Assembly: GCF_041242975.1 (NCBI RefSeq)
Contig: NZ_CP162488.1
Location: 2,780,001 to 2,844,000 of the forward strand
Length of the DNA: 64,000 nt
Reading direction: 5' to 3'
Source of the DNA: Xanthomonas sp. DAR 35659
Lineage (GTDB): Bacteria; Pseudomonadota; Gammaproteobacteria; Xanthomonadales; Xanthomonadaceae
A program made the position numbers and the translations under genes. This document shows, in pieces, positions 1 through 64,000 of the stretch. Numbering within the stretch: position 1 is the first letter of the stretch; the number at the start of each line of letters is the position of its first letter. Under the pieces are notes generated by a model. That model was given only the letters and a program-made list of their open reading frames with translations. It was not told the DNA's origin and made no database searches.

Positions 1-1118
1 AAGACGGCGGCGAACGCACAGAACAACCTACCGAAAAACGCCTGCGCGAGGCGCGCGAGCAGGGCAACATCCCCCAGTCGCGCGAACTGGCGACGGCGGC
101 GGTGTTCAGCGCCGGCATCTTCGCGCTGATGGGCATGTCCGGCTCGTTGACCGCTGGCGCGGTCAGCTGGATGAAGGGCGCGCTGCGCCCGGACCCGCGC
201 CTGCACGACAACCCGGACGCGCTGTTCGGCTATTTCGGCGAGCTGCTGCTGGGGCTGCTATGGGTGACGCTGCCGCTGGTCGGCATCTGCCTGGCCGCCG
301 GCTTCGTCGCCCCGCTGCTGATGGGCAGCCTGCGCTTCTCCGGCAGCGCGCTGGTGCCCAAGCTCGACCGGCTCAACCCGATGGCCGGGCTGACCCGGCT
401 GTACGGCCCGGAAAGCCTGGCCGAACTGTTCAAGTCGATGCTGCGCATGGGCTTCGTCGGCGGTGCCGCCGCCCTGTGCATCTCCAACAACGTGGACGGC
501 CTGCGCAGCCTGATGCGGCAGCCGCTGGAGACCGCCATCGGCGACGGCCTGGGCTTCACCCTGCGCCTGCTGCTGTACACCGCCGGCGCGCTGGCGCTGC
601 TGGCGGCGATCGACGCGCCGTACCAGAAGTGGAACCACACCCGCAAACTGAAGATGACCCGCGACGAAGTGCGCCGGGAAATGAAGGAAAGCGAGGGCAG
701 CCCGGAGGTCAAGGGCCGCATCCGGCAGATGCAGATGCAGCTGTCGCAGCGGCGGATGATGGAGGCGGTGCCCAGCGCCGACGTGGTGCTGGTCAACCCG
801 ACCCACTACGCGGTGGCGCTGAAATACGAGGGCGGGCGCATGCGCGCGCCGACCGTGGTCGCAAAGGGCGTGGACGAGGTGGCCTTCCGGATCCGCGAGA
901 TCGGCGAACAGCACCGCGTCGCAGTGGTGTCTGCGCCACCTTTGGCACGCGCCTTGTATCGGGAAGGCGAACTCGGCAAGGAAATTCCCGTGAGACTGTA
1001 TTCGGCGGTGGCGCAGATCCTCTCCTACGTGTACCAGCTGCGCGCCTGGCGCAGCGGGCCGATGCCGCCGTTGCCGCCGCTGGAGGTCGATGAATTCGCC
1101 CCGGGGAGCCAGCCATGA
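1..1118 (+). CDS. flhB: FlhB, flagellar export gate switch protein (5' end cut by window)
   Basis: Inner-membrane component of the flagellar type III export gate that switches substrate class from rod/hook to filament after self-cleavage. The gene is already open at the window edge, in frame from base 3. About 371 codons are visible, and the conserved N-terminal stretch TEKRLREAREQGNIP (starting near base 30) shows that only a few residues are missing. Four hydrophobic segments fill the first ~200 residues, followed by a charged cytoplasmic domain. The autocleavage motif NPTH is intact at 795-806. The stop codon overlaps the flhA start by 4 nt (ATGA), so translation is probably coupled. Identification is secure. 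Confidence 0.97.
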   Translation, partial: DGGERTEQPTEKRLREAREQGNIPQSRELATAAVFSAGIFALMGMSGSLTAGAVSWMKGALRPDPRLHDNPDALFGYFGELLLGLLWVTLPLVGICLAAGFVAPLLMGSLRFSGSALVPKLDRLNPMAGLTRLYGPESLAELFKSMLRMGFVGGAAALCISNNVDGLRSLMRQPLETAIGDGLGFTLRLLLYTAGALALLAAIDAPYQKWNHTRKLKMTRDEVRREMKESEGSPEVKGRIRQMQMQLSQRRMMEAVPSADVVLVNPTHYAVALKYEGGRMRAPTVVAKGVDEVAFRIREIGEQHRVAVVSAPPLARALYREGELGKEIPVRLYSAVAQILSYVYQLRAWRSGPMPPLPPLEVDEFAPGSQP

Positions 1119-3199
1119 GCCAACCCGCCGCGCAGATGAACACGCGCAAGATGATGGACATGATCAAGCACGGGCTCGGCGCCCCGCTGATCGTGATGGC
1201 GATGCTGGCGATGGTGGTGGTGCCGCTGGCCGCGCCGGTGCTGGACGCCCTGTTCACCTTCAACATCGCCATCTCGCTGATGGTGCTGCTGGCGGTGGTG
1301 TACGTGAAGCGGCCGCTGGAGTTCAGCATCTTCCCGATCGTGCTGCTGATGACCACGATGCTGCGCCTGGCGCTGAACGTGGCCTCCACCCGCGTGATCC
1401 TGATCAACGGCCAGGACGGCCACGGCGCCGCCGGCAAGGTGATCGAGGCCTTCGGCCAGTTCGTGATCGGCGGCAACTACGCGGTCGGCATCGTGGTGTT
1501 CGCGATCCTGACCATCATCAACTTCGTGGTCATCACCAAGGGCGCCGGGCGCGTGTCGGAAGTGACCGCGCGCTTCATCCTCGACGCCATGCCCGGCAAG
1601 CAGATGGCGATCGACGCCGACCTCAACGCCGGCCTGCTGACCCGCGAGGAAGCCAAGCTGCGCCGCGAGGAAGTGCGCGAGGAAGCGGACTTCTACGGCT
1701 CGATGGATGGCGCCAGCAAGTTCATCCGCGGCGATGCCATCGCCGGCATCCTGATCCTGTTCATCAACTTGATCGGCGGCATGGCGGTCGGCGTCCTGCA
1801 GCACGGCATGCCGGTGGCGCAGGCCGCGTCCACCTATACGCTGCTGTCGATCGGCGACGGCCTGGTCGCGCAGTTGCCGGCGCTGCTGGTGTCCTCGGCG
1901 GTGGCGATGCTGGTCACCCGCGCCTCGCGCTCGCAGGACATGGGCGCCTCGATGATGGGCCAGGTGTTCGGCCAGCACAAAGCGCTGGCGGTGGCCGCGG
2001 CGATCCTGGGCCTGGTCGGCCTGGTCCCGGGCATGCCCAACGTCGCTTTCTTGACGCTGGCGCTGATCCTGGGCCTGCTGGCCTGGAAGATGTGGAAGCG
2101 CAGCCTGCTGCCGGAAGAGGCCAAGCCCGACCCGGCGCAACAGGCCGCCACGGCCGGCGCCCAGGCCAATGCCGAGCTGGGCTGGGACGAACTGCGCCCG
2201 ATCGACCCGCTGGGCCTGGAGGTCGGCTACCGGCTGATCCCGCTGGTGGACAAGGCCCAGGGCGGCGAACTGATGGCGCGGATCAAGGGCGTGCGCCGCA
2301 AGCTCACCCAGGACATCGGCTTCCTGATCCCGCCGGTGCACATCCGCGACAACCTGGAACTGCCGGCCAACGCCTACCGCCTGTTGGTGCACGGCGTGCC
2401 GGTGGCCACCGCCGACATCCATCCGGACCGCGAACTGGCGCTGGACCCGGGTGGCGCGCTGGGCAAGATCGACGGCATTCCCGGCAAGGACCCCGCCTTC
2501 GGCCTGGACGCGATCTGGATCCAGCCGCACCAGCGCGCCCAGGCCGAGACCATGGGCTACACCGTGGTCGACCCGGCCACGGTGATCGCCACCCACTTGT
2601 CGCACCTGATCCGCGAACACGCCCCGGAACTGCTCGGCCACGAGGAAGTGCAGCAACTGCTGGCCACCCTGGGCAAGAGCGCGCCCAAGCTGGTCGAGGA
2701 CCTCACCCCGAAGGCGCTGCCGCTGTCGGTGGTGGTGCGCGTGCTGCAGAACCTGCTGATCGAGAAGATCCCGGTGCGGCAGCTGCGCAAGATCGTCGAG
2801 GCCCTGGTCGAGCACGCCCCGCAGAGTCAGGAACCCGGCGCGCTCACCGCCGCGGTGCGCAACGCGCTGGGCCGGTTCATCGTCCAGGAAATCGCGGGTA
2901 TGTCCGCCGAACTGCCGGTGTTCACCCTGGCCCCGCAATTGGAACGTGTCTTGCAGGACTCTACGCAAGGCAACGGTGCCGCACTGGAACCCGGCCTGGC
3001 CGAGCGACTGCACCAGAGCCTGGCCGAGTGCGTTGGCAAGCAGGAGGCGCGCAACGAGCCGGCGGTGGTGCTGGTGCCGGCGCAGGTCCGCGCGGCCCTG
3101 GCCAGGCTGGTCCGCCACAGCGTCCCCTCGCTGTCGGTCCTGTCCTACAGCGAGGTGCCGGAAGACAAGCGGCTGAAGCTGGTCGGGACGATTAGCTGA
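1115..3199 (+). CDS. flhA: FlhA, flagellar export gate subunit
   Basis: Largest membrane subunit of the flagellar type III export gate. It forms a nonameric ring and docks chaperone-substrate complexes. The protein has 694 residues, the usual family length. Roughly residues 20-310 contain the N-terminal cluster of about eight membrane helices. The FHIPEP-family signature RLALNVASTRVIL lies near residues 86-98, and the rest is the cytoplasmic docking domain. The start overlaps the flhB stop by 4 nt. A 170-nt repeat-bearing gap separates it from flhF, unlike the tight spacing of the genes that follow, so flhF may have its own promoter. Confidence 0.97.
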   Translation: MSQPAAQMNTRKMMDMIKHGLGAPLIVMAMLAMVVVPLAAPVLDALFTFNIAISLMVLLAVVYVKRPLEFSIFPIVLLMTTMLRLALNVASTRVILINGQDGHGAAGKVIEAFGQFVIGGNYAVGIVVFAILTIINFVVITKGAGRVSEVTARFILDAMPGKQMAIDADLNAGLLTREEAKLRREEVREEADFYGSMDGASKFIRGDAIAGILILFINLIGGMAVGVLQHGMPVAQAASTYTLLSIGDGLVAQLPALLVSSAVAMLVTRASRSQDMGASMMGQVFGQHKALAVAAAILGLVGLVPGMPNVAFLTLALILGLLAWKMWKRSLLPEEAKPDPAQQAATAGAQANAELGWDELRPIDPLGLEVGYRLIPLVDKAQGGELMARIKGVRRKLTQDIGFLIPPVHIRDNLELPANAYRLLVHGVPVATADIHPDRELALDPGGALGKIDGIPGKDPAFGLDAIWIQPHQRAQAETMGYTVVDPATVIATHLSHLIREHAPELLGHEEVQQLLATLGKSAPKLVEDLTPKALPLSVVVRVLQNLLIEKIPVRQLRKIVEALVEHAPQSQEPGALTAAVRNALGRFIVQEIAGMSAELPVFTLAPQLERVLQDSTQGNGAALEPGLAERLHQSLAECVGKQEARNEPAVVLVPAQVRAALARLVRHSVPSLSVLSYSEVPEDKRLKLVGTIS

Positions 3200-3369
3200 G
3201 GTGCGGGGAATCGGGAATCGGGAATGGGGAAGCGCAACAGCGTTCCCACAGCGGAGAGAGCAATGAGTAAGAACACCACAACCCAAGCACGGCATCGCGG
3301 CCCACCAGACGGCAGCGCAGGCGCCCCATCCATTCCCCATTCCCGATTCCCCATTCCCGGCCTCCACCC
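3200..3369. repeat. Intergenic inverted pair of GGGAATCGGGAATGGGGA-type repeats
   Basis: The flhA-flhF gap holds a G-rich tract at 3205-3231 (units GGGAATC / GGGAATG) and its near reverse complement at 3332-3360 (units ATTCCCC / GATTCCC), about 100 nt apart. The two arms could pair as a long imperfect stem. The same family recurs between cheA and motC. Such GGGAAT(C/G) tracts are common between genes in Xanthomonadaceae; their function is unknown to me. I see no clear sigma-54 promoter for flhF here. Confidence 0.7.
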
Positions 3370-5022
3370 ATGAAGATCAAACGCTTCGTAGCTCCCGACA
3401 TGCGCACCGCGTTCCGCATGGTGCGCGACGAGCACGGTCCGGATGCGGTGATCCTGTCCAACCGTCGGACCGACGAGGGCATCGAGATCGTCGCCGCCAG
3501 CAACTACGACGAGGCGCTGGTGCAGCAGGCGCTGGACGCGGTGCGTCCGGACGAGACCGCGCGGCTGCCGGTGTCGGCCGCCAACCCGGCGCCGCGCCCG
3601 GCCAAGGCTTCGGCCAATCCGGCGATGGCGATGATGGCCGCGATCAGCCAGCGCCGCGCCCCGGCCGCCGGCCAGGCGAACCCGGCGCCCGCGGCGCAGG
3701 CCGCGCCGGCGCGGCCGCTGACCCAGCCGGCCGCGATCGCCGCCTCGGCGATGCCCGCCGGCACCGCGCCCGCGCCGAGCCGCCCCGCCGCCCCGAGCCG
3801 TCCGGCCGCTGCGCCGCCCGCCCCGGTGGCCGACACCGCCCCGTTCGCCGAATTCCGCATTCCCGAAGACGTGTTCCGCAACGCGCCGATCAGCGTGCCG
3901 ATGCCCAGCCCGTTCGCCGCCCCGGCCGTGCCCGCCAGCGCCGCCGCCGCGGTGCCGGCCTGGCTCGAGGACATCGCCGCGGTGGCGCTGACTCCGACCG
4001 CCGCTCCCGCCGCCCCGGCGCCGGCCGCCGCGGCCGCGCCGCAGGCCGCCGCGAGCGCCGGGATCCCGACGGCGCCGGCGCTGGCGCCGGTGCCGAGCTT
4101 CCCGGCCGCGCAGAACGACGAACAATTGACTCAGCTGCGCGACGAACTGGCGCTGATGCGGCAGATGATCGAGCGCGAGATGAACCGCCTCACCGATGAA
4201 CGTCTGCGCGGCTCGCCGGTGCGTGCCCAGGCGCTGGAGCTGATGGACGACTACGGCTTCGACAGCGGCATCACCCGCGACGTGGTCATGCAGATCCCCG
4301 CCGACCTGGAGCTGCACCGCGGCCGCGGGCTGATGCTGGGCCTGCTGTCCAAGCGCCTGCCGATCGCCGCGCTGGACCCGCTCGAGGAAGGCGGGGTGAT
4401 CGCCCTGATCGGCCCCACCGGCGCCGGCAAGACCACCACCATCGCCAAGCTGGCCTCGCGCTTCCTGGAGCGCCACGCCGCCCGCGACGTGGCCCTGGTC
4501 ACCACCGACACGGTCCGCGTCGGCGGCCGCGAACAGCTGCACAGCTACGGCCGCCAGCTCGGCATCGCCGTGCACGAGGCCGACAGCGACGCCGCCCTGC
4601 AGCAGCTGCTGGAGCGCCTGCGCGACTACAAGCTGGTGCTGATCGACACCGCCGGCATGGGCCAGCGCGACCGCGCCCTGGTCGCGCAGTTGCACTGGCT
4701 GCGCGCCTCGCGAGTGGTCCGGTCCTTGCTAGTACTCCCTGCCAATGCCCATTTCTCCGACCTGGACGAGGTGGTGCGCCGGTTCGCCGGCGCCGATCCG
4801 CAGGGGGTGATCTTGACCAAGCTGGATGAAACCGGGCGGTTTGGCAGTGCCCTGTCGGTGGTCGCGGACCACCGGCTTCCCATCACCTGGGTGACCGATG
4901 GTCAGCGCGTGCCGGACGACCTGCACCGCGCCAACGCCGCCAGCCTGGTATTGCGCCTTGAAGATTTGCGGCGCGCTGCCGATAAGCCCTGTACTCCGGA
5001 GCAGACCCATGCCGTCGCGTGA
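3370..5022 (+). CDS. flhF: FlhF, SRP-type GTPase placing the polar flagellum
   Basis: SRP-family GTPase that sets polar flagellum location and recruits early basal-body parts. The protein has 550 residues. Residues 1-60 form a conserved basic N-terminal domain (MKIKRFVAPDMRTAF). About 65-235 is a very Ala/Pro-rich linker. The C-terminal NG GTPase carries the P-loop GPTGAGKTTT near residue 348, DTAGMGQRD near 427 and TKLDET near 482. The length is at the upper end for FlhF because of the linker. It overlaps flhG by 14 nt, the usual partner arrangement (FlhG stimulates FlhF GTPase activity and limits flagellar number). Confidence 0.97.
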   Translation: MKIKRFVAPDMRTAFRMVRDEHGPDAVILSNRRTDEGIEIVAASNYDEALVQQALDAVRPDETARLPVSAANPAPRPAKASANPAMAMMAAISQRRAPAAGQANPAPAAQAAPARPLTQPAAIAASAMPAGTAPAPSRPAAPSRPAAAPPAPVADTAPFAEFRIPEDVFRNAPISVPMPSPFAAPAVPASAAAAVPAWLEDIAAVALTPTAAPAAPAPAAAAAPQAAASAGIPTAPALAPVPSFPAAQNDEQLTQLRDELALMRQMIEREMNRLTDERLRGSPVRAQALELMDDYGFDSGITRDVVMQIPADLELHRGRGLMLGLLSKRLPIAALDPLEEGGVIALIGPTGAGKTTTIAKLASRFLERHAARDVALVTTDTVRVGGREQLHSYGRQLGIAVHEADSDAALQQLLERLRDYKLVLIDTAGMGQRDRALVAQLHWLRASRVVRSLLVLPANAHFSDLDEVVRRFAGADPQGVILTKLDETGRFGSALSVVADHRLPITWVTDGQRVPDDLHRANAASLVLRLEDLRRAADKPCTPEQTHAVA

Positions 5023-5893
5023 TTACGTCAACCTGACCAATGCCTTCCCCCTGTCGGCAACGCGCAGCGAGCCGCTGGGCCCGGTGCGCACCATCGCCGT
5101 GACCGGCGGCAAGGGCGGCGTCGGCAAGACCAACATCTCGGTCAACCTGTCCATGGCGCTGGCCGACATGGGCAAGCGCACCCTGCTGCTGGACGCCGAC
5201 CTCGGCCTGGCCAACGTCGACGTGCTACTCGGGCTGACCCCCAAGTTCACCCTCGCCGACCTGGTCGCCGGGCGCTGCACCCTGGAAGAGGTGCTGATCG
5301 ACATGCCCAACGGCCTGATGGTGGTGCCCGCCGCCTCCGGCCGCCGGCACATGGCCGAACTGCCGCCGGCGCAGCACGTCGGCCTGGTCAACGTGTTCTC
5401 CGAGCTGCAGCGCGAGCTCGACGTGATGATCATCGACACCGCAGCCGGCATCACCGACAGCGTGCTGACCTTCTGCCAGGCCGCGCAGGACGCGGTGGTG
5501 GTGGTCTGCGACGAACCGGCCTCGATCACGGACGCCTACGCCCTGATCAAGGTGCTCTCGCGCGAACGCGGCGTGGACCGGGTGCAGATCGTGGCCAACA
5601 TGGTCCGCGACCTCAACGAAGGCCGCCTGCTGTACGACAAGCTGAGCCGGGTGTGCGAGAAGTTCCTCGGCGACGTGTCGCTGAACTACCTGGGCTGCGT
5701 GCCGCAGGACGACTGGCTGCGCCTGTCGGTGCAGCGCCAGCAGCCGGTGGTCAAGGCCTACCCGTCCAGCCCGTCGGCGCAGGCGATCGCCGAGATCGCC
5801 CGCCGCACCGCGCGCTGGCAGGCCCCGACCGCGCCGCGCGGCAACGTCGAGTTCTTCGTCGAACGGATCATCCAGCGGGGGGTCGCCGCATGA
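5009..5893 (+). CDS. flhG: FlhG/FleN, MinD-like ATPase controlling flagellar number
   Basis: MinD/ParA-type ATPase that restrains flagellar number and antagonises FlhF. I chose the ATG at 5009 (294 residues) because a CGGAG ribosome site sits just ahead and upstream codons would run deep into flhF. The deviant Walker A GGKGGVGKT lies near residues 33-41, with LLDADLGLANVD and DTAAG downstream, and a C-terminal PRGNVEFFVERI typical of FleN. It lacks an obvious N-terminal DQAxxLR motif, the FlhF-activating element in some FlhG proteins; the N-terminus is otherwise short, as in Pseudomonas FleN. The stop overlaps the fliA start (ATGA). Confidence 0.95.
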   Translation: MPSRDYVNLTNAFPLSATRSEPLGPVRTIAVTGGKGGVGKTNISVNLSMALADMGKRTLLLDADLGLANVDVLLGLTPKFTLADLVAGRCTLEEVLIDMPNGLMVVPAASGRRHMAELPPAQHVGLVNVFSELQRELDVMIIDTAAGITDSVLTFCQAAQDAVVVVCDEPASITDAYALIKVLSRERGVDRVQIVANMVRDLNEGRLLYDKLSRVCEKFLGDVSLNYLGCVPQDDWLRLSVQRQQPVVKAYPSSPSAQAIAEIARRTARWQAPTAPRGNVEFFVERIIQRGVAA

Positions 5894-6639
5894 ACGCCGC
5901 CGCCCAGTACCGCGCCGTGCAGCGCAACAGCGCCAACGACTACATCACCCAGCATTCGGACCTGGTGCGGCGCATCGCCCACCACCTGGCGGCGCGGCTG
6001 CCGGCCAGCGTCGAGATCGACGACCTGATCCAGGCCGGCATGATCGGCCTGATCGAGGCCTCGCGCAGCTACGATGCCGACCAGGGCGCCTCGTTCGAGA
6101 CCTACGCCTCGATCCGCATCCGCGGCTCGATGATCGACGAGATCCGCCGCGGCGACTGGGTGCCGCGCTCGGTGCACCGCCGCGCCCGCGACGCCGCCTC
6201 GGCGATCCGCAAGATCGAGCAGAGCACCGGCCGCGCCGCCGCCGCCAACGAAGTGGCCGCGGCGATGGACATGCCGCTTCCCGAATACCTGCGCTTGATG
6301 GAAGATGCCGCACGCGGCCAGGTGCTGAGCCTGGAGTCGCGGGTCGAGGACCATGGCGAACTGGACACCATCGCCAAGGGCGGCCCCAATCCGCAGCAGA
6401 TGCTGGAACGCAGCGAATTCGGCCGCGAGCTGGGCAAGGCGATCGCGCAGTTGCCCGAACGCGAGCAGCTGGTGCTGTCGCTGTACTACGAGCAGGAACT
6501 GAACCTGAAGGAAATCGGCGCGGTGCTCGGTGTCAGCGAGTCGCGCGTGTGCCAGATCCACGGCCAGGCCACGGTCCGGTTGCGCGGGCGCCTCAAGGCG
6601 TTCGAAGCGGCCGACGCCGGCCTGGAAGACGAAGAATAA
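5890..6639 (+). CDS. fliA: FliA, flagellar sigma factor sigma-28
   Basis: RNA polymerase sigma factor for late flagellar and chemotaxis genes. The protein has 249 residues, the normal size. Region 2 is unmistakable (ASFETYASIRIRGSMIDEIR, then DWVPRSVHRRAR), and region 4 has the helix-turn-helix stretch LNLKEIGAVLGVSESRVCQI. The start at 5890 overlaps the flhG stop by 4 nt. Thirteen FliA-type promoters recognised downstream in this window are its likely targets. No anti-sigma flgM is present here. Confidence 0.97.
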   Translation: MNAAAQYRAVQRNSANDYITQHSDLVRRIAHHLAARLPASVEIDDLIQAGMIGLIEASRSYDADQGASFETYASIRIRGSMIDEIRRGDWVPRSVHRRARDAASAIRKIEQSTGRAAAANEVAAAMDMPLPEYLRLMEDAARGQVLSLESRVEDHGELDTIAKGGPNPQQMLERSEFGRELGKAIAQLPEREQLVLSLYYEQELNLKEIGAVLGVSESRVCQIHGQATVRLRGRLKAFEAADAGLEDEE

Positions 6640-6656
6640 GACCCAAGGAGTAAGCG

Positions 6657-7049
6657 GTGAACAAGAACATGCGGATTTTGATCGTGGACGATTTCTCGAC
6701 GATGCGACGCATCGTCAAGAATCTGCTCGGCGATCTGGGCTTCACCAACACCGCCGAGGCCGAAGACGGCAACAGCGCCCTCGCCGCGCTGCGCTCGGCA
6801 CCGTTCGAGTTCGTGGTCACCGACTGGAACATGCCCGGCATGACCGGCATCGACCTGCTGCGCAACATCCGCGCCGACGACAAGCTCAAGCACCTGCCGG
6901 TGCTGATGGTGACCGCCGAGGCCAAGCGCGAGCAGATCATCGAGGCCGCGCAGTGCGGCGTGAACGGCTACATCATCAAGCCGTTCACCGCGCAGACGCT
7001 GCAGGAGAAGCTGGGCAAGATCTTCGAACGTCTGGGAGCGACCGCCTAA
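6657..7049 (+). CDS. cheY: CheY, chemotaxis response regulator
   Basis: Single-domain receiver that, when phosphorylated by CheA, binds the flagellar switch. It has 130 residues starting at GTG with a strong AAGGAG ribosome site at 6643-6648. Visible features are the acidic pair in ILIVDD, the phospho-acceptor Asp in VTDWNMPG, the conserved Thr in VLMVTAE and Lys in YIIKPF. It lies 17 nt after fliA and abuts cheZ, so it is probably read with the flhF-fliA operon and with cheZ-cheA. It is more likely the motor-binding CheY than the second regulator at 14259. Confidence 0.95.
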
Positions 7050-7661
7050 ATGGAAGCCACCGCCGAACGTACCGCCCTGATCGAACGCCTGCAAGGCGCC
7101 CTGGACGCGCTGGAGAACGGCGACGAGGCCGGCTGGCGCAGGGAGATCGACACCCTCGCCGCCTGGCGCACGCGACCGATGATGCAGGGCCTGAGCCGGC
7201 TCGCCCGCGACCTGGGCCAGGCGCTCGGCGAACTGCCGGTGGTGCCCAGCGAGGCCGGCGAACTGGACGACGCCTGCTCGCGCCTGGACCACGTGGTGGA
7301 GATGACCGAACAGGCCAGCCACCGCACCCTGGACCTGGCCGAGGAATGCCGCGCGCTGGCCAACCAGCTCAGCGCCGGCGGCCTCAGCGGCGACCAGAGC
7401 GAGATCCTCGACAAGATCCGCCACAACCTCACCGAGATGGCCCTGGCGCAGAGCTTCCAGGACCTGACCGGGCAGATCATCCGCCGCGTCGCCACCATCG
7501 TGCGCCGCGTGCACGAAGGCTTCGGCGCGCTGGGACTGCCGCCGAAGGACGACAACAAGAAGGCCGACGGCGGCCTGGCCGGCCCCGCGCTGGCCGGACT
7601 GGACCGTCACGGCGTGTCGCAGAACGACGCCGACGACCTTTTGTCAGGACTGGGACTGTAA
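7050..7661 (+). CDS. cheZ: CheZ, CheY-P phosphatase
   Basis: Accelerates dephosphorylation of CheY-P. It has 203 residues, mostly long helices, with the catalytic-region signature ALAQSFQDLTGQIIRRV near residues 131-147, including the Asp and Gln that identify CheZ. The C-terminal tail NDADDLLSGLGL matches the amphipathic CheY-binding peptide of the family, joined by a flexible linker. It starts directly after the cheY stop codon and 4 nt separate it from cheA, so the three are a single translational block. Confidence 0.95.
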   Translation: MEATAERTALIERLQGALDALENGDEAGWRREIDTLAAWRTRPMMQGLSRLARDLGQALGELPVVPSEAGELDDACSRLDHVVEMTEQASHRTLDLAEECRALANQLSAGGLSGDQSEILDKIRHNLTEMALAQSFQDLTGQIIRRVATIVRRVHEGFGALGLPPKDDNKKADGGLAGPALAGLDRHGVSQNDADDLLSGLGL

Positions 7662-7665
7662 TTTT

Positions 7666-9402
7666 ATGAGCGCCGTACCCGACGACATCGCTGCCGACTT
7701 CATCATCGAGGCCCAGGAGATCCTGGACCGGCTCGGCGAGCAATTGGTGTCGCTGGAGCAGGCGCCCGAGGACAGCGGCCAGCTCAACGCGGTGTTCCGC
7801 GGCTTCCACACGCTCAAGGGCGGCGCCGGCTTCCTGGCGATCACCCCGATGGTGGAGCTGTGCCACGCCGCCGAGGACACCCTCGGCCAGGCCCGCGCCG
7901 GCCAGGCCACCCTGCAGGCACGGCACTTCGACGCCGCGCAGCAGTCGCTGGACTACCTGCAGTCGATGCTCGACGCGTTCGGCAGCGGCAACGAACCGCC
8001 GCGCGCGCCGGCGTCGCTGATCGCGCAGTTCGCCACCAGCGGCGAAGAGACGGCGGTGGTGGCGGCCAAGCCCGCCGCCGCGCCGGCCAAGGCCGCGGGC
8101 GCCGGCGACGACCTGATCGACGACGACGAATTCGAGGCGCTGCTGGACCAGTTGCATGGCGACGCGCCGCCCGCGGCCACGCCGCAGGCGCTGCAGCCGC
8201 CGCCGCGCGCGCCCAGCGCCGCGCCCAAGGCGGCCGCCGCGCCGGCCAAGGCCGCCGAACCCGAACACACCGTGCGCGTGGACACCAAGCGCCTGGACGC
8301 GATCGTGAACCTGATCGGCGAACTGGTGCTGTCGCGCAACCGGCTCAAGACCCTGCGCGTGCGCCTGCGCGACGAGGAACTGGACCGCGCGGTCAGCAGC
8401 CTGGACATCGCCACCGCGCGCCTGCAGTCGGCGGTGATGCGCACGCGCATGCAGCCGGTCGGCAAGGTGTTCTCGCGCTTTCCCAAGGTGGCGCGCGACG
8501 TCGCCCGCTCGCTCAACAAGGAAGTGGACCTGGAACTGGTCGGCGCCGAGACCGAACTGGACCGCAACCTGGTCGAGGCCCTGGCCGACCCGCTGGTGCA
8601 CCTGGTGCGCAACGCGATCGACCACGGCATCGAGACCCCGGCGCTGCGCGAGGCCACCGGCAAGCCGCGCGGCGGCCACGTGCGCCTGTCGGCGCAGCAG
8701 GAAGGCGACTACGTCAGCATCGAGGTGCAGGACGACGGCGCCGGCATCGATCCGGAGCGGCTGCGCGCCAAGGCCCGCGAGAAGGGCCTGATCGATCCCG
8801 AGGCCGCCGCGCGCCTGACCACCGAGGAATGCCTGCACCTGGTGTTCCTGCCCGGCTTCTCGACCAAGTCCGAAGTCACCGACATCTCCGGCCGCGGCGT
8901 CGGCATGGACGTGGTGCAGTCGCGGATCCGCGAACTCAGCGGGCAGATCCAGATCCAGTCGGAACTGGGCCGCGGCAGCCGCTTCCTGATCCGCGTGCCG
9001 CTGACCCTGGCGATCCTGCCGACCCTGCTGGTGCAGGCCGGCGACACCGTCTACGCGCTGCCGCTGGCGCGCGTGGTCGAGGTGCTGCACGCCCCGCGCC
9101 GCTCGCTGGGCTGGTTCGACGGCCGTGCCGTGCTCGACCGGCAGTCGCACACCCTGCCGCTGGTGGACCTGCGCCAGTGGCTCAACATCGACGCCCCGCA
9201 ACTGCCGCTGCTCACCGTGGTGGTGCTGCAGGCCGGCGAATCGCGCATGGGCCTGGTCGTGGACCAGGTCCGTGGCCGCGAGGAAGTGGTGATCAAACCC
9301 CTGCCGCGCGCCCTGCGCGGCCTGCCCGGCTACGCCGGCGCGACCCTGATCGGCGACGGCCGCCTGGCGTTGATCCTGGATGTGGATGGCTTGAAGGCCT
9401 GA
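7666..9402 (+). CDS. cheA: CheA, chemotaxis histidine kinase (first copy)
   Basis: Chemoreceptor-coupled histidine kinase that phosphorylates CheY and CheB. It has 578 residues, shorter than E. coli CheA (654). The HPt domain carries His48 in HTLKGGAGF. Residues ~125-205 are an Ala/Pro/acidic linker with no recognisable P2 domain. Then come P3 dimerisation (RLDAIVNLIGELV), the ATPase domain (N box LVRNAIDHGIE, G boxes DDGAGI and GRGVGMD) and a C-terminal CheW-like domain ending LILDVDGLKA. It follows cheZ by 4 nt. It is probably the motility kinase because of its cheY-cheZ-motC-ParP neighbours. A second CheA lies at 14659. Confidence 0.96.
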   Translation: MSAVPDDIAADFIIEAQEILDRLGEQLVSLEQAPEDSGQLNAVFRGFHTLKGGAGFLAITPMVELCHAAEDTLGQARAGQATLQARHFDAAQQSLDYLQSMLDAFGSGNEPPRAPASLIAQFATSGEETAVVAAKPAAAPAKAAGAGDDLIDDDEFEALLDQLHGDAPPAATPQALQPPPRAPSAAPKAAAAPAKAAEPEHTVRVDTKRLDAIVNLIGELVLSRNRLKTLRVRLRDEELDRAVSSLDIATARLQSAVMRTRMQPVGKVFSRFPKVARDVARSLNKEVDLELVGAETELDRNLVEALADPLVHLVRNAIDHGIETPALREATGKPRGGHVRLSAQQEGDYVSIEVQDDGAGIDPERLRAKAREKGLIDPEAAARLTTEECLHLVFLPGFSTKSEVTDISGRGVGMDVVQSRIRELSGQIQIQSELGRGSRFLIRVPLTLAILPTLLVQAGDTVYALPLARVVEVLHAPRRSLGWFDGRAVLDRQSHTLPLVDLRQWLNIDAPQLPLLTVVVLQAGESRMGLVVDQVRGREEVVIKPLPRALRGLPGYAGATLIGDGRLALILDVDGLKA

Positions 9403-9750
9403 AAGGCCGGGATTGGGGAATGGGGATTGGGGAATCGTAGGAGCCGCATCCCTGGCGCCTTGTTTCCCCTGTAGGAGCGGCTTCAGCCGCGACGCGGTGA
9501 GGCTGGAAATCGGGAATCGGGAATCGCAACAGCGGCTCCCGCTCTCCTCGTACCGCTTCAGACCTTCGCGCGCGCGCTTTTGCGATTCCCTATTCCCCAA
9601 TCCCGCTTCCCGGCTTCACGGCTGCTGAGCTGTTCCTCCGACCAGCCGAGCCGCTATCGGCGCTCGCGCTTCTGCGATTCCCCATTCCCCAATCCCCATT
9701 CCCGGCCCCAAGGCCATCAAGTCCCAAGCCCCCTGGCCGATACCTCCTGC
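9403..9750. repeat. Repeat-rich cheA-motC gap (G/A-rich tracts plus REP-like palindrome)
   Basis: No gene is supported in this 348-nt gap. It holds direct G-rich tracts at 9409-9437 (GGGATTGGGGAATGGGGATT) and 9504-9528 (GGGAATCGGGAATCG), and their complement-type copies at 9582-9613 and 9673-9706 (GATTCCCCATTCCCCAATCC). Between them, at 9471-9496, is a REP-like palindrome beginning GTAGGAGCGGCTTCAGCCGC; a degenerate relative (GTAGGAGCCGC) occurs at 9437. The gap separates the Che block from motC. I see no convincing promoter. Confidence 0.75.
9471..9496 (+). repeat. REP-like palindrome (GTAGGAGCGGCTTCAGCCGC...)
   Basis: The stem GCGGCT / AGCCGC folds around a TTC core, next to GTAGGAG, then continues GACGCGG. 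The consensus GTAGGAGCGGCTTCAGCCGC is a widespread extragenic palindrome type in Pseudomonas and Xanthomonadaceae. Single copy here; a partial half-copy lies at 9437-9447. Confidence 0.75.
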
Positions 9751-10491
9751 ATGGACAAACTCAGTCTCATCGGTCTGCTGTTGGCGATCGCCTCGCTGGT
9801 CGGCGGCAGCATCCTCAAGGGCGCCGGCATTTCGGCGCTGTGGTCGCCGGCCGCGTTCGTGATCGTGATCGTCGGCACCGTCGCCGCGATCCTGGTGCAC
9901 ACGCCGCCGGCGGTGTTCCGGCGCGCCTTCCAGATCGCCAAGTGGATCCTGCATCCGCCGGCCAGCAACCGGCAGGAACTGCTGCAGCAGATCGTGGAGT
10001 GGAGCAACATCGCCCGCCGCCAGGGCCTGCTCGGCCTGGAAGGCCAGGTCCAGCACCAGCACGACCCGTTCGTGCGCAAGGGCCTGCAGATGCTGGTGGA
10101 CGGCGTGGAGCCGGAATCGATCCGGCACATGCTCGAGATCGACCTGGAAGGCCAGGAACACTGCGACCTGGCCGCGGCCAAGGTGTTCGAGGGCATGGGC
10201 ATCTATGCGCCGACGCTGGGCATCATCGGCGCGGTGCTGGGCCTGATCGCGGTGATGAAGAACCTGGCCGACCCGAGCAAGCTCGGCCACGGCATCGCCG
10301 CCGCGTTCACCGCCACCATCTACGGCATCGCCTCGGCCAACCTGCTGTTCCTGCCGATGGCCAGCAAGCTCAAGAGCGTGATCAAGCACAGCAGCGGCGA
10401 GCGCGAAATGATCATCGAGGGGCTCATCGCCATCGCCCAGGGCGAGAACCCGCGCAACATCGAATCGAAATTGGCCGGCTTCTTGCATTGA
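9751..10491 (+). CDS. motC: MotC, MotA-type stator subunit
   Basis: Proton-channel stator subunit of the flagellar motor (MotA/ExbB family). It has 246 residues. I chose the ATG at 9751 because upstream codons translate repeat sequence, and MDKLSLIGLLLAIASLVGGS is the usual start followed by the first membrane helix. The conserved pore helix segment PTLGIIGAVLGLIAVMKNL lies near residues 154-172, followed by a last helix (GIAAAFTATIYGIASANLLF). The 9-nt gap to motD and position after cheA match the second stator system (MotCD) of Pseudomonas rather than the canonical MotAB pair. Confidence 0.92.
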   Translation: MDKLSLIGLLLAIASLVGGSILKGAGISALWSPAAFVIVIVGTVAAILVHTPPAVFRRAFQIAKWILHPPASNRQELLQQIVEWSNIARRQGLLGLEGQVQHQHDPFVRKGLQMLVDGVEPESIRHMLEIDLEGQEHCDLAAAKVFEGMGIYAPTLGIIGAVLGLIAVMKNLADPSKLGHGIAAAFTATIYGIASANLLFLPMASKLKSVIKHSSGEREMIIEGLIAIAQGENPRNIESKLAGFLH

Positions 10492-10500
10492 CCGGACACT

Positions 10501-11469
10501 ATGGCACGCAAGCGTCCCCACGAAGATCACGTCAACCATGAGGCATGGGCGATCCCCTACGCCGATCTGATGACGTTGCTGCTCGCCTTCTTCGTGGTGA
10601 TGTATGCCTTGTCCACGGTCAACGAGGCCAAGTACCGGGTCATGGCCGACGCGATGAGCACCGCCTTCGGCGGCGCGCCGCGGACCGTGAGTCCGGTGCA
10701 GGTCGGCGACCACCTGATGCAGGGCCAGGGTGGCGAACGGCCGACTCCGATCAAGTCCAGCCCGGCGCTGTCGCTGCCCGACGCGAACCGGCTGCCGTCG
10801 GCCTCGCCGTTGCGCGCCAGCGGCGCGCTGCGCGACGAGGACCAGTTGCGGCGCGCGCAGCGCCAGCTCGACGGCATCGCCGACCGGCTCGGCGCGGCGT
10901 TGGCGCCGCTGATCCAGAAGAAGCTGATCAGCGTGCGCCACGCCGGCCTGTGGATCGAGGTGGAGATCAACAGCGACATCCTGTTCGGCTCCGGCTCGGC
11001 GACGCTGGACCAGAGCGCGCGCGCCACCCTGACCCAACTGGCCCAGGTGCTGGTGCCGGTGCCCAACGGGGTGCGCGTGGAGGGCTATACCGACAACACG
11101 CCGATCGCCACCTTGCAGTTCCCCTCCAACTGGGAACTGTCGGCGGCGCGCGCGGCCAGCGTGGTGCACCTGTTCGCCGACCAGGGCCTGCAGCCCTCGC
11201 GGCTGTCGATGATCGGCTATGGCGAATTCCGCCCGCGCGCCGACAACGACAGCCAGGCCGGCCGCAACGCCAACCGCCGCGTGGTGCTGGTGATCCTGGC
11301 CGACGCCGGCGACACCGATCCGAACGACGTCGAGACCGGGCGCAATGCGGCGCCGGTGGTCGCGACCGGCGCGCCGGCGGCCCAAGACCGATCCAGCGAC
11401 GCCGGCACCGCGCCGGCGCCTCCGACCCACCCCGCCGGCGCGTCCCGCGCCGTACCTGCTGTGAATTGA
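10501..11469 (+). CDS. motD: MotD, MotB-type stator subunit with OmpA-like domain
   Basis: Peptidoglycan-anchoring stator partner of MotC. It has 322 residues. A single N-terminal membrane helix AWAIPYADLMTLLLAFFVVM holds the proton-carrying Asp at residue 22. A plug/linker follows, then an OmpA-like peptidoglycan-binding domain at ~160-265 (VEGYTDNTPI, NWELSAARA, GYGEFRPRADND, ANRRVVLVI). The last ~55 residues are Ala/Pro-rich and probably disordered. It ends 12 nt before the ParA-like gene, continuing the operon. Confidence 0.94.
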   Translation: MARKRPHEDHVNHEAWAIPYADLMTLLLAFFVVMYALSTVNEAKYRVMADAMSTAFGGAPRTVSPVQVGDHLMQGQGGERPTPIKSSPALSLPDANRLPSASPLRASGALRDEDQLRRAQRQLDGIADRLGAALAPLIQKKLISVRHAGLWIEVEINSDILFGSGSATLDQSARATLTQLAQVLVPVPNGVRVEGYTDNTPIATLQFPSNWELSAARAASVVHLFADQGLQPSRLSMIGYGEFRPRADNDSQAGRNANRRVVLVILADAGDTDPNDVETGRNAAPVVATGAPAAQDRSSDAGTAPAPPTHPAGASRAVPAVN

Positions 11470-11481
11470 AGGAGTGAACTG

Positions 11482-12270
11482 ATGCGCATCTGGGCGATTG
11501 CCAACCAGAAAGGCGGCGTGGGCAAGACCACGACCACGCTGGCGCTGGGCCGTGGCCTGGCCATGCTCGGCCATCGGGTGCTGATGCTGGATCTCGATCC
11601 GCACGCCTCGCTGACCCGCGCCTTCGACGTTCCGCAGGAACCGCCGCCGAGCGGCGTGCTCGACCTGTTCTCGACCCCGCCGGGCGACCTGGCCACGCTG
11701 GCCCGCGCCACCGCCATCGAGCGCCTCGGCTACGTCTGCGGGCAGACCGCGCTGGCCACGCTGGAGCGGCGCAGCGCCAACCAGCCCGGGCTCGGCCTGG
11801 CGCTGCAGCAGGCGATGACGCGGCATGCCGGCCAGCACGACTACATCCTGCTCGACTGCCCGCCGACCCTGGGCCTGCTGATGATCAACGCGCTGGCCGC
11901 GGCCGACCGCGTGATCATCCCGACCCAGGCCGAGCCGCTGGCGCTGCATGGCCTGGCCAGCATGGTCCGCACCGTGGACATGGTCGAGCGCTCGCGCCGC
12001 CGTCCGCTGCCCGCCTCGATCCTGCCGACCCTGTTCGACAAGCGCACCCGCGCCGGCAACGACACCCTGCGGCAGATGCAGGACGCCTACGGCGAGCGGG
12101 TCTGGGAAGACGCGATCCCGGTCGACACCAAGATCTGCAACGTCAAGGCATTGACGGTCGCCGGCATTCCCGGCGACTACCCCGGCCGCGGCCTGGCCGC
12201 GTACCGCCGTGCGCTGGAATGGCTGATCGCCAGCGACGCCGCGCCGATGCAGCAGGAGCAGGCGGCATGA
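11482..12270 (+). CDS. ParA-family ATPase, ParC-like partitioner of chemosensory arrays
   Basis: ParA/MinD-type ATPase of 262 residues with an intact deviant Walker A (QKGGVGKTTTTLAL, residues ~9-22), a Walker A' (LLDLDPHASLTRAF type) and Walker B (ILLDCPPTLGLL). A clear ribosome site AAGGAG lies at 11469-11474. In Vibrio and Pseudomonas the equivalent gene after motD encodes ParC, which positions chemotaxis arrays at the pole together with ParP. Its position directly before a CheW-domain ParP-like gene, with a 4-nt overlap, supports that role. A plasmid- or chromosome-partition ParA is unlikely, since no parB is present. Confidence 0.88.
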   Translation: MRIWAIANQKGGVGKTTTTLALGRGLAMLGHRVLMLDLDPHASLTRAFDVPQEPPPSGVLDLFSTPPGDLATLARATAIERLGYVCGQTALATLERRSANQPGLGLALQQAMTRHAGQHDYILLDCPPTLGLLMINALAAADRVIIPTQAEPLALHGLASMVRTVDMVERSRRRPLPASILPTLFDKRTRAGNDTLRQMQDAYGERVWEDAIPVDTKICNVKALTVAGIPGDYPGRGLAAYRRALEWLIASDAAPMQQEQAA

Positions 12271-13718
12271 GCACGCCCGGGGTCATCGACGACTATCTGG
12301 AAGGCCTGTTGCACGACGTGATCGCCGAGGAGCGCAACGCCGAGCGGCAGGCGTCGTCGGCGGCCGTGGCCGAGGCGCCGCCGGTCGCCGCGGCGGACGC
12401 TGCCGCTGCGGCCGGTCCGACCCCGGAGCAGATCGCCGCCAAGGTTCTGGCCGAGGCCGACGCCGATCCGGCCCTGGCCGGCATCATGTCGCAGCAGGCA
12501 CTGGCACCGACGCCGGCTGGCCCGACGCCGGAAGAGATCGCCGCCGCCGTGCTGGCCGAAGCCGACTCCGATCCGGCCCTGGCCGGGATCATGTCGCAAC
12601 AGGCACTGGCACCCAAGCCAGTTGGCCCGACCCCGGAAGAGATCGCCGCCGCCGTGTTGGCCGAAGCCGACTCCGATCCGGCCCTGGCCGGGATCATGTC
12701 GCAACAGGCACCGGCCCCCGCGCCGGCTGGCCCGACGCCGGAAGAGATCGCCGCCGCCGTGCTGGCCGAAGCCGATTCCGATCCGGCCCTGGCCGGGATC
12801 ATGTCGCAGCAGGCACTGGCACCCGCGCCCGCTGGTCCGACGCCGGAAGAAATCGCCGCCGCCGTGCTGGCCGAAGCCGATTCCGATCCGGCCCTGGCCG
12901 GCATCATGTCGCAACAGGCGCTGGCGCCCGCGCCGGCTGGTCCGACGCCGGAAGAAATCGCCGCCGCCGTGCTCGCCGAAGCCGATTCCGATCCGGCCCT
13001 GGCCGGCATCATGTCGCAGCAGGCGCCGTCCGACGCCGAGCGCCAGGCCGATCTGGACGCGGTCGCGGCGATGGAAATGCAACGCGCCGCCGCGCCGCCG
13101 CGCGATCTGGCCGCCGAGGACGATGCCGCCGCGGCGCGCGCGGTCAAGCGCCCGCCGATGGCGGTGCCGCCGGAACGCCGCGTCGAGGCCGAGCGCGCGC
13201 AGGCCGCCGGCGGCGCGCGGCTGCCGCCCAATCTGCAGTCGTTCATGGCGCCGAGCGCGGCTCCCGAAGCCTCCGCGCACCAGCGCCGCGCGCCGGACCG
13301 CAGCACCCGCTGGCTGCGCCTGCGCTGCGGCGAACAGGCCTATGCGCTGGAACTGCTGAAGGTTCAGGAAGTGGTGCTGCCGGTGCCGTTGCTGGCGCTG
13401 CGCGGCACCCCGCCGGCGATGCTGGGGATCATGAACCTGCGTGGCCAGGTGGTGCCGGTGATCGACCTGGGCATCCACCTGGGCGCCGCGCCGATCGAGA
13501 TGGACATGCTGACCCGGGTGGTGGTGCTGGAAGAGAACGGCGAGACCCTGGGCCTGCGCGTGTCCGCGGTCGAGGACGTGGCCAGCCTCACCGACCAGCA
13601 GATCGAGCCGCCCGACAACGCCCGCATCTGCCGCATCTCCAACCACCTGTTCCGCGGCGTGGCGCGCCTGGCGCAGCAGCCGATGATCCTGCTCGACGCC
13701 GAGCAACTGCTGCACTGA
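12267..13718 (+). CDS. ParP-like CheW-domain protein with six-copy repeat linker
   Basis: Likely polar-array adaptor: a C-terminal CheW-like (array-integration) domain at ~345-480 (RWLRLRCGEQAYALELLKVQ, MLGIMNLRGQVVPVIDLG) joined to an N-terminal region that in ParP binds ParC. It has 483 residues starting at the ATGA overlap with the ParA-like gene. Residues ~50-253 are six near-identical 35-residue repeats (core GPTPEEIAAAVLAEADSDPA), helix-forming and acidic, encoded by 105-bp DNA repeats. Residues 255-345 are Ala/Arg-rich linker. The CheW fold and context make the ParP call likely; the repeat is not part of the family definition as I know it. Confidence 0.88.
   Translation: MSTPGVIDDYLEGLLHDVIAEERNAERQASSAAVAEAPPVAAADAAAAAGPTPEQIAAKVLAEADADPALAGIMSQQALAPTPAGPTPEEIAAAVLAEADSDPALAGIMSQQALAPKPVGPTPEEIAAAVLAEADSDPALAGIMSQQAPAPAPAGPTPEEIAAAVLAEADSDPALAGIMSQQALAPAPAGPTPEEIAAAVLAEADSDPALAGIMSQQALAPAPAGPTPEEIAAAVLAEADSDPALAGIMSQQAPSDAERQADLDAVAAMEMQRAAAPPRDLAAEDDAAAARAVKRPPMAVPPERRVEAERAQAAGGARLPPNLQSFMAPSAAPEASAHQRRAPDRSTRWLRLRCGEQAYALELLKVQEVVLPVPLLALRGTPPAMLGIMNLRGQVVPVIDLGIHLGAAPIEMDMLTRVVVLEENGETLGLRVSAVEDVASLTDQQIEPPDNARICRISNHLFRGVARLAQQPMILLDAEQLLH
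12414..13025 (+). repeat. Six 105-bp in-frame tandem repeats in the ParP-like gene
   Basis: Units start at 12414, 12519, 12624, 12729, 12834 and 12939; the last is about 18 nt short. Units 2-6 are almost identical in DNA; unit 1 has diverged (EQIAAK, ADADPA). A multiple of three preserves the frame, so unit number can vary by slippage or recombination without breaking the protein. Confidence 0.95.
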
Positions 13719-13737
13719 TCCGCCGTCGCCGCACCGC

Positions 13738-13758
13738 CCGGCCCGCGTCGCGGGCCGG
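13738..13758 (+). terminator. GC-rich stem-loop after the ParP-like gene
   Basis: A perfect CCGGCCCG / CGGGCCGG stem with loop CGTCG lies 20 nt past the stop. No U-tract follows, so intrinsic termination is uncertain. Confidence 0.4.
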
Positions 13759-13896
13759 CGCGCCGGCGACCGAGACACCCGGCAGCGCCGCCGTCCCGCG
13801 GCGCCCGCCAGCGGTGGCGGCCCGCCGCCCGCGTTGCGCAGCACGGCCGCCAGCCGCGGCGACTGCCAACCACACCGCACTTTCCCGATGCGCCGC

Positions 13897-13923
13897 TAAA
13901 GCTTCCCGCGCATTGGCCGTTAT
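13897..13923 (+). promoter_or_regulatory. FliA (sigma-28) promoter of STAS-cheY-cheA2 operon
   Basis: TAAAGCTT (13897-13904), 11-nt spacer, GCCGTTAT (13916-13923). Fits the sigma-28 consensus TAAAGTTT-N11-GCCGATAA. The ATG follows 30 nt downstream. Confidence 0.8.
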
Positions 13924-13953
13924 CTGCGATAGAACCATTCGTGCGGAGCAACG

Positions 13954-14262
13954 ATGAGCACAGTCACCCTAGGCGAGGATCTCGGCATCGAGACCAGCGC
14001 CGACCTGAAACAACGCCTGACCCCGTTCCTGGCGTCGGACGGCGAACTGCGACTGGACGCCGGCGAGGTCCGCCGCATCCACACCGCGTCCGTGCAGGTG
14101 CTGTGCGCATTCGTCGACGCCCGCCGCCAGGACGGCAAACGCACCGTCTTCGATGCCTGCAACGACACGTTCCGCGACGCGGCACGCCTACTGGGGGTCA
14201 GCGAATCGCTGGGCCTTCCCGCAACCCCTGACAACCTGAAATCTGTGGAGAACGCCGCATGA
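13954..14262 (+). CDS. STAS-domain (anti-anti-sigma type) protein of the chemotaxis operon
   Basis: STAS-fold protein of 102 residues, essentially one domain (LDAGEVRRIHTASVQVLCAF forms the helix-1 region, where anti-anti-sigma factors carry a phosphorylatable Ser). Here the equivalent loop reads IHTAS, so Thr or Ser could serve as the switch residue. It is the first gene of a FliA-promoter operon and overlaps the next receiver gene by 4 nt. Similar STAS-CheY-CheA sets occur in other proteobacterial chemotaxis clusters. The partner and exact role cannot be told from sequence. Confidence 0.85.
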   Translation: MSTVTLGEDLGIETSADLKQRLTPFLASDGELRLDAGEVRRIHTASVQVLCAFVDARRQDGKRTVFDACNDTFRDAARLLGVSESLGLPATPDNLKSVENAA

Positions 14263-14624
14263 GCGCACGTATCTTGGTGGTGGACGATTCGGCGTCGATG
14301 CGCCAGATGGTCGCCTTCGCCCTCACCTCGGCCGGCTTTGCCGTCGAAGAAGCCGAAGACGGCGCGGTCGCGCTGGGCCGCGCCAAGGGCCAGCGCTTCA
14401 ACGCGGTGGTGACCGACGTCAACATGCCGAACATGGACGGCATCACCCTGATCCGCGAACTGCGGCAGCTGCCTGACTACAAGTTCACGCCGATGCTGAT
14501 GCTGACCACCGAGTCGGCGGCGGAGAAGAAGTCCGAAGGCAAGGCCGCCGGCGCCACCGGCTGGCTGGTCAAGCCGTTCAATCCCGAACAGCTGATCGCC
14601 ACCGTCCAGAAAGTCCTGGGCTGA
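14259..14624 (+). CDS. cheY: CheY-like response regulator (second copy)
   Basis: Stand-alone receiver of 121 residues. The acidic pair ILVVDD, phospho-Asp in VVTDVNMPNMDG, Thr in MLTTES and Lys in WLVKPF are all present, so it should be phosphorylatable. It shares only family-level similarity with the cheY at 6657 and sits between the STAS gene (4-nt overlap) and the second CheA (34-nt gap), so CheA2 is its probable kinase. It could be a phosphate sink or act on the STAS protein instead of the motor; this is inference. Confidence 0.93.
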   Translation: MSARILVVDDSASMRQMVAFALTSAGFAVEEAEDGAVALGRAKGQRFNAVVTDVNMPNMDGITLIRELRQLPDYKFTPMLMLTTESAAEKKSEGKAAGATGWLVKPFNPEQLIATVQKVLG

Positions 14625-14658
14625 TTCCCTTCCCTTCCTTTTTCCGGATTCCCCGCCC

Positions 14659-16656
14659 ATGAGCATGGACCTGCAACGTTTCCACGCCACCTTCTTCGAG
14701 GAGAGCCGCGAAGGGCTGGACGCGATGGAAGCCGGACTGCTGTCGCTGGAAGAAGGCAACCGCGATCCCGAAGTGATCAACTCGGTGTTCCGCGCCGCGC
14801 ACTCGATCAAGGGCGGCGCCGCCACCTTCGGCTTCGAGGCGATGGCCGGCCTCACCCACGTGCTGGAGACGCTGCTCGACGAGTGGCGCGCCGGCAAGCG
14901 CGAAGTGGAAGGGCATGCGATCGATGCGATCCTGGGCTCGGTGGACGTGCTGCGCGCGCTGCTGCGCGAAGCCGAGCACGGCACCCCGGCCGACCCGGTC
15001 GCGGTCCAGGCCGTGCACGAGCGCCTGCAGCTGGCCTTGAACGGCACCGCCGCCGCGCCCGTCGCGACCCCGGCCGCCAACCAGTCGGCCGAACCGGAAG
15101 CCTGGCAGATCGGCTTCACCCCGGCGCCGTCGCTGTTCATGAGCGGCAACGACCCGCTGCGCATCATCCGCGAACTCGAACACCTCGGCCCGCTGCAGGT
15201 CGCCTGCCGCACCGGCCGCCTGCCCGGCTTCAACGACATGGACCCGCTGGAGGCCTACCTGGCCTGGGACCTGGGCCTGGTCGGCAAGATCCCGCGCAGC
15301 GCGATCGAAGACACCTTCGCCTGGGTCATCGACGACTGCGAGCTGGACATCCGTGCGGTGCCGCCGCCGAGCCTGGCCAGCGCGCCGGCGCCGGTGCTGG
15401 CGCAGCCCCCGGCCAGCGCCACCGCCGCCCCGGCCGCCGCCGTCGCCGCCAACGCGCCGGCCGGCAACGCCGCCGCCGCGCACGAAGCGGAAAGCTCGAT
15501 CCGGGTCAGCGTCGACAAGGTCGATGCGCTGATCAACCTGGTCGGCGAACTGGTCATCACCCAGGCCATGCTCAAGCAGGTCTCCACCGGCCTGGACCAG
15601 GCCGTAGCCGAGCGCCTGTTCGCCGGCCTGGACCTGCTCGAACGCAACACCCGCGACCTGCAGGAAGCGGTGATCGGCGTGCGCATGCTGCCGGTGGACG
15701 CGGTGTTCCGCCGCTTCCCGCGCCTGGTCCGCGACCTGTCCACCCGCCTCGGCAAGCAGGTGCGCCTACGCACGATTGGCGAGGGCACCGAACTGGACAA
15801 GGGCCTGATCGAGAAGATCGCCGATCCGCTGGTGCACCTGGTGCGCAACTCCATCGACCACGGCCTGGAAATGCCCGAGGCGCGCCGCGCCGCCGGCAAG
15901 GACGAGACCGGCACCATCACCCTGGCGGCCTCGCACCAGGGCGGGCACATCGTCATCGAAGTCAGCGACGACGGCGCCGGCCTCAACCGCAACCGCATCC
16001 TGGCCAAGGCCGCCGAACGCGGCATCGCCGTGCCGGACAACCCGAGCGACGCGCAGGTCTGGGACCTGATCTTCGCCCCGGGCTTCTCCACCGCCGACGC
16101 GGTCACCGACCTGTCCGGCCGTGGCGTGGGCATGGACGTGGTCCGTCGCAACATCCAGGGCCTGGGCGGCGAAGTGCAGCTGGAAAGCAACGCCGGCCGC
16201 GGCACGCGCGTGCTGATCCGGCTGCCGCTGACCCTGGCGATCCTGGACGGCATGACCGTGTCCGTCGCCGGCGAGACCCTGATCCTGCCGCTGGCCTACG
16301 TGCTCGAAGCGCTGCAGCCGCAGCCCGACGACATCCGCACCATGGCCGGCGAAGGCCGCGTGTTGCGGGTCCGCGGCGAGTACCTGCCGATCCTGTCGCT
16401 GGCCGATTCCTACGGCTACGGCCGCACCGAACAGGCCGAGCCGCTGGTGGTGGTGGTCGAGGCCGACGGCCAGAAGATCGCGCTGGAAGTGGACGAACTG
16501 GTCGGCCAGCAGCAGGTGGTGGTCAAGAACATCGAGAACAACTACCGGCGCATCGGTGGCATCTCCGGCGCCACCATCCTCGGCGACGGCCGCGTCGCGC
16601 TGATCGTGGACATCGGCGGATTGGTGCGCGCGCTGAAGGTGCCGCAGGCGGCCTGA
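14659..16656 (+). CDS. cheA: CheA, chemotaxis histidine kinase (second copy)
   Basis: Second CheA-type kinase, 665 residues. The HPt domain has His48 in HSIKGGAATF. Residues ~150-245 form a distinct middle domain (GNDPLRIIRELEHLGPLQV, DPLEAYLAWDL) missing from the CheA at 7666. Then come P3, the ATPase core (LVRNSIDHGLE, DDGAGL, GRGVGMDV) and a CheW-like domain ending IVDIGGLVRALKV. Start: ATG at 14659, codon 1 of MSMDLQRF; 14665 is an alternative. It lies in the FliA-promoter STAS-cheY operon directly ahead of the receptor array and is followed by a strong terminator. Confidence 0.95.
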   Translation: MSMDLQRFHATFFEESREGLDAMEAGLLSLEEGNRDPEVINSVFRAAHSIKGGAATFGFEAMAGLTHVLETLLDEWRAGKREVEGHAIDAILGSVDVLRALLREAEHGTPADPVAVQAVHERLQLALNGTAAAPVATPAANQSAEPEAWQIGFTPAPSLFMSGNDPLRIIRELEHLGPLQVACRTGRLPGFNDMDPLEAYLAWDLGLVGKIPRSAIEDTFAWVIDDCELDIRAVPPPSLASAPAPVLAQPPASATAAPAAAVAANAPAGNAAAAHEAESSIRVSVDKVDALINLVGELVITQAMLKQVSTGLDQAVAERLFAGLDLLERNTRDLQEAVIGVRMLPVDAVFRRFPRLVRDLSTRLGKQVRLRTIGEGTELDKGLIEKIADPLVHLVRNSIDHGLEMPEARRAAGKDETGTITLAASHQGGHIVIEVSDDGAGLNRNRILAKAAERGIAVPDNPSDAQVWDLIFAPGFSTADAVTDLSGRGVGMDVVRRNIQGLGGEVQLESNAGRGTRVLIRLPLTLAILDGMTVSVAGETLILPLAYVLEALQPQPDDIRTMAGEGRVLRVRGEYLPILSLADSYGYGRTEQAEPLVVVVEADGQKIALEVDELVGQQQVVVKNIENNYRRIGGISGATILGDGRVALIVDIGGLVRALKVPQAA

Positions 16657-16699
16657 TCGCTGTCGCCTCGCGGCCACGCGCCGCGCGGCCAGCAACCGT

Positions 16700-16730
16700 A
16701 AACGCCCCGGCAGCGATGCCGGGGCGTTTT
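16700..16730 (+). terminator. Intrinsic terminator after cheA2
   Basis: Stem AACGCCCCGGCA / TGCCGGGGCGTT with a GCGA loop, followed by TT and GCG. Twelve-base-pair stem; short U-tract. Confidence 0.85.
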
Positions 16731-17054
16731 GCGTTGGCGGCGCAGGCGCGCGCCGGATCGCGCCGCTCGGCGCCATGCGCTGCTTGCAAGGCGCAGCGCC
16801 ATGCGACGGCGGACGTGCGCCGCCATGACATGAGTATCGCGCACGCAGGCGACTGGGCGTGCCTGCCGCGCGCACCACATCCGATCGGCGCGTCGCCATG
16901 CCACGGCGCGCGCGGCTCGCACCGTGGCACGCACACACCAAGAAATGTCGGCGCATCGCCGTTTCCAGCAGCATGGCCTGTCGGAGAAACGTCGTGATCG
17001 CGCAACGCGCAAAGCCGCCAGACAGCTACCTAACGGCAACGCAAACGCCTCCAT

Positions 17055-17081
17055 GCAAGTTTGCTTTCGCCGCGTCGATAA
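17055..17081 (+). promoter_or_regulatory. FliA promoter of MCP1
   Basis: GCAAGTTT (17055-17062), 11-nt spacer, GTCGATAA (17074-17081); start codon 98 nt further on. Confidence 0.8.
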
Positions 17082-17179
17082 GGTGGACGTGGCATCGCAA
17101 CGACGCGACCCACGCGCAGCACTCCCGCCGAAGCGCCAGCCAGGCGCGCGGCCCATCCAGTGGATGAGAAAGGTCTGAC

Positions 17180-19345
17180 ATGAACACAATCCTTGAACGT
17201 TACAACGTCGGCCGCCGCCTCGGTGTCGCCTTCGGCGTGCTGATCCTGTTGTCCGGGCTGCTGGTGGCGATCGGACTGGCGACCATGGCCAACGCGCATC
17301 GGCAACTCGATGCCATCGTCAACGACAACATGGAAAAGATCCGGCTGTCCAACGACATGCTCGACGCCAACACCAATGTGGCGATCGGGCTGCGCGACAT
17401 CACCATCGTGCAGGGCGATGCCGCCAACCAGCGCGTGCTGGACTTCATCAAGGCCAACCGCGAGCGCTTCACGCACGCCCACGATGCGTTGGAGGCGATG
17501 CCGAACGGCGCCGTCGAACGCCAGGCGCTGGACCTGGTCAATACCAAGCGCCAGGTCTCGGTGGCGCTCAACAACCAGGTCCTGGCCTTGGGCGAAAAGG
17601 ACCAGAACGCGCAGGCGCAAAGCCTGCTGCTGGGCGCCGCGCAGGTGGCGATGGACGAGCAGCAGGCGGCGATTCGCGCCAATGCCGATCTGCAGCGGCG
17701 CTTGAGCAAGCAGGCCTATGCGACCGCGTTGTCCTCGATGGCCGCGAGCCGCTTCAAGCTGATCGGCGGCGGCCTGTGCGTGCTGTTGATCAGCGCGGGG
17801 CTGGCCTGGCTGATCACCCGCAGCCTGACCCGGCCGCTGCACCGCGCCACCCGCGCCGCCGAGGCGATCGCCGACGGCCGCCTGGACAACGACGTGCGCA
17901 GCGACGCCCGCGACGAACCCGGCCGCCTGCTCAACGCGATGGAGAAGATGCAGACGCAGTTGCAACGCTTCTCCAACGAAACCTCGCGGATGATCGAGCT
18001 GCACGCCGACGAGGACATCACGCACCGCATGCCGCAGGACTTCCCCGGCGTGTATGGCGACCTGAGCAAGGGCATCAATACGATGATGTTCGAGCATCTG
18101 GACGCGATCGTGGATGCGGTGGAGATCCTCAACGAGTACGCCAACGGCGACCTGCGCCGCGACGCCCGGCGCCTGCCCGGCAGCCGCGCGGTGCTGCACG
18201 AATCGATGGACGCGGCCAAGGCCAGCCTGCTGGCGATCAATACCGAGATCAAGCGTCTGGCCGCCGCGGCGGCGGCCGGCGACTTCAGCGCCCGCGGCGA
18301 TGTCGCGCGCTTCCAGCACGATTTCCGGCTGATGGTGCAGGACCTCAACGCGATGATGGAAGTCAGCGACCGCAATCTGGGCAAGCTCTCCGCGCTGCTG
18401 CAGTCCATCGCCGCCGGCGACCTGACCGCACGCATGCACGGCGACTTCCAGGGCGTGTTCGCCACCATGCGCGACGACGCCAATGCCACCGCCGACCAAC
18501 TGACCGGCATTGTCGGCCGCATCCAGACCGCGGCGGTCAGCATCAATGCCGCCGCCGGCGAGATCGCCGCCGGCAACGACGACCTGTCGCGCCGCACCGA
18601 ACAACAGGCCGCCAGTCTTGAGGAAACAGCCGCCTCGATGGAGGAGCTGACCTCCACCGTGAAGCAGAACGCCGAACACGCGCGCCAGGCCAACCAGCTC
18701 GCGGTCGGCGCGGCCTCCGTCGCCTCGCAGGGCGGCGAGGTGGTCGGCCAGGTCGTCGCCACCATGAGCGGGATCGAAGCCGCCTCGAAGAGGATCGCCG
18801 ACATCATCAGCGTCATCGACGGCATCGCCTTCCAGACCAACATCCTGGCCTTGAACGCGGCCGTGGAAGCGGCGCGTGCCGGCGAACAGGGGCGCGGCTT
18901 CGCGGTGGTCGCCAGCGAGGTGCGCACCCTCGCCCAACGCTCGGCCGGCGCCGCCAAGGAGATAAAGCAGTTGATCGACGACTCGGTCGGCCGCGTCGCC
19001 CAGGGCACGGTGCTGGTGGACCAGGCGGGCCGGACCATGCAGGACATCGTGGCCTCGGTGCGGCGCGTCACCGACATCATGGGCGAGATCTCCGCCGCGT
19101 CGCAGGAGCAGTACGCCGGCATCGAGCAGGTCAACCAGACCGTCACCCAGATGGACGAAACCACCCAGCAGAACGCCGCGCTGGTCGAGGAAGCCACCGC
19201 CGCGGCACGCGCGATGGAAGATCAAGCCGGCCAGCTCACCGCTGCGGTGGCGGTGTTCAAGCTGGAGGCCGAGCAGGCCAGCATCGCCCGCCCGGCGGCG
19301 ACGCGCGCCTTGTCGGCACCGCCGGCGCAACGGCGCTGGGCCTAG
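17180..19345 (+). CDS. MCP1, methyl-accepting chemotaxis protein, 4HB sensor, penta-HAMP
   Basis: Inner-membrane chemoreceptor of 721 residues. TM1 is at ~14-34, a helical 4HB-type periplasmic sensor at ~35-190, TM2 at ~192-213, then five HAMP-like units whose Gly or Asp-turn motifs fall near residues 233, 278, 323, 367 and 413 ([35 protein letters not shown]). The signalling domain runs from ~464 ([18 protein letters not shown]) through the hairpin tip ([20 protein letters not shown]). The middle (18060-18500) is nearly identical to MCP10. It ends PPAQRRWA, so it lacks the WxEF CheR/CheB tether. Own FliA promoter; an AAAGG ribosome site precedes the ATG. Ligand unknown. Confidence 0.95.
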
Positions 19346-19414
19346 CGACACCTGCCGGCCGGACGCGCGCGCGACCCGGCCGCAGGCCGGCTGTCACGCG
19401 CGCCATCACCACTC

Positions 19415-19450
19415 GCCCATCGACCGCGCAAGCCGGGGTCGATGGGCTTT
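19415..19450 (+). terminator. Intrinsic terminator after MCP1
   Basis: GCCCATCGACC / GGTCGATGGGC stem (19415-19425 with 19437-19447), 11-nt loop, then TTTCTGCTT. Confidence 0.7.
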
Positions 19451-19548
19451 CTGCTTCATGTCAATCGGTCGGCCCGGAAGACCAGGCGATCGGCTCGCGC
19501 CCCGCCATTGCCCCTGTCGCCGTACAAGGCGAAATCACGCATCCAGGC

Positions 19549-19575
19549 TAAAGAACTCGGCACACTTGTCGATAC
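19549..19575 (+). promoter_or_regulatory. FliA promoter of MCP2
   Basis: TAAAGAAC (19549-19556), 11-nt spacer, GTCGATAC (19568-19575). The first half of the -35 is perfect; the leader is long (~290 nt). Confidence 0.65.
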
Positions 19576-19865
19576 AGACTTAGCAGCACGGTTTTTGTCT
19601 ACAAGTGGTGCACAGCGGCACGCCTCGGGAAGGATGCCGACGCTTCATGGGGATCGATCGGCGTGCGCCGCCGGTCGTTGAAGTGAAAGACAAGTCAGGA
19701 AAAAGACAGGTCGCCGGCCATGGCCGTCTCTCGCATTGCGCGGCACGCGTGCGGGTGGGACGCATGCTGTCCGCCGCGGCCTGTCCGGTCGTGCCTCCTC
19801 GAATTCAGCGCTCCGGCGCCGCGTGCCGCACGCGGATACCCCCGCTTCTTCCACTGGAGATTGAA

Positions 19866-22028
19866 ATGACCGCTTTTCTGCAACGCTACAACGTCGGCGT
19901 CCGTCTGTCGGCGGCATTCGGCCTGCTGATTCTTCTGTCGGTGGCGCTGGTGACCATCGGCCTGTCCGGCATGGCCGAGGCGCGCAAGCAGTTGGACATG
20001 ATCGTGCTCGACCGTATCGTCAAGATCAATCTCAGCAACCAGATGCTCGACGCGAACTCGTCGATCCTGATCGGGCTCACCACCTACGTGACCGCGACCG
20101 ACGCGGCGACCCGGCAAAAGGCGCTGGACACGATCGCGCAGCAGCGTGCGCGCTACACCAAGACGTCCGCCGGCTTCGACGCCATGCCGAGCACCGCGAC
20201 CGGCCGGGCGATGCGCGCGGAAATGGATCGAAAGCGCAGTGCCGCCAAGACGATCAACGACCAGATCGTGGCCCTGGCGGGGAAAGGCGAGACCGCCACC
20301 GCACTGGACCAACTCAATCGGGCCGCCATCCCCACGACGCTGGCCTGGCAGAACGACATCCGCGCCTTCGTCAGCCGCCAGGAATCGCGCAGCAACGATG
20401 CCTACCAGACGGCACTCAGGTCGATGGACCGCAGCAGGATGCTGTTGATTGGCGGCACCGTGCTGGCGCTGGCGATCAGCGCCCTGCTGGCATTCGCGAT
20501 CACCCGCAGCCTGACCGTGCCACTGAACCTGGCCACACGCACCGCCGAGGCCATCGCCAGCGGCGACATGGACAACAGCGTGCGCACCGAGGCGCGCGAC
20601 GAAACCGGGCGCCTGTTGACCGCCATGGCGCGCATGCAGCAGCAGTTGCGCGCGGTACTGGCGGCACAGGCGGAAATGGCGCAGCGCCACGACGCCGGCC
20701 AGGTCAGCTACCGCATGGACGCAGCGGCGTTCCCCGGCGACTACGGGCGCATGGTCCACGACAGCAATGCCCTGGCCGCATCGCATATCGCCGTCACCGA
20801 GCGTCTGGCGCAGATCATGGGGCGCTACGCGATCGGCGACCTGTCCGAGGACATGGACCGCCTGCCCGGCGAGAAGGCGGTGCTGAGCGCGACCATGGAC
20901 ACGGTCAAGCAGAACCTGGCCGCGATGAACCAGGAGATCGGCCACCTGGCCTCGGCGGCGGCGGCCGGCAACTTCGCCGTGCGCGGCGACGCGCAGCGCT
21001 TCCAGTACGACTTCCGCGTCATGGTCGACAGCCTCAACCAGCTGATGGCCACCGCCGACGGCAACCTGGACGCCCTGTCCACGCTGCTCAAGGCGATCGC
21101 CGCCGGCGACCTGACCGCGCGCATGCACGGCCAGTTCCAGGGCGTGTTCGGCACCATGCGCGACGACGCCAACGCCACCGCCGACCAGCTCGCCGATATC
21201 GTCGGCCGCATCCAGCACGCCGCGGTCTCGATCAACGCCGCCGCCGGCGAGATCGCCACCGGCAACGACGACCTGTCGCGCCGCACCGAGCAACAGGCTG
21301 CCAGCCTGGAGGAGACCGCCGCCTCGATGGAGGAGCTGACCTCCACCGTGAAGCAGAATGCCGAACACGCGCGCCAGGCCAACCAGCTCGCGGTCGGCGC
21401 GGCCTCCGTCGCCTCGCAGGGCGGCGACGTGGTCGCGCAGGTGGTGACCACCATGAGCGGCATCGAGGCCTCCTCGAAGAAGATCGCCGACATCATCAGC
21501 GTCATCGACGGCATCGCCTTCCAGACCAACATCCTGGCGCTCAACGCCGCGGTGGAAGCGGCGCGCGCCGGCGAACAGGGCCGCGGCTTCGCCGTGGTCG
21601 CCTCGGAAGTGCGCACCCTCGCGCAGCGTTCGGCGGGTGCGGCCAAGGAGATCAAGGGCCTGATCGACGATTCGGTCGAGCGCGTCGCCGCAGGCTCGAC
21701 CCTGGTCGGTCAGGCCGGACAGACCATGCAGGAGATCGTGTCCTCGGTGCAGCGCGTGACCGACATCATGGGCGAGATCTCCGCTGCCTCGCAGGAGCAG
21801 TACGCCGGCATCGAGCAGGTCAACCAGACCGTCACCCAGATGGACGAGGCGACCCAGCAGAACGCGGCGCTGGTCGAGGAAGCCACCGCCGCCGCGCGCG
21901 CGATGGAGGAACAGGCCGGCCAGCTCACCACCGCGGTGGCGGTGTTCAAGCTGGCGGACCATGCCAGCACCCGCCCGGCGCTGTCGCGTGCCTTGCCGGC
22001 ACCGCCGGCGCAGCGCCTCCGCGCCTAG
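19866..22028 (+). CDS. MCP2, methyl-accepting chemotaxis protein, 4HB sensor, penta-HAMP
   Basis: 720 residues from the ATG at 19866 (ribosome site TGGAG just upstream; [10 protein letters not shown] parallels MCP1). TM1 ~17-37, 4HB periplasmic domain to ~190, TM2 ~191-212. Five HAMP-like turns lie at residues ~234, 279, 325, 369 and 415 (GDMDNSV, GQVSYRM, GDLSEDM, GNFAVRG, GDLTARM). The signalling domain starts at ~466. The sensor is a diverged relative of MCP1, but the HAMP chain is of the GQ(V/I)S type shared with MCP3, 4, 6 and 7. It ends QRLRA without a WxEF tether. A segment at 21650-21717 is identical to MCP7. Own promoter and terminator. Confidence 0.95.
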
Positions 22029-22080
22029 CGCCAACCGCCGGCCGAGTGCGACCCGGCGGGCTGTAACGCGTTGTCCCCAC

Positions 22081-22119
22081 ACCCATCGGCTGCGGCGTAC
22101 CGCAGTCGGTGGGTTTTTT
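22081..22119 (+). terminator. Intrinsic terminator after MCP2
   Basis: Fifteen-pair stem ACCCATCGGCTGCGG / CCGCAGTCGGTGGGT (two G-U pairs), loop CGTA, then TTTTTC. Confidence 0.9.
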
Positions 22120-22228
22120 CGTTCAGGCAGGTCGCAGTTCGGATCGCACGCATGGGCTCCGCATCACCGGTCTTGGCGAATGCACATCCCAATACTTCTA
22201 CTGAAAGGCACAACCTAAAGCAACAAGC

Positions 22229-22277
22229 TCAATCGATTGAATAAAACTATCTATCGATATCAAAAAAACGATTGAAT
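22229..22277. promoter_or_regulatory. Possible operator: TCAATCGATTGA palindrome and repeats
   Basis: Perfect 12-nt palindrome at 22229-22240, a second palindrome TATCGATA at 22252-22259, and half-site CGATTGAAT at 22269-22277, about 20 nt apart, in an AT-rich island upstream of MCP3. The protein that would bind is unknown. Confidence 0.45.
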
Positions 22278-22371
22278 CCATCAAAGGGATTGGCCGCTAC
22301 ATGAGGTCATGGATGCAACGCACCGCATCCCACGCCGTTGCAGCCCGTTCTTCCCTTTCTGTGGATCATCG

Positions 22372-24615
22372 ATGAAGACCAAGAACCTGTCCCTGTCGGC
22401 CCAGCTCGCCCTCGGCTTCGGCGCCGTCGTGCTGGTGTTGCTGATCGTCGGGGCGATCAGCCTGCGCAGCCAGTCCAAGTTCAACGACGCCGTCGCCATC
22501 AACCAGCACACCTTCCAGGTGTTGGCCACCGGCGAACTCATGCAGGCCAACGCGCTGAACGTGGAAACCGGGACCCGCGGCTACCTGCTGTCCGGCAACA
22601 AGGAGCACCTGCAGCCGTTCGTGTTCGGCCAGGCCGGCTTCGCCAAGAGCTTCGCCGACGCCCAGCGCCTGACCGCGGACAATCCGCGGCAGCAGGCGCG
22701 GCTGCAACAGCTGCAGGCCGCGTATCAGGACCTGGTGCGGATCGAGCAGCAGATCATCGACCTGCGCGCGCGTCCCGACAGCCAGGATCAGGTCATCGCC
22801 GTCTTCAACGAAGGCCGCGACCGCAAGGCGATGGGCACGATCCGCACCCTGCTGGGCGCCTTCGCCGAGGAAGAGCGCGGCCTGTTGGTCCATCGCGGCC
22901 AGCAGTTGCAGGCGGTGCGCGCGCAAGGCCGCTGGTCGGTGCTGCTGGGCGGCGTGCTGGCGATCCTGGTCGCGGTGGGCATCGGCGTACTGATCCGGCG
23001 GCAGTTGCTCAAGCGCCTGGGCCAGGTGACCGGCGTCGCCGACGCCATCGCCTCGGGCAAGCTCGACACCGTCATCGACACCCAATCGCGCGACGAGACC
23101 CGGCAGCTGCTGGTGAGCATGGGCAGCATGCAGACCCGGTTGCGCGAGGTGCTGGCGGCGCAGGCGGAAATGGCGCAGCGCCACGACGCCGGCCAGATCA
23201 GCTTCCGCATGGACGAAGCGGCGTTCCCCGGGGACTACGGGCGCATGGTCCGCGACAGCAATGCCCTGGTCGCGGCGCATATCGCGGTGAAGATGCGGCT
23301 GGTGCAGATCATGGGCCGCTACGCGGTCGGCGACCTGTCCGAGGACATGGACCGCCTGCCCGGCGAGAAGGCCGTGCTCACCGAGACCATGCAGACGGTC
23401 AAGCAGAACCTGAGCGCCATGAACCACCAGATCGGCGCCCTGGCCGAGGCCGCCGCAGCCGGCGACTTCAGCGTGCGCGGTGACGCGCAGCGCTTCCAGT
23501 ACGACTTCCGCGCCATGGTCGACAGCCTCAACCAGCTGATGGCCACCGCCGACGGCAACCTCGACGCGCTGTCGCGGATGCTCCGCTGCATCGCCGCCGG
23601 CGACCTGAGCGCGCGCATGCACGGCGAGTTCCAGGGCGTGTTCGCCACTATGCGCGACGACGCCAACGCCACCGCCGCGCAACTGGCCGGCATCGTCGGC
23701 GGCATCCAGGCCGCCGCGCGCAGCATCGATGGCGCGGCCAGCGAGATCGCCGCCGGCAACGACGACCTGTCGCGCCGCACCGAGCAGCAGGCCGCCAGCC
23801 TGGAAGAGACCGCCGCGTCCATGGAGGAACTGACCTCCACGGTCAAGCAGAACGCCGAGCATGCGCGCCAGGCCAACCAACTGGCGGTCGGCGCGGCCGC
23901 GGTCGCCTCGCAGGGCGGCGACGTGGTCGGCCAGGTCGTCGCAACCATGAGCGGGATCGAAACCGCCTCGAAGAAGATCGCCGACATCATCTCGGTGATC
24001 GACGGCATCGCCTTCCAGACCAACATCCTGGCCTTGAATGCGGCCGTGGAAGCGGCACGTGCCGGCGAACAGGGCCGCGGCTTCGCCGTGGTCGCCAGCG
24101 AGGTGCGCACCCTCGCCCAACGCTCGGCCGGCGCGGCCAAGGAGATCAAGCACCTGATCGACGACTCGGTTGGCCGCGTGGCGCAGGGCACGGTGCTGGT
24201 GGACCAGGCCGGCCGCACCATGCAGGAGATCGTGGCCTCGGTGCAGCGCGTGACCGACATCATGGGCGAGATCTCCGCCGCCTCGCAGGAGCAGTACGCC
24301 GGCATCGAGCAGGTCAATCAGGCCATCACCCAGATGGACGAGACCACCCAGCAGAACGCCGCGCTGGTCGAGGAGGCCACCGCCGCGGCACGCGCGATGG
24401 AAGACCAGGCCGGCCAGCTCACCGCTGCGGTCGCGGTGTTCAAGCTCGACGATGCCGTCGTCGGCACGGTCGCGACGGCGTCCAGGCCCGGCGCGGCCGC
24501 GGCCCGGTCGGCCACGCAGGCCCGGCCGGCCGCGATCGGCCGCGGCCCGGCCCCGCGCCGCGCGGTGCACGCCGTCGCCGCCGCTGCCGACACCGCGCAA
24601 TGGCAGGAGTTCTGA
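22372..24615 (+). CDS. MCP3, methyl-accepting chemotaxis protein, CHASE3-type sensor
   Basis: 747 residues from the ATG at 22372 ([16 protein letters not shown]). TM1 ~9-30. The periplasmic domain (~35-183) has CHASE3 features ([19 protein letters not shown]). TM2 ~186-207, then five HAMP-like units of the GQIS/GDLSEDM/GDFSVRG/GDLSARM type. The signalling domain starts near 460. It ends QWQEF, a WxEF tether expected to bind CheR or CheB. Its closest relative here is MCP6, with the same sensor class and start. It is one of two receptors without a convincing FliA promoter; an AT-rich palindromic region lies upstream instead. Confidence 0.95.
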
Positions 24616-24746
24616 GCACGGCCGCGCGGCGCGGCTGCGCACGTGCCGGCCGCCGAACACCGGCGGCACGGCGCCGCGCAAGCCACGCTGCGGGTCGGGG
24701 CGTAGGTACGCCGCCCGCCCAGCCAGGCTGAAGGAAGGCAGACCGA

Positions 24747-24780
24747 CCGGCCGCGGCTTTCCGCGGCCGGTTCAATTTTT
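24747..24780 (+). terminator. Terminator after MCP3, fused to the next promoter
   Basis: Perfect ten-pair stem CCGGCCGCGG / CCGCGGCCGG with loop CTTT (24747-24770), then TTCAATTTTT. The U-tract overlaps the -35 element of the MCP4 FliA promoter (24772-24779). Confidence 0.85.
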
Positions 24781-24798
24781 GCGACGCAGTGCCGCTAA
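24772..24798 (+). promoter_or_regulatory. FliA promoter of MCP4
   Basis: TCAATTTT (24772-24779), 11-nt spacer, GCCGCTAA (24791-24798). The -35 lies in the U-tract of the preceding terminator. Confidence 0.85.
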
Positions 24799-24893
24799 CG
24801 ACTCAGAACCCGACATGCCCCGCCTGCCGTCGCACGCGCTCCAGCGCCCGACGCCGCAGCCGCGTACGGGTTCGCCCGTCCTCCCGCCAGCCG

Positions 24894-27554
24894 ATGAATG
24901 CCATGCCTCCGACACCCACCTCCCGCTCCACCAGCGTCGCCACCCGCCTGATGCTCGGCGTGGCATCGATCGCCGTGCTGTGCTTCGGTGTCACCGCCGC
25001 GATCATCTACGTGCGCAGCAGCGATGCCCTGCTCACCTCGGCCAAGGCCGGCATGACCGATGCCGCCTATCTCGAAGCCAAACGCATCTCCAGCGACATC
25101 GGCACCGCCTTCGTCTCCAACCAGGCCTTCGCCAACACGCTGCTGGCGCAGCGCAACCAGGACGGCAAGGTCCGCGACACGTTCAGCGACATCCTGCACC
25201 GCGAACTGCGCCAGCATCCGGACTGGACCGGCCTGGGCACGCTGTGGGAACCGCAGGCGCTGGACGGCAACGACAGCGCCTACGCCAACACCCAGGGCCA
25301 CGACGCCAGCGGCCGCTACATGGTGTACTGGGCCTGGCAGGGCGACACCCAGGTGCGCGAGCCGCTGCGCGACTACGAGGTGCCCGGCGCGGGCGACTGG
25401 TACCTGAAGGCACGGCAGCAGCACCGCCCGACCGTGGTCGAGCCCTACGTATACGAAATCGGCGGCAACAAGGTGCTGATGACCACGCTGACCACGCCGA
25501 TCATGGAGGACGGCAAGTTCCTGGGCGTGGTCACCACCGACTTCGGCCTGGCCAAGCTGCAGGAGCGCGTGGCCAAGCTGCGCCCGCTGGGCGAGGGCCG
25601 CGTGCGCCTGTTGTCGCCCGGCGGCGCGATCATCGCCGACCGCGATCCGGCGATGGTCGGCAAGAAGCTGCAGGACCCGGCCACGCGCGCCTTGCTGGCC
25701 AGTATCGACAAGGGCGAGAACGTGATCCGCGAGGTCGCCGACGCGCAGACCGGCGGCACCGACGTGGAAGTCTACGTGCCGCTGCAGATCGGCCAGGCGC
25801 AGGAACGGTTCGCGCTGGGCGTGTCGGTGCCGCGCGCGGTGCTGATGGCGCAGGCGCGCTCGCTGCTTTGGACCATCGTCGCGGTCGGCCTGTGCGCGGC
25901 GCTGCTGCTCAGCGGCGGCCTGTTCGTGCTGCTGCGGCGGCTGGTGGTCCAGCCGCTGGCGCGGGCGGTGGAGGTCTCCGGCGCCGTCGCCGACGGGCGT
26001 CTGGACAGCCGCGTCCAGTACCCGCGCAACGACGAACTGGGCAGCCTGTTCGGCTCGTTGCAACGCATGCAGGAGCAACTGCGCGCGGTACTCGACGCGC
26101 AGAAGGACATGGCGCAGCGCCACGACGCCGGCCAGATCAGCCATCGCATGGACGCCGACGCCTTCCCCGGCGATTACGGGCGCATGGTCCGCGACAGCAA
26201 CGCGCTGGCCGCTTCGCACATCGCGCTGACCCAGCGCCTGGCGCAGATCATGGGCCGCTACGCGATCGGCGACCTGTCCGAGGACATGGAGCAACTGCCC
26301 GGCGAGAAGGCGGTGCTGACCGAGACCATGCGCACCGTCAAGCAGAACCTGACCGCGATGAACCAGGAGATCAACCACCTGGCCTCCGCCGCGGCGGCGG
26401 GCAACTTCGCCGTGCGCGGCGATGCGCAGCGCTTCCAGTACGACTTCCGCGCCATGGTCGACAGCCTCAACCAGCTGATGGCCACCGCCGACGGCAACCT
26501 CCAGGCGCTGTCCGCCCTGCTGCAGGCGATCGCCGCGGGCGACCTGACCGCGCGCATGCAGGGCGAGTTCCAGGGCGTGTTCGCCACCATGCGCGACGAC
26601 GCCAATGCCACCGCCGAACAGTTGGCCGGCATCGTCGGCCGCATCCAGACCGCGGCATTGAGCATCAACAGCGCCGCCAGCGAGATCGCCGCCGGCAACG
26701 ACGACCTGTCGCGCCGCACCGAGCAACAGGCCGCCAGCCTGGAAGAGACTGCCGCGTCGATGGAGGAGCTGACCTCCACCGTCAAGCAGAACGCCGAGCA
26801 CGCGCGCCAGGCCAACCAGCTCGCGGCCGGCGCGGCGACGGTCGCCGTGCAGGGCGGCGAAGTGACCAGCCAGGTCGTCGTCACCATGAGCGGCATCGAG
26901 ACCTCGTCGAAGAAGATCGCCGACATCATTTCAGTGATCGACGGCATCGCCTTCCAGACCAACATCCTGGCGCTCAATGCCGCGGTGGAAGCGGCGCGCG
27001 CCGGCGAACAGGGCCGCGGCTTCGCCGTGGTCGCCAGCGAGGTGCGCACCCTGGCGCAACGCTCGGCGAATGCCGCCAAGGAGATCAAGGGGCTGATCGA
27101 CGAATCGGTCACCCGCGTCGCCGAAGGCTCGGCGCTGGTGAACCAGGCCGGCCAGACCATGCAGGAGATCGTGACCTCGGTGCAACGCGTCACCGACATC
27201 ATGAGCGAGATCTCCGCCGCCTCGCAGGAACAGTACGCCGGCATCGAACAGGTCAACCAGACCGTCACCCAGATGGACGAGGCCACCCAGCAGAACGCGG
27301 CCCTGGTCGAGGAAGCCACCGCCGCGGCGCGCGCGATGGAGGACCAGGCCGGCCAGCTGACCCAGGCGGTCGCGCTATTCAAGCTCGACGCGACGGCCGC
27401 CGCCCCGGCGGCGGCCACGGCCCGGCCGGTCGTGGCGGCGGTGCCGGCGACCACGAAGCCCAGGAGCACGCCGGGCAAGCGCAGCCAGGCGCCGGTGCGT
27501 GCGGTGACCAGCGTATCCAGCCACGGCAACGAGGGGCAGTGGCAGGAGTTCTGA
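24894..27554 (+). CDS. MCP4, methyl-accepting chemotaxis protein, dCache-type sensor
   Basis: Largest periplasmic sensor but one: 886 residues. The ATG at 24894 (or 24903) was chosen because earlier in-frame codons overlap the FliA promoter. TM1 ~19-42. A double-Cache domain at ~45-315 ([39 protein letters not shown]). TM2 ~322-345, then five HAMP-like units and the signalling domain from ~599. It ends QWQEF, a CheR/CheB tether. dCache receptors commonly bind amino acids or other small molecules; I cannot assign a ligand. The HAMP stretch 26109-26380 is almost identical in DNA to MCP7 (35721-35990). Confidence 0.94.
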
Positions 27555-27628
27555 GCCCTGCCCGCCGCTCCCCGCGCGGCGCCGGCCGGCATCCGCCGCG
27601 CCGGCGCGCGCACGCATGTTGCACTGCG

Positions 27629-27650
27629 CGACCGCGCTCAGGCGCGGTCG
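27629..27650 (+). terminator. Stem-loop after MCP4
   Basis: CGACCGCGC / GCGCGGTCG with a four-base TCAG loop, about 75 nt past the stop; no U-tract, so termination is uncertain. Confidence 0.4.
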
Positions 27651-27697
27651 GCGCATGACCGCCGCGATGGCCTCCCACGCCATTGGACGGACAAATT

Positions 27698-27724
27698 TAA
27701 AGAAAGTGTCACCGGGGCCGTTAG
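27698..27724 (+). promoter_or_regulatory. FliA promoter of the beta-barrel-MCP5 operon
   Basis: TAAAGAAA (27698-27705), 11-nt spacer, GCCGTTAG (27717-27724). First start codon 125 nt downstream. Confidence 0.8.
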
Positions 27725-27849
27725 CGTGAGGACATTCCGCTAGCTGCATCCGTCACCGCGACGGCCGGTCCACACCCATCCCCGGCCAGTTCACGGACAT
27801 ACCGCAGCCAAGTACCTGCGTTTCAGGATCGACCGTTCAGGGGACCGCA

Positions 27850-28614
27850 ATGAAGCCGATCGTTCTCGCCAGCTGCCTGACCTTGTTGGGCATCGCCAGC
27901 CTCGCGCACGCCGAAGAGGAGCCGATCGCCACCGATCGCCCGGACTTCGTCGAATCCAGCCTCACCGTCGGCGACCGCCGGCTGCAGGTGGAGACCAGCG
28001 TCGCCTGGGAGCGCGACGACGGCGCCAACGGCTATGCCACCCCTACCCTGTTCCGCTACGGCCTCGGCTCGACCTGGGAGCTGCGCCTGGAAACCGACGG
28101 CTGGCAGCACAACGACGTGCCCGGCGGCGATGGCGACATTTCCGGTTTCTCCGACGTCTCGCTCGGGGTCAAGCATCACCTGGCCGGGTCCGACGACGGC
28201 GCCTCGCTGGCCTGGTTGCTGCACGTGGACCTGCCCAGCGGCGCGCAGCGCCTGCGCGGCAACGGCGCGCGGCCGTCGTTCCGCCTGGTCGCCGAATGGG
28301 AACTCAGCGACAGCCTCTCCGCCGGAGTGATGCCGGGCGTGATCTGGGACGAGAACGAGGACGGCCACCGCTACGCGGCCGGCATCTTCGGCGTGGTGCT
28401 CGGCAAGTCGTGGACCGAACGCAGCCGTTCGTTCGTCGAACTGGCGCTGCCGCAGATCGCCAAGAGCGACGACGGCGGCACCGTCGCCCTGCTCGACGTC
28501 GGCTCGGCCTGGCTGCTGAGCAACGACGTGCAACTGGATGTGGCCTACAGCTACGGCCTCAACGACCGTTCACCGGATCACGCGCTCGGCGCGGGCCTGT
28601 CCTTCCGTTTCTGA
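27850..28614 (+). CDS. Outer-membrane beta-barrel protein (phenol MetA-pathway-type family)
   Basis: 254 residues with a clear signal peptide ([21 protein letters not shown], cut before EEEP). The mature N-terminus [12 protein letters not shown] is typical of the 'MetA-pathway of phenol degradation' transporter-like family, as I recall it. Alternating hydrophobic strands follow, with a terminal aromatic LSFRF, as expected of an outer-membrane barrel. The 13-nt gap to MCP5 and the FliA promoter ahead make it the first gene of a chemoreceptor operon, suggesting it admits or senses something relevant to MCP5. Substrate unknown; the family name does not prove phenol transport. Confidence 0.82.
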
Positions 28615-28627
28615 CCAGGGCGCACCC

Positions 28628-30985
28628 ATGAAGATCATGCACATGCTGGCGATCCTGGTGCTGGTGGCGGTGCTCGCGCTGCTCGCGCTGGGCGGCGTCG
28701 GCTACAGCGCACAGCACGGGTTGCTGGGCGCGGTCGCCGCGCAGGTCACCTCCTCCGACGCGCTGCGCAACCACATGCAGGCGGACATGATGCACGACGC
28801 CCTGCGCGGCGACGTGACCACAGCGCTGCTGGCCGCCTCGCGCCAGGACGACGCCGGGATCAAGGCGGCGCACGCTTCGCTCGACGAACATGCCGAGGAA
28901 TTCCGCCAGGCGCTGGCAGACAACCGCAAGCTGCCGCTGGACCCGGCGTTGCGCGCCGAGCTGGAGGCGGTCGCGCCCGCGCTGCAGGCCTACATCGCCG
29001 CCGCGAACCAGGTCATCCACGTGGTGGAGACGCATGCCGACAGCAGCGCGGCCTATGCCGACTTCACCGAAAAATTCTCGCAGTTGGAAACGCGCATGGG
29101 CGCGATCAGCGAGCGCATCCTGGCGCTGAATCAGGCCAGCCGCAGCGCCGCCGAACAGCACAGCCGCCGCGCCACCTGGCAGCAGGCCAGCGCCGTGGCG
29201 CTGGCGGTGCTGGGCCTGGCCCTGGCCGCCGGCTGGATCCTGCGCTCGGTGTCGCGCCTGCTCGGCGGCGAGCCGCGGGTGGCGATGGATGCGGCCCGGC
29301 ACATCGCCGAGGGCCGGCTGGACCAGCCGATCCCGGTGGCGGCCAAGCACGGCAACAGCCTGATGGCGGCGCTGGCGCGGATGCAGCGCGAACTGCGCGA
29401 GCGGATCGAGCGCGAGCGGCGCGTGGCCGCCGAGAACCTGCGCATCCGCACCGCGCTGGACAACGCCTCGACCGGCATGTACATCGCCGATCCCGACCTG
29501 ACCATCGTCTACGCCAACGGCGCGCTGCAGACCCTGCTGCGCAGCTATGGCGAGGACATCCGCGCCTGCGCGCCGGCCTTCGACCGCTCGCTCGATGTGG
29601 TCGGCCAGTCGGTCTCGCTGCTGGAAGTGGGCAATGCGCAGGACGCGGAGATCTACCAGCGACTGGATCGCCAGGGCGCGGCGCAGCGCGAAGTGCGCTA
29701 TCGCAGCGCCTGCATCGCCCAGGAGATCTCCGCGATCCGCAACGAGGCCGGCGAGCATCTGGGCTTCGTGTGCGAGTGGCGCGACCGCACCGCCGAGGCC
29801 AAGGTCGAAGTGGAAGTGGCCGAGGTCGTGCGCAGCGCCGCCGCCGGCGACCTGTCCAAGCGCATCGACGGCGACGGCAAGCAGGGCTTCTTCCTGCTAC
29901 TGGCGCAGCAGCTCAACAGCCTGCTCGACGCCAACGCGGTCAGCATCGACGAGGTCTCGCGCCTGCTCAGCGCGCTGGCCGACGGCGACCTCGGCGCGCG
30001 CATGCATGGCGAGTTCCATGGCGTGTTCGCCACCATGCGCGACGACGCCAACGCCACCGCGGAACGCCTGGCCGGCATCGTCGCGCGCATCCAGCAGGCC
30101 ACCGGCAACATCCACACCGCCGCCAGCGAGATCGCCGCCGGCAACGACGACCTCTCGCGTCGCACCGAGCAGCAGGCCGCCAGCCTGGAAGAGACCGCCG
30201 CCTCGATGGAGGAGCTGACCTCCACGGTCAAGCAGAATGCCGAGCATGCGCGCCAGGCCAACCAGCTCGCGGCGGGAGCGGCCGCGGTCGCCTCGCAGGG
30301 CGGCGAGGTGGTCGCGCAGGTGGTGAGCACCATGAGCGGCATCGAGACTTCCTCGAAGAAGATCGCCGACATCATCTCGGTGATCGACGGCATCGCCTTC
30401 CAGACCAACATCCTGGCGCTCAATGCCGCGGTGGAAGCGGCGCGCGCCGGCGAGCAGGGTCGCGGCTTCGCCGTGGTCGCCTCGGAGGTGCGCACCCTCG
30501 CCCAGCGCTCGGCCAATGCCGCCAAGGAGATCAAGGGCTTGATCGACGACTCGGTCGGCCGCGTCGCCGACGGTTCGCTGCTCGTCAACCGCGCCGGCCA
30601 GACCATGCAGGAGATCGTGGCCTCGGTGCAGCGCGTGACCGACATCATGGGCGAGATCTCCGCCGCGTCGCAGGAACAGTCGGCCGGCATCGAGCAGGTC
30701 AACCGCACCGTGACCCAGATGGACGAGGCCACCCAGCAGAACGCCGCCCTGGTCGAGGAGGCCACCGCGGCGGCACGCGCGATGGAAGAGCAGTCGGTGC
30801 AGTTGAGCGACGCGGTCGCGGTGTTCCGGCTGGTGCAGGACGCGCCACGCGCGGCCGGCGCTTCCGCCCTCGCCGCGATCATGGCCCGCACTGCCTCGGC
30901 GCCAGGTTCGGCCGGGCACGCACGCGCGGAGCAGGATGCGCAAGCCCTCGCCGATACGATCGACGCGCAGTGGCAGCCTTCCTGA
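28628..30985 (+). CDS. MCP5, methyl-accepting chemotaxis protein with PAS domain
   Basis: 785 residues from the ATG at 28628, 13 nt after the barrel gene. TM1 ~5-26, helical periplasmic domain ~27-185, TM2 ~187-206, HAMP (GRLDQPI near 229). A PAS-like domain follows at ~270-395 ([34 protein letters not shown]), as in MCP8 and MCP9. Two more HAMP-like units (GDLSKRI ~407, GDLGARM ~453) and the signalling domain from ~502 complete it. The C-terminus QWQPS looks like a spoiled WxEF tether. Inputs could be both periplasmic and cytoplasmic. No heme or flavin residue can be assigned from sequence alone. Confidence 0.94.
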
Positions 30986-31255
30986 GCCTGTAGGGAAATC
31001 AACCGTTCAGGGTCGGGAATCGACCTACGCCGAAGAGGCTATCGATCAGCGTGCAACCGCGCCGCTATTCAATCAAGGCGACGGTAGCGTCATGCACGGA
31101 TAGCACAGCGACACCGCGACAGGCCGGTTCCATGCCTGTGGGCGCGTCATTCATTGCCGCCCCGCCTAGCCGCTCCAGTCCGCCACGCCGCGTCCCACGC
31201 GAACGCGGCGAGGTGGAGCTTCTGCGCCAATGCTCGGTGATCGATGAGGCACGTC

Positions 31256-31330
31256 ATGACGCCCCCTTCCGCAACGCTACGACGTCGGACGCCGCCCCGC
31301 GGCGCGGTCGGCATTTTGTTGTACGCGATG
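31256..31330 (+). pseudogene. Possible relic of an MCP 5' end
   Basis: Starts ATGAC like MCP2 and continues CGCAACGCTACGACGTCGGA, close to the MCP2 and MCP1 codons for QRYNVG. The encoded PQRYDVGRR is in one frame and the following hydrophobic stretch (RGAVGILLYAMGA) in another, so at least one frameshift would be needed. The similarity fades after ~75 nt and no signalling-domain remnant follows. It could be chance in a GC-rich background. Confidence 0.35.
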
Positions 31331-31777
31331 GGAGCGCAAGCCATGCGGCTGCACGGCGGCGTCACCGTGCCCGACCTCGATGGCACTCCGACACCGCCCG
31401 CCCCGCCTCGCGCCATTGCCGTGCCGCCGATCGCGACGGCGGCGAGCGCCAGGCCGCGGATCGACACTGACAAGCGCGCCACGCGCAGCGCGCCCAGATG
31501 TCGCGGGCGAGCGCAGCGGCGCGGGCTGCAGGGAACTCCGACGCAATCGGTCGGCATACCGCTCGGTCGAGACATCACAGGACATGCGAGACAACGCCCG
31601 GCACGCGTTGCGAAGACGACGGCTGCCGCGCTGGCGAACAACCGCCTTTGCTGGCACGCCGCGCCATCGCCAAGCCGTTGCCCGGCGAATGCAAGGCATT
31701 GAATGAGAACAGTTATCGCTTCATGACCCGCGATACGGAATACAAGCCACAGTTGTGGAAAATTTTGGCTTCAACCC

Positions 31778-31804
31778 TCAAGACCGCGTGAAAGCCGCCG
31801 CTAA
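31778..31804 (+). promoter_or_regulatory. FliA promoter of MCP6
   Basis: TCAAGACC (31778-31785), 11-nt spacer, GCCGCTAA (31797-31804). Confidence 0.75.
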
Positions 31805-32013
31805 ACGTCTCAGTTTTGGAATTTGTCTAAAAAATACTACTCAAGTTTTTGTTCCTTGCTCGCGCTGCTGGCGCGGCCAAGACCAAGAACTTCGCTGTGC
31901 CATTACGCCTGCATCGTCACGAACCCTTGCAGACGGCTGTTTCCGCCTTGGCCAATGAAGCGGCCGACTCCGCTCCACCGTTCGATCGTCGTCCACCTGA
32001 CCGGTACAGCCCT

Positions 32014-34266
32014 ATGAAATCCAAGAATCTGACCATTTCCACCCAACTCGCGATCGGTTTCGGCGCCGTGGTGCTGGTGATGCTCGTCGTCGGCGCCATC
32101 AGCCTCAACAGCCAGTCCAGCTTGAACAGCGCGATGGAGATCAACGAACACACGTTCAAGGTGTTGGCGAGCGGCGAGGAGATGCAGGAGAACGCCCTGA
32201 ACATCGAGACCGGCACGCGCGGCTACCTGCTGTCCGGCGACAAGCAGCATCTGCAGCCCTTCGAGAAGGGCCAGGCCGCGTTCGAAAAGGGCTTTGCCGA
32301 CGCCAAGCAACTGACGGTGGACAATCCCAAGCAACAGACGCGCCTGGCGGAAGTGGACAAGGCGTACCAGCAACTGCTGGCCGTGGAAAAGGACACCATC
32401 GGCATCCGCGAGGGCGACAACGGCGCCGAGCAGGCGCTGGCCGTGTTTCGCGAGGGACGCGACCGCGTCGCGATGGGCAAGATCCGCCAGCTGCTCAGCG
32501 ACTTCAGCAACGAGGAGAGCGGCCTGTTGGCCAAGCGCGCCGCCGAGCTGGAGGCCGTGCGCGCGCGGGGCAAGTGGTCGGTGCTGCTGGGCAGCCTGAT
32601 CGCGGTCGTCGTGGCGATGGGCATGGGCCTGGTGATCCGGCGCCAGTTGGTCAAGCGCATGGGCCAGGCCATCACCGTCGCCGACGCGATCGCCGCGGGC
32701 AAGCTCGACAACGCCATCGACACCCAGTCGCGCGACGAGACCGGCCGCCTGCTGATCAGCATGAACAAGATGCAGACCCAGTTGCAGTCGGTGCTGGCCG
32801 CGCAGGCGGAAATGGCCAAGCGCCACGATGCCGGGCAGATCAGCTACCGCATGGACGCCAAGGCGTTCCCCGGCGACTACGGGCGCATGGTGCACGACAG
32901 CAACGAACTGGCCGGTTCGCACATCGCGGTCAAGCTGCGCCTGGCGCAGATCATGGGCCGCTACGCGATCGGCGACCTGTCCGAGGACATGGATCGACTG
33001 CCCGGCGAGAAGGCCGTGCTGAGCGAGACCATGGACACGGTCAAGCAGAACCTGACCGCGATGAACCAGGAGATCGGCCAACTGGCTTCCGCGGCAGCGG
33101 CCGGCAACTTTGCCGTGCGCGGCGATGCGCAGCGCTTCCAGTACGACTTCCGCGCCATGGTCGACAGCCTCAACCAGCTGATGGCCACCGCCGACGGCAA
33201 CCTGGAATCGCTGTCCACGCTGCTGAAGGCCATCGCGTCCGGCGACCTGACCGCGCGCATGCAGGGCGAGTTCCAGGGCGTGTTCGCCACCATGCGCGAC
33301 GACGCCAACGCCACCGCCGCGCAGTTGGCCGACATCGTCGGCCGCATCCAGGCCGCGGCGGTCAGCATCAATGCCGCGTCCAGCGAGATCGCCACCGGCA
33401 ACGACGACCTGTCGCGCCGCACCGAGCAGCAGGCCGCCAGCCTGGAGGAGACCGCCGCGTCCATGGAGGAACTGACCTCCACCGTGAAGCAGAACGCCGA
33501 ACACGCGCGCCAGGCCAACCAGCTTGCCGTTGGGGCCGCGTCGGTCGCCTCGCAGGGCGGCGAAGTGGCCGAACAGGTCGCCGTCACCATGAGCGGCATC
33601 GAGACCTCGTCGAAGAAGATCGCCGACATCATCAGCGTCATCGACGGCATCGCCTTCCAGACCAACATCCTGGCACTCAATGCCGCGGTGGAAGCGGCAC
33701 GCGCCGGCGAACAGGGCCGCGGCTTCGCCGTGGTCGCCAGCGAGGTGCGCACCCTCGCCCAGCGCTCGGCCAATGCCGCCAAGGAGATCAAGGGCCTGAT
33801 CGACGACTCGGTCACCCGCGTCGCCGAAGGCTCGGCCCTGGTGGACCAGGCCGGCCGCACCATGAAGGAGATCGTGGCCTCGGTGCAGCGCGTGACCGAC
33901 ATCATGGGCGAAATCTCCGCCGCCTCGCAGGAACAGTACGCCGGCATCGAGCAGGTCAACCAGACCGTGACGCAGATGGACGAGGCGACCCAGCAGAACG
34001 CCGCGCTGGTCGAGGAAGCCACCGCCGCGGCGCGCGCGATGGAAGACCAGGCACGTCAGCTCACCGACACCGTCGCCGTGTTCAAGATCGACGATGGCGC
34101 CGCGACGGCGAGCCGGCGCCAGCCGACCAGCGTCCCGGCTCCGATCGCCGCGGTGGTCAAGGCGCAGGCAGCGGCGCCGCGCACGGTGCGCGGCACCGCT
34201 CCCAAGCGCGTGGCCGGTGCCGCCGCTGCCGCGATCACCGCCGACACCAGCTGGCACGAGTTCTAA
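32014..34266 (+). CDS. MCP6, methyl-accepting chemotaxis protein, CHASE3-type sensor
   Basis: 750 residues from the ATG at 32014 ([16 protein letters not shown], paralogous to the MCP3 start). Codons further upstream stay open but lie in the leader. TM1 ~9-30, CHASE3-type periplasmic domain ~35-183 ([20 protein letters not shown]), TM2 ~187-208. Five HAMP-like units (GKLDNAI, GQISYRM, GDLSEDM, GNFAVRG, GDLTARM), then the signalling domain from ~461 with the [16 protein letters not shown] variant shared with MCP7 and MCP8. It ends SWHEF, a WxEF-type tether. A strong hairpin terminator follows. Confidence 0.95.
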
Positions 34267-34569
34267 GGCCGGTCAGCAATCGGCCGACGATCGCCATGCC
34301 GGTTCTCCGGCATGGCGATCGCGTTTGTGGCCGCCGCGGCGCTTGTCGGATCCAACCGCCGGATGCCGCCGCATCCACACCCGCTCCGAACCAGCGACCG
34401 CTTCCCGCTCCATCGCCACTCGGCCAATCCTCGCGAAGTGCCGGCTACATCCCCGCTCCACACGCAGATCGCGGCCAAGGACAGCCCGCCCCGCTCGACC
34501 GGCAGACGCCGCCCGGCCCTCGCCGCGCGCGGCCTGGCGGTCGTCCCGCCGACGTATCAGAGATTCTTC
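34267..34569. other. Non-coding gap MCP6-MCP7
   Basis: 303 nt with the MCP6 terminator hairpin; no FliA-type promoter with correct spacing was found before MCP7. The in-frame open stretch back to 34312 overlaps the hairpin and has no receptor similarity, so it is left out of MCP7. Confidence 0.55.
34288..34321 (+). terminator. Hairpin terminator after MCP6
   Basis: Perfect fifteen-pair stem CGATCGCCATGCCGG / CCGGCATGGCGATCG closed by TTCT; the U-tract is weak (CGTTTG). Confidence 0.75.
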
Positions 34570-37128
34570 ATGCCCCTGTCCCCCCAGGCCGCCGCCTCTC
34601 CCCGCCCTCACGGCCTGCATCGCATGGTCCGTGCCTGGCACGACCTGGCGATCGCCAAAAAACTGAGCGTCATCGGCCTGCTCGCCTTGGCCGGGCTGGT
34701 GACCCCGGTCCTGCTCTACAGCGACAAGCTCGACGAGAGCGTCGGCGTCAGCCGCAGCGAACTGCGCAGCTATGCGCCACTGCGCGACATGCTGTCGCTA
34801 CTGGGTGCGCTGCAGGCCGAACGCGTCGAAACCGGCGCCCATGCGCAGGCGGCGGCGGGTCGCGCGGATCGATCGCTGGCCGAGCTGGAACGCAGCGTGC
34901 CCACCCTGCCCGGCTTCGACCAGAGCGCAAAGGCGCTGGCGCGCCTGCGCGAGACGCTGGCCACCGGGCGTGGCGACAGCGAGGTGGTCGCCGAGCGCGC
35001 CGCCGCCGCGCTGGATGCGATGCGCGACGACAGCCAACTGGTCTACACGCCCTATGTGGAAAGCTACCACCTGGTGGTGGCCAGCCTGATCTACGGCCCG
35101 GACACCAGCGAGGCGTTGACGCGCCTGGATGCCGCCGCCGACCCGTCGCAGGCCGGCGCGCAGGCGCCGGTCCTGCACGAGCAACTCGCGCAGATCGCCC
35201 GCCACCATGCACGGCTGCGGCAGGAACTGGAAAAAGCGCTGGGCCTGCTCGAGCGTCCGGATCCGGCGCTGGCCGCGGCCGTCGCGACCGAGGCGGGCCG
35301 GGCCGACCACGCCCTGGCGCAACTCTCCGGCGCGTTGGACAGCGGTGCGCCCGACGCGGACCAGCGCTGGAATCGCGCACTGGACGAATGGGGCCAGGCG
35401 CTGCAGACGCTGAGCGCCGCCTCGCTGCGCGCCCTGCAGGGACAGTCCGCCCGCCACCTGGCGGAAGCGCGCAGCGCGATGTGGTGGACGATCGCCGGGC
35501 TCAGCCTGCTGACGTTGCTGCTGGTGGTGCTGTGTGTGCGCACCCTGGCGGCGCTGACCCGCAACGTGCGTCGTGCCGCCAGCGTCGCCGCCCAGATCGC
35601 GCAAGGCCGTCTGGACACCGCGATCGCGGCGACCAGCCGCGACGAAAGCGGCCAATTGCTGGAGAACATGCAGCGGATGCAAGAGCAAGTGCAGCGCGTG
35701 CTGGCGGCGCAGGTCGAGATGGCGCAGCGCCACGACGCGGGCCAGATCAGCCACCGCATGGACGCCGACGCCTTCCCCGGCGATTACGGGCGCATGGTCC
35801 GGGACAGCAACGCGCTGGCCGCTTCGCACATCGCGCTGACCCAGCGCCTGGCGCAGATCATGGGCCGCTACGCGATCGGCGACCTGTCCGAGGACATGGA
35901 GCAATTGCCCGGCGAGAAGGCGGTGCTGACCGAGACCATGCGCACGGTCAAGCAGAACCTGACCGCGATGAACCAGGAGATCAACCACCTGTCCTCGGCG
36001 GCGGCGGCCGGCAACTTCGCCGTGCGCGGCGATGCGCAGCGCTTCCAGTACGACTTCCGCGTCATGGTCGACAGCCTCAACCAGCTGATGGCCACCGCCG
36101 ACGGCAACCTGGACGCCCTGTCCACGCTGCTCAAGGCCATCGCCGCCGGCGACCTGACCGCGCGCATGCACGGCCAGTTCCAGGGCGTGTTCGCCACCAT
36201 GCGCGACGACGCCAACGCCACCGCCGACCAGCTCGCCGATATCGTCGGCCGCATCCAGACCGCGGCGGTCAGCATCAATGCCGCGGCCAGCGAGATCGCC
36301 ACCGGCAACGACGACCTGTCGCGCCGCACCGAGCAGCAGGCCGCCAGCCTGGAAGAAACCGCCGCGTCCATGGAGGAACTGACCTCCACCGTGAAGCAGA
36401 ATGCCGAACACGCACGGCAGGCCAACCAGCTCGCCGTGGGCGCCGCTTCGGTCGCCTCGCAAGGCGGCGAAGTGGCCGAACAGGTCGCCGTCACCATGAG
36501 CGGGATCGAGGCGTCGTCGAAGAAGATCGCCGACATCATCAGCGTCATCGACGGCATCGCCTTCCAGACCAACATCCTGGCACTCAATGCCGCGGTGGAA
36601 GCGGCGCGCGCCGGCGAACAGGGCCGCGGCTTCGCCGTGGTCGCCTCGGAAGTGCGCACCCTCGCCCAGCGTTCGGCGGGCGCGGCCAAGGAGATCAAGG
36701 GCCTGATCGACGATTCGGTCGAGCGCGTCGCCGCAGGCTCGACCCTGGTCGGTCAGGCCGGCCAGACCATGCAGGAGATCGTGGCCTCGGTGCAGCGCGT
36801 GACCGACATCATGGGCGAGATCTCCGCTGCCTCGCAGGAACAGTCCGCCGGCATCGAACAGGTCAACCAGACCGTCACCCAGATGGACGAGGCCACCCAG
36901 CAGAACGCCGCGCTGGTCGAGGAAGCCACCGCCGCCGCGCGCGCGATGGAGGAACAGGCCGGCCAGTTGGCCGATGCGGTCGGGGCTTTCAAGCTGTCCA
37001 CCACCGCGTCCACGGCCAAGGCCCATCCTGGCGTATCGCCGAGTCCATCCAGCAAAGCTCCAGCACTAGATACAAGGCACGCCACGCGAGCGGCCAGCCC
37101 CCTGGGCCTCCAAGCACACGGGGCCTGA
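34570..37128 (+). CDS. MCP7, methyl-accepting chemotaxis protein, long helical sensor
   Basis: 852 residues from the ATG at 34570 ([10 protein letters not shown]). TM1 ~32-50. The ~250-residue periplasmic domain is all-helical ([31 protein letters not shown]) and resembles NIT- or HBM-type sensors; which one I cannot decide. TM2 ~303-325, five HAMP-like units, signalling domain from ~577. The protein is a mosaic: HAMP stretch like MCP4, a later segment identical in DNA to MCP2 (36692-36760), and the [13 protein letters not shown] tract of MCP6/8. It ends without WxEF. No clear own promoter. Confidence 0.93.
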
Positions 37129-37243
37129 TCCCCCAGCCCGCATCCCGTGGGCCGCCGGGCCGGCACGCCCGGCACACCCCCTGCCCCGTCCTGCGAGGCA
37201 GGGCCCGCGCATCGCGAGGCGTCACAAAACGGAAAGCGCCTGG

Positions 37244-37270
37244 TCAATTTTTCGTGAAAACCGCCGATAG
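37244..37270 (+). promoter_or_regulatory. FliA promoter of MCP8
   Basis: TCAATTTT (37244-37251), 11-nt spacer, GCCGATAG (37263-37270); start codon 54 nt on. Confidence 0.88.
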
Positions 37271-37323
37271 GGGTTCACGCGCCGCTCACATGCCTGCGCC
37301 GCCCCGTTTCCATAGGCGTCCCC

Positions 37324-40029
37324 ATGAACAAATTCAGCCACTTGTCGGTCGGTACCAAGCTGTCCGCCCTGCTCACCCTCGCGGTCAGCGCCGCGCTGGT
37401 GCTGCTGGCGACCCTGATCTACCGGCAATCCGCGGCCAGCCATGAGCATCAGGTCATGCAGGAGATGGCATCGGCCACCACGCTGATGAACCAGTCGGTA
37501 AGGATGTACGACCGGGTGCTGAGCGAGGAAACCGATCGGCTGGGGCAGATGTTCGCCGGCATGCTGCCCACCGGCGAACCGCAGCTGGACCCGGCCAACA
37601 CCGTGCAGATCGGCGAGGTGCAGACGCCGACGTTGCGTCTCGGCGCGCATGTGCTGAATCTGGATTTCGCCTCGGTGGACAAGTTCGCCGCGGCCAGCGG
37701 CGGCGTGGCGACCGTGTTCGCGCGCAAGGGCAACGACCTGGTCCGCATCGCGACCTCGCTGCACGACCAATCCGGCGCGCGCGTGGTCGGCACCGTGCTG
37801 GACCATGCGCACCCGGCCTATGCGCTGCTGCTGCAGGACAAGGCCTATACCGGGCCGGCGCATCTGTTCGGCAACGACTACATGACCCACTACCAGCCGC
37901 TGCGCAACGCGCAGGGCGAACTGGTCGGCGCGCTGTTCGTCGGCCGCAACTACACCCAGGGCCTGGTCGCGCTGCAGGAGCGCCTGCGCAGCACCCGGAT
38001 CGGCGACAGCGGCCACTTCATCGCGGTCGACATGCACCCGGCGCGGCGCGGGCGCCTGCTCGCGCACCCAGAGTCCAAGGCCGCGATGGTCGATGCGCTG
38101 GTGCTGGACGCGGACAAGCCCGTGCTGCAGGCGCTGCTGGACGGCAAGCAGACCAGCGCCACGCTGCGCCTGCGGCGCGGTGCCGGCGCCGACGCGCCGA
38201 CCGAACCGTTCCTGGTCACCGCGCAGGCCTACGCGCCGTGGCAGTGGGTCCTGCTCGGCGTGCAGCCGCGCAGCGCCATCGAAGCGCCGCTGCACGCGTT
38301 GATGCGCAGCGTGCTGGGATTCTCCGCGCTGATGCTGGTCGGCTGCGCGGTGCTGGTGTTCGTGCTGGCACGGCGGATGGTGTCGCGCCCGCTGGCGGCG
38401 GTCGAGCAGGTGGTCGGCGACATCGCCGCCGGGCGGCTGGACAGCCACATCGAGGTCGGCGCCGGCCAGGACGACGTGAACCGGCTGCTGCACGGCATGC
38501 GCCGCATGCGCGACGATCTGCGCGAACGGCTGCGCACCGAGCGCGTGGTAGCCGCGGAGAACCTGCGCGTGCGCACCGCGCTGGACGACGTCAGCACCAA
38601 CGTGATGATCGCCGACGCCGACCGCCGCATCGTCTACGTCAACCGCCCGCTGCTGCAGATGCTCGGCGACGTGCAGGACGACCTGCGCCGCGACCTGCCG
38701 CAGTTCGACGTGCAGACCCTAATCGGCAACACCATCGACGTGTTCCACCGCCATCCCGAGCACCAGGCGCGCCTGCTGGCCGAACTGAAGACCACCTACC
38801 GCGCGCAGATCCGCGTCGGCGGCCACACCATGCGCCTGATCGTGAACCCGGTGATCGACGGCGACGGCAACCGCCTGGGCTTCGTCGTCGAATGGGCCGA
38901 CCGCACCGACGAGGTGGCGGTGGAAGAGGAAATCGCCGGGATCGTGCGCAGCGCCGCCGCCGGCGAGCTCGGCGGCCGCGTGCGCCTGGACAACAAGCAG
39001 GGCTTCCTGTTGCTGCTGGCCGAGCAGATCAATGCCTTGCTGGAGGCCAGCGGCTCCGGCCTGGCGCATATCCAGCACATGCTGCAGGCGCTGTCCGAGG
39101 GCGATCTGTCCACCCGCATCGATGCGGACCTGCAAGGCGTCTACGGGCGCATGAAGGACCACGCCAACACCACCGCCGAACAACTGGCGGCGATCGTGCG
39201 CCAGATCCAGGGCGCCTCCGACGCGATCAACACCGCCGCCGGCGAGATCGCCGCCGGCAACGACGACCTGTCGCGGCGCACCGAGCAACAGGCCGCCAGC
39301 CTGGAAGAGACCGCCGCGTCCATGGAGGAACTGACCTCCACCGTGAAGCAGAATGCCGAACACGCGCGCCAGGCCAACCAGCTCGCCGTGGGCGCCGCGT
39401 CGGTCGCCTCGCAGGGTGGCGAGGTCGCCGAACAGGTCGCCGTCACCATGAGCGGCATCGAGGCGTCGTCGAAGAAGATCGCCGACATCATCAGCGTCAT
39501 CGACGGCATCGCCTTCCAGACCAACATCCTGGCGCTCAATGCCGCGGTGGAAGCGGCGCGCGCCGGCGAGCAGGGCCGTGGCTTCGCCGTGGTCGCCAGC
39601 GAGGTACGTACCCTCGCCCAGCGCTCGGCCAATGCCGCCAAGGAGATCAAGGGCCTGATCGACGATTCGGTCAGCCGTGTCGCCGAAGGTTCGGCGCTGG
39701 TGGACCAGGCCGGCCGCACCATGCAGGACATCGTCGCCTCGGTGCAGCGCGTCACCGACATCATGGGCGAAATTTCCGCCGCTTCGCAGGAACAGTCGGC
39801 CGGCATCGAACAGGTCAACCAGACCGTGACGCAGATGGACGAGGCCACCCAGCAGAACGCCGCGCTGGTCGAGGAAGCCACCGCCAGCGCCCGCACGATG
39901 GAAAGCCAGGCCGGCGAACTGGCCCGCGCGGTCGCCTCGTTCACCCTGGAGCCGCGCGGGCACGGCGCCGCGGGCCACAATGTCGCCACGTTGCATCCAG
40001 GCTACAAAAAAGCCGGCCACGGCCGATAG
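37324..40029 (+). CDS. MCP8, methyl-accepting chemotaxis protein, Cache3-Cache2 sensor plus PAS
   Basis: Longest receptor here, 901 residues. TM1 ~9-32. The periplasmic domain (~33-325) has the Cache_3-Cache_2 look ([68 protein letters not shown]). TM2 ~327-350, HAMP, PAS-like ~415-545 ([20 protein letters not shown]), two further HAMP-like units (GELGGRV, GDLSTRI), signalling domain from ~643. It ends KKAGHGR with no tether. Its stop codon lies inside the -10 of the ycgR promoter. Confidence 0.94.
40003..40029 (+). promoter_or_regulatory. FliA promoter of ycgR, inside the MCP8 3' end
   Basis: TACAAAAA (40003-40010), 11-nt spacer, GCCGATAG (40022-40029). The last three bases are the MCP8 stop codon. 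The -35 is weaker than the others. Confidence 0.6.
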
Positions 40030-40090
40030 GATCGTGGGACGGGGCGAACTGCGCCGCCCCGTCCCATTCCACCTCACCTTGTTGCCCACT

Positions 40091-40873
40091 ATGGCCGAAG
40101 GCAATACCAGCGATTCCCCCGAGCCGTCCGTGCACGATGCGACGGAGCAGGACGACCGCTTCCTGCTGACCAATGCACGGCAGATCCGGCAATTGCTGCA
40201 ATCGCTGATCAACCAGCGCTCCCAGGTCAGCGCGCACCCGAACGGCCGCGACCACGCCTTCTCGACCGCGCTGCTGGAACTGGACGAGGACTCCCTGCTG
40301 CTGGACCTGAGCGTCAACGACGCCAACAACCGCATGGCCGAACAGGCCGAGTACGTGCTGTGCTTCGCGCAGCTGGACAAGGTCCGCCTGCGCTTCCGGA
40401 TCGCCGGCCTGGAACTGGAGCAGCGCGACGGCGTGGCCGGCTTCCGCGCGCCACTGCCCGACACCTTGTATTACCTGCAGCGCCGCGAACACTTCCGACT
40501 CGAGACGCCCATCACGGAATCCCCGATGTGCGTCCTGCGGCTGACCGAGACCAGCCCGCCCACCGAGCTGGTGCTGCGCGTCATCGACATCAGCGGCGGC
40601 GGCGTGGCGGTGGCGCTGACGCCCGGCCAGCCCCTGCCGCAGAGCCAGCAGAGCTACCCACGCTGCGTCCTGCAGCTACCCGACGCCGACGCGATCCCGC
40701 TGACCCTGCAGGTCTGCAACATGCACCCGCACAAGCTGGCCAACGGCCAGGAGACGCTGCGCGTGGGGCTGCGCTTCGCCGACCTGCCGCGCGGCGCCGA
40801 CGCGACCATCCAGCGCTACATCTTCCGCATCGAACGCCTGCGCAGCGCCCGCAAGAGCGGCGCGCTGTCATGA
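40091..40873 (+). CDS. ycgR: YcgR-type flagellar brake protein (PilZ domain)
   Basis: c-di-GMP receptor that slows the flagellar motor. It has 260 residues from the ATG at 40091; an open stretch upstream overlaps MCP8 and the promoter. An N-terminal YcgR domain occupies ~30-130. The C-terminal PilZ domain shows the RxxxR motif in [10 protein letters not shown] and the DISGGGVAV box, both needed for c-di-GMP binding, so it should be competent. It sits between a receptor and cheW with a FliA-type promoter, which couples brake expression to the chemotaxis regulon. The two c-di-GMP enzymes at 52758 and 55419 could supply its ligand. Confidence 0.93.
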
Positions 40874-40893
40874 ACCGGTCCTTGCCGGGTCGC

Positions 40894-40920
40894 TAAAGTT
40901 CCGCCGGCGCGCGCCGATCT
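40894..40920 (+). promoter_or_regulatory. FliA promoter of cheW
   Basis: TAAAGTTC (40894-40901), 11-nt spacer, GCCGATCT (40913-40920). Near-consensus -35. Confidence 0.82.
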
Positions 40921-40987
40921 TGTGCATGAGCCGCGCTTCCCCCTTCCCGCCTTCCTCCGCAATACCGGTGCGCACCAGGAGCCCACG

Positions 40988-41479
40988 ATGAACGACAAGA
41001 ACACCTCTGCCTCCGGCGCCACCGGCGGCGAATTCCTCAGCTTCACCCTCGGCGAAGAACACTACGGCGTGGATATCCTCAAGGTGCAGGAAATCCGCGG
41101 CTACGACTCGGTCACCCGGGTCCCGGACGCGCCGGAATACATCAAGGGCGTGATCAACCTGCGCGGCACCATCGTGCCGGTGATCGACCTGCGCCTGAAG
41201 CTGCGCTTGAAGGAAGCGCGCTACGACGCCTTCACCGTGATGATCGTGCTCAACGTCGAGGACCGCGTGGTCGGCATCGTGGTCGACAGCGTCTCCGACG
41301 TGATCCCGCTCAACGCCGAGCAGATCCGCCCGACCCCCGAGTTCGGCGCCGCGGTCGATACCCGCTTCATCTCCGGCATCGGCACCCAGGACGACAAGAT
41401 GCTGATCCTGCTGGACATCGAGACGCTGCTGGACAGCGCCGACCTGAGCCAGCACGCGCACGTGGACGAAGCGGCCTGA
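40988..41479 (+). CDS. cheW: CheW, receptor-kinase coupling protein
   Basis: 163-residue CheW-fold coupler linking receptors to CheA. The ATG at 40988 follows the ribosome site AGGAG; upstream in-frame codons lie in the leader. Core motifs are FTLGEEHYGVDILKVQEI, VINLRGTIVPVIDLR, VVDSVSDVIPL and DDKMLILLDIE. Single gene with its own FliA promoter and terminator, placed in the receptor array rather than next to cheA. It may serve both CheA kinases. Confidence 0.96.
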   Translation: MNDKNTSASGATGGEFLSFTLGEEHYGVDILKVQEIRGYDSVTRVPDAPEYIKGVINLRGTIVPVIDLRLKLRLKEARYDAFTVMIVLNVEDRVVGIVVDSVSDVIPLNAEQIRPTPEFGAAVDTRFISGIGTQDDKMLILLDIETLLDSADLSQHAHVDEAA

Positions 41480-41503
41480 GCCCCGGCCGCCGCCCCGTTG
41501 CAG

Positions 41504-41534
41504 AAAACCCGCCGCGCACCGGCGGGTTTTTTTT
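41504..41534 (+). terminator. Intrinsic terminator after cheW
   Basis: AACCCGCCG / CGGCGGGTT-type stem with a short CGCAC loop and a run of eight T. Strong rho-independent form. Confidence 0.92.
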
Positions 41535-41567
41535 GTGGAAATGCGAACTGCTTATCACTTGCGCCGA

Positions 41568-41594
41568 TCAAGTTCGGCGGGATCGCGCCGATAG
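41568..41594 (+). promoter_or_regulatory. FliA promoter of the small secreted protein-MCP9 operon
   Basis: TCAAGTTC (41568-41575), 11-nt spacer, GCCGATAG (41587-41594). Confidence 0.87.
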
Positions 41595-41658
41595 CTGATT
41601 AGTGGCCCGCCCCAGCATCGGGCCGATCCATTTCCCCACCCTAAAGGAGTCGTCCCCC

Positions 41659-42039
41659 ATGAAGCCGAAGTTCCCCCTGCTGCTGATCCTGCTGCTTGCC
41701 GCCAGCCCGAGCGTGTTCGCCCAGTCGCAGCAGATGATTCCGCCGGAGATGGCGTCCCGCTTCGTCGGCAAGGACGGCATGGTCTGCGGCAAGGTCGAGA
41801 AGGCCAAGTACGCGCAGAACTCCGAAGGCGAACCGACCTTCCTGTACATGGGCGGCATGTTCCCGCGCCACACCTTCTCCGCGCGCATCGCCGGCGCCGA
41901 CCGCGGCAAGTTCGGCTTCGCGCCGGAAACCCTGGAAGGCAAGGACGTGTGCGTGATCGGCAAGATCGAACGCGACAGCTCGCGCGCCGAGATCCAGGTC
42001 AGCGCGCCGTCCAGCCTGAAGCTGGCCACGATCAAGTAA
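41659..42039 (+). CDS. Small secreted protein of unknown function in an MCP operon
   Basis: 126 residues with a signal peptide ([21 protein letters not shown], cut before QSQQ) and ribosome site AAGGAG at 41643-41648. The mature part (~105 residues) contains strands such as [24 protein letters not shown] and [12 protein letters not shown], an arrangement that suggests a small OB-like barrel. Two cysteines (VCGK, VCVI) could form a disulfide. It has a FliA promoter and lies 100 nt before MCP9 with no terminator between, so it is probably co-expressed with that receptor. I recognise no named family; a binding-protein role is only a guess. Confidence 0.85.
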
Positions 42040-42139
42040 GCCGGGAGCGTCGCTGCGCCGGAGCCTTCGCGCTTCGGCACGGCGGCGCTTTCGCTTTTTG
42101 GGACTTCGCCGCCGTCGCCGAACCAAGGGGAATGCGTTC

Positions 42140-44530
42140 ATGCAGTGGATAAAGAATCTGAAAGTGATGCCGAAGCTGATGCTGGCCTTCGGTCTGGTGC
42201 TCGCGATCATGCTGGTGCAGGGGCTCGCGGCCTACAACGGCCTGCGTTCGCTGAACGACGTGGCCGATGGCGTCTCCAAGAACGTGGTGCCCAGCGTGCG
42301 CACCGGTGGCGAGATCCGCGGCATCCTCGGCGAGTACCGCAATGCGGCCTACCAGAGTCTGATTCGCAGCAGCGATGCGCTGAAGAAGGAGTCGGGGGAA
42401 CGCCAGATCGCGCTGGGCAAGCAGTTGGACCAGACGCTGGCCGCCTATCCGGCGCTGATCGGCAGCGAGAAGGAGCGCGAGATCTACAAGCGCATGCTCG
42501 CCGACTGGACGAAGGCGAAAACGTCGTACCAGTCCGTGAACGAAATGCTGCAGCTGGAGCTGCACGACGACGCGGTCGATACCTTCACCAGCGAGACCCG
42601 CACCCTGCACAACAAGGTGGTCGCCGATGTGGTGGATCTGATCGCCGAAAACGATCGCCGCGCCAAGGACGCCGCGCAGACCGCCGGCGGCACCTACGGC
42701 AAGGCATCGGCCACCCTGCTGGTCTGCCTGCTGATCGGTGTGGCCGGCGCGGTCGGCCTGGCCTGGCTGTTCGGGCGCATGCTGGCCAGCAACGTGCGCA
42801 GCGCGGTCAAGATCGCCAACGATGTCGCCGGCGGCAAGCTCGACGGGCACATCGACGCCAGCGGCCAGGACGAGATCGGCGAACTGATGCAGGCGCTCAA
42901 GCGCATGCAGCAGGACCTACGCGAGCGCACCGAGCGCGATGCGGCGGTGGCCGCCGAGAACCTGCGCATCCGCACCGCCCTGGACAACTCCACCACCGGC
43001 ATGTTCATCGCCGACCTGGACTACAACATCGTCTACGCCAACCCGTCGATGCAGGGCATCGTCGACAAGTACGCCGACCAGATCCACAGCGTCGCCCCCG
43101 CCTTCGATTCGAGCATGCCGCTGGTCGGCTCCTCGCTGACCGTGCTCGAGCACGGCAACCTGCTCGACACCCGCACGCTGGCGACGATCGAGTCCAAGGG
43201 CGTCACCGAACGCGAGATGGCCTATGGCCATGCCCGCATCGCCCAGATCATCTCCAGCATCCGCGACGCGCATGGCAGCCATGTCGGCTTCGTCTGCGAA
43301 TCGCGCGACCGCACCCTGGAATCCCAGGTCGAGGAGGAAGTGGCCAGGATCGTGCAGGCCGCCGCCGCCGGCGACCTGTCCGGACGCGTGGCCACCGACG
43401 GCAAGCACGGCTTCTTCCTGCAGTTGGCGCAGCAGCTCAACGGCCTGCTGCAGGCCAACGGCGACAGCATCGGCGAAGTCTCCAAGCTGCTGACCGCGCT
43501 GTCGCAAGGCGACCTGACCGCGCGCATGCATGGCGATTTCCACGGCGTGTTCGCCACGATGCGCGACGACGCCAACGCCACCGCCGAACAGCTGGCCGGC
43601 ATCGTCGGCCGCATCCAGCAGGCCGCAGTCTCGATCAACGCCGCCGCCGGCGAGATCGCCTCCGGCAACGACGACCTGTCGCGCCGCACCGAGCAGCAGG
43701 CGGCGAACCTGGAAGAGACCGCCGCCTCGATGGAGGAACTGACCTCCACCGTGCGCCAGAACGCCGAGCACGCGCGCCAGGCCAACCAGCTCGCCGTGGG
43801 CGCGGCCTCGGTCGCCTCGCAGGGCGGCGAGGTGGTCGGCAAGGTCGTGACCACCATGAGCGGCATCGAGACCTCCTCGAAGAAGATCGCCGACATCATC
43901 AGCGTCATCGACGGCATCGCCTTCCAGACCAACATCCTGGCGCTCAATGCTGCGGTGGAAGCGGCGCGTGCCGGCGAGCAGGGCCGCGGCTTCGCCGTGG
44001 TCGCCTCGGAAGTGCGCACCCTGGCCCAGCGCTCGGCCAACGCCGCCAAGGAGATCAAGGGCCTGATCGACGCGTCGGTCAGCCAGGTCGCCAACGGCTC
44101 GGCGCTGGTGCGCCAGGCCGGCCAGACCATGCAGGAGATCGTATCCTCGGTGCAGCGCGTCACCGACATCATGAGCGAGATCGCCGCCGCCTCGCAGGAG
44201 CAGTCGGCCGGCATCGAGCAGGTCAACCAGACCGTGACGCAGATGGACGAGACCACCCAGCAGAACGCCGCCCTGGTCGAGGAAGCCACGGCCGCCGCAC
44301 GCTCGATGGAGGAACAGGCCGGGCAGTTGACCGAAGCGGTCGCGATCTTCCGCGTGGAGCAGTCGCCGGCCAGCGCGCCCGCCAGTGCGCCGGCACCGCG
44401 CCATGCGCAGGTGCACTCGATACGCGAGGTGGCGAAGAAGCCGGCCGCGGTGCCGAGCAAGCCGGCGCTGGCGACCAGCAGCAAGAAGTCCGTACCGGCC
44501 CTGGCCGATTCGGACTGGCAGGAGTTCTGA
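42140..44530 (+). CDS. MCP9, methyl-accepting chemotaxis protein, 4HB sensor plus PAS
   Basis: 796 residues from the ATG at 42140 ([17 protein letters not shown]). TM1 ~12-32, 4HB-like periplasmic domain ~33-185, TM2 ~190-212, HAMP (GKLDGHI). PAS-like ~275-395 ([34 protein letters not shown]), two HAMP-like units (GDLSGRV, GDLTARM), signalling domain from ~507, where it has TVRQN instead of the TVKQN of the other receptors. It ends DWQEF, a WxEF tether. Probably read with the small secreted protein upstream. A strong terminator follows. Confidence 0.95.
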
Positions 44531-44562
44531 GGCGCCAGCCTCGCGCCCCTGCGGCATCCAGG

Positions 44563-44593
44563 ATCCCCGGCCTTCGCGCCGGGGATTTTTTTT
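44563..44593 (+). terminator. Intrinsic terminator after MCP9
   Basis: ATCCCCGGC / GCCGGGGAT stem, six-base loop, then eight T (44586-44593). Confidence 0.93.
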
Positions 44594-44625
44594 GGGGAGG
44601 ACCGCGCGCATGCCGGGCGCACATC

Positions 44626-44652
44626 TCAACTTTGTGACGGCGGCGCCGCTAA
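44626..44652 (+). promoter_or_regulatory. FliA promoter of MCP10
   Basis: TCAACTTT (44626-44633), 11-nt spacer, GCCGCTAA (44645-44652); start codon 32 nt on. Confidence 0.85.
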
Positions 44653-44683
44653 GACTTTCGAGACAACTCGAAGGCCTTACTCC

Positions 44684-46933
44684 ATGTCGTACACCTCGCT
44701 CGTTGCCCGCCTGTCGGATCTGCCGCTGCGCCGCAAGTTCGTCTGGCAAACCGTGCTGCTGGGCGGCGGCATCGTGCTGCTGGCGATCCTGGCCGCGCGC
44801 ATGCAATACGTGGACATCCGCAATACCCGCGAACAGGCGCTGAAGAGCCAGATCGAGCTGGCGCTGGGCGTGGTGCAGGCCTATGCGGCCAAGGCGGAGG
44901 CCGGGCAGATGCCGTTGGCCGATGCGCAGCGCACCGCCCTGGCCACGCTCGAATCGATGCGTGCCCGCGACGGCGTGGACTATTTCTACGTGCATGACAT
45001 GCACCCGACGATGCTGATGCACCCCACCCGGCACGACCTGGTCGGCAAGGACCTCAGCGGCGTGCTCAGCGCCGACGGCAAGCCGATCTTCCGCCAGTTC
45101 GTGACCGCCGCCAACGCCGGCGGCGGCTACGTGGACTATCTGTGGCCCAAGCCGGGCAACGACAAGCCGGTCGAGAAGGTGTCCTACAACGCGCCGTTCA
45201 AGCCCTGGAACTGGGTCATCGGCACCGGCGTGTACATGGACGACGTGCAGGCGCAGGCGCTGCGGTTCACCGGGGTGATGACCGTGGCCGGCGGCCTGCT
45301 GGTGCTGATCACCTTCGGCATCAACTGGCTGATCGGCAGCTCGGTGCTGGTGCCGGTGGGCCGTGCGCTGCACGCGATCCGCGCGGTCTCCAGGGGCGAC
45401 CTCAGCGTCCGCATCGACAACCCGGGGCGCGACGAGACCGGGCAGATGCTGCGCGCCACCGGCGAAATGATCCACGTGCTGGAACGCTTCTCCAGCGAGA
45501 CCTCGAAGATGGCGCTGCTGCACGCGGACAAGGACATCTCCCACCGCATGCCGAACGACTTCCCCGGCGTCTATGGCGAACTGGCGACCGGCATCAACAC
45601 GATGATGTTCGAGCACCTGGACGCGATCGTGGAGGCGGTGGAGATCCTCAACGAGTACGCCAACGGCGACCTGCGCCGCGACGCCCGGCGCCTGCCCGGC
45701 AGCCGCGCGGTGCTGCACGAATCGATGGACGCGGCCAAGGCCAGCCTGCTGGCGATCAATACCGAGATCAAGCGCCTGGCCGCCGCGGCCGCGGCCGGCG
45801 ACTTCAGCGCCCGCGGCGATGCGGCGCACTTCCAGCACGATTTCCGGCTGATGGTGCAGGACCTCAACGCGATGATGGAGGTCAGCGACCGCAACCTGGG
45901 CAAGCTGTCCGCGCTGCTGCAGTCCATCGCCGCCGGCGACCTGACCGCGCGCATGCACGGCGAGTTCCAGGGCGTGTTCGCCACCATGCGCGACGACGCC
46001 AATGCCACCGCCGACCAGCTCGCCGATATCGTCGGCCGCATCCAGCACGCCGCGCTCTCGATCAACACCGCGAGTACCGAGATCGCCGCCGGCAACGACG
46101 ACCTGTCGCGCCGCACCGAACAACAGGCCGCCAGCCTGGAGGAGACCGCCGCCTCGATGGAGGAGCTGACCTCCACAGTGAAGCAGAACGCCGAACACGC
46201 GCGCCAGGCCAACCAGCTCGCGGTCGGCGCGGCCGCGGTCGCCTCGCAGGGCGGCGACGTGGTCGGCCAGGTGGTGACCACCATGAGCGGGATCGAGACC
46301 TCCTCGAAGAAGATCGCCGACATCATCAGCGTCATCGACGGCATCGCCTTCCAGACCAACATCCTGGCGCTCAATGCCGCGGTGGAAGCGGCGCGCGCCG
46401 GCGAACAGGGCCGCGGCTTCGCCGTGGTCGCCTCGGAAGTACGTACCCTCGCCCAGCGTTCGGCGGGCGCGGCCAAGGAGATCAAGGGCCTGATCGACGA
46501 CTCGGTCACCCGTGTCGCCGAAGGCTCGGCGCTGGTCGACAAGGCCGGCCAGACCATGCAGGAGATCGTGGCCTCGGTGCAGCGCGTGACCGACATCATG
46601 GGCGAGATCTCCGCCGCCTCGCAGGAACAGTCGGCCGGCATCGAGCAGGTCAACCAGACCGTGACGCAGATGGACGAGGCCACCCAGCAGAACGCCGCGC
46701 TGGTCGAGGAAGCCAGCGCATCGGCGCGGGCCCTGGAGGAAGAGGCGCGCCGATTGGGCGAGGCCGCGGCCGTGTTCCGGCTCGGCGGCGCCGCCACCGC
46801 CACGGCACCTGTTGTTGCCGCCGCTGCGCCTGCGCGCGCGCCGGCGCGTCCCGCGGTCAAGCCGGCCCGGCCTGCCAGGAGCGCGCCGCGCGCGCCCACG
46901 GCGGTCGCCGAGACCAACTGGGCGGAATTCTGA
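44684..46933 (+). CDS. MCP10, methyl-accepting chemotaxis protein, sCache_2-type sensor
   Basis: 749 residues. TM1 ~18-37. The periplasmic single-Cache domain (~40-190) shows [48 protein letters not shown], as in sCache_2 receptors. TM2 ~195-218. Five HAMP-like units of the MCP1 type ([35 protein letters not shown]), signalling domain from ~468, and a NWAEF C-terminus that closely resembles the Tsr tether NWETF. The DNA at 45590-46000 is nearly the same as in MCP1. sCache_2 receptors often bind small carboxylates; the ligand here is unknown. Confidence 0.95.
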
Positions 46934-47002
46934 ACCGTGATGGTCCCCGCGGCGGGGACCGCTGCGGCATCCCAGTTGCATGGATGCCGCGGACCGAACC
47001 GC

Positions 47003-47029
47003 TCAAGCCCTGGGCGACCCCGTCGATAC
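47003..47029 (+). promoter_or_regulatory. FliA promoter of the tailless sensor-MCP11 unit
   Basis: TCAAGCCC (47003-47010), 11-nt spacer, GTCGATAC (47022-47029); start codon of the tailless sensor 70 nt on. Confidence 0.7.
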
Positions 47030-47099
47030 ACGAGGTGACGCATGAACGCACTGCCTGCCCGATCCATGCCGTCGCCATCGCCGCTTCGGGGGACATGAG

Positions 47100-47666
47100 A
47101 TGCCACGCTATACCGACCTGAGGTCGTCGCTGCTCGCCTCGCTGCTGTGCCTGATGGGCTGCGCGCTGGTGATCGGCGCGGCCCGACTGAGTACCGCGCT
47201 TGACGCCTCGCGGGAGCATCTGCTGCAGCTGCAGACCCGGCAGGCGCCATCGGCGCTGGCCCTGCGCGAACTGCGCGCGCAGTTGGCGGAGCTGCGGCTG
47301 TACCAACTCTCGCTGGTCGCCGCGACCGGCAACGCCGCGGACGTGGCCGACTGCGACCGGCGCATCGCGCGCACGTTGCAGGGCGTGCATCGGCAACTGG
47401 CCCTGTACGTCGCCAGCCGGCCCGACGGCGAAGAGGACCGTCGCTTCGCCCGGGTTCGGACCGAGCTGGACGCCTTCCTGGACCTGCACCGGCAGCTCAG
47501 CGCCGCGGTGCATGCCGGCGACCGCGACCGCGCCGGGCAGCTGTCCACGCAACGGGCGCTGCCGCTGCGGCGGACGCTGTTCGCCCACCTGATGGAGCTG
47601 GACCGGATCAACGCCCGCCAGGCGTCGGCCAGCCACGCAACGCCCCGCGCCTACGCCGCGCGCTAG
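47100..47666 (+). CDS. Lone 4-helix-bundle receptor sensor domain without signalling tail
   Basis: 188 residues: an N-terminal membrane helix (~8-30, [20 protein letters not shown]) then a helical periplasmic domain to the end. It is collinear with the sensor of MCP11: [15 protein letters not shown] against [14 protein letters not shown], and [16 protein letters not shown] against [15 protein letters not shown]. There is no second TM, HAMP or methyl-accepting domain; the frame stops at 47664 with no MCP remnant before the intact MCP11 start 67 nt on. It has its own FliA promoter. It may dimerise with or compete against MCP11 or bind its ligand; it could also be a duplication by-product on the way out. 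Confidence 0.8.
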
Positions 47667-47733
47667 CGCATCCCCTGCCCCTCCCCAGCACCGCTTCGGC
47701 ACCTTCTTCGGCAAACGCCCGCACGGAATCGTC

Positions 47734-49971
47734 ATGAACTTCTTCAAGCAGCTGAAAATCCGCGACAAGCTGATGCTCGCCTTCGCCCTGATCACGTTAT
47801 TGACCGTGGTGCTGGGCGCGTTCACCTATTCGCGGACCACCCTGGCGATGAGCGAACTGCGGCGCATCGAAGTGGATTGGGTGCCGGCCACCCAGGCGCT
47901 GGCCGAGGTCCGTGCGCAGTTGGGCGAATTCCGCACCTACGAGCTGGCGCAGATCGCGCGCGCCAACGACCCGGAGGCGGTGGCGGATTACTTCAAGCGC
48001 ATGCAGAAGGTGCGCGCCGAAGTGCAGAAGAACCAGATCGTCATCGAGCGGGTGATGCGCGAGAAGCAGCAGGCGCAGATGTACGCCGGAGTCAAGGACA
48101 CGCTGCAGGCCTACCTGCACAGCAACAGCCTGATGGGCGATGCGCTGCGCGGCGGCGACGTCGCCGCCGCGCAGGCGATCTCCGACAAGCAGTCGCGGCC
48201 GCAGCGGCGCGAACTGTTCGACCGCATCGTGGCGCTGACCGACTACAACGTCGCGCAACTGAACCGGGAAATGGACGCCATCAATGCGCAACTGGCGCGG
48301 ACCAAGCTGCTGATCATGACCCTGCTGGGGCTGGTCATCACCGCCGCCGCCAGCATCGGCTGGCTGATCGCGCGCGGCATCGCGCGGCAACTCGACGCGG
48401 CGCGGCAGCTGTCGCAGGCCATCGCCCGCGGCGAACTGGATAGCCGCGTACAGGCGCGCTCCAACGACGAGATCGGCCAACTGATGGGCGACATGCTGGA
48501 CATGCGCGGCCGCATCCGCGCGGTGATCGACGCGCAGAACCAGATGGCGCAGCGCCATGAGCAGGGCACGATCAGCTACCGCATGGACGAGGCCGCCTTC
48601 CCCGGCGATTACGGGCACATGGTCAAGGCCACCAACGACCTGGTCGGCGCGCATATCGCGGTGAAGATGCGCCTGGTGCAGATCATCGAGCGCTATGCGA
48701 TCGGCGACCTCAGCGAGGACATGGACCGCCTGCCCGGCGAGAAGGCGGTGGTGACCGAGGCGATGGACACCGCCAAGGCCAACCTGATGGCGATGAACGC
48801 GCAGGTCAAGCAACTGGCCGAGGCCGCGGCGGCCGGCGACTTCAGCGCCCGCGGCGATGCCGCGCGCTTCCAGTACGACTTCCGCGCGATGGTGGAGAAC
48901 CTCAACGCGATGATGGAGGTCAGCGACCGCACCCTGGGCGAACTGTCGCAGTTGCTGCAGGCCATCGCCTCCGGCGACCTGAGCGTGCGCATGCACGGCG
49001 ACTTCCACGGCGTGTTCGCCACCATGCGCGACGACGCCAACGCCACCGCCGAGCAATTGGCCGCCATCGTCGGCCGCATCCAGAACGCGGCCGCCAGCAT
49101 CAATGTCGCATCCTCGGAAATCGCCGCCGGCAACGACGACCTGTCGCGCCGCACCGAGCAGCAGGCCGCCAGCCTGGAGGAGACCGCCGCCTCGATGGAG
49201 GAGCTGACCTCCACCGTCAAGCAGAACGCCGAACACGCGCGCCAGGCCAATCAACTCGCGGTGGGCGCCGCCTCGGTCGCCTCGCAGGGTGGCGAGGTGG
49301 TCGCGCAGGTGGTGAGCACCATGAGCGGCATCGAGGCGTCGTCGAAGAAGATCGCCGACATCATCAGCGTCATCGACGGCATCGCCTTCCAGACCAACAT
49401 CCTGGCCTTGAATGCGGCCGTGGAAGCGGCCCGCGCCGGCGAACAGGGTCGCGGCTTCGCCGTGGTCGCCTCGGAAGTGCGCACCCTCGCCCAGCGTTCG
49501 GCGGGCGCGGCCAAGGAGATCAAGGGCCTGATCGACGATTCGGTCACCCGTGTCGCCGAAGGCTCGGCGCTGGTGGACCAGGCCGGCCGCACCATGCAGG
49601 AGATCGTGGCCTCGGTGCAGCGCGTCACCGACATCATGGGCGAGATCTCCGCCGCCTCGCAGGAGCAGTCGGCCGGCATCGAGCAGGTCCACCAGACCGT
49701 GACGCAAATGGACGAGACCACCCAGCAGAACGCCGCGCTGGTCGAGGAAGCCACCGCCGCCGCGCGCACGATGCAGACCCAGGCCAACCAGCTCAGCGCC
49801 ACGGTCGCCGAGTTCAAGCTGGACACGCGGGCCGCCGCGCCGGCACCCCTGGCCCTGGCGGCGGCGCCGGCCCAGGTCAGGGCGCGCCCCGGCGCCGCCG
49901 CCTCGCGTCCGGCGCCGCGCGTGCGCAGCGCCGCCGGCGCCACCGCCGCGGACCAGTGGCAGGAATTCTGA
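47734..49971 (+). CDS. MCP11, methyl-accepting chemotaxis protein, 4HB sensor
   Basis: 745 residues. TM1 ~12-32. The 4HB periplasmic domain (~33-190; [20 protein letters not shown]) is homologous to the lone sensor upstream. TM2 ~192-213. Five HAMP-like units (GELDSRV, GTISYRM, GDLSEDM, GDFSARG, GDLSVRM), combining features of both HAMP-chain types in this array; signalling domain from ~465, with [11 protein letters not shown] instead of the usual QVNQ. It ends QWQEF, a CheR/CheB tether. Probably co-transcribed with the lone sensor (67-nt gap). The cheRDB promoter follows 36 nt later. Confidence 0.95.
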
Positions 49972-50006
49972 TCGGCCAGCGGCACCGGCCATGCCTCCCT
50001 CCGGCG

Positions 50007-50033
50007 TCAATTTCGTGCGGCGCCGGCCGATAA
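50007..50033 (+). promoter_or_regulatory. FliA promoter of cheR-cheD-cheB
   Basis: TCAATTTC (50007-50014), 11-nt spacer, GCCGATAA (50026-50033). The -10 is a perfect consensus match. Confidence 0.92.
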
Positions 50034-50061
50034 CCCGTTAGACCGATCACCGCTGCGAGCC

Positions 50062-50928
50062 ATGGCCACTCCGACGTCTTCCCTGCCCCCTGCCGGTTCC
50101 GACAATCGCGATTTCGAATTCAGCGACCGCGACTTCAAGCGCGTCTGCGACCTGATCTACCAGAAGGCGGGCATCGCCCTCGCCCCGGCCAAGCGCGACA
50201 TGGTCTACGGCCGGCTGTCGCGGCGCCTGCGCACGCTGGGCCTGCGCTCGTTCCGCGACTACCTGGACGCGCTGGAACGCGACGGCGGCGAGGAGTGGGA
50301 GGCGTTCACCAATGCGCTGACCACCAACCTGACCTCGTTCTTCCGCGAGCCGCACCACTTCGAGCGCCTGCGCGAGGAATTGCAGAAGCATGCCGCCGCG
50401 GCGCCGATCAAGATCTGGTCGTGCGCCTCCTCCACCGGCGAGGAACCGTACTCGCTGGCGATCACCGCCTGCGAGGCGTTCGGCACGCTGACCCCGCCGG
50501 TGCGGATCCTGGCCACCGACGTGGATACCCAGGTGCTGGCCACCGCCTCGCGCGGCGTCTACGCGATCGATCGCATCGCCAGCCTGGACCCGGCGCTCAA
50601 GCGCAAGTACTTCCAGCGCGGCAGCGGCGCCAACGAAGGCCAGTGCCGCGTGGTGCCGGCCTTGCGCGACCTGCTCGAGTTCCGCCAGTTGAACCTGCTG
50701 GAGCCGCGCTACGACGTGAGCGGTCCCTACCTGGCGCTGTTCTGCCGCAACGTGATGATCTATTTCGACAAACCCACCCAGCGCGGGATCCTGTCACGGC
50801 TGATCCCGCACCTGGACGACGAGGGCATGCTCTACACCGGCCATTCGGAGAACTACCTGCATGCGGCCGACCTGATCCAGCCCTGCGGCCGGACCCTGTA
50901 CCGGCGCGCCGGCAAGGCACGCGCATGA
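50062..50928 (+). CDS. cheR: CheR, chemoreceptor glutamate methyltransferase
   Basis: SAM-dependent methyltransferase that methylates receptor glutamates during adaptation. It has 288 residues: N-terminal helical domain ([19 protein letters not shown]) and C-terminal SAM-binding domain ([30 protein letters not shown]). First gene of a three-gene unit with 4-nt overlaps. Several receptors in this window end in the W-x-E-F tether that some CheR enzymes bind; whether this CheR has the matching beta-subdomain insertion needs structural comparison. Confidence 0.97.
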
Positions 50929-51527
50929 GCGCCGCCAGCATGGTCGCCGACCAGGTAATGCGTTACCACGACACCCGCTTCCAGACGATCGCGGCCAAGC
51001 TGCTGCCGACCCAGTACCTTGTGGTGACCGACGATACCGCGCTGACCACCATCCTCGGCTCGTGCGTCGCCGCCTGCATCCGCGACCCGCTGCTCAAGAT
51101 CGGCGGCATGAACCACTTCATGCTGCCCGACGGTCAGGCCGGCGACGGCGCGCCGGCGCGCTACGGCAGCTACGCGATGGAAGTGCTGATCAACGACCTG
51201 CTCAAGCGCGGCGCCGCGCGCAACCGCCTGGAAGCCAAGGTGTTCGGCGGCGGCAACGTGCTCAAGGGCTTCACCAACAACCCGGTCGGCACGCGCAACG
51301 CCGAGTTCGTGCTGAACTACCTCAAGGCCGAGCACATCCCGGTGGTGGCCGAGGACCTGCGCGGCATCCATCCGCGCAAGATCTGGTTCTTCCCCGCCAC
51401 CGGCCGCGTGGTCGTGCAGCGCCTGCCGCATGCGCACGAGGAAGCCGAAGTCGCCGCCGCCGAATCGGCGGTGCGTGCCCGTCTCGCCAAAGCGCCGGTC
51501 ACCGGCGCCGTGGAGCTGTTCGAATGA
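50925..51527 (+). CDS. cheD: CheD, chemoreceptor glutamine deamidase
   Basis: Deamidates receptor glutamines to glutamates. It has 200 residues from the ATG at 50925, which overlaps the cheR stop. The catalytic Cys in [12 protein letters not shown] and His in [10 protein letters not shown] are present, as is the [10 protein letters not shown] segment. It lies between cheR and cheB with 4-nt overlaps on both sides, so the three adaptation enzymes are made together. Confidence 0.96.
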
Positions 51528-52597
51528 CTGCCGAAACTCCCTGCCGCGTGCTGATCGTCGACGACTCCGCGGTCGTACGCCAGATGCTCACCGAAATCCT
51601 GTCGCGCGCGCCCGGCGTGGAGGTGGTCGGCTCGGCCGCCGATCCGCTGCTTGCGCGCGAGAAGATCAAGCGCCTGAATCCGGACGTGATCACCCTGGAC
51701 GTGGAAATGCCGCGCATGGACGGCCTGGCGTTCCTGGAAAACCTGATGCGGCTGCGGCCCACCCCGGTGGTGATGATCTCCTCACTGACCGAGCGCGGCG
51801 CCGACACCACGCTGCAGGCGCTGGCGCTGGGCGCGGTGGACTTCATCTCCAAGCCCAAGCTCGACGTGGCGCGCGGCCTGGAGGAATACGCCGAGGAAAT
51901 CGTCGGCAAGGTCAAGGCCGCGGCCAAGGCCAAGGTCCGCGCGCTCGACCGCCCGGCCGCGCCGCGCCCCGGCGCCGGCGTGGCCACGCCCAGCGCCGCG
52001 TCCACGCTGAAGTTCCGCACCACCGACCGGCTGATCGCGATCGGCGCCTCCGCCGGCGGCACCGAGGCGCTGCGCGTGGTGCTGGAAGGCATGCCGGCCG
52101 ACGCGCCGGCGGTGGTGATGACCCAGCACCTGCCGGCCGGCTTCAGCACCGCCTTCGCCGACCGCCTCAACCGGCACTCGGCGATGGCGGTACGCGAGGC
52201 GACCGAAGGCGAAGCGATCCTGCCCGGCCACGCCTACCTGCCGCCCGGCGGCAAGCACCTGCAGGTGATCCGCGACGGCGCGCGCTGGCGCTGCAAGATC
52301 GACGACGGCCCGCCGGTCAACCGGCACAAGCCGGCGGTGGACGTGCTGTTCCAGTCGGTGGCGCGCAACGCCGGCGCCAACGCGATCGGCGCGATCCTCA
52401 CCGGGATGGGCGACGACGGCGCGCGCGGCCTGCTGGAGATGCTGCAGGCCGGCGCCAGCACCCTGGTCCAGGACGAGGCCACCAGCGTGGTCTGGGGCAT
52501 GCCCGGGACCGCGTTCCGGCTCGGCGCCGCGCAGGAAGTGCTGCCGCTGGACCGCATCGCCGAACGCCTGATCGCGTTGTCCAGCCAGGCGCGCTAG
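51524..52597 (+). CDS. cheB: CheB, chemoreceptor methylesterase
   Basis: Phospho-activated methylesterase/amidase that resets receptors. It has 357 residues from the ATG at 51524. Receiver domain 1-125: [14 protein letters not shown], phospho-Asp in [14 protein letters not shown]. Linker, then the catalytic domain with Ser in [12 protein letters not shown], His in TQHLPAGFS and Asp in [11 protein letters not shown], all intact. Last gene of cheRDB. A GC-rich hairpin follows. Confidence 0.97.
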
Positions 52598-52606
52598 GCT
52601 GTAGCG

Positions 52607-52635
52607 GCCTCCGCGGCAGGCGCGCCCGCGGAGGC
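52607..52635 (+). terminator. GC-rich hairpin after cheB
   Basis: Perfect ten-pair stem GCCTCCGCGG / CCGCGGAGGC with a nine-base loop, 10 nt after the cheB stop; no U-tract. Confidence 0.5.
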
Positions 52636-52663
52636 GGACGGGTGGCAACAACCAGGGGAACCC

Positions 52664-52753
52664 ATGTCGATCAGCGAGTCAGCGATGGCGCCAGCGCGCG
52701 CACGTCCGAGTCCGTTCCGTCGCGCCGTCGCGCGCGGCCTGGCCAGGCGCTGA
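52664..52753 (+). CDS. Possible 29-residue Arg-rich leader peptide
   Basis: ATG with a good ribosome site (CAGGGGA about 8 nt upstream) and 29 codons encoding a peptide ending FRRAVARGLARR, with stop TGA 4 nt before the ATG of the next large gene. The next gene has little ribosome site of its own, so translational coupling is plausible. No family recognised; short frames are frequent by chance in such DNA. Confidence 0.35.
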   Translation: MSISESAMAPARARPSPFRRAVARGLARR

Positions 52754-52757
52754 CGCG

Positions 52758-55397
52758 ATGCCGCCGCAACGCGGCCGCACGCCGATCGCCGCCGACGCGG
52801 CGGCCACGCCCGCGCCGGGCCTGGCGGCGCCCGAGCGGGCCCTGCTGAACTGCCTGCACCACGCCCCGGACGGCGTGGTGGTGATCGACGCGGACGCCCG
52901 CATCCTCGCCTTCAACCGCACCGCCGAGACGCTGTGGGGGCTGAACCAGGAGCAGGTGTTGGGGCGCTCGCTCGGCGACCTGGTGGCCGAGGACGCACGC
53001 CCCGGCCTGCTGGCCAGGTGCTTGCGGGCCGGCGGCACCGCGCCCGGCGACGCCTACGAACTTCAACTGCCCGGCAACGACGGCGTGCAGCGCTGGGTGG
53101 CCATCAGCGCGGCGACGGTGCCGCAGGAGCGCGCCCCGCTGCACGTGGTCTTCGTCCGCGACATCGGCGAGGAACGCGAGCGCGACGCCAGGATGCGGCT
53201 GCTGTCGCTGGCGCTGGACCGCAGCGACAACGCGATCGCGGTCTGCGATCCGCAACTGGCCATCCTGTACGTCAACGCCGGCTTCGTGCGCATGTTCGGC
53301 TATGCCGCCGACGAGGTGCGCGGATCGTTGCCGAGCCGCGTGCTGACCGGTACCGGCACCGACCAGTCGGTGATCCGCCGGATCCGCGACCGCGTGGTCG
53401 GCGGCCAGGGCGACCAGGGCGACCTGCTGGTCTACCGCAAGGACGGCGCGCCGCTGTGGACCACCGTCGTCGCCAATCCGATCGCCGACGAGGACGGCGG
53501 CATCCAGCATTACGTGCTGTCGTTTACCGACATCACCCAGAGCAAGATGCACGAGATCCTGCACAAGAACGTGCTCGACGCGCTGGTCCGCGAACAGCCG
53601 CTGGTCGACGTCGCCACGCTGATCTGCAGCGAAGTCGAACGCATCGCCCCGCAGGTGGCGGCCTCGATCCTCGGCGTCGATGGCGACGGGCTGCTGCATC
53701 CGCTGGCCTCGCCCAGCCTGCCGACCTCCTTCAACGCGCAGACCGAGCGCCTGCGCATCGGTCCCAACGCCGGCGCCTGCGCCGCGGCGATCTGGCGCGG
53801 CAAGCAGGTGCTGGTCCGCGACACCGCCGCCGACCCGGTCTTCGCCGACCACCGCGACCTGGTCGCGCAGCTCGGCTTGCGCAGTTGCGTGGCCAGCCCG
53901 ATCAAGTCCAGCGGCGGGCGCGTGCTCGGCAGTTTCGCGCTGTACTACCGCGAGCCCGGCGAACCGCCGGCCTGGCACCTGCGCCTGATCGAGTTGTGCC
54001 TGCACCTGTGCGCGCTGGCGCTGGAACGCGAGCAGACCCGGGCGCGGGTGCACCAGTTGGCCTTCTACGACTCGTTGACCGGGCTGCCCAACCGGGTCAT
54101 GTTCAGCGCCCGCGGCGAACAGGCGCTGGTCGGCGCCGAATACCAGGAGTTCCCGGTCGCGATCCTGTTCCTGGACCTGGACCGCTTCAAGCGCGTCAAC
54201 GAGACCCAGGGCCACGCGGCCGGCGACGGCCTGCTGCGCGACATCGCCCGGCGCCTGGGCGACGTCCTCGGCGCGGCCGACCTGATCGGCCGCCAAGCCG
54301 GCGACGAGTTCGTGCTGATGCTGCCGCACTGCGGCGCCGAGCAGGCGGCCGGCGTGGCCGAACGCCTGCTGCTGGCGGTGGCCGAGCCGCTGGTGGTCGG
54401 GCACGTGACCCTGCACCCGAGCGCCAGCATCGGCGTGGCGATGTTCCCCGACGACGGCCGCGACATCGAGACCCTGCTGCGCCATGCCGACCTGGCCATG
54501 TACCGGGCCAAGCACGAAGGCGGCGGCAGCTTCCGCTTCTTCAGCGCCGACATGAACCGCATGGCGCAGGAACGCGTGGCCATGGAAACCGCGCTGCGCG
54601 ACGCGTTGCGCCGCGACCAACTGCGCTTGCACTACCAGCCGCAGTTGCACAGCCAGCCGCCCTACGCGCTGTACGGCGTGGAGGCGCTGCTGCGCTGGCA
54701 GCACCCGCATCTGGGCGATATCTCGCCGGCGCGCTTCGTGCCGATGGCCGAGGAATGCGGGCTGATCGACGACCTCGGCCACTGGGTCCTGCGCCAGGCC
54801 TGCCGCCAGATCGCCGACTGGCGGTCGCGCGGCGTGCCGGTGCCGCGCGTGGCGGTCAACCTGTCGCCCAGCAACTTCGCCGACGCGCAGTTGCCCGCGC
54901 GCGTGGCGCAGTTGCTGAGCAGCCATGCGCTGGAGCCCGGCGCGCTGGCGCTGGAGATGACCGAGAGCGTGATGCTGTCCGACGCGCCGGCGGTGCTGGC
55001 CAACCTGGGCCGACTGCAGGCCAGCGGGGTGCGCCTGTCGCTGGACGACTTCGGCACTGGCTACTCCAGCCTCAGCCACCTGCACCAGTTGCCGGTCGAC
55101 GAACTCAAGCTGGACATGAGCTTCGTGCGCGACCTGGAGCACAGCGAGACCGCCCGCGCGCTGACCACCTCGGCGCTGCGCATCGGCCAGAGCCTGCACC
55201 TGCATACCGTCGCCGAAGGCGTCGAGACCGAGGCGCAACGGGCGCTGCTGGCCGCGCTCGGCTGCGACGTGCTGCAGGGCTTCCTGTTCGCGCCGGCGCT
55301 GCCGGCGGCCGGGCTGGAACGCTGGCTGGACGCGCACCTGGCCGGCGTGGGCGCGGCGCCTGCCTCGACCAGCGCCGACGGCCCGACCCAGCCGTAA
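52758..55397 (+). CDS. PAS-PAS-GAF-GGDEF-EAL cyclic-di-GMP protein, DosP-like layout
   Basis: 879 residues, cytoplasmic. PAS1 ~30-145, PAS2 ~150-265, GAF ~275-420, GGDEF ~430-590, EAL ~600-865. The order matches E. coli DosP. The GGDEF motif is degenerate (QAGDEF), whereas EAL is intact (EALLRW, NLSPSNF, ELKLDMSFVRD, DDFGTGYSSL, AEGVETE), so phosphodiesterase activity is more likely than synthesis. In DosP the heme His lies in RPAHPEY; here the equivalent reads RPGLLAR, so heme binding as in DosP is doubtful. It follows cheB closely. No FliA promoter seen. Confidence 0.9.
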   Translation: MPPQRGRTPIAADAAATPAPGLAAPERALLNCLHHAPDGVVVIDADARILAFNRTAETLWGLNQEQVLGRSLGDLVAEDARPGLLARCLRAGGTAPGDAYELQLPGNDGVQRWVAISAATVPQERAPLHVVFVRDIGEERERDARMRLLSLALDRSDNAIAVCDPQLAILYVNAGFVRMFGYAADEVRGSLPSRVLTGTGTDQSVIRRIRDRVVGGQGDQGDLLVYRKDGAPLWTTVVANPIADEDGGIQHYVLSFTDITQSKMHEILHKNVLDALVREQPLVDVATLICSEVERIAPQVAASILGVDGDGLLHPLASPSLPTSFNAQTERLRIGPNAGACAAAIWRGKQVLVRDTAADPVFADHRDLVAQLGLRSCVASPIKSSGGRVLGSFALYYREPGEPPAWHLRLIELCLHLCALALEREQTRARVHQLAFYDSLTGLPNRVMFSARGEQALVGAEYQEFPVAILFLDLDRFKRVNETQGHAAGDGLLRDIARRLGDVLGAADLIGRQAGDEFVLMLPHCGAEQAAGVAERLLLAVAEPLVVGHVTLHPSASIGVAMFPDDGRDIETLLRHADLAMYRAKHEGGGSFRFFSADMNRMAQERVAMETALRDALRRDQLRLHYQPQLHSQPPYALYGVEALLRWQHPHLGDISPARFVPMAEECGLIDDLGHWVLRQACRQIADWRSRGVPVPRVAVNLSPSNFADAQLPARVAQLLSSHALEPGALALEMTESVMLSDAPAVLANLGRLQASGVRLSLDDFGTGYSSLSHLHQLPVDELKLDMSFVRDLEHSETARALTTSALRIGQSLHLHTVAEGVETEAQRALLAALGCDVLQGFLFAPALPAAGLERWLDAHLAGVGAAPASTSADGPTQP

Positions 55398-55418
55398 TTG
55401 CGGCACAATCATTGCTTG

Positions 55419-58367
55419 ATGCGTGTCACCCTTCCCTGCATTCGCGCGATGCCGATCCGCTTCCTGCTGTCGTTGCTGCTGCTGACCGCCAGTGCCGCAC
55501 TCGCCGCGCAGACGCTACACCCTGCCTATCCGGAGGTGGTGCGCCGCTTCTCCACCCATGACGGACTGCCGCAGAACTCGGTCAACGCGATGGTGCAGGA
55601 CCGCGACGGCTTCCTGTGGCTGGGCACCTTCGGCGGACTGGCGCGCTTCGACGGCAGCGAGTTCAACGTCTACCGCAGCCTGGCCGACAGCGGCCCCTCC
55701 AGCGACCGGATCCTGCAACTGTTCGAGGACGCGCGCGGGCAGCTGTGGATCGGCAGCGAGGACGCCGGGGTCAGCGTCTACCGCGACGGCCGCTTCCTGC
55801 GCCTGGACGTCTGCGACGGACGCTGCCTGGTGCGCCGTTTCGTGGCCGCCGCCGACCACAGCATCTGGGTGCTGAGCAGCGCCGGCACCTACCGGATCGA
55901 CCCGCGCACGCTGCGCACCCTCGAACACCATCCGCAGGCGCTGGACGTGGCCGCCGCGCTCGGCGGCGACGAACAGCTCTATGTCGGCGGGCGGGGCCTG
56001 TGGCGGATGCGTCAGGGACAGCGCGAGCCGGTGCCCCTGCCGAGCGGGGAAGACCGGATCAACACCCTGTCCAGCGAAGGCAGCGTGCTGTGGGTCGGCG
56101 CCGGCGATGGTCTGTACCGCTACGACACGGTGCGCCGGCAATGGCTGCCGGATCCGGCGCCGGTGCGCGGCGCGCTGGCGCTGGCGCGCGATGCGCAGCA
56201 GCGCCTGTGGGTGCTGGATGTCGATGGCCGGGTATTCCGCGACGACGACGATGGCAGCGGCCTGCGCCCACTGGCGGTCCCGGCCCTGCCCGCGTCGCGC
56301 AGCCTGCTCACCGACCGCGACGGCAACCTGTGGCTGGGCAGCAATGCGCGCGGCCTGCTGCGCATCGCGCGCTCGCGCATCGGCCTGCTCAACGACGCGC
56401 GCCTGGGCATGGACCTGCCCGGCCTGCCGGTGGTCGGCGACGGCAGCGGCGGCCTGTGGCTGGGCACCGTCTGCGGCGGCCTGCGGCATTGGGACGCGCC
56501 CAGCGGGCGCCTGCGGCACTGGTCGCTGCAGCCGGCGCTGGGCAACGACTGCGTCTGGTCCCTGCACCGCGACGACGCCGGCGGGCTGTGGATCGGCACG
56601 GTCGATGGCCGCGTCGGCTACCTGTCGCCCGCCGCGCAGGACGACCGCGCCCCGCGCGACAGCGACGACGCGCGCCGCCGCGCGCCGCGCCTGATCGCGC
56701 AATGGCCCGATCAGTTGCCGATCCGCGCCCTGTACCGCACCGCCGGCAACACGCTGCTGGTCGCCAGCGGCCAGACCGTCTCTTCCATCGCGGTCGGCCC
56801 CAACGGCGAGACCGCTGCCCCGCAGCCGATCCCCGGCCTGCCCGGCGGCGTGGCCCTGATCCAGCCGGCGCAGCAGGGCGGCCTGTGGCTGGCCGGCAGC
56901 GAAGGCGTGGTGCGCTGGCAGGAGCAGCGGGTGGTGGAGCGCTGGAATACCGGCAACGGCCTGTCCAGCCGCTTCGTGCGCTCGCTGTACGAGCGGCCCG
57001 ACGGCACGCTGTGGGTCGGCACCTACGGCGGCGGCCTCAACCGCATCGCCGGCGGCCGCGTGCAGCGCTTCGATCGCGGCAGCGGCCTGTTCGACGACGT
57101 GGTCTCGTGCATGCTCGCCGACGCGCAGGGCGGGCTGTGGCTCAGCGGCAATCGCGGCATTTCGCTGCTGCCGGCCGAGCAACTGGCCAGGGCCGCCGCC
57201 GGCGAGGAACTGAGCGCGATCGGCTTTTCCGAAAGCGATGGCCTGGAACCGGCCGAGACCAACGGCGGCGGCCAGCCCGCGTGCCTGCGCGACAGCGCCG
57301 GCACGCTGTGGTTTCCCCTGATCTCCGGCTTCGCCCGGATCGACCCGCTGGCGCTGGGCCGCCGCCGCGTGCAGGCGCCGCCGGTGCGCTTCCAGTCGCT
57401 GCTGGCCGGCGGGCGCAAGCTGCCGCTGGCGGCGGAGGTGCGGCTGCCGCCGCACAGCCACGACGTCGAGGTGAAGTTCACCGCGATCAACCTCAGCGCG
57501 CCGGAGAAGACCCGTTTCCGCTACCGCCTGACCCAGCCCGGGCAGGACCCGGCCTGGATCGACATCGGCGCCCAGCGCAGCCTGCACTTCCCGCTGCTGC
57601 CGTGGGAAGACATCACCCTGGAGGTCATCGCGCGCAGCGATACCGGCACCTGGTCGGCCACGCCGGCGCGCCTGCGCCTGCGCCAGCCGCTGCCGTGGTA
57701 CCTGTCGCCGCTCGGGCTGGGCACGGCGGCGGCCCTGGCGCTGGCGCTGCTGCTGGTCGGCTGGCGCCTCCACGACTACCGCCTGCGCCACCACCGCGAC
57801 CTGCTGGCACGGCTGGTGCGCACCCGCACCCTGGAGCTGGAACAGGCCAACCGCCGCCTCGCCGACCAGGCCCAACGCGACCCGGTCACCGGCATCGCCA
57901 ATCACCGCCACTTCGTCGAAAGCCAGCAACGGATGTGGGCGCAGATGCAGGCGCAGCAGCGGCCGTTGTCGCTGCTGATGATCGACATCGACGAGTTCAA
58001 GCGCTTCAACGACCACTATGGCCACCGCGCCGGCGACGACTGCCTGCGCACGGTGGCGATGGCGATGGACGCGCAACTGCGCGAGGACGGCGTGCTGGCG
58101 CGCTACGGCGGCGAGGAATTCGTGGCGCTGTTGCCCGGTTGCGACAGCCAGGCGGCGCGCGCCGTCGGCGAACGCCTGCGGCAGACGGTGCTGGACTGCG
58201 CGGTGTCGCATGCGCCGGGCGCCCAGCATCGGCTGGTGACCGTCAGCATCGGCTGCGCCAGCAAATGGCCCAGCGCCGACCTGTCGCTCACCCGCCTCAC
58301 CGACCTCGCCGACCAGGCCCTGTACCGGGCCAAGAAGAACGGCCGCAACCGGGTGGAAACCGCCTGA
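55419..58367 (+). CDS. Periplasmic beta-propeller sensor diguanylate cyclase (Reg_prop-Y_Y_Y-TM-GGDEF)
   Basis: About 982 residues from 55419; ATG 55449 is an alternative start closer to the signal peptide (MPIRFLLSLLLLTASAALA). Residues ~35-650 are two-component-regulator propeller repeats (THDGLPQNSVNAMVQDRDGF, WLGTFGGLARFDG), then a Y_Y_Y-type domain to ~770, one TM helix (~775-795), a short coiled coil and a C-terminal GGDEF domain with an active-site RYGGEEF. The usual I-site RxxD reads REDG, so product inhibition may be lost. Senses an unknown periplasmic signal and should make c-di-GMP. The CACAAT at 55403 could be a -10. Confidence 0.9.
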   Translation: MRVTLPCIRAMPIRFLLSLLLLTASAALAAQTLHPAYPEVVRRFSTHDGLPQNSVNAMVQDRDGFLWLGTFGGLARFDGSEFNVYRSLADSGPSSDRILQLFEDARGQLWIGSEDAGVSVYRDGRFLRLDVCDGRCLVRRFVAAADHSIWVLSSAGTYRIDPRTLRTLEHHPQALDVAAALGGDEQLYVGGRGLWRMRQGQREPVPLPSGEDRINTLSSEGSVLWVGAGDGLYRYDTVRRQWLPDPAPVRGALALARDAQQRLWVLDVDGRVFRDDDDGSGLRPLAVPALPASRSLLTDRDGNLWLGSNARGLLRIARSRIGLLNDARLGMDLPGLPVVGDGSGGLWLGTVCGGLRHWDAPSGRLRHWSLQPALGNDCVWSLHRDDAGGLWIGTVDGRVGYLSPAAQDDRAPRDSDDARRRAPRLIAQWPDQLPIRALYRTAGNTLLVASGQTVSSIAVGPNGETAAPQPIPGLPGGVALIQPAQQGGLWLAGSEGVVRWQEQRVVERWNTGNGLSSRFVRSLYERPDGTLWVGTYGGGLNRIAGGRVQRFDRGSGLFDDVVSCMLADAQGGLWLSGNRGISLLPAEQLARAAAGEELSAIGFSESDGLEPAETNGGGQPACLRDSAGTLWFPLISGFARIDPLALGRRRVQAPPVRFQSLLAGGRKLPLAAEVRLPPHSHDVEVKFTAINLSAPEKTRFRYRLTQPGQDPAWIDIGAQRSLHFPLLPWEDITLEVIARSDTGTWSATPARLRLRQPLPWYLSPLGLGTAAALALALLLVGWRLHDYRLRHHRDLLARLVRTRTLELEQANRRLADQAQRDPVTGIANHRHFVESQQRMWAQMQAQQRPLSLLMIDIDEFKRFNDHYGHRAGDDCLRTVAMAMDAQLREDGVLARYGGEEFVALLPGCDSQAARAVGERLRQTVLDCAVSHAPGAQHRLVTVSIGCASKWPSADLSLTRLTDLADQALYRAKKNGRNRVETA

Positions 58368-58526
58368 GCGACACGGCGCTTTCCACCAGCGCGGGCCGCT
58401 GGGATCCGCTGCGGATCGGCAACGCCCCCTGCACCGCGGCGTGTCCGCGTCGTCGGGGCGATCAGACCGCGCTGCGTGGCCGGTCGCCGATGCCGCGCCC
58501 GCGGTGGATGCCGAGCCGCGGCGGAC

Positions 58527-59867
58527 TCAATGCGACTCGACCATCGCCACGACCCGATCGAAGTTGCGCATCGCCAGGTCGTCCCGGGCGATCCAGAAGG
58601 TGGCATGGCCGCAATCGCCGAACTCGAGGTCGATGGCGGGATCGCAGGCGAGTTGCAGCAGGCAGACCTCCTCCGCGTCCGGGCGCATGCCCTGCAGCGA
58701 CGGAACATGCCCCAGCATCTGGTGGAGCCTGGTCTCGGCACAGCGCCTGCGTCCATCCGGGTGTTTGCGATGGCTCTCCCGATACGGCAGGTGCTCGCCC
58801 TCCAGGTCGCGATACCACACCCAGGGCAGCAACTGCGCCAGCTCGGGCACCGTCGCGGCATAGGCGATCGCCGCCAACAGCCCGCGGGTGAACACCGTGC
58901 CCATTTCGTAACTGGCGAGCGTGGTCTCCGTGGGCGCGGCGCCGACCTGGTCGACGAGCCAGTGTCTGAACGTTTCCCGCGTCGCCTCATCGGGCACCTT
59001 GTCCCAACCAAGGCGACGGGCATAGTCCACCCACTCCAGCACATCCGGATGCGCCACGAACGTGCGATCCGGCCTGTGCCGGGCATTGCCGACGAACCGC
59101 GCCAGACGATCCACCAGGATGCCCGCCTGCGGAAAATCGCGCTGCAGGCGCAGCCACTCGCCAGGGAAACCGCAGGAGTGGGACAGTGGCTGCTCCCAAC
59201 GCCGGATCCGGTCGGCGCTGGGCATCAGCCCGGTCGCCGCCACCGCGGCGCCCAGGCGCAATTCCTCCCAACGCATCTGGTACACCTCCCAATCCACCCC
59301 GGAGATGGCTTCCGGCATGTCCTGCGGCCAGGTGTCCATCCGCCGCGCGACCAATGGCCAGCGCACGTGCAGGCGCGGACCGTCTTCCCCGGGCAGGAGC
59401 CAGCCTGGCGGCAGATGCGGGTTGTCGGCCGAGACCACGTCCAGGATCGGGCGCAGCGCCTCCGGCGGCTGGCGCTCGGGCTGGTCCGCCGGCACCTCCT
59501 GCACATACAGCACGCGGGCACGTTGCTGGGGCGCGTCCGTATCCCAGATCTGTTCTTCGTCGTTGACGACAAAGAAGAACAGCATCCCCTGCTCGGGCAG
59601 CAGCGACCCGACGCGCGGCAACTCCGCGCAGTCGATCTGGGCTAGGAAGTGCATGGGCGCCGGCTCGCCGTAGCTTTCGCCCATCGGCCACTCGAACGCC
59701 TGCGGCAGCTGCGGCAGGCCGCCCAGCCGGCTGCGCACGTCAGGAAACGCGGTGGGGGGATAGATCCGCTGCAGCACGATGCCGGTCTGGCGGTGTTTGT
59801 CGAACAGGGCCTCGAGCTTGGCCTCCGCGCGGTGGTCGCGCACGCTCGCGTCGTAAACGGACTGCAT
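58527..59867 (-). CDS. DUF1963-type protein of unknown function
   Basis: 446 residues. The start (59867) is chosen for its AAGGACG ribosome site and MQSVYDASVRD; codons further upstream are Arg/Cys-rich and unlikely. It shows the YwqG/DUF1963 look: SRLGGLPQLPQAFEWPMGES, MHFLAQIDCAEL, GMLFFFVVNDEEQIW, HQMLGHVPSLQG, LLQLACDPAIDLEFGDCGHA, TFWIARDDLAMRNFDRV. Such proteins are soluble, widespread and without established biochemical role. Convergent with the diguanylate cyclase gene and not part of the chemotaxis units. Confidence 0.85.
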   Translation of the reverse strand: MQSVYDASVRDHRAEAKLEALFDKHRQTGIVLQRIYPPTAFPDVRSRLGGLPQLPQAFEWPMGESYGEPAPMHFLAQIDCAELPRVGSLLPEQGMLFFFVVNDEEQIWDTDAPQQRARVLYVQEVPADQPERQPPEALRPILDVVSADNPHLPPGWLLPGEDGPRLHVRWPLVARRMDTWPQDMPEAISGVDWEVYQMRWEELRLGAAVAATGLMPSADRIRRWEQPLSHSCGFPGEWLRLQRDFPQAGILVDRLARFVGNARHRPDRTFVAHPDVLEWVDYARRLGWDKVPDEATRETFRHWLVDQVGAAPTETTLASYEMGTVFTRGLLAAIAYAATVPELAQLLPWVWYRDLEGEHLPYRESHRKHPDGRRRCAETRLHQMLGHVPSLQGMRPDAEEVCLLQLACDPAIDLEFGDCGHATFWIARDDLAMRNFDRVVAMVESH

Positions 59868-60365
59868 GTGAACGTCCTTTTCCTCGCTTCCGCAGTGCGG
59901 GGCATCGCCCCTCTTCCGCACCCCGCATGGCCAGCAGGCGCACCGCACCCGCCTGGCACGGAAGACGAGCTTGCCACAGCACTTGCCGGGCCGCCATCTT
60001 CGTGCGACCCGCAACGGTGCGATCGAGCCGGCACCGCGGCTTTGCACGCAGGCGCGACCCTGCAGCCGATGGCGCGCGCCGTGCCAGAGGCAGGCGATCG
60101 CCAATCGCAGCGTTGGCGGCACAGCAGCACGGCAACCGCGAGCCCGGCATGGCTGCTGCGATGGCGCAGGGCATGTTCGGCGACCTCATGACGCAAGCGC
60201 ACAGCGTCGTCTTCGGCGCCTGGATCGACGGCATCCCGCGGGCGCACGACGCCGGCGCAATCAGCTAGCACGCACCGCGCGTTTCGCACCGCGATGCGGA
60301 GGCACGCCACACACGAAAAAGCCCGGCAAATGCCGGGCTTCTTCGTCGCAACGCGTGCGCCTGGA
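59868..60365. other. Non-coding gap upstream of the DUF1963 gene
   Basis: 498 nt containing only the acnB terminator (60313-60345). A plus-strand open frame ending at 60268 has no family resemblance or ribosome site. Nothing else supported. Confidence 0.55.
60313..60345 (-). terminator. Intrinsic terminator of acnB
   Basis: On the minus strand: AAGCCCGGCA / TGCCGGGCTT stem with a short TT loop, then TTTCG. About 20 nt past the acnB stop. Confidence 0.9.
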
Positions 60366-62957
60366 TCAGGCGGCGACGGTGGCGGCCACGTCCTGGTAGT
60401 CCTGGATCTGATCGAAGTTCATGTAGCGATAGATCTGCTCGCCACTGGTCTTGATCACGCCCACGTCGGCCATGTACTCGTCCTTGGTCGGGATCCGCCC
60501 CAGGCGCGAGCAGATCGCCGCCAGCTCCGCCGAGCCCAGGTACACGTTGGTGTTGCGGCCCAGGCGGTTGGGGAAGTTGCGGGTGGAGGTGGAGAACACC
60601 GTGGCGCCCTCGCGCGCCTGCGCCTGGTTGCCCATGCACAGCGAGCAACCCGGCATTTCCATGCGCGCACCGGCGGCGCCGAAGGTGCCGTAGTGGCCTT
60701 CCTTGGTCAGCTCCGAGGCGTCCATCTTGGTCGGCGGCGCGACCCACAGGCGGGTCGGGATGTCGCGCTTGCCTTCCAGCAGCTTGGCCGCGGCGCGGAA
60801 GTGGCCGATGTTGGTCATGCACGAGCCGATGAACACTTCGTCGATCGCCGCACCGGCCACGTCGGACAGGGTCTTCACGTCGTCCGGGTCGTTCGGGCAG
60901 GCCACGATCGGCTCGTGGATGTCGGCCAGGTCGATCTCGATCACCGCCGCGTACTCGGCGTCGGCATCGGGCTCGAGCAGCTGCGGGTCGGCCAGCCACT
61001 CCTCCATCTTCTTGATCCGCCGCGCCAGCGAGCGCGCGTCGGCGTAGCCTTCGGCGATCATCCACTTCAGCAGGGTGATGTTGCTGGTCAGGTACTCGAC
61101 GATCGGCTCCTTGTTCAGGCGCACCGTGCAACCGGCGGCCGAACGCTCGGCGGAGGCGTCGGACAGTTCGAACGCCTGCTCCACCTTCAGCTCCGGCAGG
61201 CCTTCGATCTCCAGGATGCGACCGGAGAAGATGTTCTTCTTGCCCTGCTTGGCCACGGTCAGCAGGCCCTGCTTGATCGCGTACAGCGGGATCGCGTTGA
61301 CCAGATCGCGCAGGGTCACGCCCGGCTGCATCTGCCCCTTGAAGCGCACCAGCACGCTCTCGGGCATGTCCAGCGGCATGACGCCGGTGGCGGCGGCGAA
61401 GGCGACCAGGCCGGAACCGGCCGGGAACGAGATACCGATCGGGAAGCGGGTGTGCGAGTCGCCGCCGGTGCCGACGGTGTCGGGCAGCAGCATGCGGTTG
61501 AGCCAGCTGTGGATCACGCCGTCGCCCGGACGCAGCGACACGCCGCCACGGGTGGAAATGAATTCCGGCAGGGTGTGGTGGGTCTTGACGTCGACCGGCT
61601 TGGGGTACGCGGCGGTGTGGCAGAACGACTGCATCACCAGGTCGGCGGAGAAGCCCAGGCAGGCCAGGTCCTTCAGCTCGTCGCGGGTCATCGGGCCGGT
61701 GGTGTCCTGCGAGCCCACCGAGGTCATCTTCGGTTCGCAGTAGGTGCCCGGGCGCATGCCCTGGCCTTCGGGCAGGCCGCAGGCACGGCCGACCATCTTC
61801 TGCGCCAGCGAGAAGCCCTTGCCGGTGTCCGGCGGGTCCATCGGCAGGCGGAACAGGGTCGAGGCCGGCAGGCCCAGGAACTCGCGCGCCTTGGCGGTGA
61901 GGCCACGGCCGACGATCAGCGGGATGCGGCCGCCGGCGCGCACTTCGTCGAACAGCACGTCCGACTTCATCGCGAACTCGGCGATCACCTGCCCGTTCTT
62001 CAGCGCCTTACCCTCGTACGGGCGCAGCTCGACCACGTCGCCGTGCTCCATCTGCGACACGTCCAGCTCGATCGGCAAGGCGCCCGCGTCTTCCATGGTG
62101 TTGTAGAAGATCGGCGCGATCTTCGACCCCAGGCACACGCCGCCGAAGCGCTTGTTGGGGATGTACGGGATGTCCTCGCCGGTCCACCACAGCACCGAGT
62201 TGGTCGCCGACTTGCGCGAGGAACCGGTGCCGACCACGTCGCCGACATAGGCGACCAGATGGCCCTTGGCCTTGAGATCGGCGATGGCCTGGATCGGGCC
62301 GCGCTTGCCGTCTTCTTCCGGCTCGAACGGGGCGCCGTCGCGCTTGTTCTTGAGCATCGCCAGCGCGTGCAGCGGGATGTCGGGGCGGGTGGTGGCGTCC
62401 GGCGCCGGCGAAAGATCGTCGGTGTTGGTCTCGCCCGGCACCTTGAACACGGTGATGGTCAGGCTCTGCGGCACTTCCGGCTTGCTGGTGAACCACTCGG
62501 CCTCGGCCCAGCTCTGCAGCACCGCCTTGGCATGCGCGTTGCCGGCCTCGGCCTTCTCCTGCACGTCGTGGAAGGCGTCGAAGATCAGCAGCGTGTGCTT
62601 CAGGCCCTCGGCGGCGACTGCACCGAGTTCGGCGTTGTCCAGCAGTTCGATCAGCGGATGGATGTTGTAGCCGCCGAGCATGGTGCCCAGCAGTTCGGTG
62701 GCGCGGGTGGGCGAGATCAGCGGGGTCTTCTCGCTGCCGAAGGCGACCGCGGCCAGGTACGAGGCCTTGACCTTGGCGGCGTCGTCGACGCCGGCCGGCA
62801 CGCGATGGCTCAGCAGTTCGACCAGGAACGTCTCCTCGCCGGCCGGCGGGTTCTTCAGCAGTTCGATGACCTGCGCGGTCTGCTGCGCGCTCAGCGGCAG
62901 CGGCGGGATTCCGAGCGCGGCGCGCTCTGCAACGTGGTGGCGGTAGGCTTCCAACAT
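60366..62957 (-). CDS. acnB: Aconitate hydratase B
   Basis: TCA-cycle aconitase, also able to act as 2-methylisocitrate dehydratase; [4Fe-4S] enzyme. It has 863 residues, standard for AcnB, which unlike AcnA has the N-terminal HEAT-like domain ([20 protein letters not shown]). The cluster Cys residues are visible in [15 protein letters not shown] and [13 protein letters not shown]; the active-site segment [11 protein letters not shown] is present. A GGAGAA ribosome site precedes the start. A VapBC-type pair lies between it and acnA. Confidence 0.98.
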
Positions 62958-63009
62958 GCGGGTTCTCCGGAAAAATACGGTGGGGATGTGCGGTAGCGGC
63001 GGCGCGGCG

Positions 63010-63417
63010 TCAGCCGGCAGGCTTGGGGACGATGATCTTCAGGCCCTTGAAGTAATCGCGGAAAAAACGGTCGTCGCGGGTGATCAGGCCATCGCATTGC
63101 AGCAGCGCATGCGCACCGATCAGGAAATCGGCCACCACCCGCTCGCGCTTGCCGCCGCGGGCGCGGAAGCGGCGCTGCATCTCGCCGGCGCGCAGGGCCG
63201 ACTTGGCCTCCAGCGCGCTGAAGCGGATGCTCATGTCCTCCAGCACCGACAAGGCCTCGGCGCCGTCGCGCAGCGCGCTGCACACCTCGGCCAGGACGAT
63301 GTCGCAGACCACCACCGGGCCGGTGCTCAGGCACTGCCGCAGGCAGGCTTCGGCGGCGTCGGCCTGGGGGCCGTCGGCCAGGAGGTCCACCAGCACGGAC
63401 GAGTCGATGGCGATCAT
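63010..63417 (-). CDS. vapC: PIN-domain ribonuclease toxin, VapC-type
   Basis: 135 residues, a PIN fold with the acidic active-site residues in place: Asp5 in [13 protein letters not shown], Glu in LAEVCSAL, Asp in [11 protein letters not shown] and the [12 protein letters not shown] region. PIN-domain VapC toxins cut RNA, often initiator tRNA. It overlaps the antitoxin gene by 4 nt, which is the usual antitoxin-first order, and lies 52 nt upstream of acnB, so read-through into acnB is possible. Confidence 0.9.
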
Positions 63418-63677
63418 GCGCCGGCGTCGGGCTCGGGCTCGAACGGATCGCCCGGGGCGCGGCCGCGGATGGCGCGCATCGCCTCATCGGTGCTGGCGAA
63501 GCCGTCGAGCTTGAAGCGGCCGCGGGCGCGTGAGATGGCATCGTCCACGCTCTTGCGCAGGATGATCCGGCCGCCGTCCAGTTCCACCTTCAGGATGGTG
63601 CCCTTGCTCAGGCCCAGCGCATCGCGCACGGCCTTGGGCAGGGTGATCTGACCGCGCTCGGCGACAGTGGCTTCCAT
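63414..63677 (-). CDS. vapB: AbrB/SpoVT-type antitoxin, VapB-type
   Basis: 87 residues. The N-terminal swapped-hairpin DNA-binding domain of AbrB/MazE type is clear: VAERGQITLPKAVRDALGL, KGTILKVELDGG. The C-terminal tail should neutralise the PIN toxin. The start at 63677 has a GGAG ribosome site. Repeats in its promoter region (CATAC motifs at 63695-63766) are the likely autoregulatory operator. Confidence 0.9.
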   Translation of the reverse strand: MEATVAERGQITLPKAVRDALGLSKGTILKVELDGGRIILRKSVDDAISRARGRFKLDGFASTDEAMRAIRGRAPGDPFEPEPDAGA

Positions 63678-63694
63678 GGGGCGGGCTCCACAAG

Positions 63695-63766
63695 GTATGC
63701 ACGAATTTTACATACTTGAAGCGTCATACTCAAGCCCGCATACAGCACGGGTCACACCTGCCATAC
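63695..63766 (-). promoter_or_regulatory. vapBC promoter with CATAC/GTATG operator repeats
   Basis: On the minus strand: -35 TTGAGT (63728-63733), 17-nt spacer, -10 TAAAAT (63705-63710). CATAC occurs at 63711, 63725 and 63739, exactly 14 nt apart, and again at 63762. GTATG at 63695-63699 makes an inverted pair with 63711-63715 around the -10. Confidence 0.7.
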
Positions 63767-63826
63767 ACACTGAATCGGTCAGAATGACCGCAGTCCCTAC
63801 AGCCGCGATGCCATAGGAGTTCCGTG

Positions 63827-64000
63827 ATGAGCGATTCCTTTTCCACCCGCACCTCGCTCGAGGTCAACGGCCAACGCTACGCCTACTACAGCCTGCCCAA
63901 GCTCGCCGAGCGCTTCGACATCGCCCGCCTGCCCTACTCGCTGAAGATCCTGCTGGAAAACCTGTTGCGCCACGAAGACGGTGGCGTGACCGTGGGCAAG
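63827..64000 (+). CDS. acnA: Aconitate hydratase A (3' end beyond window)
   Basis: The first 58 codons are visible: MSDSFSTRTSLEVNGQRYAY, then LPKLAERF and LPYSLKILLENLLRHEDGG, which are diagnostic of AcnA / IRP-type aconitases. AGGAG at 63815-63819 supplies the ribosome site. It is divergent from vapBC and shares the ~150-nt control region that holds the CATAC repeats. Confidence 0.95.
   Translation, partial: MSDSFSTRTSLEVNGQRYAYYSLPKLAERFDIARLPYSLKILLENLLRHEDGGVTVGK

Follow-up and report, generated by a model that had tools for sequence, protein, structure and literature searches.

The 64,000-nucleotide window of the genome of Xanthomonas sp. DAR 35659 analysed here contains, directly ahead of the gene for a full chemoreceptor (MCP11), a small gene, TAIL, whose product corresponds to a chemoreceptor sensor domain standing alone. 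As judged from its codon changes, TAIL is conserved under purifying selection and is not decaying, and its most likely role, to which we assign a probability of about one half, would be that of a periplasmic co-sensor of MCP11. Chemoreceptors are usually described as self-contained, a single chain supplying sensor, membrane link and output, and, to our knowledge, any help comes at most from binding proteins unrelated to them. In the main text of the open-licence papers searched, a freestanding 4HB chemotaxis protein was nowhere described. The observations below suggest that chemical sensing in Xanthomonas may involve a so far unstudied helper, a protein that resembles only the outer sensing part of a receptor. 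The features of the locus are listed in Table 1.

Table 1. Features of the TAIL-MCP11 locus, in positions of the window
Feature	Position	Strand	Basis or remark
MCP10, sCache_2 chemoreceptor upstream	44684..46933	+	Pfam
FliA (sigma-28)-like promoter of the TAIL-MCP11 unit (predicted), TCAAG-N14-GTCGATA	47003..47028	+	sequence pattern, conserved position
Ribosome-binding-like GGGGGA ahead of TAIL	47088..47093	+	sequence; aligned leaders from 10 genomes
TAIL, lone 4HB sensor protein, 188 aa	47100..47666	+	ATG start, clean frame
Gap TAIL-MCP11, 67 nt, without FliA-like site	47667..47733	+	10/10 genomes
MCP11, full chemoreceptor, 745 aa (4HB sensor, HAMP, HAMP_N3, HAMP_2, MCPsignal)	47734..49971	+	Pfam
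CheR, downstream neighbour	50062..50928	+	FliA-like site at 50007

Architecture and predicted structure of TAIL

The preliminary description of this DNA had presented TAIL as a lone 4HB sensor in a clean frame, with one transmembrane segment (TM) and with neither a second one (TM2) nor a HAMP or signalling domain, and the Pfam matches and hydropathy profiles bear this out. The window TAIL scores above the curated cut-offs for TarH (PF02203, 41.2 bits against 25.2) and 4HB_MCP_1 (PF12729, 37.9 bits against 27), and both families are matched at E 0.01 or better by all 11 members of the A1 set of TAILs. HAMP and MCPsignal had no Pfam match in the window TAIL, and PF00015 (MCPsignal) and HAMP are absent from the families listed for the 11 A1 members. 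Hydropathy in 19-residue windows marks a single hydrophobic segment, residues 10-28 (2.27); past residue 60 the profile peaks at 0.76 in TAIL and at 2.15 in MCP11, and a TM2 was sought and not found in the 12 TAILs other than that of genome G396, whose maxima past residue 60 lie at 0.50-0.83. TAIL is a protein with one N-terminal TM and a predicted four-helix bundle, the anchored topology and periplasmic position of which are likewise predicted, and, having no MCPsignal, TM2 or HAMP, it is not itself a chemoreceptor (MCP). The collinearity with the MCP11 sensor that had been claimed is equally evident (BLASTP, 27% over residues 7-174, E 7e-13). The sequence LMGC in the window copy resembled a lipobox; this lipoprotein reading was rejected, since Cys is found at position 21 in just 8 of the 13 TAILs and lipidation is thus not a family trait. 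Ahead of the start codon, GGGAG replaces GGGGGA in most relatives in the 10-genome leader alignment.

The predicted structure of TAIL is an all-helical four-helix bundle (pLDDT 82.3), as in a 4HB_MCP/TarH domain. Its best PDB matches include the chemoreceptor ligand-binding domains (LBDs) of Vc1313, MCP2201, Tsr and Tar, for which the Foldseek probabilities are 0.98-1.00, yet the E values are weak (best 0.007); a sequence profile matched no PDB chain at 0.01.

Distribution, selection and loss

In the genus searches, which scored all candidates, TAIL was found in 10 of the 20 genomes of the genus, at 188-189 aa in every one of the ten and with 54-77% identity to the window copy. Two other GTDB genera also have it, in 3 genomes; the searches at family and order level scored only 8 or 11 candidates per genome, so that a copy could be missed there. 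The preliminary description had argued for selection rather than decay and had proposed a search for orthologues and for the ratio of synonymous to non-synonymous change as a check; that check, now run, comes out in favour of selection, with conserved orthologues and an omega of 0.217 (lnL -3144.9, against -3262.1 at an omega of 1, a gain of 117). Omega is 0.142 for the MCP11 sensor and 0.115 for the related TAIL2 described below, and in 9 of 9 pairwise comparisons with the window (NG86) TAIL changes faster than does the MCP11 sensor. The window TAIL itself lacks one residue through a deletion and sits on a long branch. Identical residues conserved in both TAIL and MCP11 occupy 25 alignment columns, of which 23 fall within residues 54-167 and the other 2 ahead of residue 54, while 92 columns conserved in MCP11 are not common to TAIL.

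TAIL is missing from 8 of the 18 genus genomes that carry MCP11, so that it is dispensable and MCP11 does not need it. Genome G009 has cleanly lost TAIL and retains a full-length MCP11 frame behind the same promoter. No recognisable remains of the protein were found in the 8 spacers of the TAIL-less genomes (tblastn, best E 0.32); seven of them seem to have kept the TAIL leader and its start codon, as judged with a 23-base consensus picked after the resemblance had been noticed.

Where TAIL is present, its tie to MCP11 is stronger than the preliminary description could have known: an MCP11-type receptor lies directly 3' of TAIL in 13 of 13 genomes from three GTDB genera, at a distance of 47-67 nt. 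The upstream neighbours vary (MCP10, MCP9, cheA or another MCP), and MCP10 was not found in genomes G017 and G001, both of which keep the TAIL-MCP11 pair. CheR follows downstream in each of the 18 genus genomes that were compared. In genus g30, a comparison of 34 che regions showed an MCP11-type receptor only in the two TAIL carriers; the MCP11 position holds a different receptor type in 18 regions and gave no good match in 14. The 20 MCP11-type sensors fall into a single clade (100/99).

A promoter common to TAIL and MCP11

The promoter site ahead of TAIL is intact, as had been claimed, and is kept in all ten TAIL genomes of the genus (g1), where it ends 65-75 nt from the start codon (71 nt in the window; in genome G008 the spacer is one base longer). 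The pattern TCAAG-N14-GYCGATA, which we take to be a FliA (sigma-28)-type consensus, occurs 3 times on the two strands of the window and not once in 60 dinucleotide shuffles. Outside the genus, FliA-like sites lie upstream of both g30 TAILs (G313, G316), and one was seen by eye before the TAIL of G396.

The site had been described as TAIL's own promoter, and this part of the first interpretation did not stand, in contrast to its views on selection and on the tie to MCP11. In all 8 genus genomes that carry MCP11 without TAIL, the same FliA-like site lies ahead of MCP11, and the last 150 nt of TAIL plus the gap to MCP11 hold no internal FliA-like site in any of the 10 genus TAIL genomes. A private TAIL promoter is therefore rejected, and the site appears to serve the pair, so that TAIL and MCP11 appear to be a two-gene cassette behind a common ancestral promoter site. 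FliA regulation is predicted for TAIL, as it is for TAIL2, from promoter sites of this type at a conserved distance.

TAIL2, a secreted-type sister family

A second family, TAIL2, is newly recognized here: on sequence grounds it is a sister of TAIL with a signal peptide (by eye) in place of the anchor and with a FliA-like site of its own. Proteins of 173-179 aa are encoded in 33 of the 35 genomes belonging to a second Xanthomonas genus, the reading frame is open in 33 of 33 copies, and the annotation, where any source names them, is mostly 'hypothetical protein'. No further hydrophobic segment was found in the 5 copies profiled. The FliA-like site precedes TAIL2 in 32 of 32 copies and likewise in that of G326. 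The receptor encoded 3' of TAIL2, 152-541 nt away, is a Cache and not a 4HB receptor, so that a pairing of like with like is not the general rule. PF12729 is matched by 22 of 24 copies at E up to 1 (best 1.4e-4), the X. arboricola TAIL2 scoring 15 bits against a cut-off of 27. The TAIL2 model is less certain than that of TAIL (pLDDT 69.5), and its first helix is shorter, residues 1-44 being of low confidence.

In a tree of the 4HB domains compared, TAIL and TAIL2 together make up a single clade (100/100), and on this phylogeny the free 4HB sensor domains are one old family. TAIL groups with TAIL2 and not with MCP11, and a recent duplication of the MCP11 sensor is therefore rejected. The tree left out rows W31849, W28538, oth_L063, L049, L055, L062, L020 and L021, and also L067, which yielded no usable sequence; the six oth_ rows show an odd letter make-up and probably represent the wrong strand. 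With all 84 rows in the tree the clade is again recovered (100). It also holds when the two g30 TAILs are removed (97, quick tree), and TAIL is one clade when TAIL2 is removed (100), though TAIL was not recovered as a clade separate from TAIL2 with both in the tree. When TAIL is removed, TAIL2 groups weakly (73) with two 4HB receptors, the MCPb proteins of G313 and G316, so that its position as a sister rests on the presence of TAIL in the tree.

A proposed role and its alternatives

The probable ancestor of TAIL is a 4HB receptor, from which TM2, HAMP and the signalling domain were lost. To judge by promoter sequence and gene order, one FliA-type promoter would drive both TAIL and MCP11, and TAIL would then be expressed alongside the flagellar and chemotaxis genes. 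The anchored bundle would sit in the periplasm beside the homologous sensor of MCP11 and might change what MCP11 senses, or how strongly. This might come about through contact, in mixed bundles of TAIL with MCP11 or by TAIL dimers lying against MCP11 dimers, or because TAIL binds the same ligand as MCP11 and hands it over, or buffers ligand. The constant MCP11 partner (13 of 13), the varied upstream genes, the restriction of the MCP11-type receptor to TAIL carriers in the g30 regions, the common promoter, the low omega, the 25 common columns, the clade with TAIL2 and the receptor LBDs among the PDB matches support such a co-sensor; against it are the 8 of 18 genomes without TAIL, its faster evolution, the 92 unshared columns, the position of TAIL2 by a Cache receptor, the weak Foldseek E values and the lack of a PDB match to the sequence profile. 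More tentatively, the two families might constitute a chemoreceptor co-component system, in which TAIL in mixed bundles with MCP11 sets the ligand range and TAIL2, as a receptor's own sensor in free, secreted form, carries ligand to other receptors or buffers it for them, a sensor domain having become a diffusible chemotaxis subunit across Xanthomonas.

A rather unlikely alternative is that TAIL, anchored, and TAIL2, secreted, are buffers or scavengers that bind a periplasmic ligand and so determine how much of it is free, or over what range, for several receptors, with no specific receptor contact. The signal peptide and Cache neighbour of TAIL2 would suit such a function, as would the confinement of most columns common to TAIL and MCP11 to the bundle; however, a general buffer would not need the same receptor type as partner in every TAIL genome.

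We think it improbable that TAIL is a dominant-negative subunit, pairing with MCP11 monomers through the sensor and taking them out of signalling as a set-point for receptor number. A homologous, collinear sensor encoded just before MCP11 is what this reading would expect, but just 2 of the 25 common conserved columns fall in TM1 and early helix 1, and a dimer with one cytoplasmic domain reportedly does signal (Gardina and Manson 1996, by its title). TAIL2, in its branch, keeps the periplasmic domain without an anchor, and this is unfavourable to any role that depends on the membrane segment; its modelled first helix is also shorter. Subunits that spoil heterodimers are a precedent, as described in an excerpt of PMC4692393.

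No better are the chances of a non-sensing role, in which TAIL would act in the periplasm to help assemble or stabilize MCP11 or the receptor array. The constant partner and common promoter fit a chaperone equally well, and ToxS, which protects ToxR (excerpt of PMC9214523), offers an analogy; the clean loss of TAIL in G009, with MCP11 still full-length, speaks against it. Finally, the idea of a decaying or chance ORF, the leftover 5' piece of a duplicated receptor held open merely by G+C-rich DNA, could draw on the absence of TAIL from half of the genus and on the deletion and long branch of the window copy, but it is refuted for the family by omega, by the constancy of length and by the occurrence in three GTDB genera, and the open frames of TAIL2 argue the same way.

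Separate sensor domains behind flagellar-type promoters, one form of them tied to one receptor type, would be an added class of chemotaxis component. Receptor catalogues that count by signalling domain would miss both TAIL and TAIL2.

Comparison with known systems

TAIL shares its sequence family, predicted fold and probable periplasmic position with the Tar/Tsr-type 4HB LBD (PF02203, PF12729), which is part of a receptor there and a separate protein here, anchored in TAIL and with a signal peptide in TAIL2. The Tar dimer with one cytoplasmic domain, reportedly a laboratory construct, likewise has one chain without the cytoplasmic part; TAIL, in contrast, is a natural and conserved gene, and might offer a natural test of what a receptor can do with such a partner.

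Periplasmic solute-binding proteins have a fold unrelated to 4HB, whereas TAIL and the sensor of its receptor are homologous. Those read by Tar and Trg (excerpt of PMC9214523) resemble TAIL in being separate periplasmic proteins that work with a receptor sensor. QseG, an outer-membrane lipoprotein, acts from the envelope as an accessory to a membrane sensor, the histidine kinase QseE (excerpt of PMC12691602), as TAIL might to MCP11; lipidation sets it apart from the TAIL family.

In the co-component systems VtrA/VtrC and ToxR/ToxS, a transcription factor is the output and the fold is lipocalin-like (in the part of PMC9214523 that treats them). The pairing of an HTH output with a lipocalin-like partner is not what is found here, where the partner is an MCP and TAIL is predicted to be all-helical, a four-helix bundle; a heterodimer is hypothetical for TAIL and MCP11, and the MCP11 genomes without TAIL speak against an obligate one. 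What TAIL and MCP11 have in common with those systems is the two-gene cassette of an output protein and a periplasmic-domain protein without an output domain, an adjacent pair of this kind being found for 13 of 13 TAIL genes.

A lone sensor gene beside a full chemoreceptor

The setting of TAIL, a lone 4HB sensor protein, is a chemotaxis region with several successive MCP genes, in which its 188-codon ORF lies between MCP10 and the 4HB receptor MCP11. TAIL exceeds the Pfam cut-offs for TarH (41.2 bits) and 4HB_MCP_1 (37.9 bits), has no Pfam match to a HAMP or signalling domain, and is collinear with MCP11 in an alignment of residues 7-174 (27% identity, E 7e-13); it contains one hydrophobic segment (residues 10-28), to which MCP11 adds a second. 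Another receptor of the region, a 938-aa MCP, has its HAMP domain at residue 414 and no Pfam match at 0.01 in the N-terminal sensor part before it.

Genes and FliA-like sites of the chemotaxis region in the window
Feature	Position	Strand	Remark
FliA-like site	9717
FliA-like site	19549		Short distance before an MCP or cheR start
938-aa MCP	34312-37125
FliA-like site	37244		Short distance before an MCP or cheR start
FliA-like site	41568
MCP10	44684-46933		sCache_2 receptor
FliA-like site	47003		Upstream of TAIL
TAIL	47100-47666	+	Lone 4HB sensor
MCP11	47734-49971		4HB receptor
FliA-like site	50007		Short distance before an MCP or cheR start

Conservation, promoter and loss within the genus

The preliminary description had taken the clean reading frame of TAIL as a sign of selection rather than decay, and the genomes of the same GTDB genus (g1) bear this out. 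An orthologue (E 1e-25 or better) occurs in 10 of the 20, among them X. bonasiae FX4 (G015), Xanthomonas sp. AmX2 (G008), X. bundabergensis (G014), Xanthomonas sp. NCPPB 2654 (G006) and Xanthomonas sp. SI (G011). The ten proteins have 188-189 aa and an ATG start, 50-67 nt separate the gene from MCP11, and the TAIL-MCP11 pair is kept in two genomes (G017, G001) that show no MCP10 between TAIL and the upstream receptor gene MCP9. With the codon model GY+F3X4 in IQ-TREE, and with topology and kappa held identical for the comparison with omega 1, omega is 0.217 for TAIL (10 taxa, 187 codons; lnL -3144.9 vs -3262.1 at omega 1), 0.142 for the MCP11 sensor and 0.046 for the MCP11 signalling part; against the window, TAIL has the higher NG86 ratio in 9/9 pairs (0.34-0.68 vs 0.25-0.44 for the MCP11 sensor). 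These substitution rates indicate that TAIL is clearly constrained, yet evolves faster than the sensor of the receptor.

The motif TCAAG-N14-GTCGATA is conserved in all ten TAIL genomes of g1, where it ends 65-75 nt before TAIL (with a spacer longer by one base in G008), and is also found upstream of MCP11 in all eight g1 genomes that have MCP11 without TAIL (G009, G003, G005, G007, G010, G012, G018 and G019; L040-L047). As neither the final 150 nt of TAIL nor the TAIL-MCP11 gap contains a FliA-like site in any of the ten, the promoter is best read as that of a unit of which TAIL is the first gene, and promoters of other types may also serve MCP11. We infer the action of FliA here from the motif, which was recognised by the familiar FliA consensus. 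That consensus is not given in the available portion of a paper on Xanthomonas FliA (PMC5550985). The window contains six sites of the form TMAA-N15-GYCGATA, and 60 shuffles of it contained none.

Up to the TAIL start, the leader of G009 matches that of G015 at 77% identity over 166 nt; the start of MCP11 then follows directly, which looks like a clean deletion of TAIL. In the seven other TAIL-less genomes, MCP10 and MCP11 are 362-440 nt apart, and GGGAGC-ACGTG-ATGCC, found 67-70 nt after the promoter, resembles the TAIL leader and start with 5-6 mismatches in 23, a resemblance matched by 0-5 of 2000 shuffled spacers, for a 23-base consensus picked after the resemblance had been seen. A remnant of the TAIL leader and start codon thus looks to have been retained in these seven; no remains of the protein are recognisable in the spacers of the TAIL-less genomes (tblastn best E 0.32). 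In a tree of MCP9 and the downstream neighbour CheR from 18 genomes, G009 groups with G006 (100/100), which carries TAIL, and the other seven TAIL-less genomes form one clade (100/100). An ancestral TAIL with two losses fits best, in a scenario rooted on G008 after the MCP11 part of the sensor tree.

A constant partner in other genera

The GTDB genus g30, also named Xanthomonas in databases, is represented by 35 genomes, including X. arboricola, X. fragariae and X. maliensis. TAIL is present in two of them, X. arboricola CFBP 7645 (G313) and another X. arboricola (G316), flanked by cheA and an MCP; the FliA-like site before it ends at a distance of 57-59 nt. One of 38 genomes of genus g29 (G396) encodes a TAIL of 184 aa, ~47 nt before an MCP (judged from ORF end and match start), in whose leader a FliA-like site can be seen by eye. 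In G313 and G396 the receptor that follows TAIL belongs to one clade with the g1 MCP11 proteins (20 rows, 100/99), and the G316 receptor shares 80% identity with the sensor of G313, so that, judged by sequence, the partner of TAIL is one receptor type in 13/13 TAIL genomes. The comparison covered 32 further g30 regions: 18 carry a different receptor type at that place (74-100% identical to that of G149, 44-49% to MCP11), 1 has a weak match elsewhere and 13 have none.

Profile searches, with the best 8 candidates per genome considered, found no further TAIL at 1e-34 in 398 genomes of the order, and in 395 genomes of the family all matches other than the 13 known TAIL genes scored no more than 121 bits and were mostly long MCP-like frames. 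A diverged TAIL-like protein of 184 aa (P0018) lies on a 1156-base contig, so the TAIL family may extend beyond the genomes compared.

A sister family, probably secreted

The g30 regions contain a second lone 4HB gene, TAIL2, open at 175-179 aa in 32/34 regions; with a diverged 173-aa copy in X. maliensis (G326), it is found in 33/35 genomes. G316 has TAIL only, and TAIL2 had no match in G203, a draft of about 410 contigs. Outside g30 there was none in 297 family genomes (best 11 candidates per genome), the other matches being TAIL or MCP sensors. Database entries that name TAIL2 mostly call it a "hypothetical protein", some a "methyl-accepting chemotaxis protein" or "secreted protein". By eye, its N-terminus looks like a cleavable signal peptide ending PPSFA-APAAP, near-invariant in 31 aligned copies; TAIL2 has a FliA-like site of its own, which ends 48-51 nt before the gene in 32/32 (45 nt in G326), and its omega is 0.115 (32 taxa; lnL -5305.9 vs -5821.1 at omega 1). 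In 27 regions, those where the receptor 5' end is intact, a Cache receptor related to MCP10 follows 152-541 nt away, with no FliA-like site in the 400 nt before it. Such a 5' end was not found in the other five TAIL2 regions (L081, L089, L093, L095, L107; G124, G322, G331, G219, G286), despite which TAIL2 is open in these genomes.

TAIL and TAIL2 form one clade in a quick tree of 4HB sensor domains (84 rows, 100), in a careful one (76 rows, 100/100) and again after the addition of G396 and two receptors (79 rows, 100/100). TAIL alone is no clade in trees holding all rows of both families, and TAIL2 may have originated within TAIL; with TAIL removed, TAIL2 joins other receptors weakly (73). The nearest full receptor to the joint clade (95/86), a full-length MCP of G373 (L112, reverse strand, 5051-7300 of the reverse complement), is a candidate for the ancestral architecture.

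Predicted structure and conserved columns

The AlphaFold2 model of TAIL (11-row alignment, pLDDT 82.3) is a bundle on a single TM helix, with helices at 7-48, 50-74, 79-105, 110-138 and 142-180 and lower confidence (50-74) over residues 1-50; that of TAIL2 (pLDDT 69.5, residues 1-44 mostly <50) has a shorter first helix (47-71). The best Foldseek matches in the PDB are domains of Vc1313, MCP2201, a histidine-kinase sensor, Tsr and Tar for TAIL (E 0.007 and up, probability 0.98-1.00), and Vc1313, the same kinase sensor, a designed protein, Tar and MCP2201 for TAIL2 (E 0.004 and up); a sequence profile found no PDB chain at 0.01. Over 13 TAIL rows and 20 MCP11 rows, 25 columns carry the same residue in the two proteins with a conservation of at least 85% in each; 23 of these fall in residues 54-167, preceded only by M1 and L7. 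The outer bundle thus seems to have been retained in TAIL, and the constraints on the part near the membrane to have been lost. A further 92 columns are conserved in MCP11 only, and 20 in TAIL but unshared.

A possible role for TAIL

The available parts of papers on Xanthomonas chemoreceptors list MCPs, with six hypothetical proteins mentioned for the X. albilineans cluster (PMC3542200), and describe no lone sensor (PMC8547431, PMC3542200, PMC5003339, PMC9866238, PMC6562643). A role of TAIL as a periplasmic co-sensor of MCP11 agrees with its constant partner, with the promoter that the two genes appear to share, with the retention of the outer bundle and with a sister family that is probably secreted; counting against this role, TAIL is dispensable and the neighbour of TAIL2 has an unrelated sensor. 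TAIL may instead buffer ligand, pair dominant-negatively or act by stabilising. As a co-sensor of MCP11, TAIL could set the ligand response, by analogy with the co-component systems, in which the partner is likewise without output (PMC9214523).
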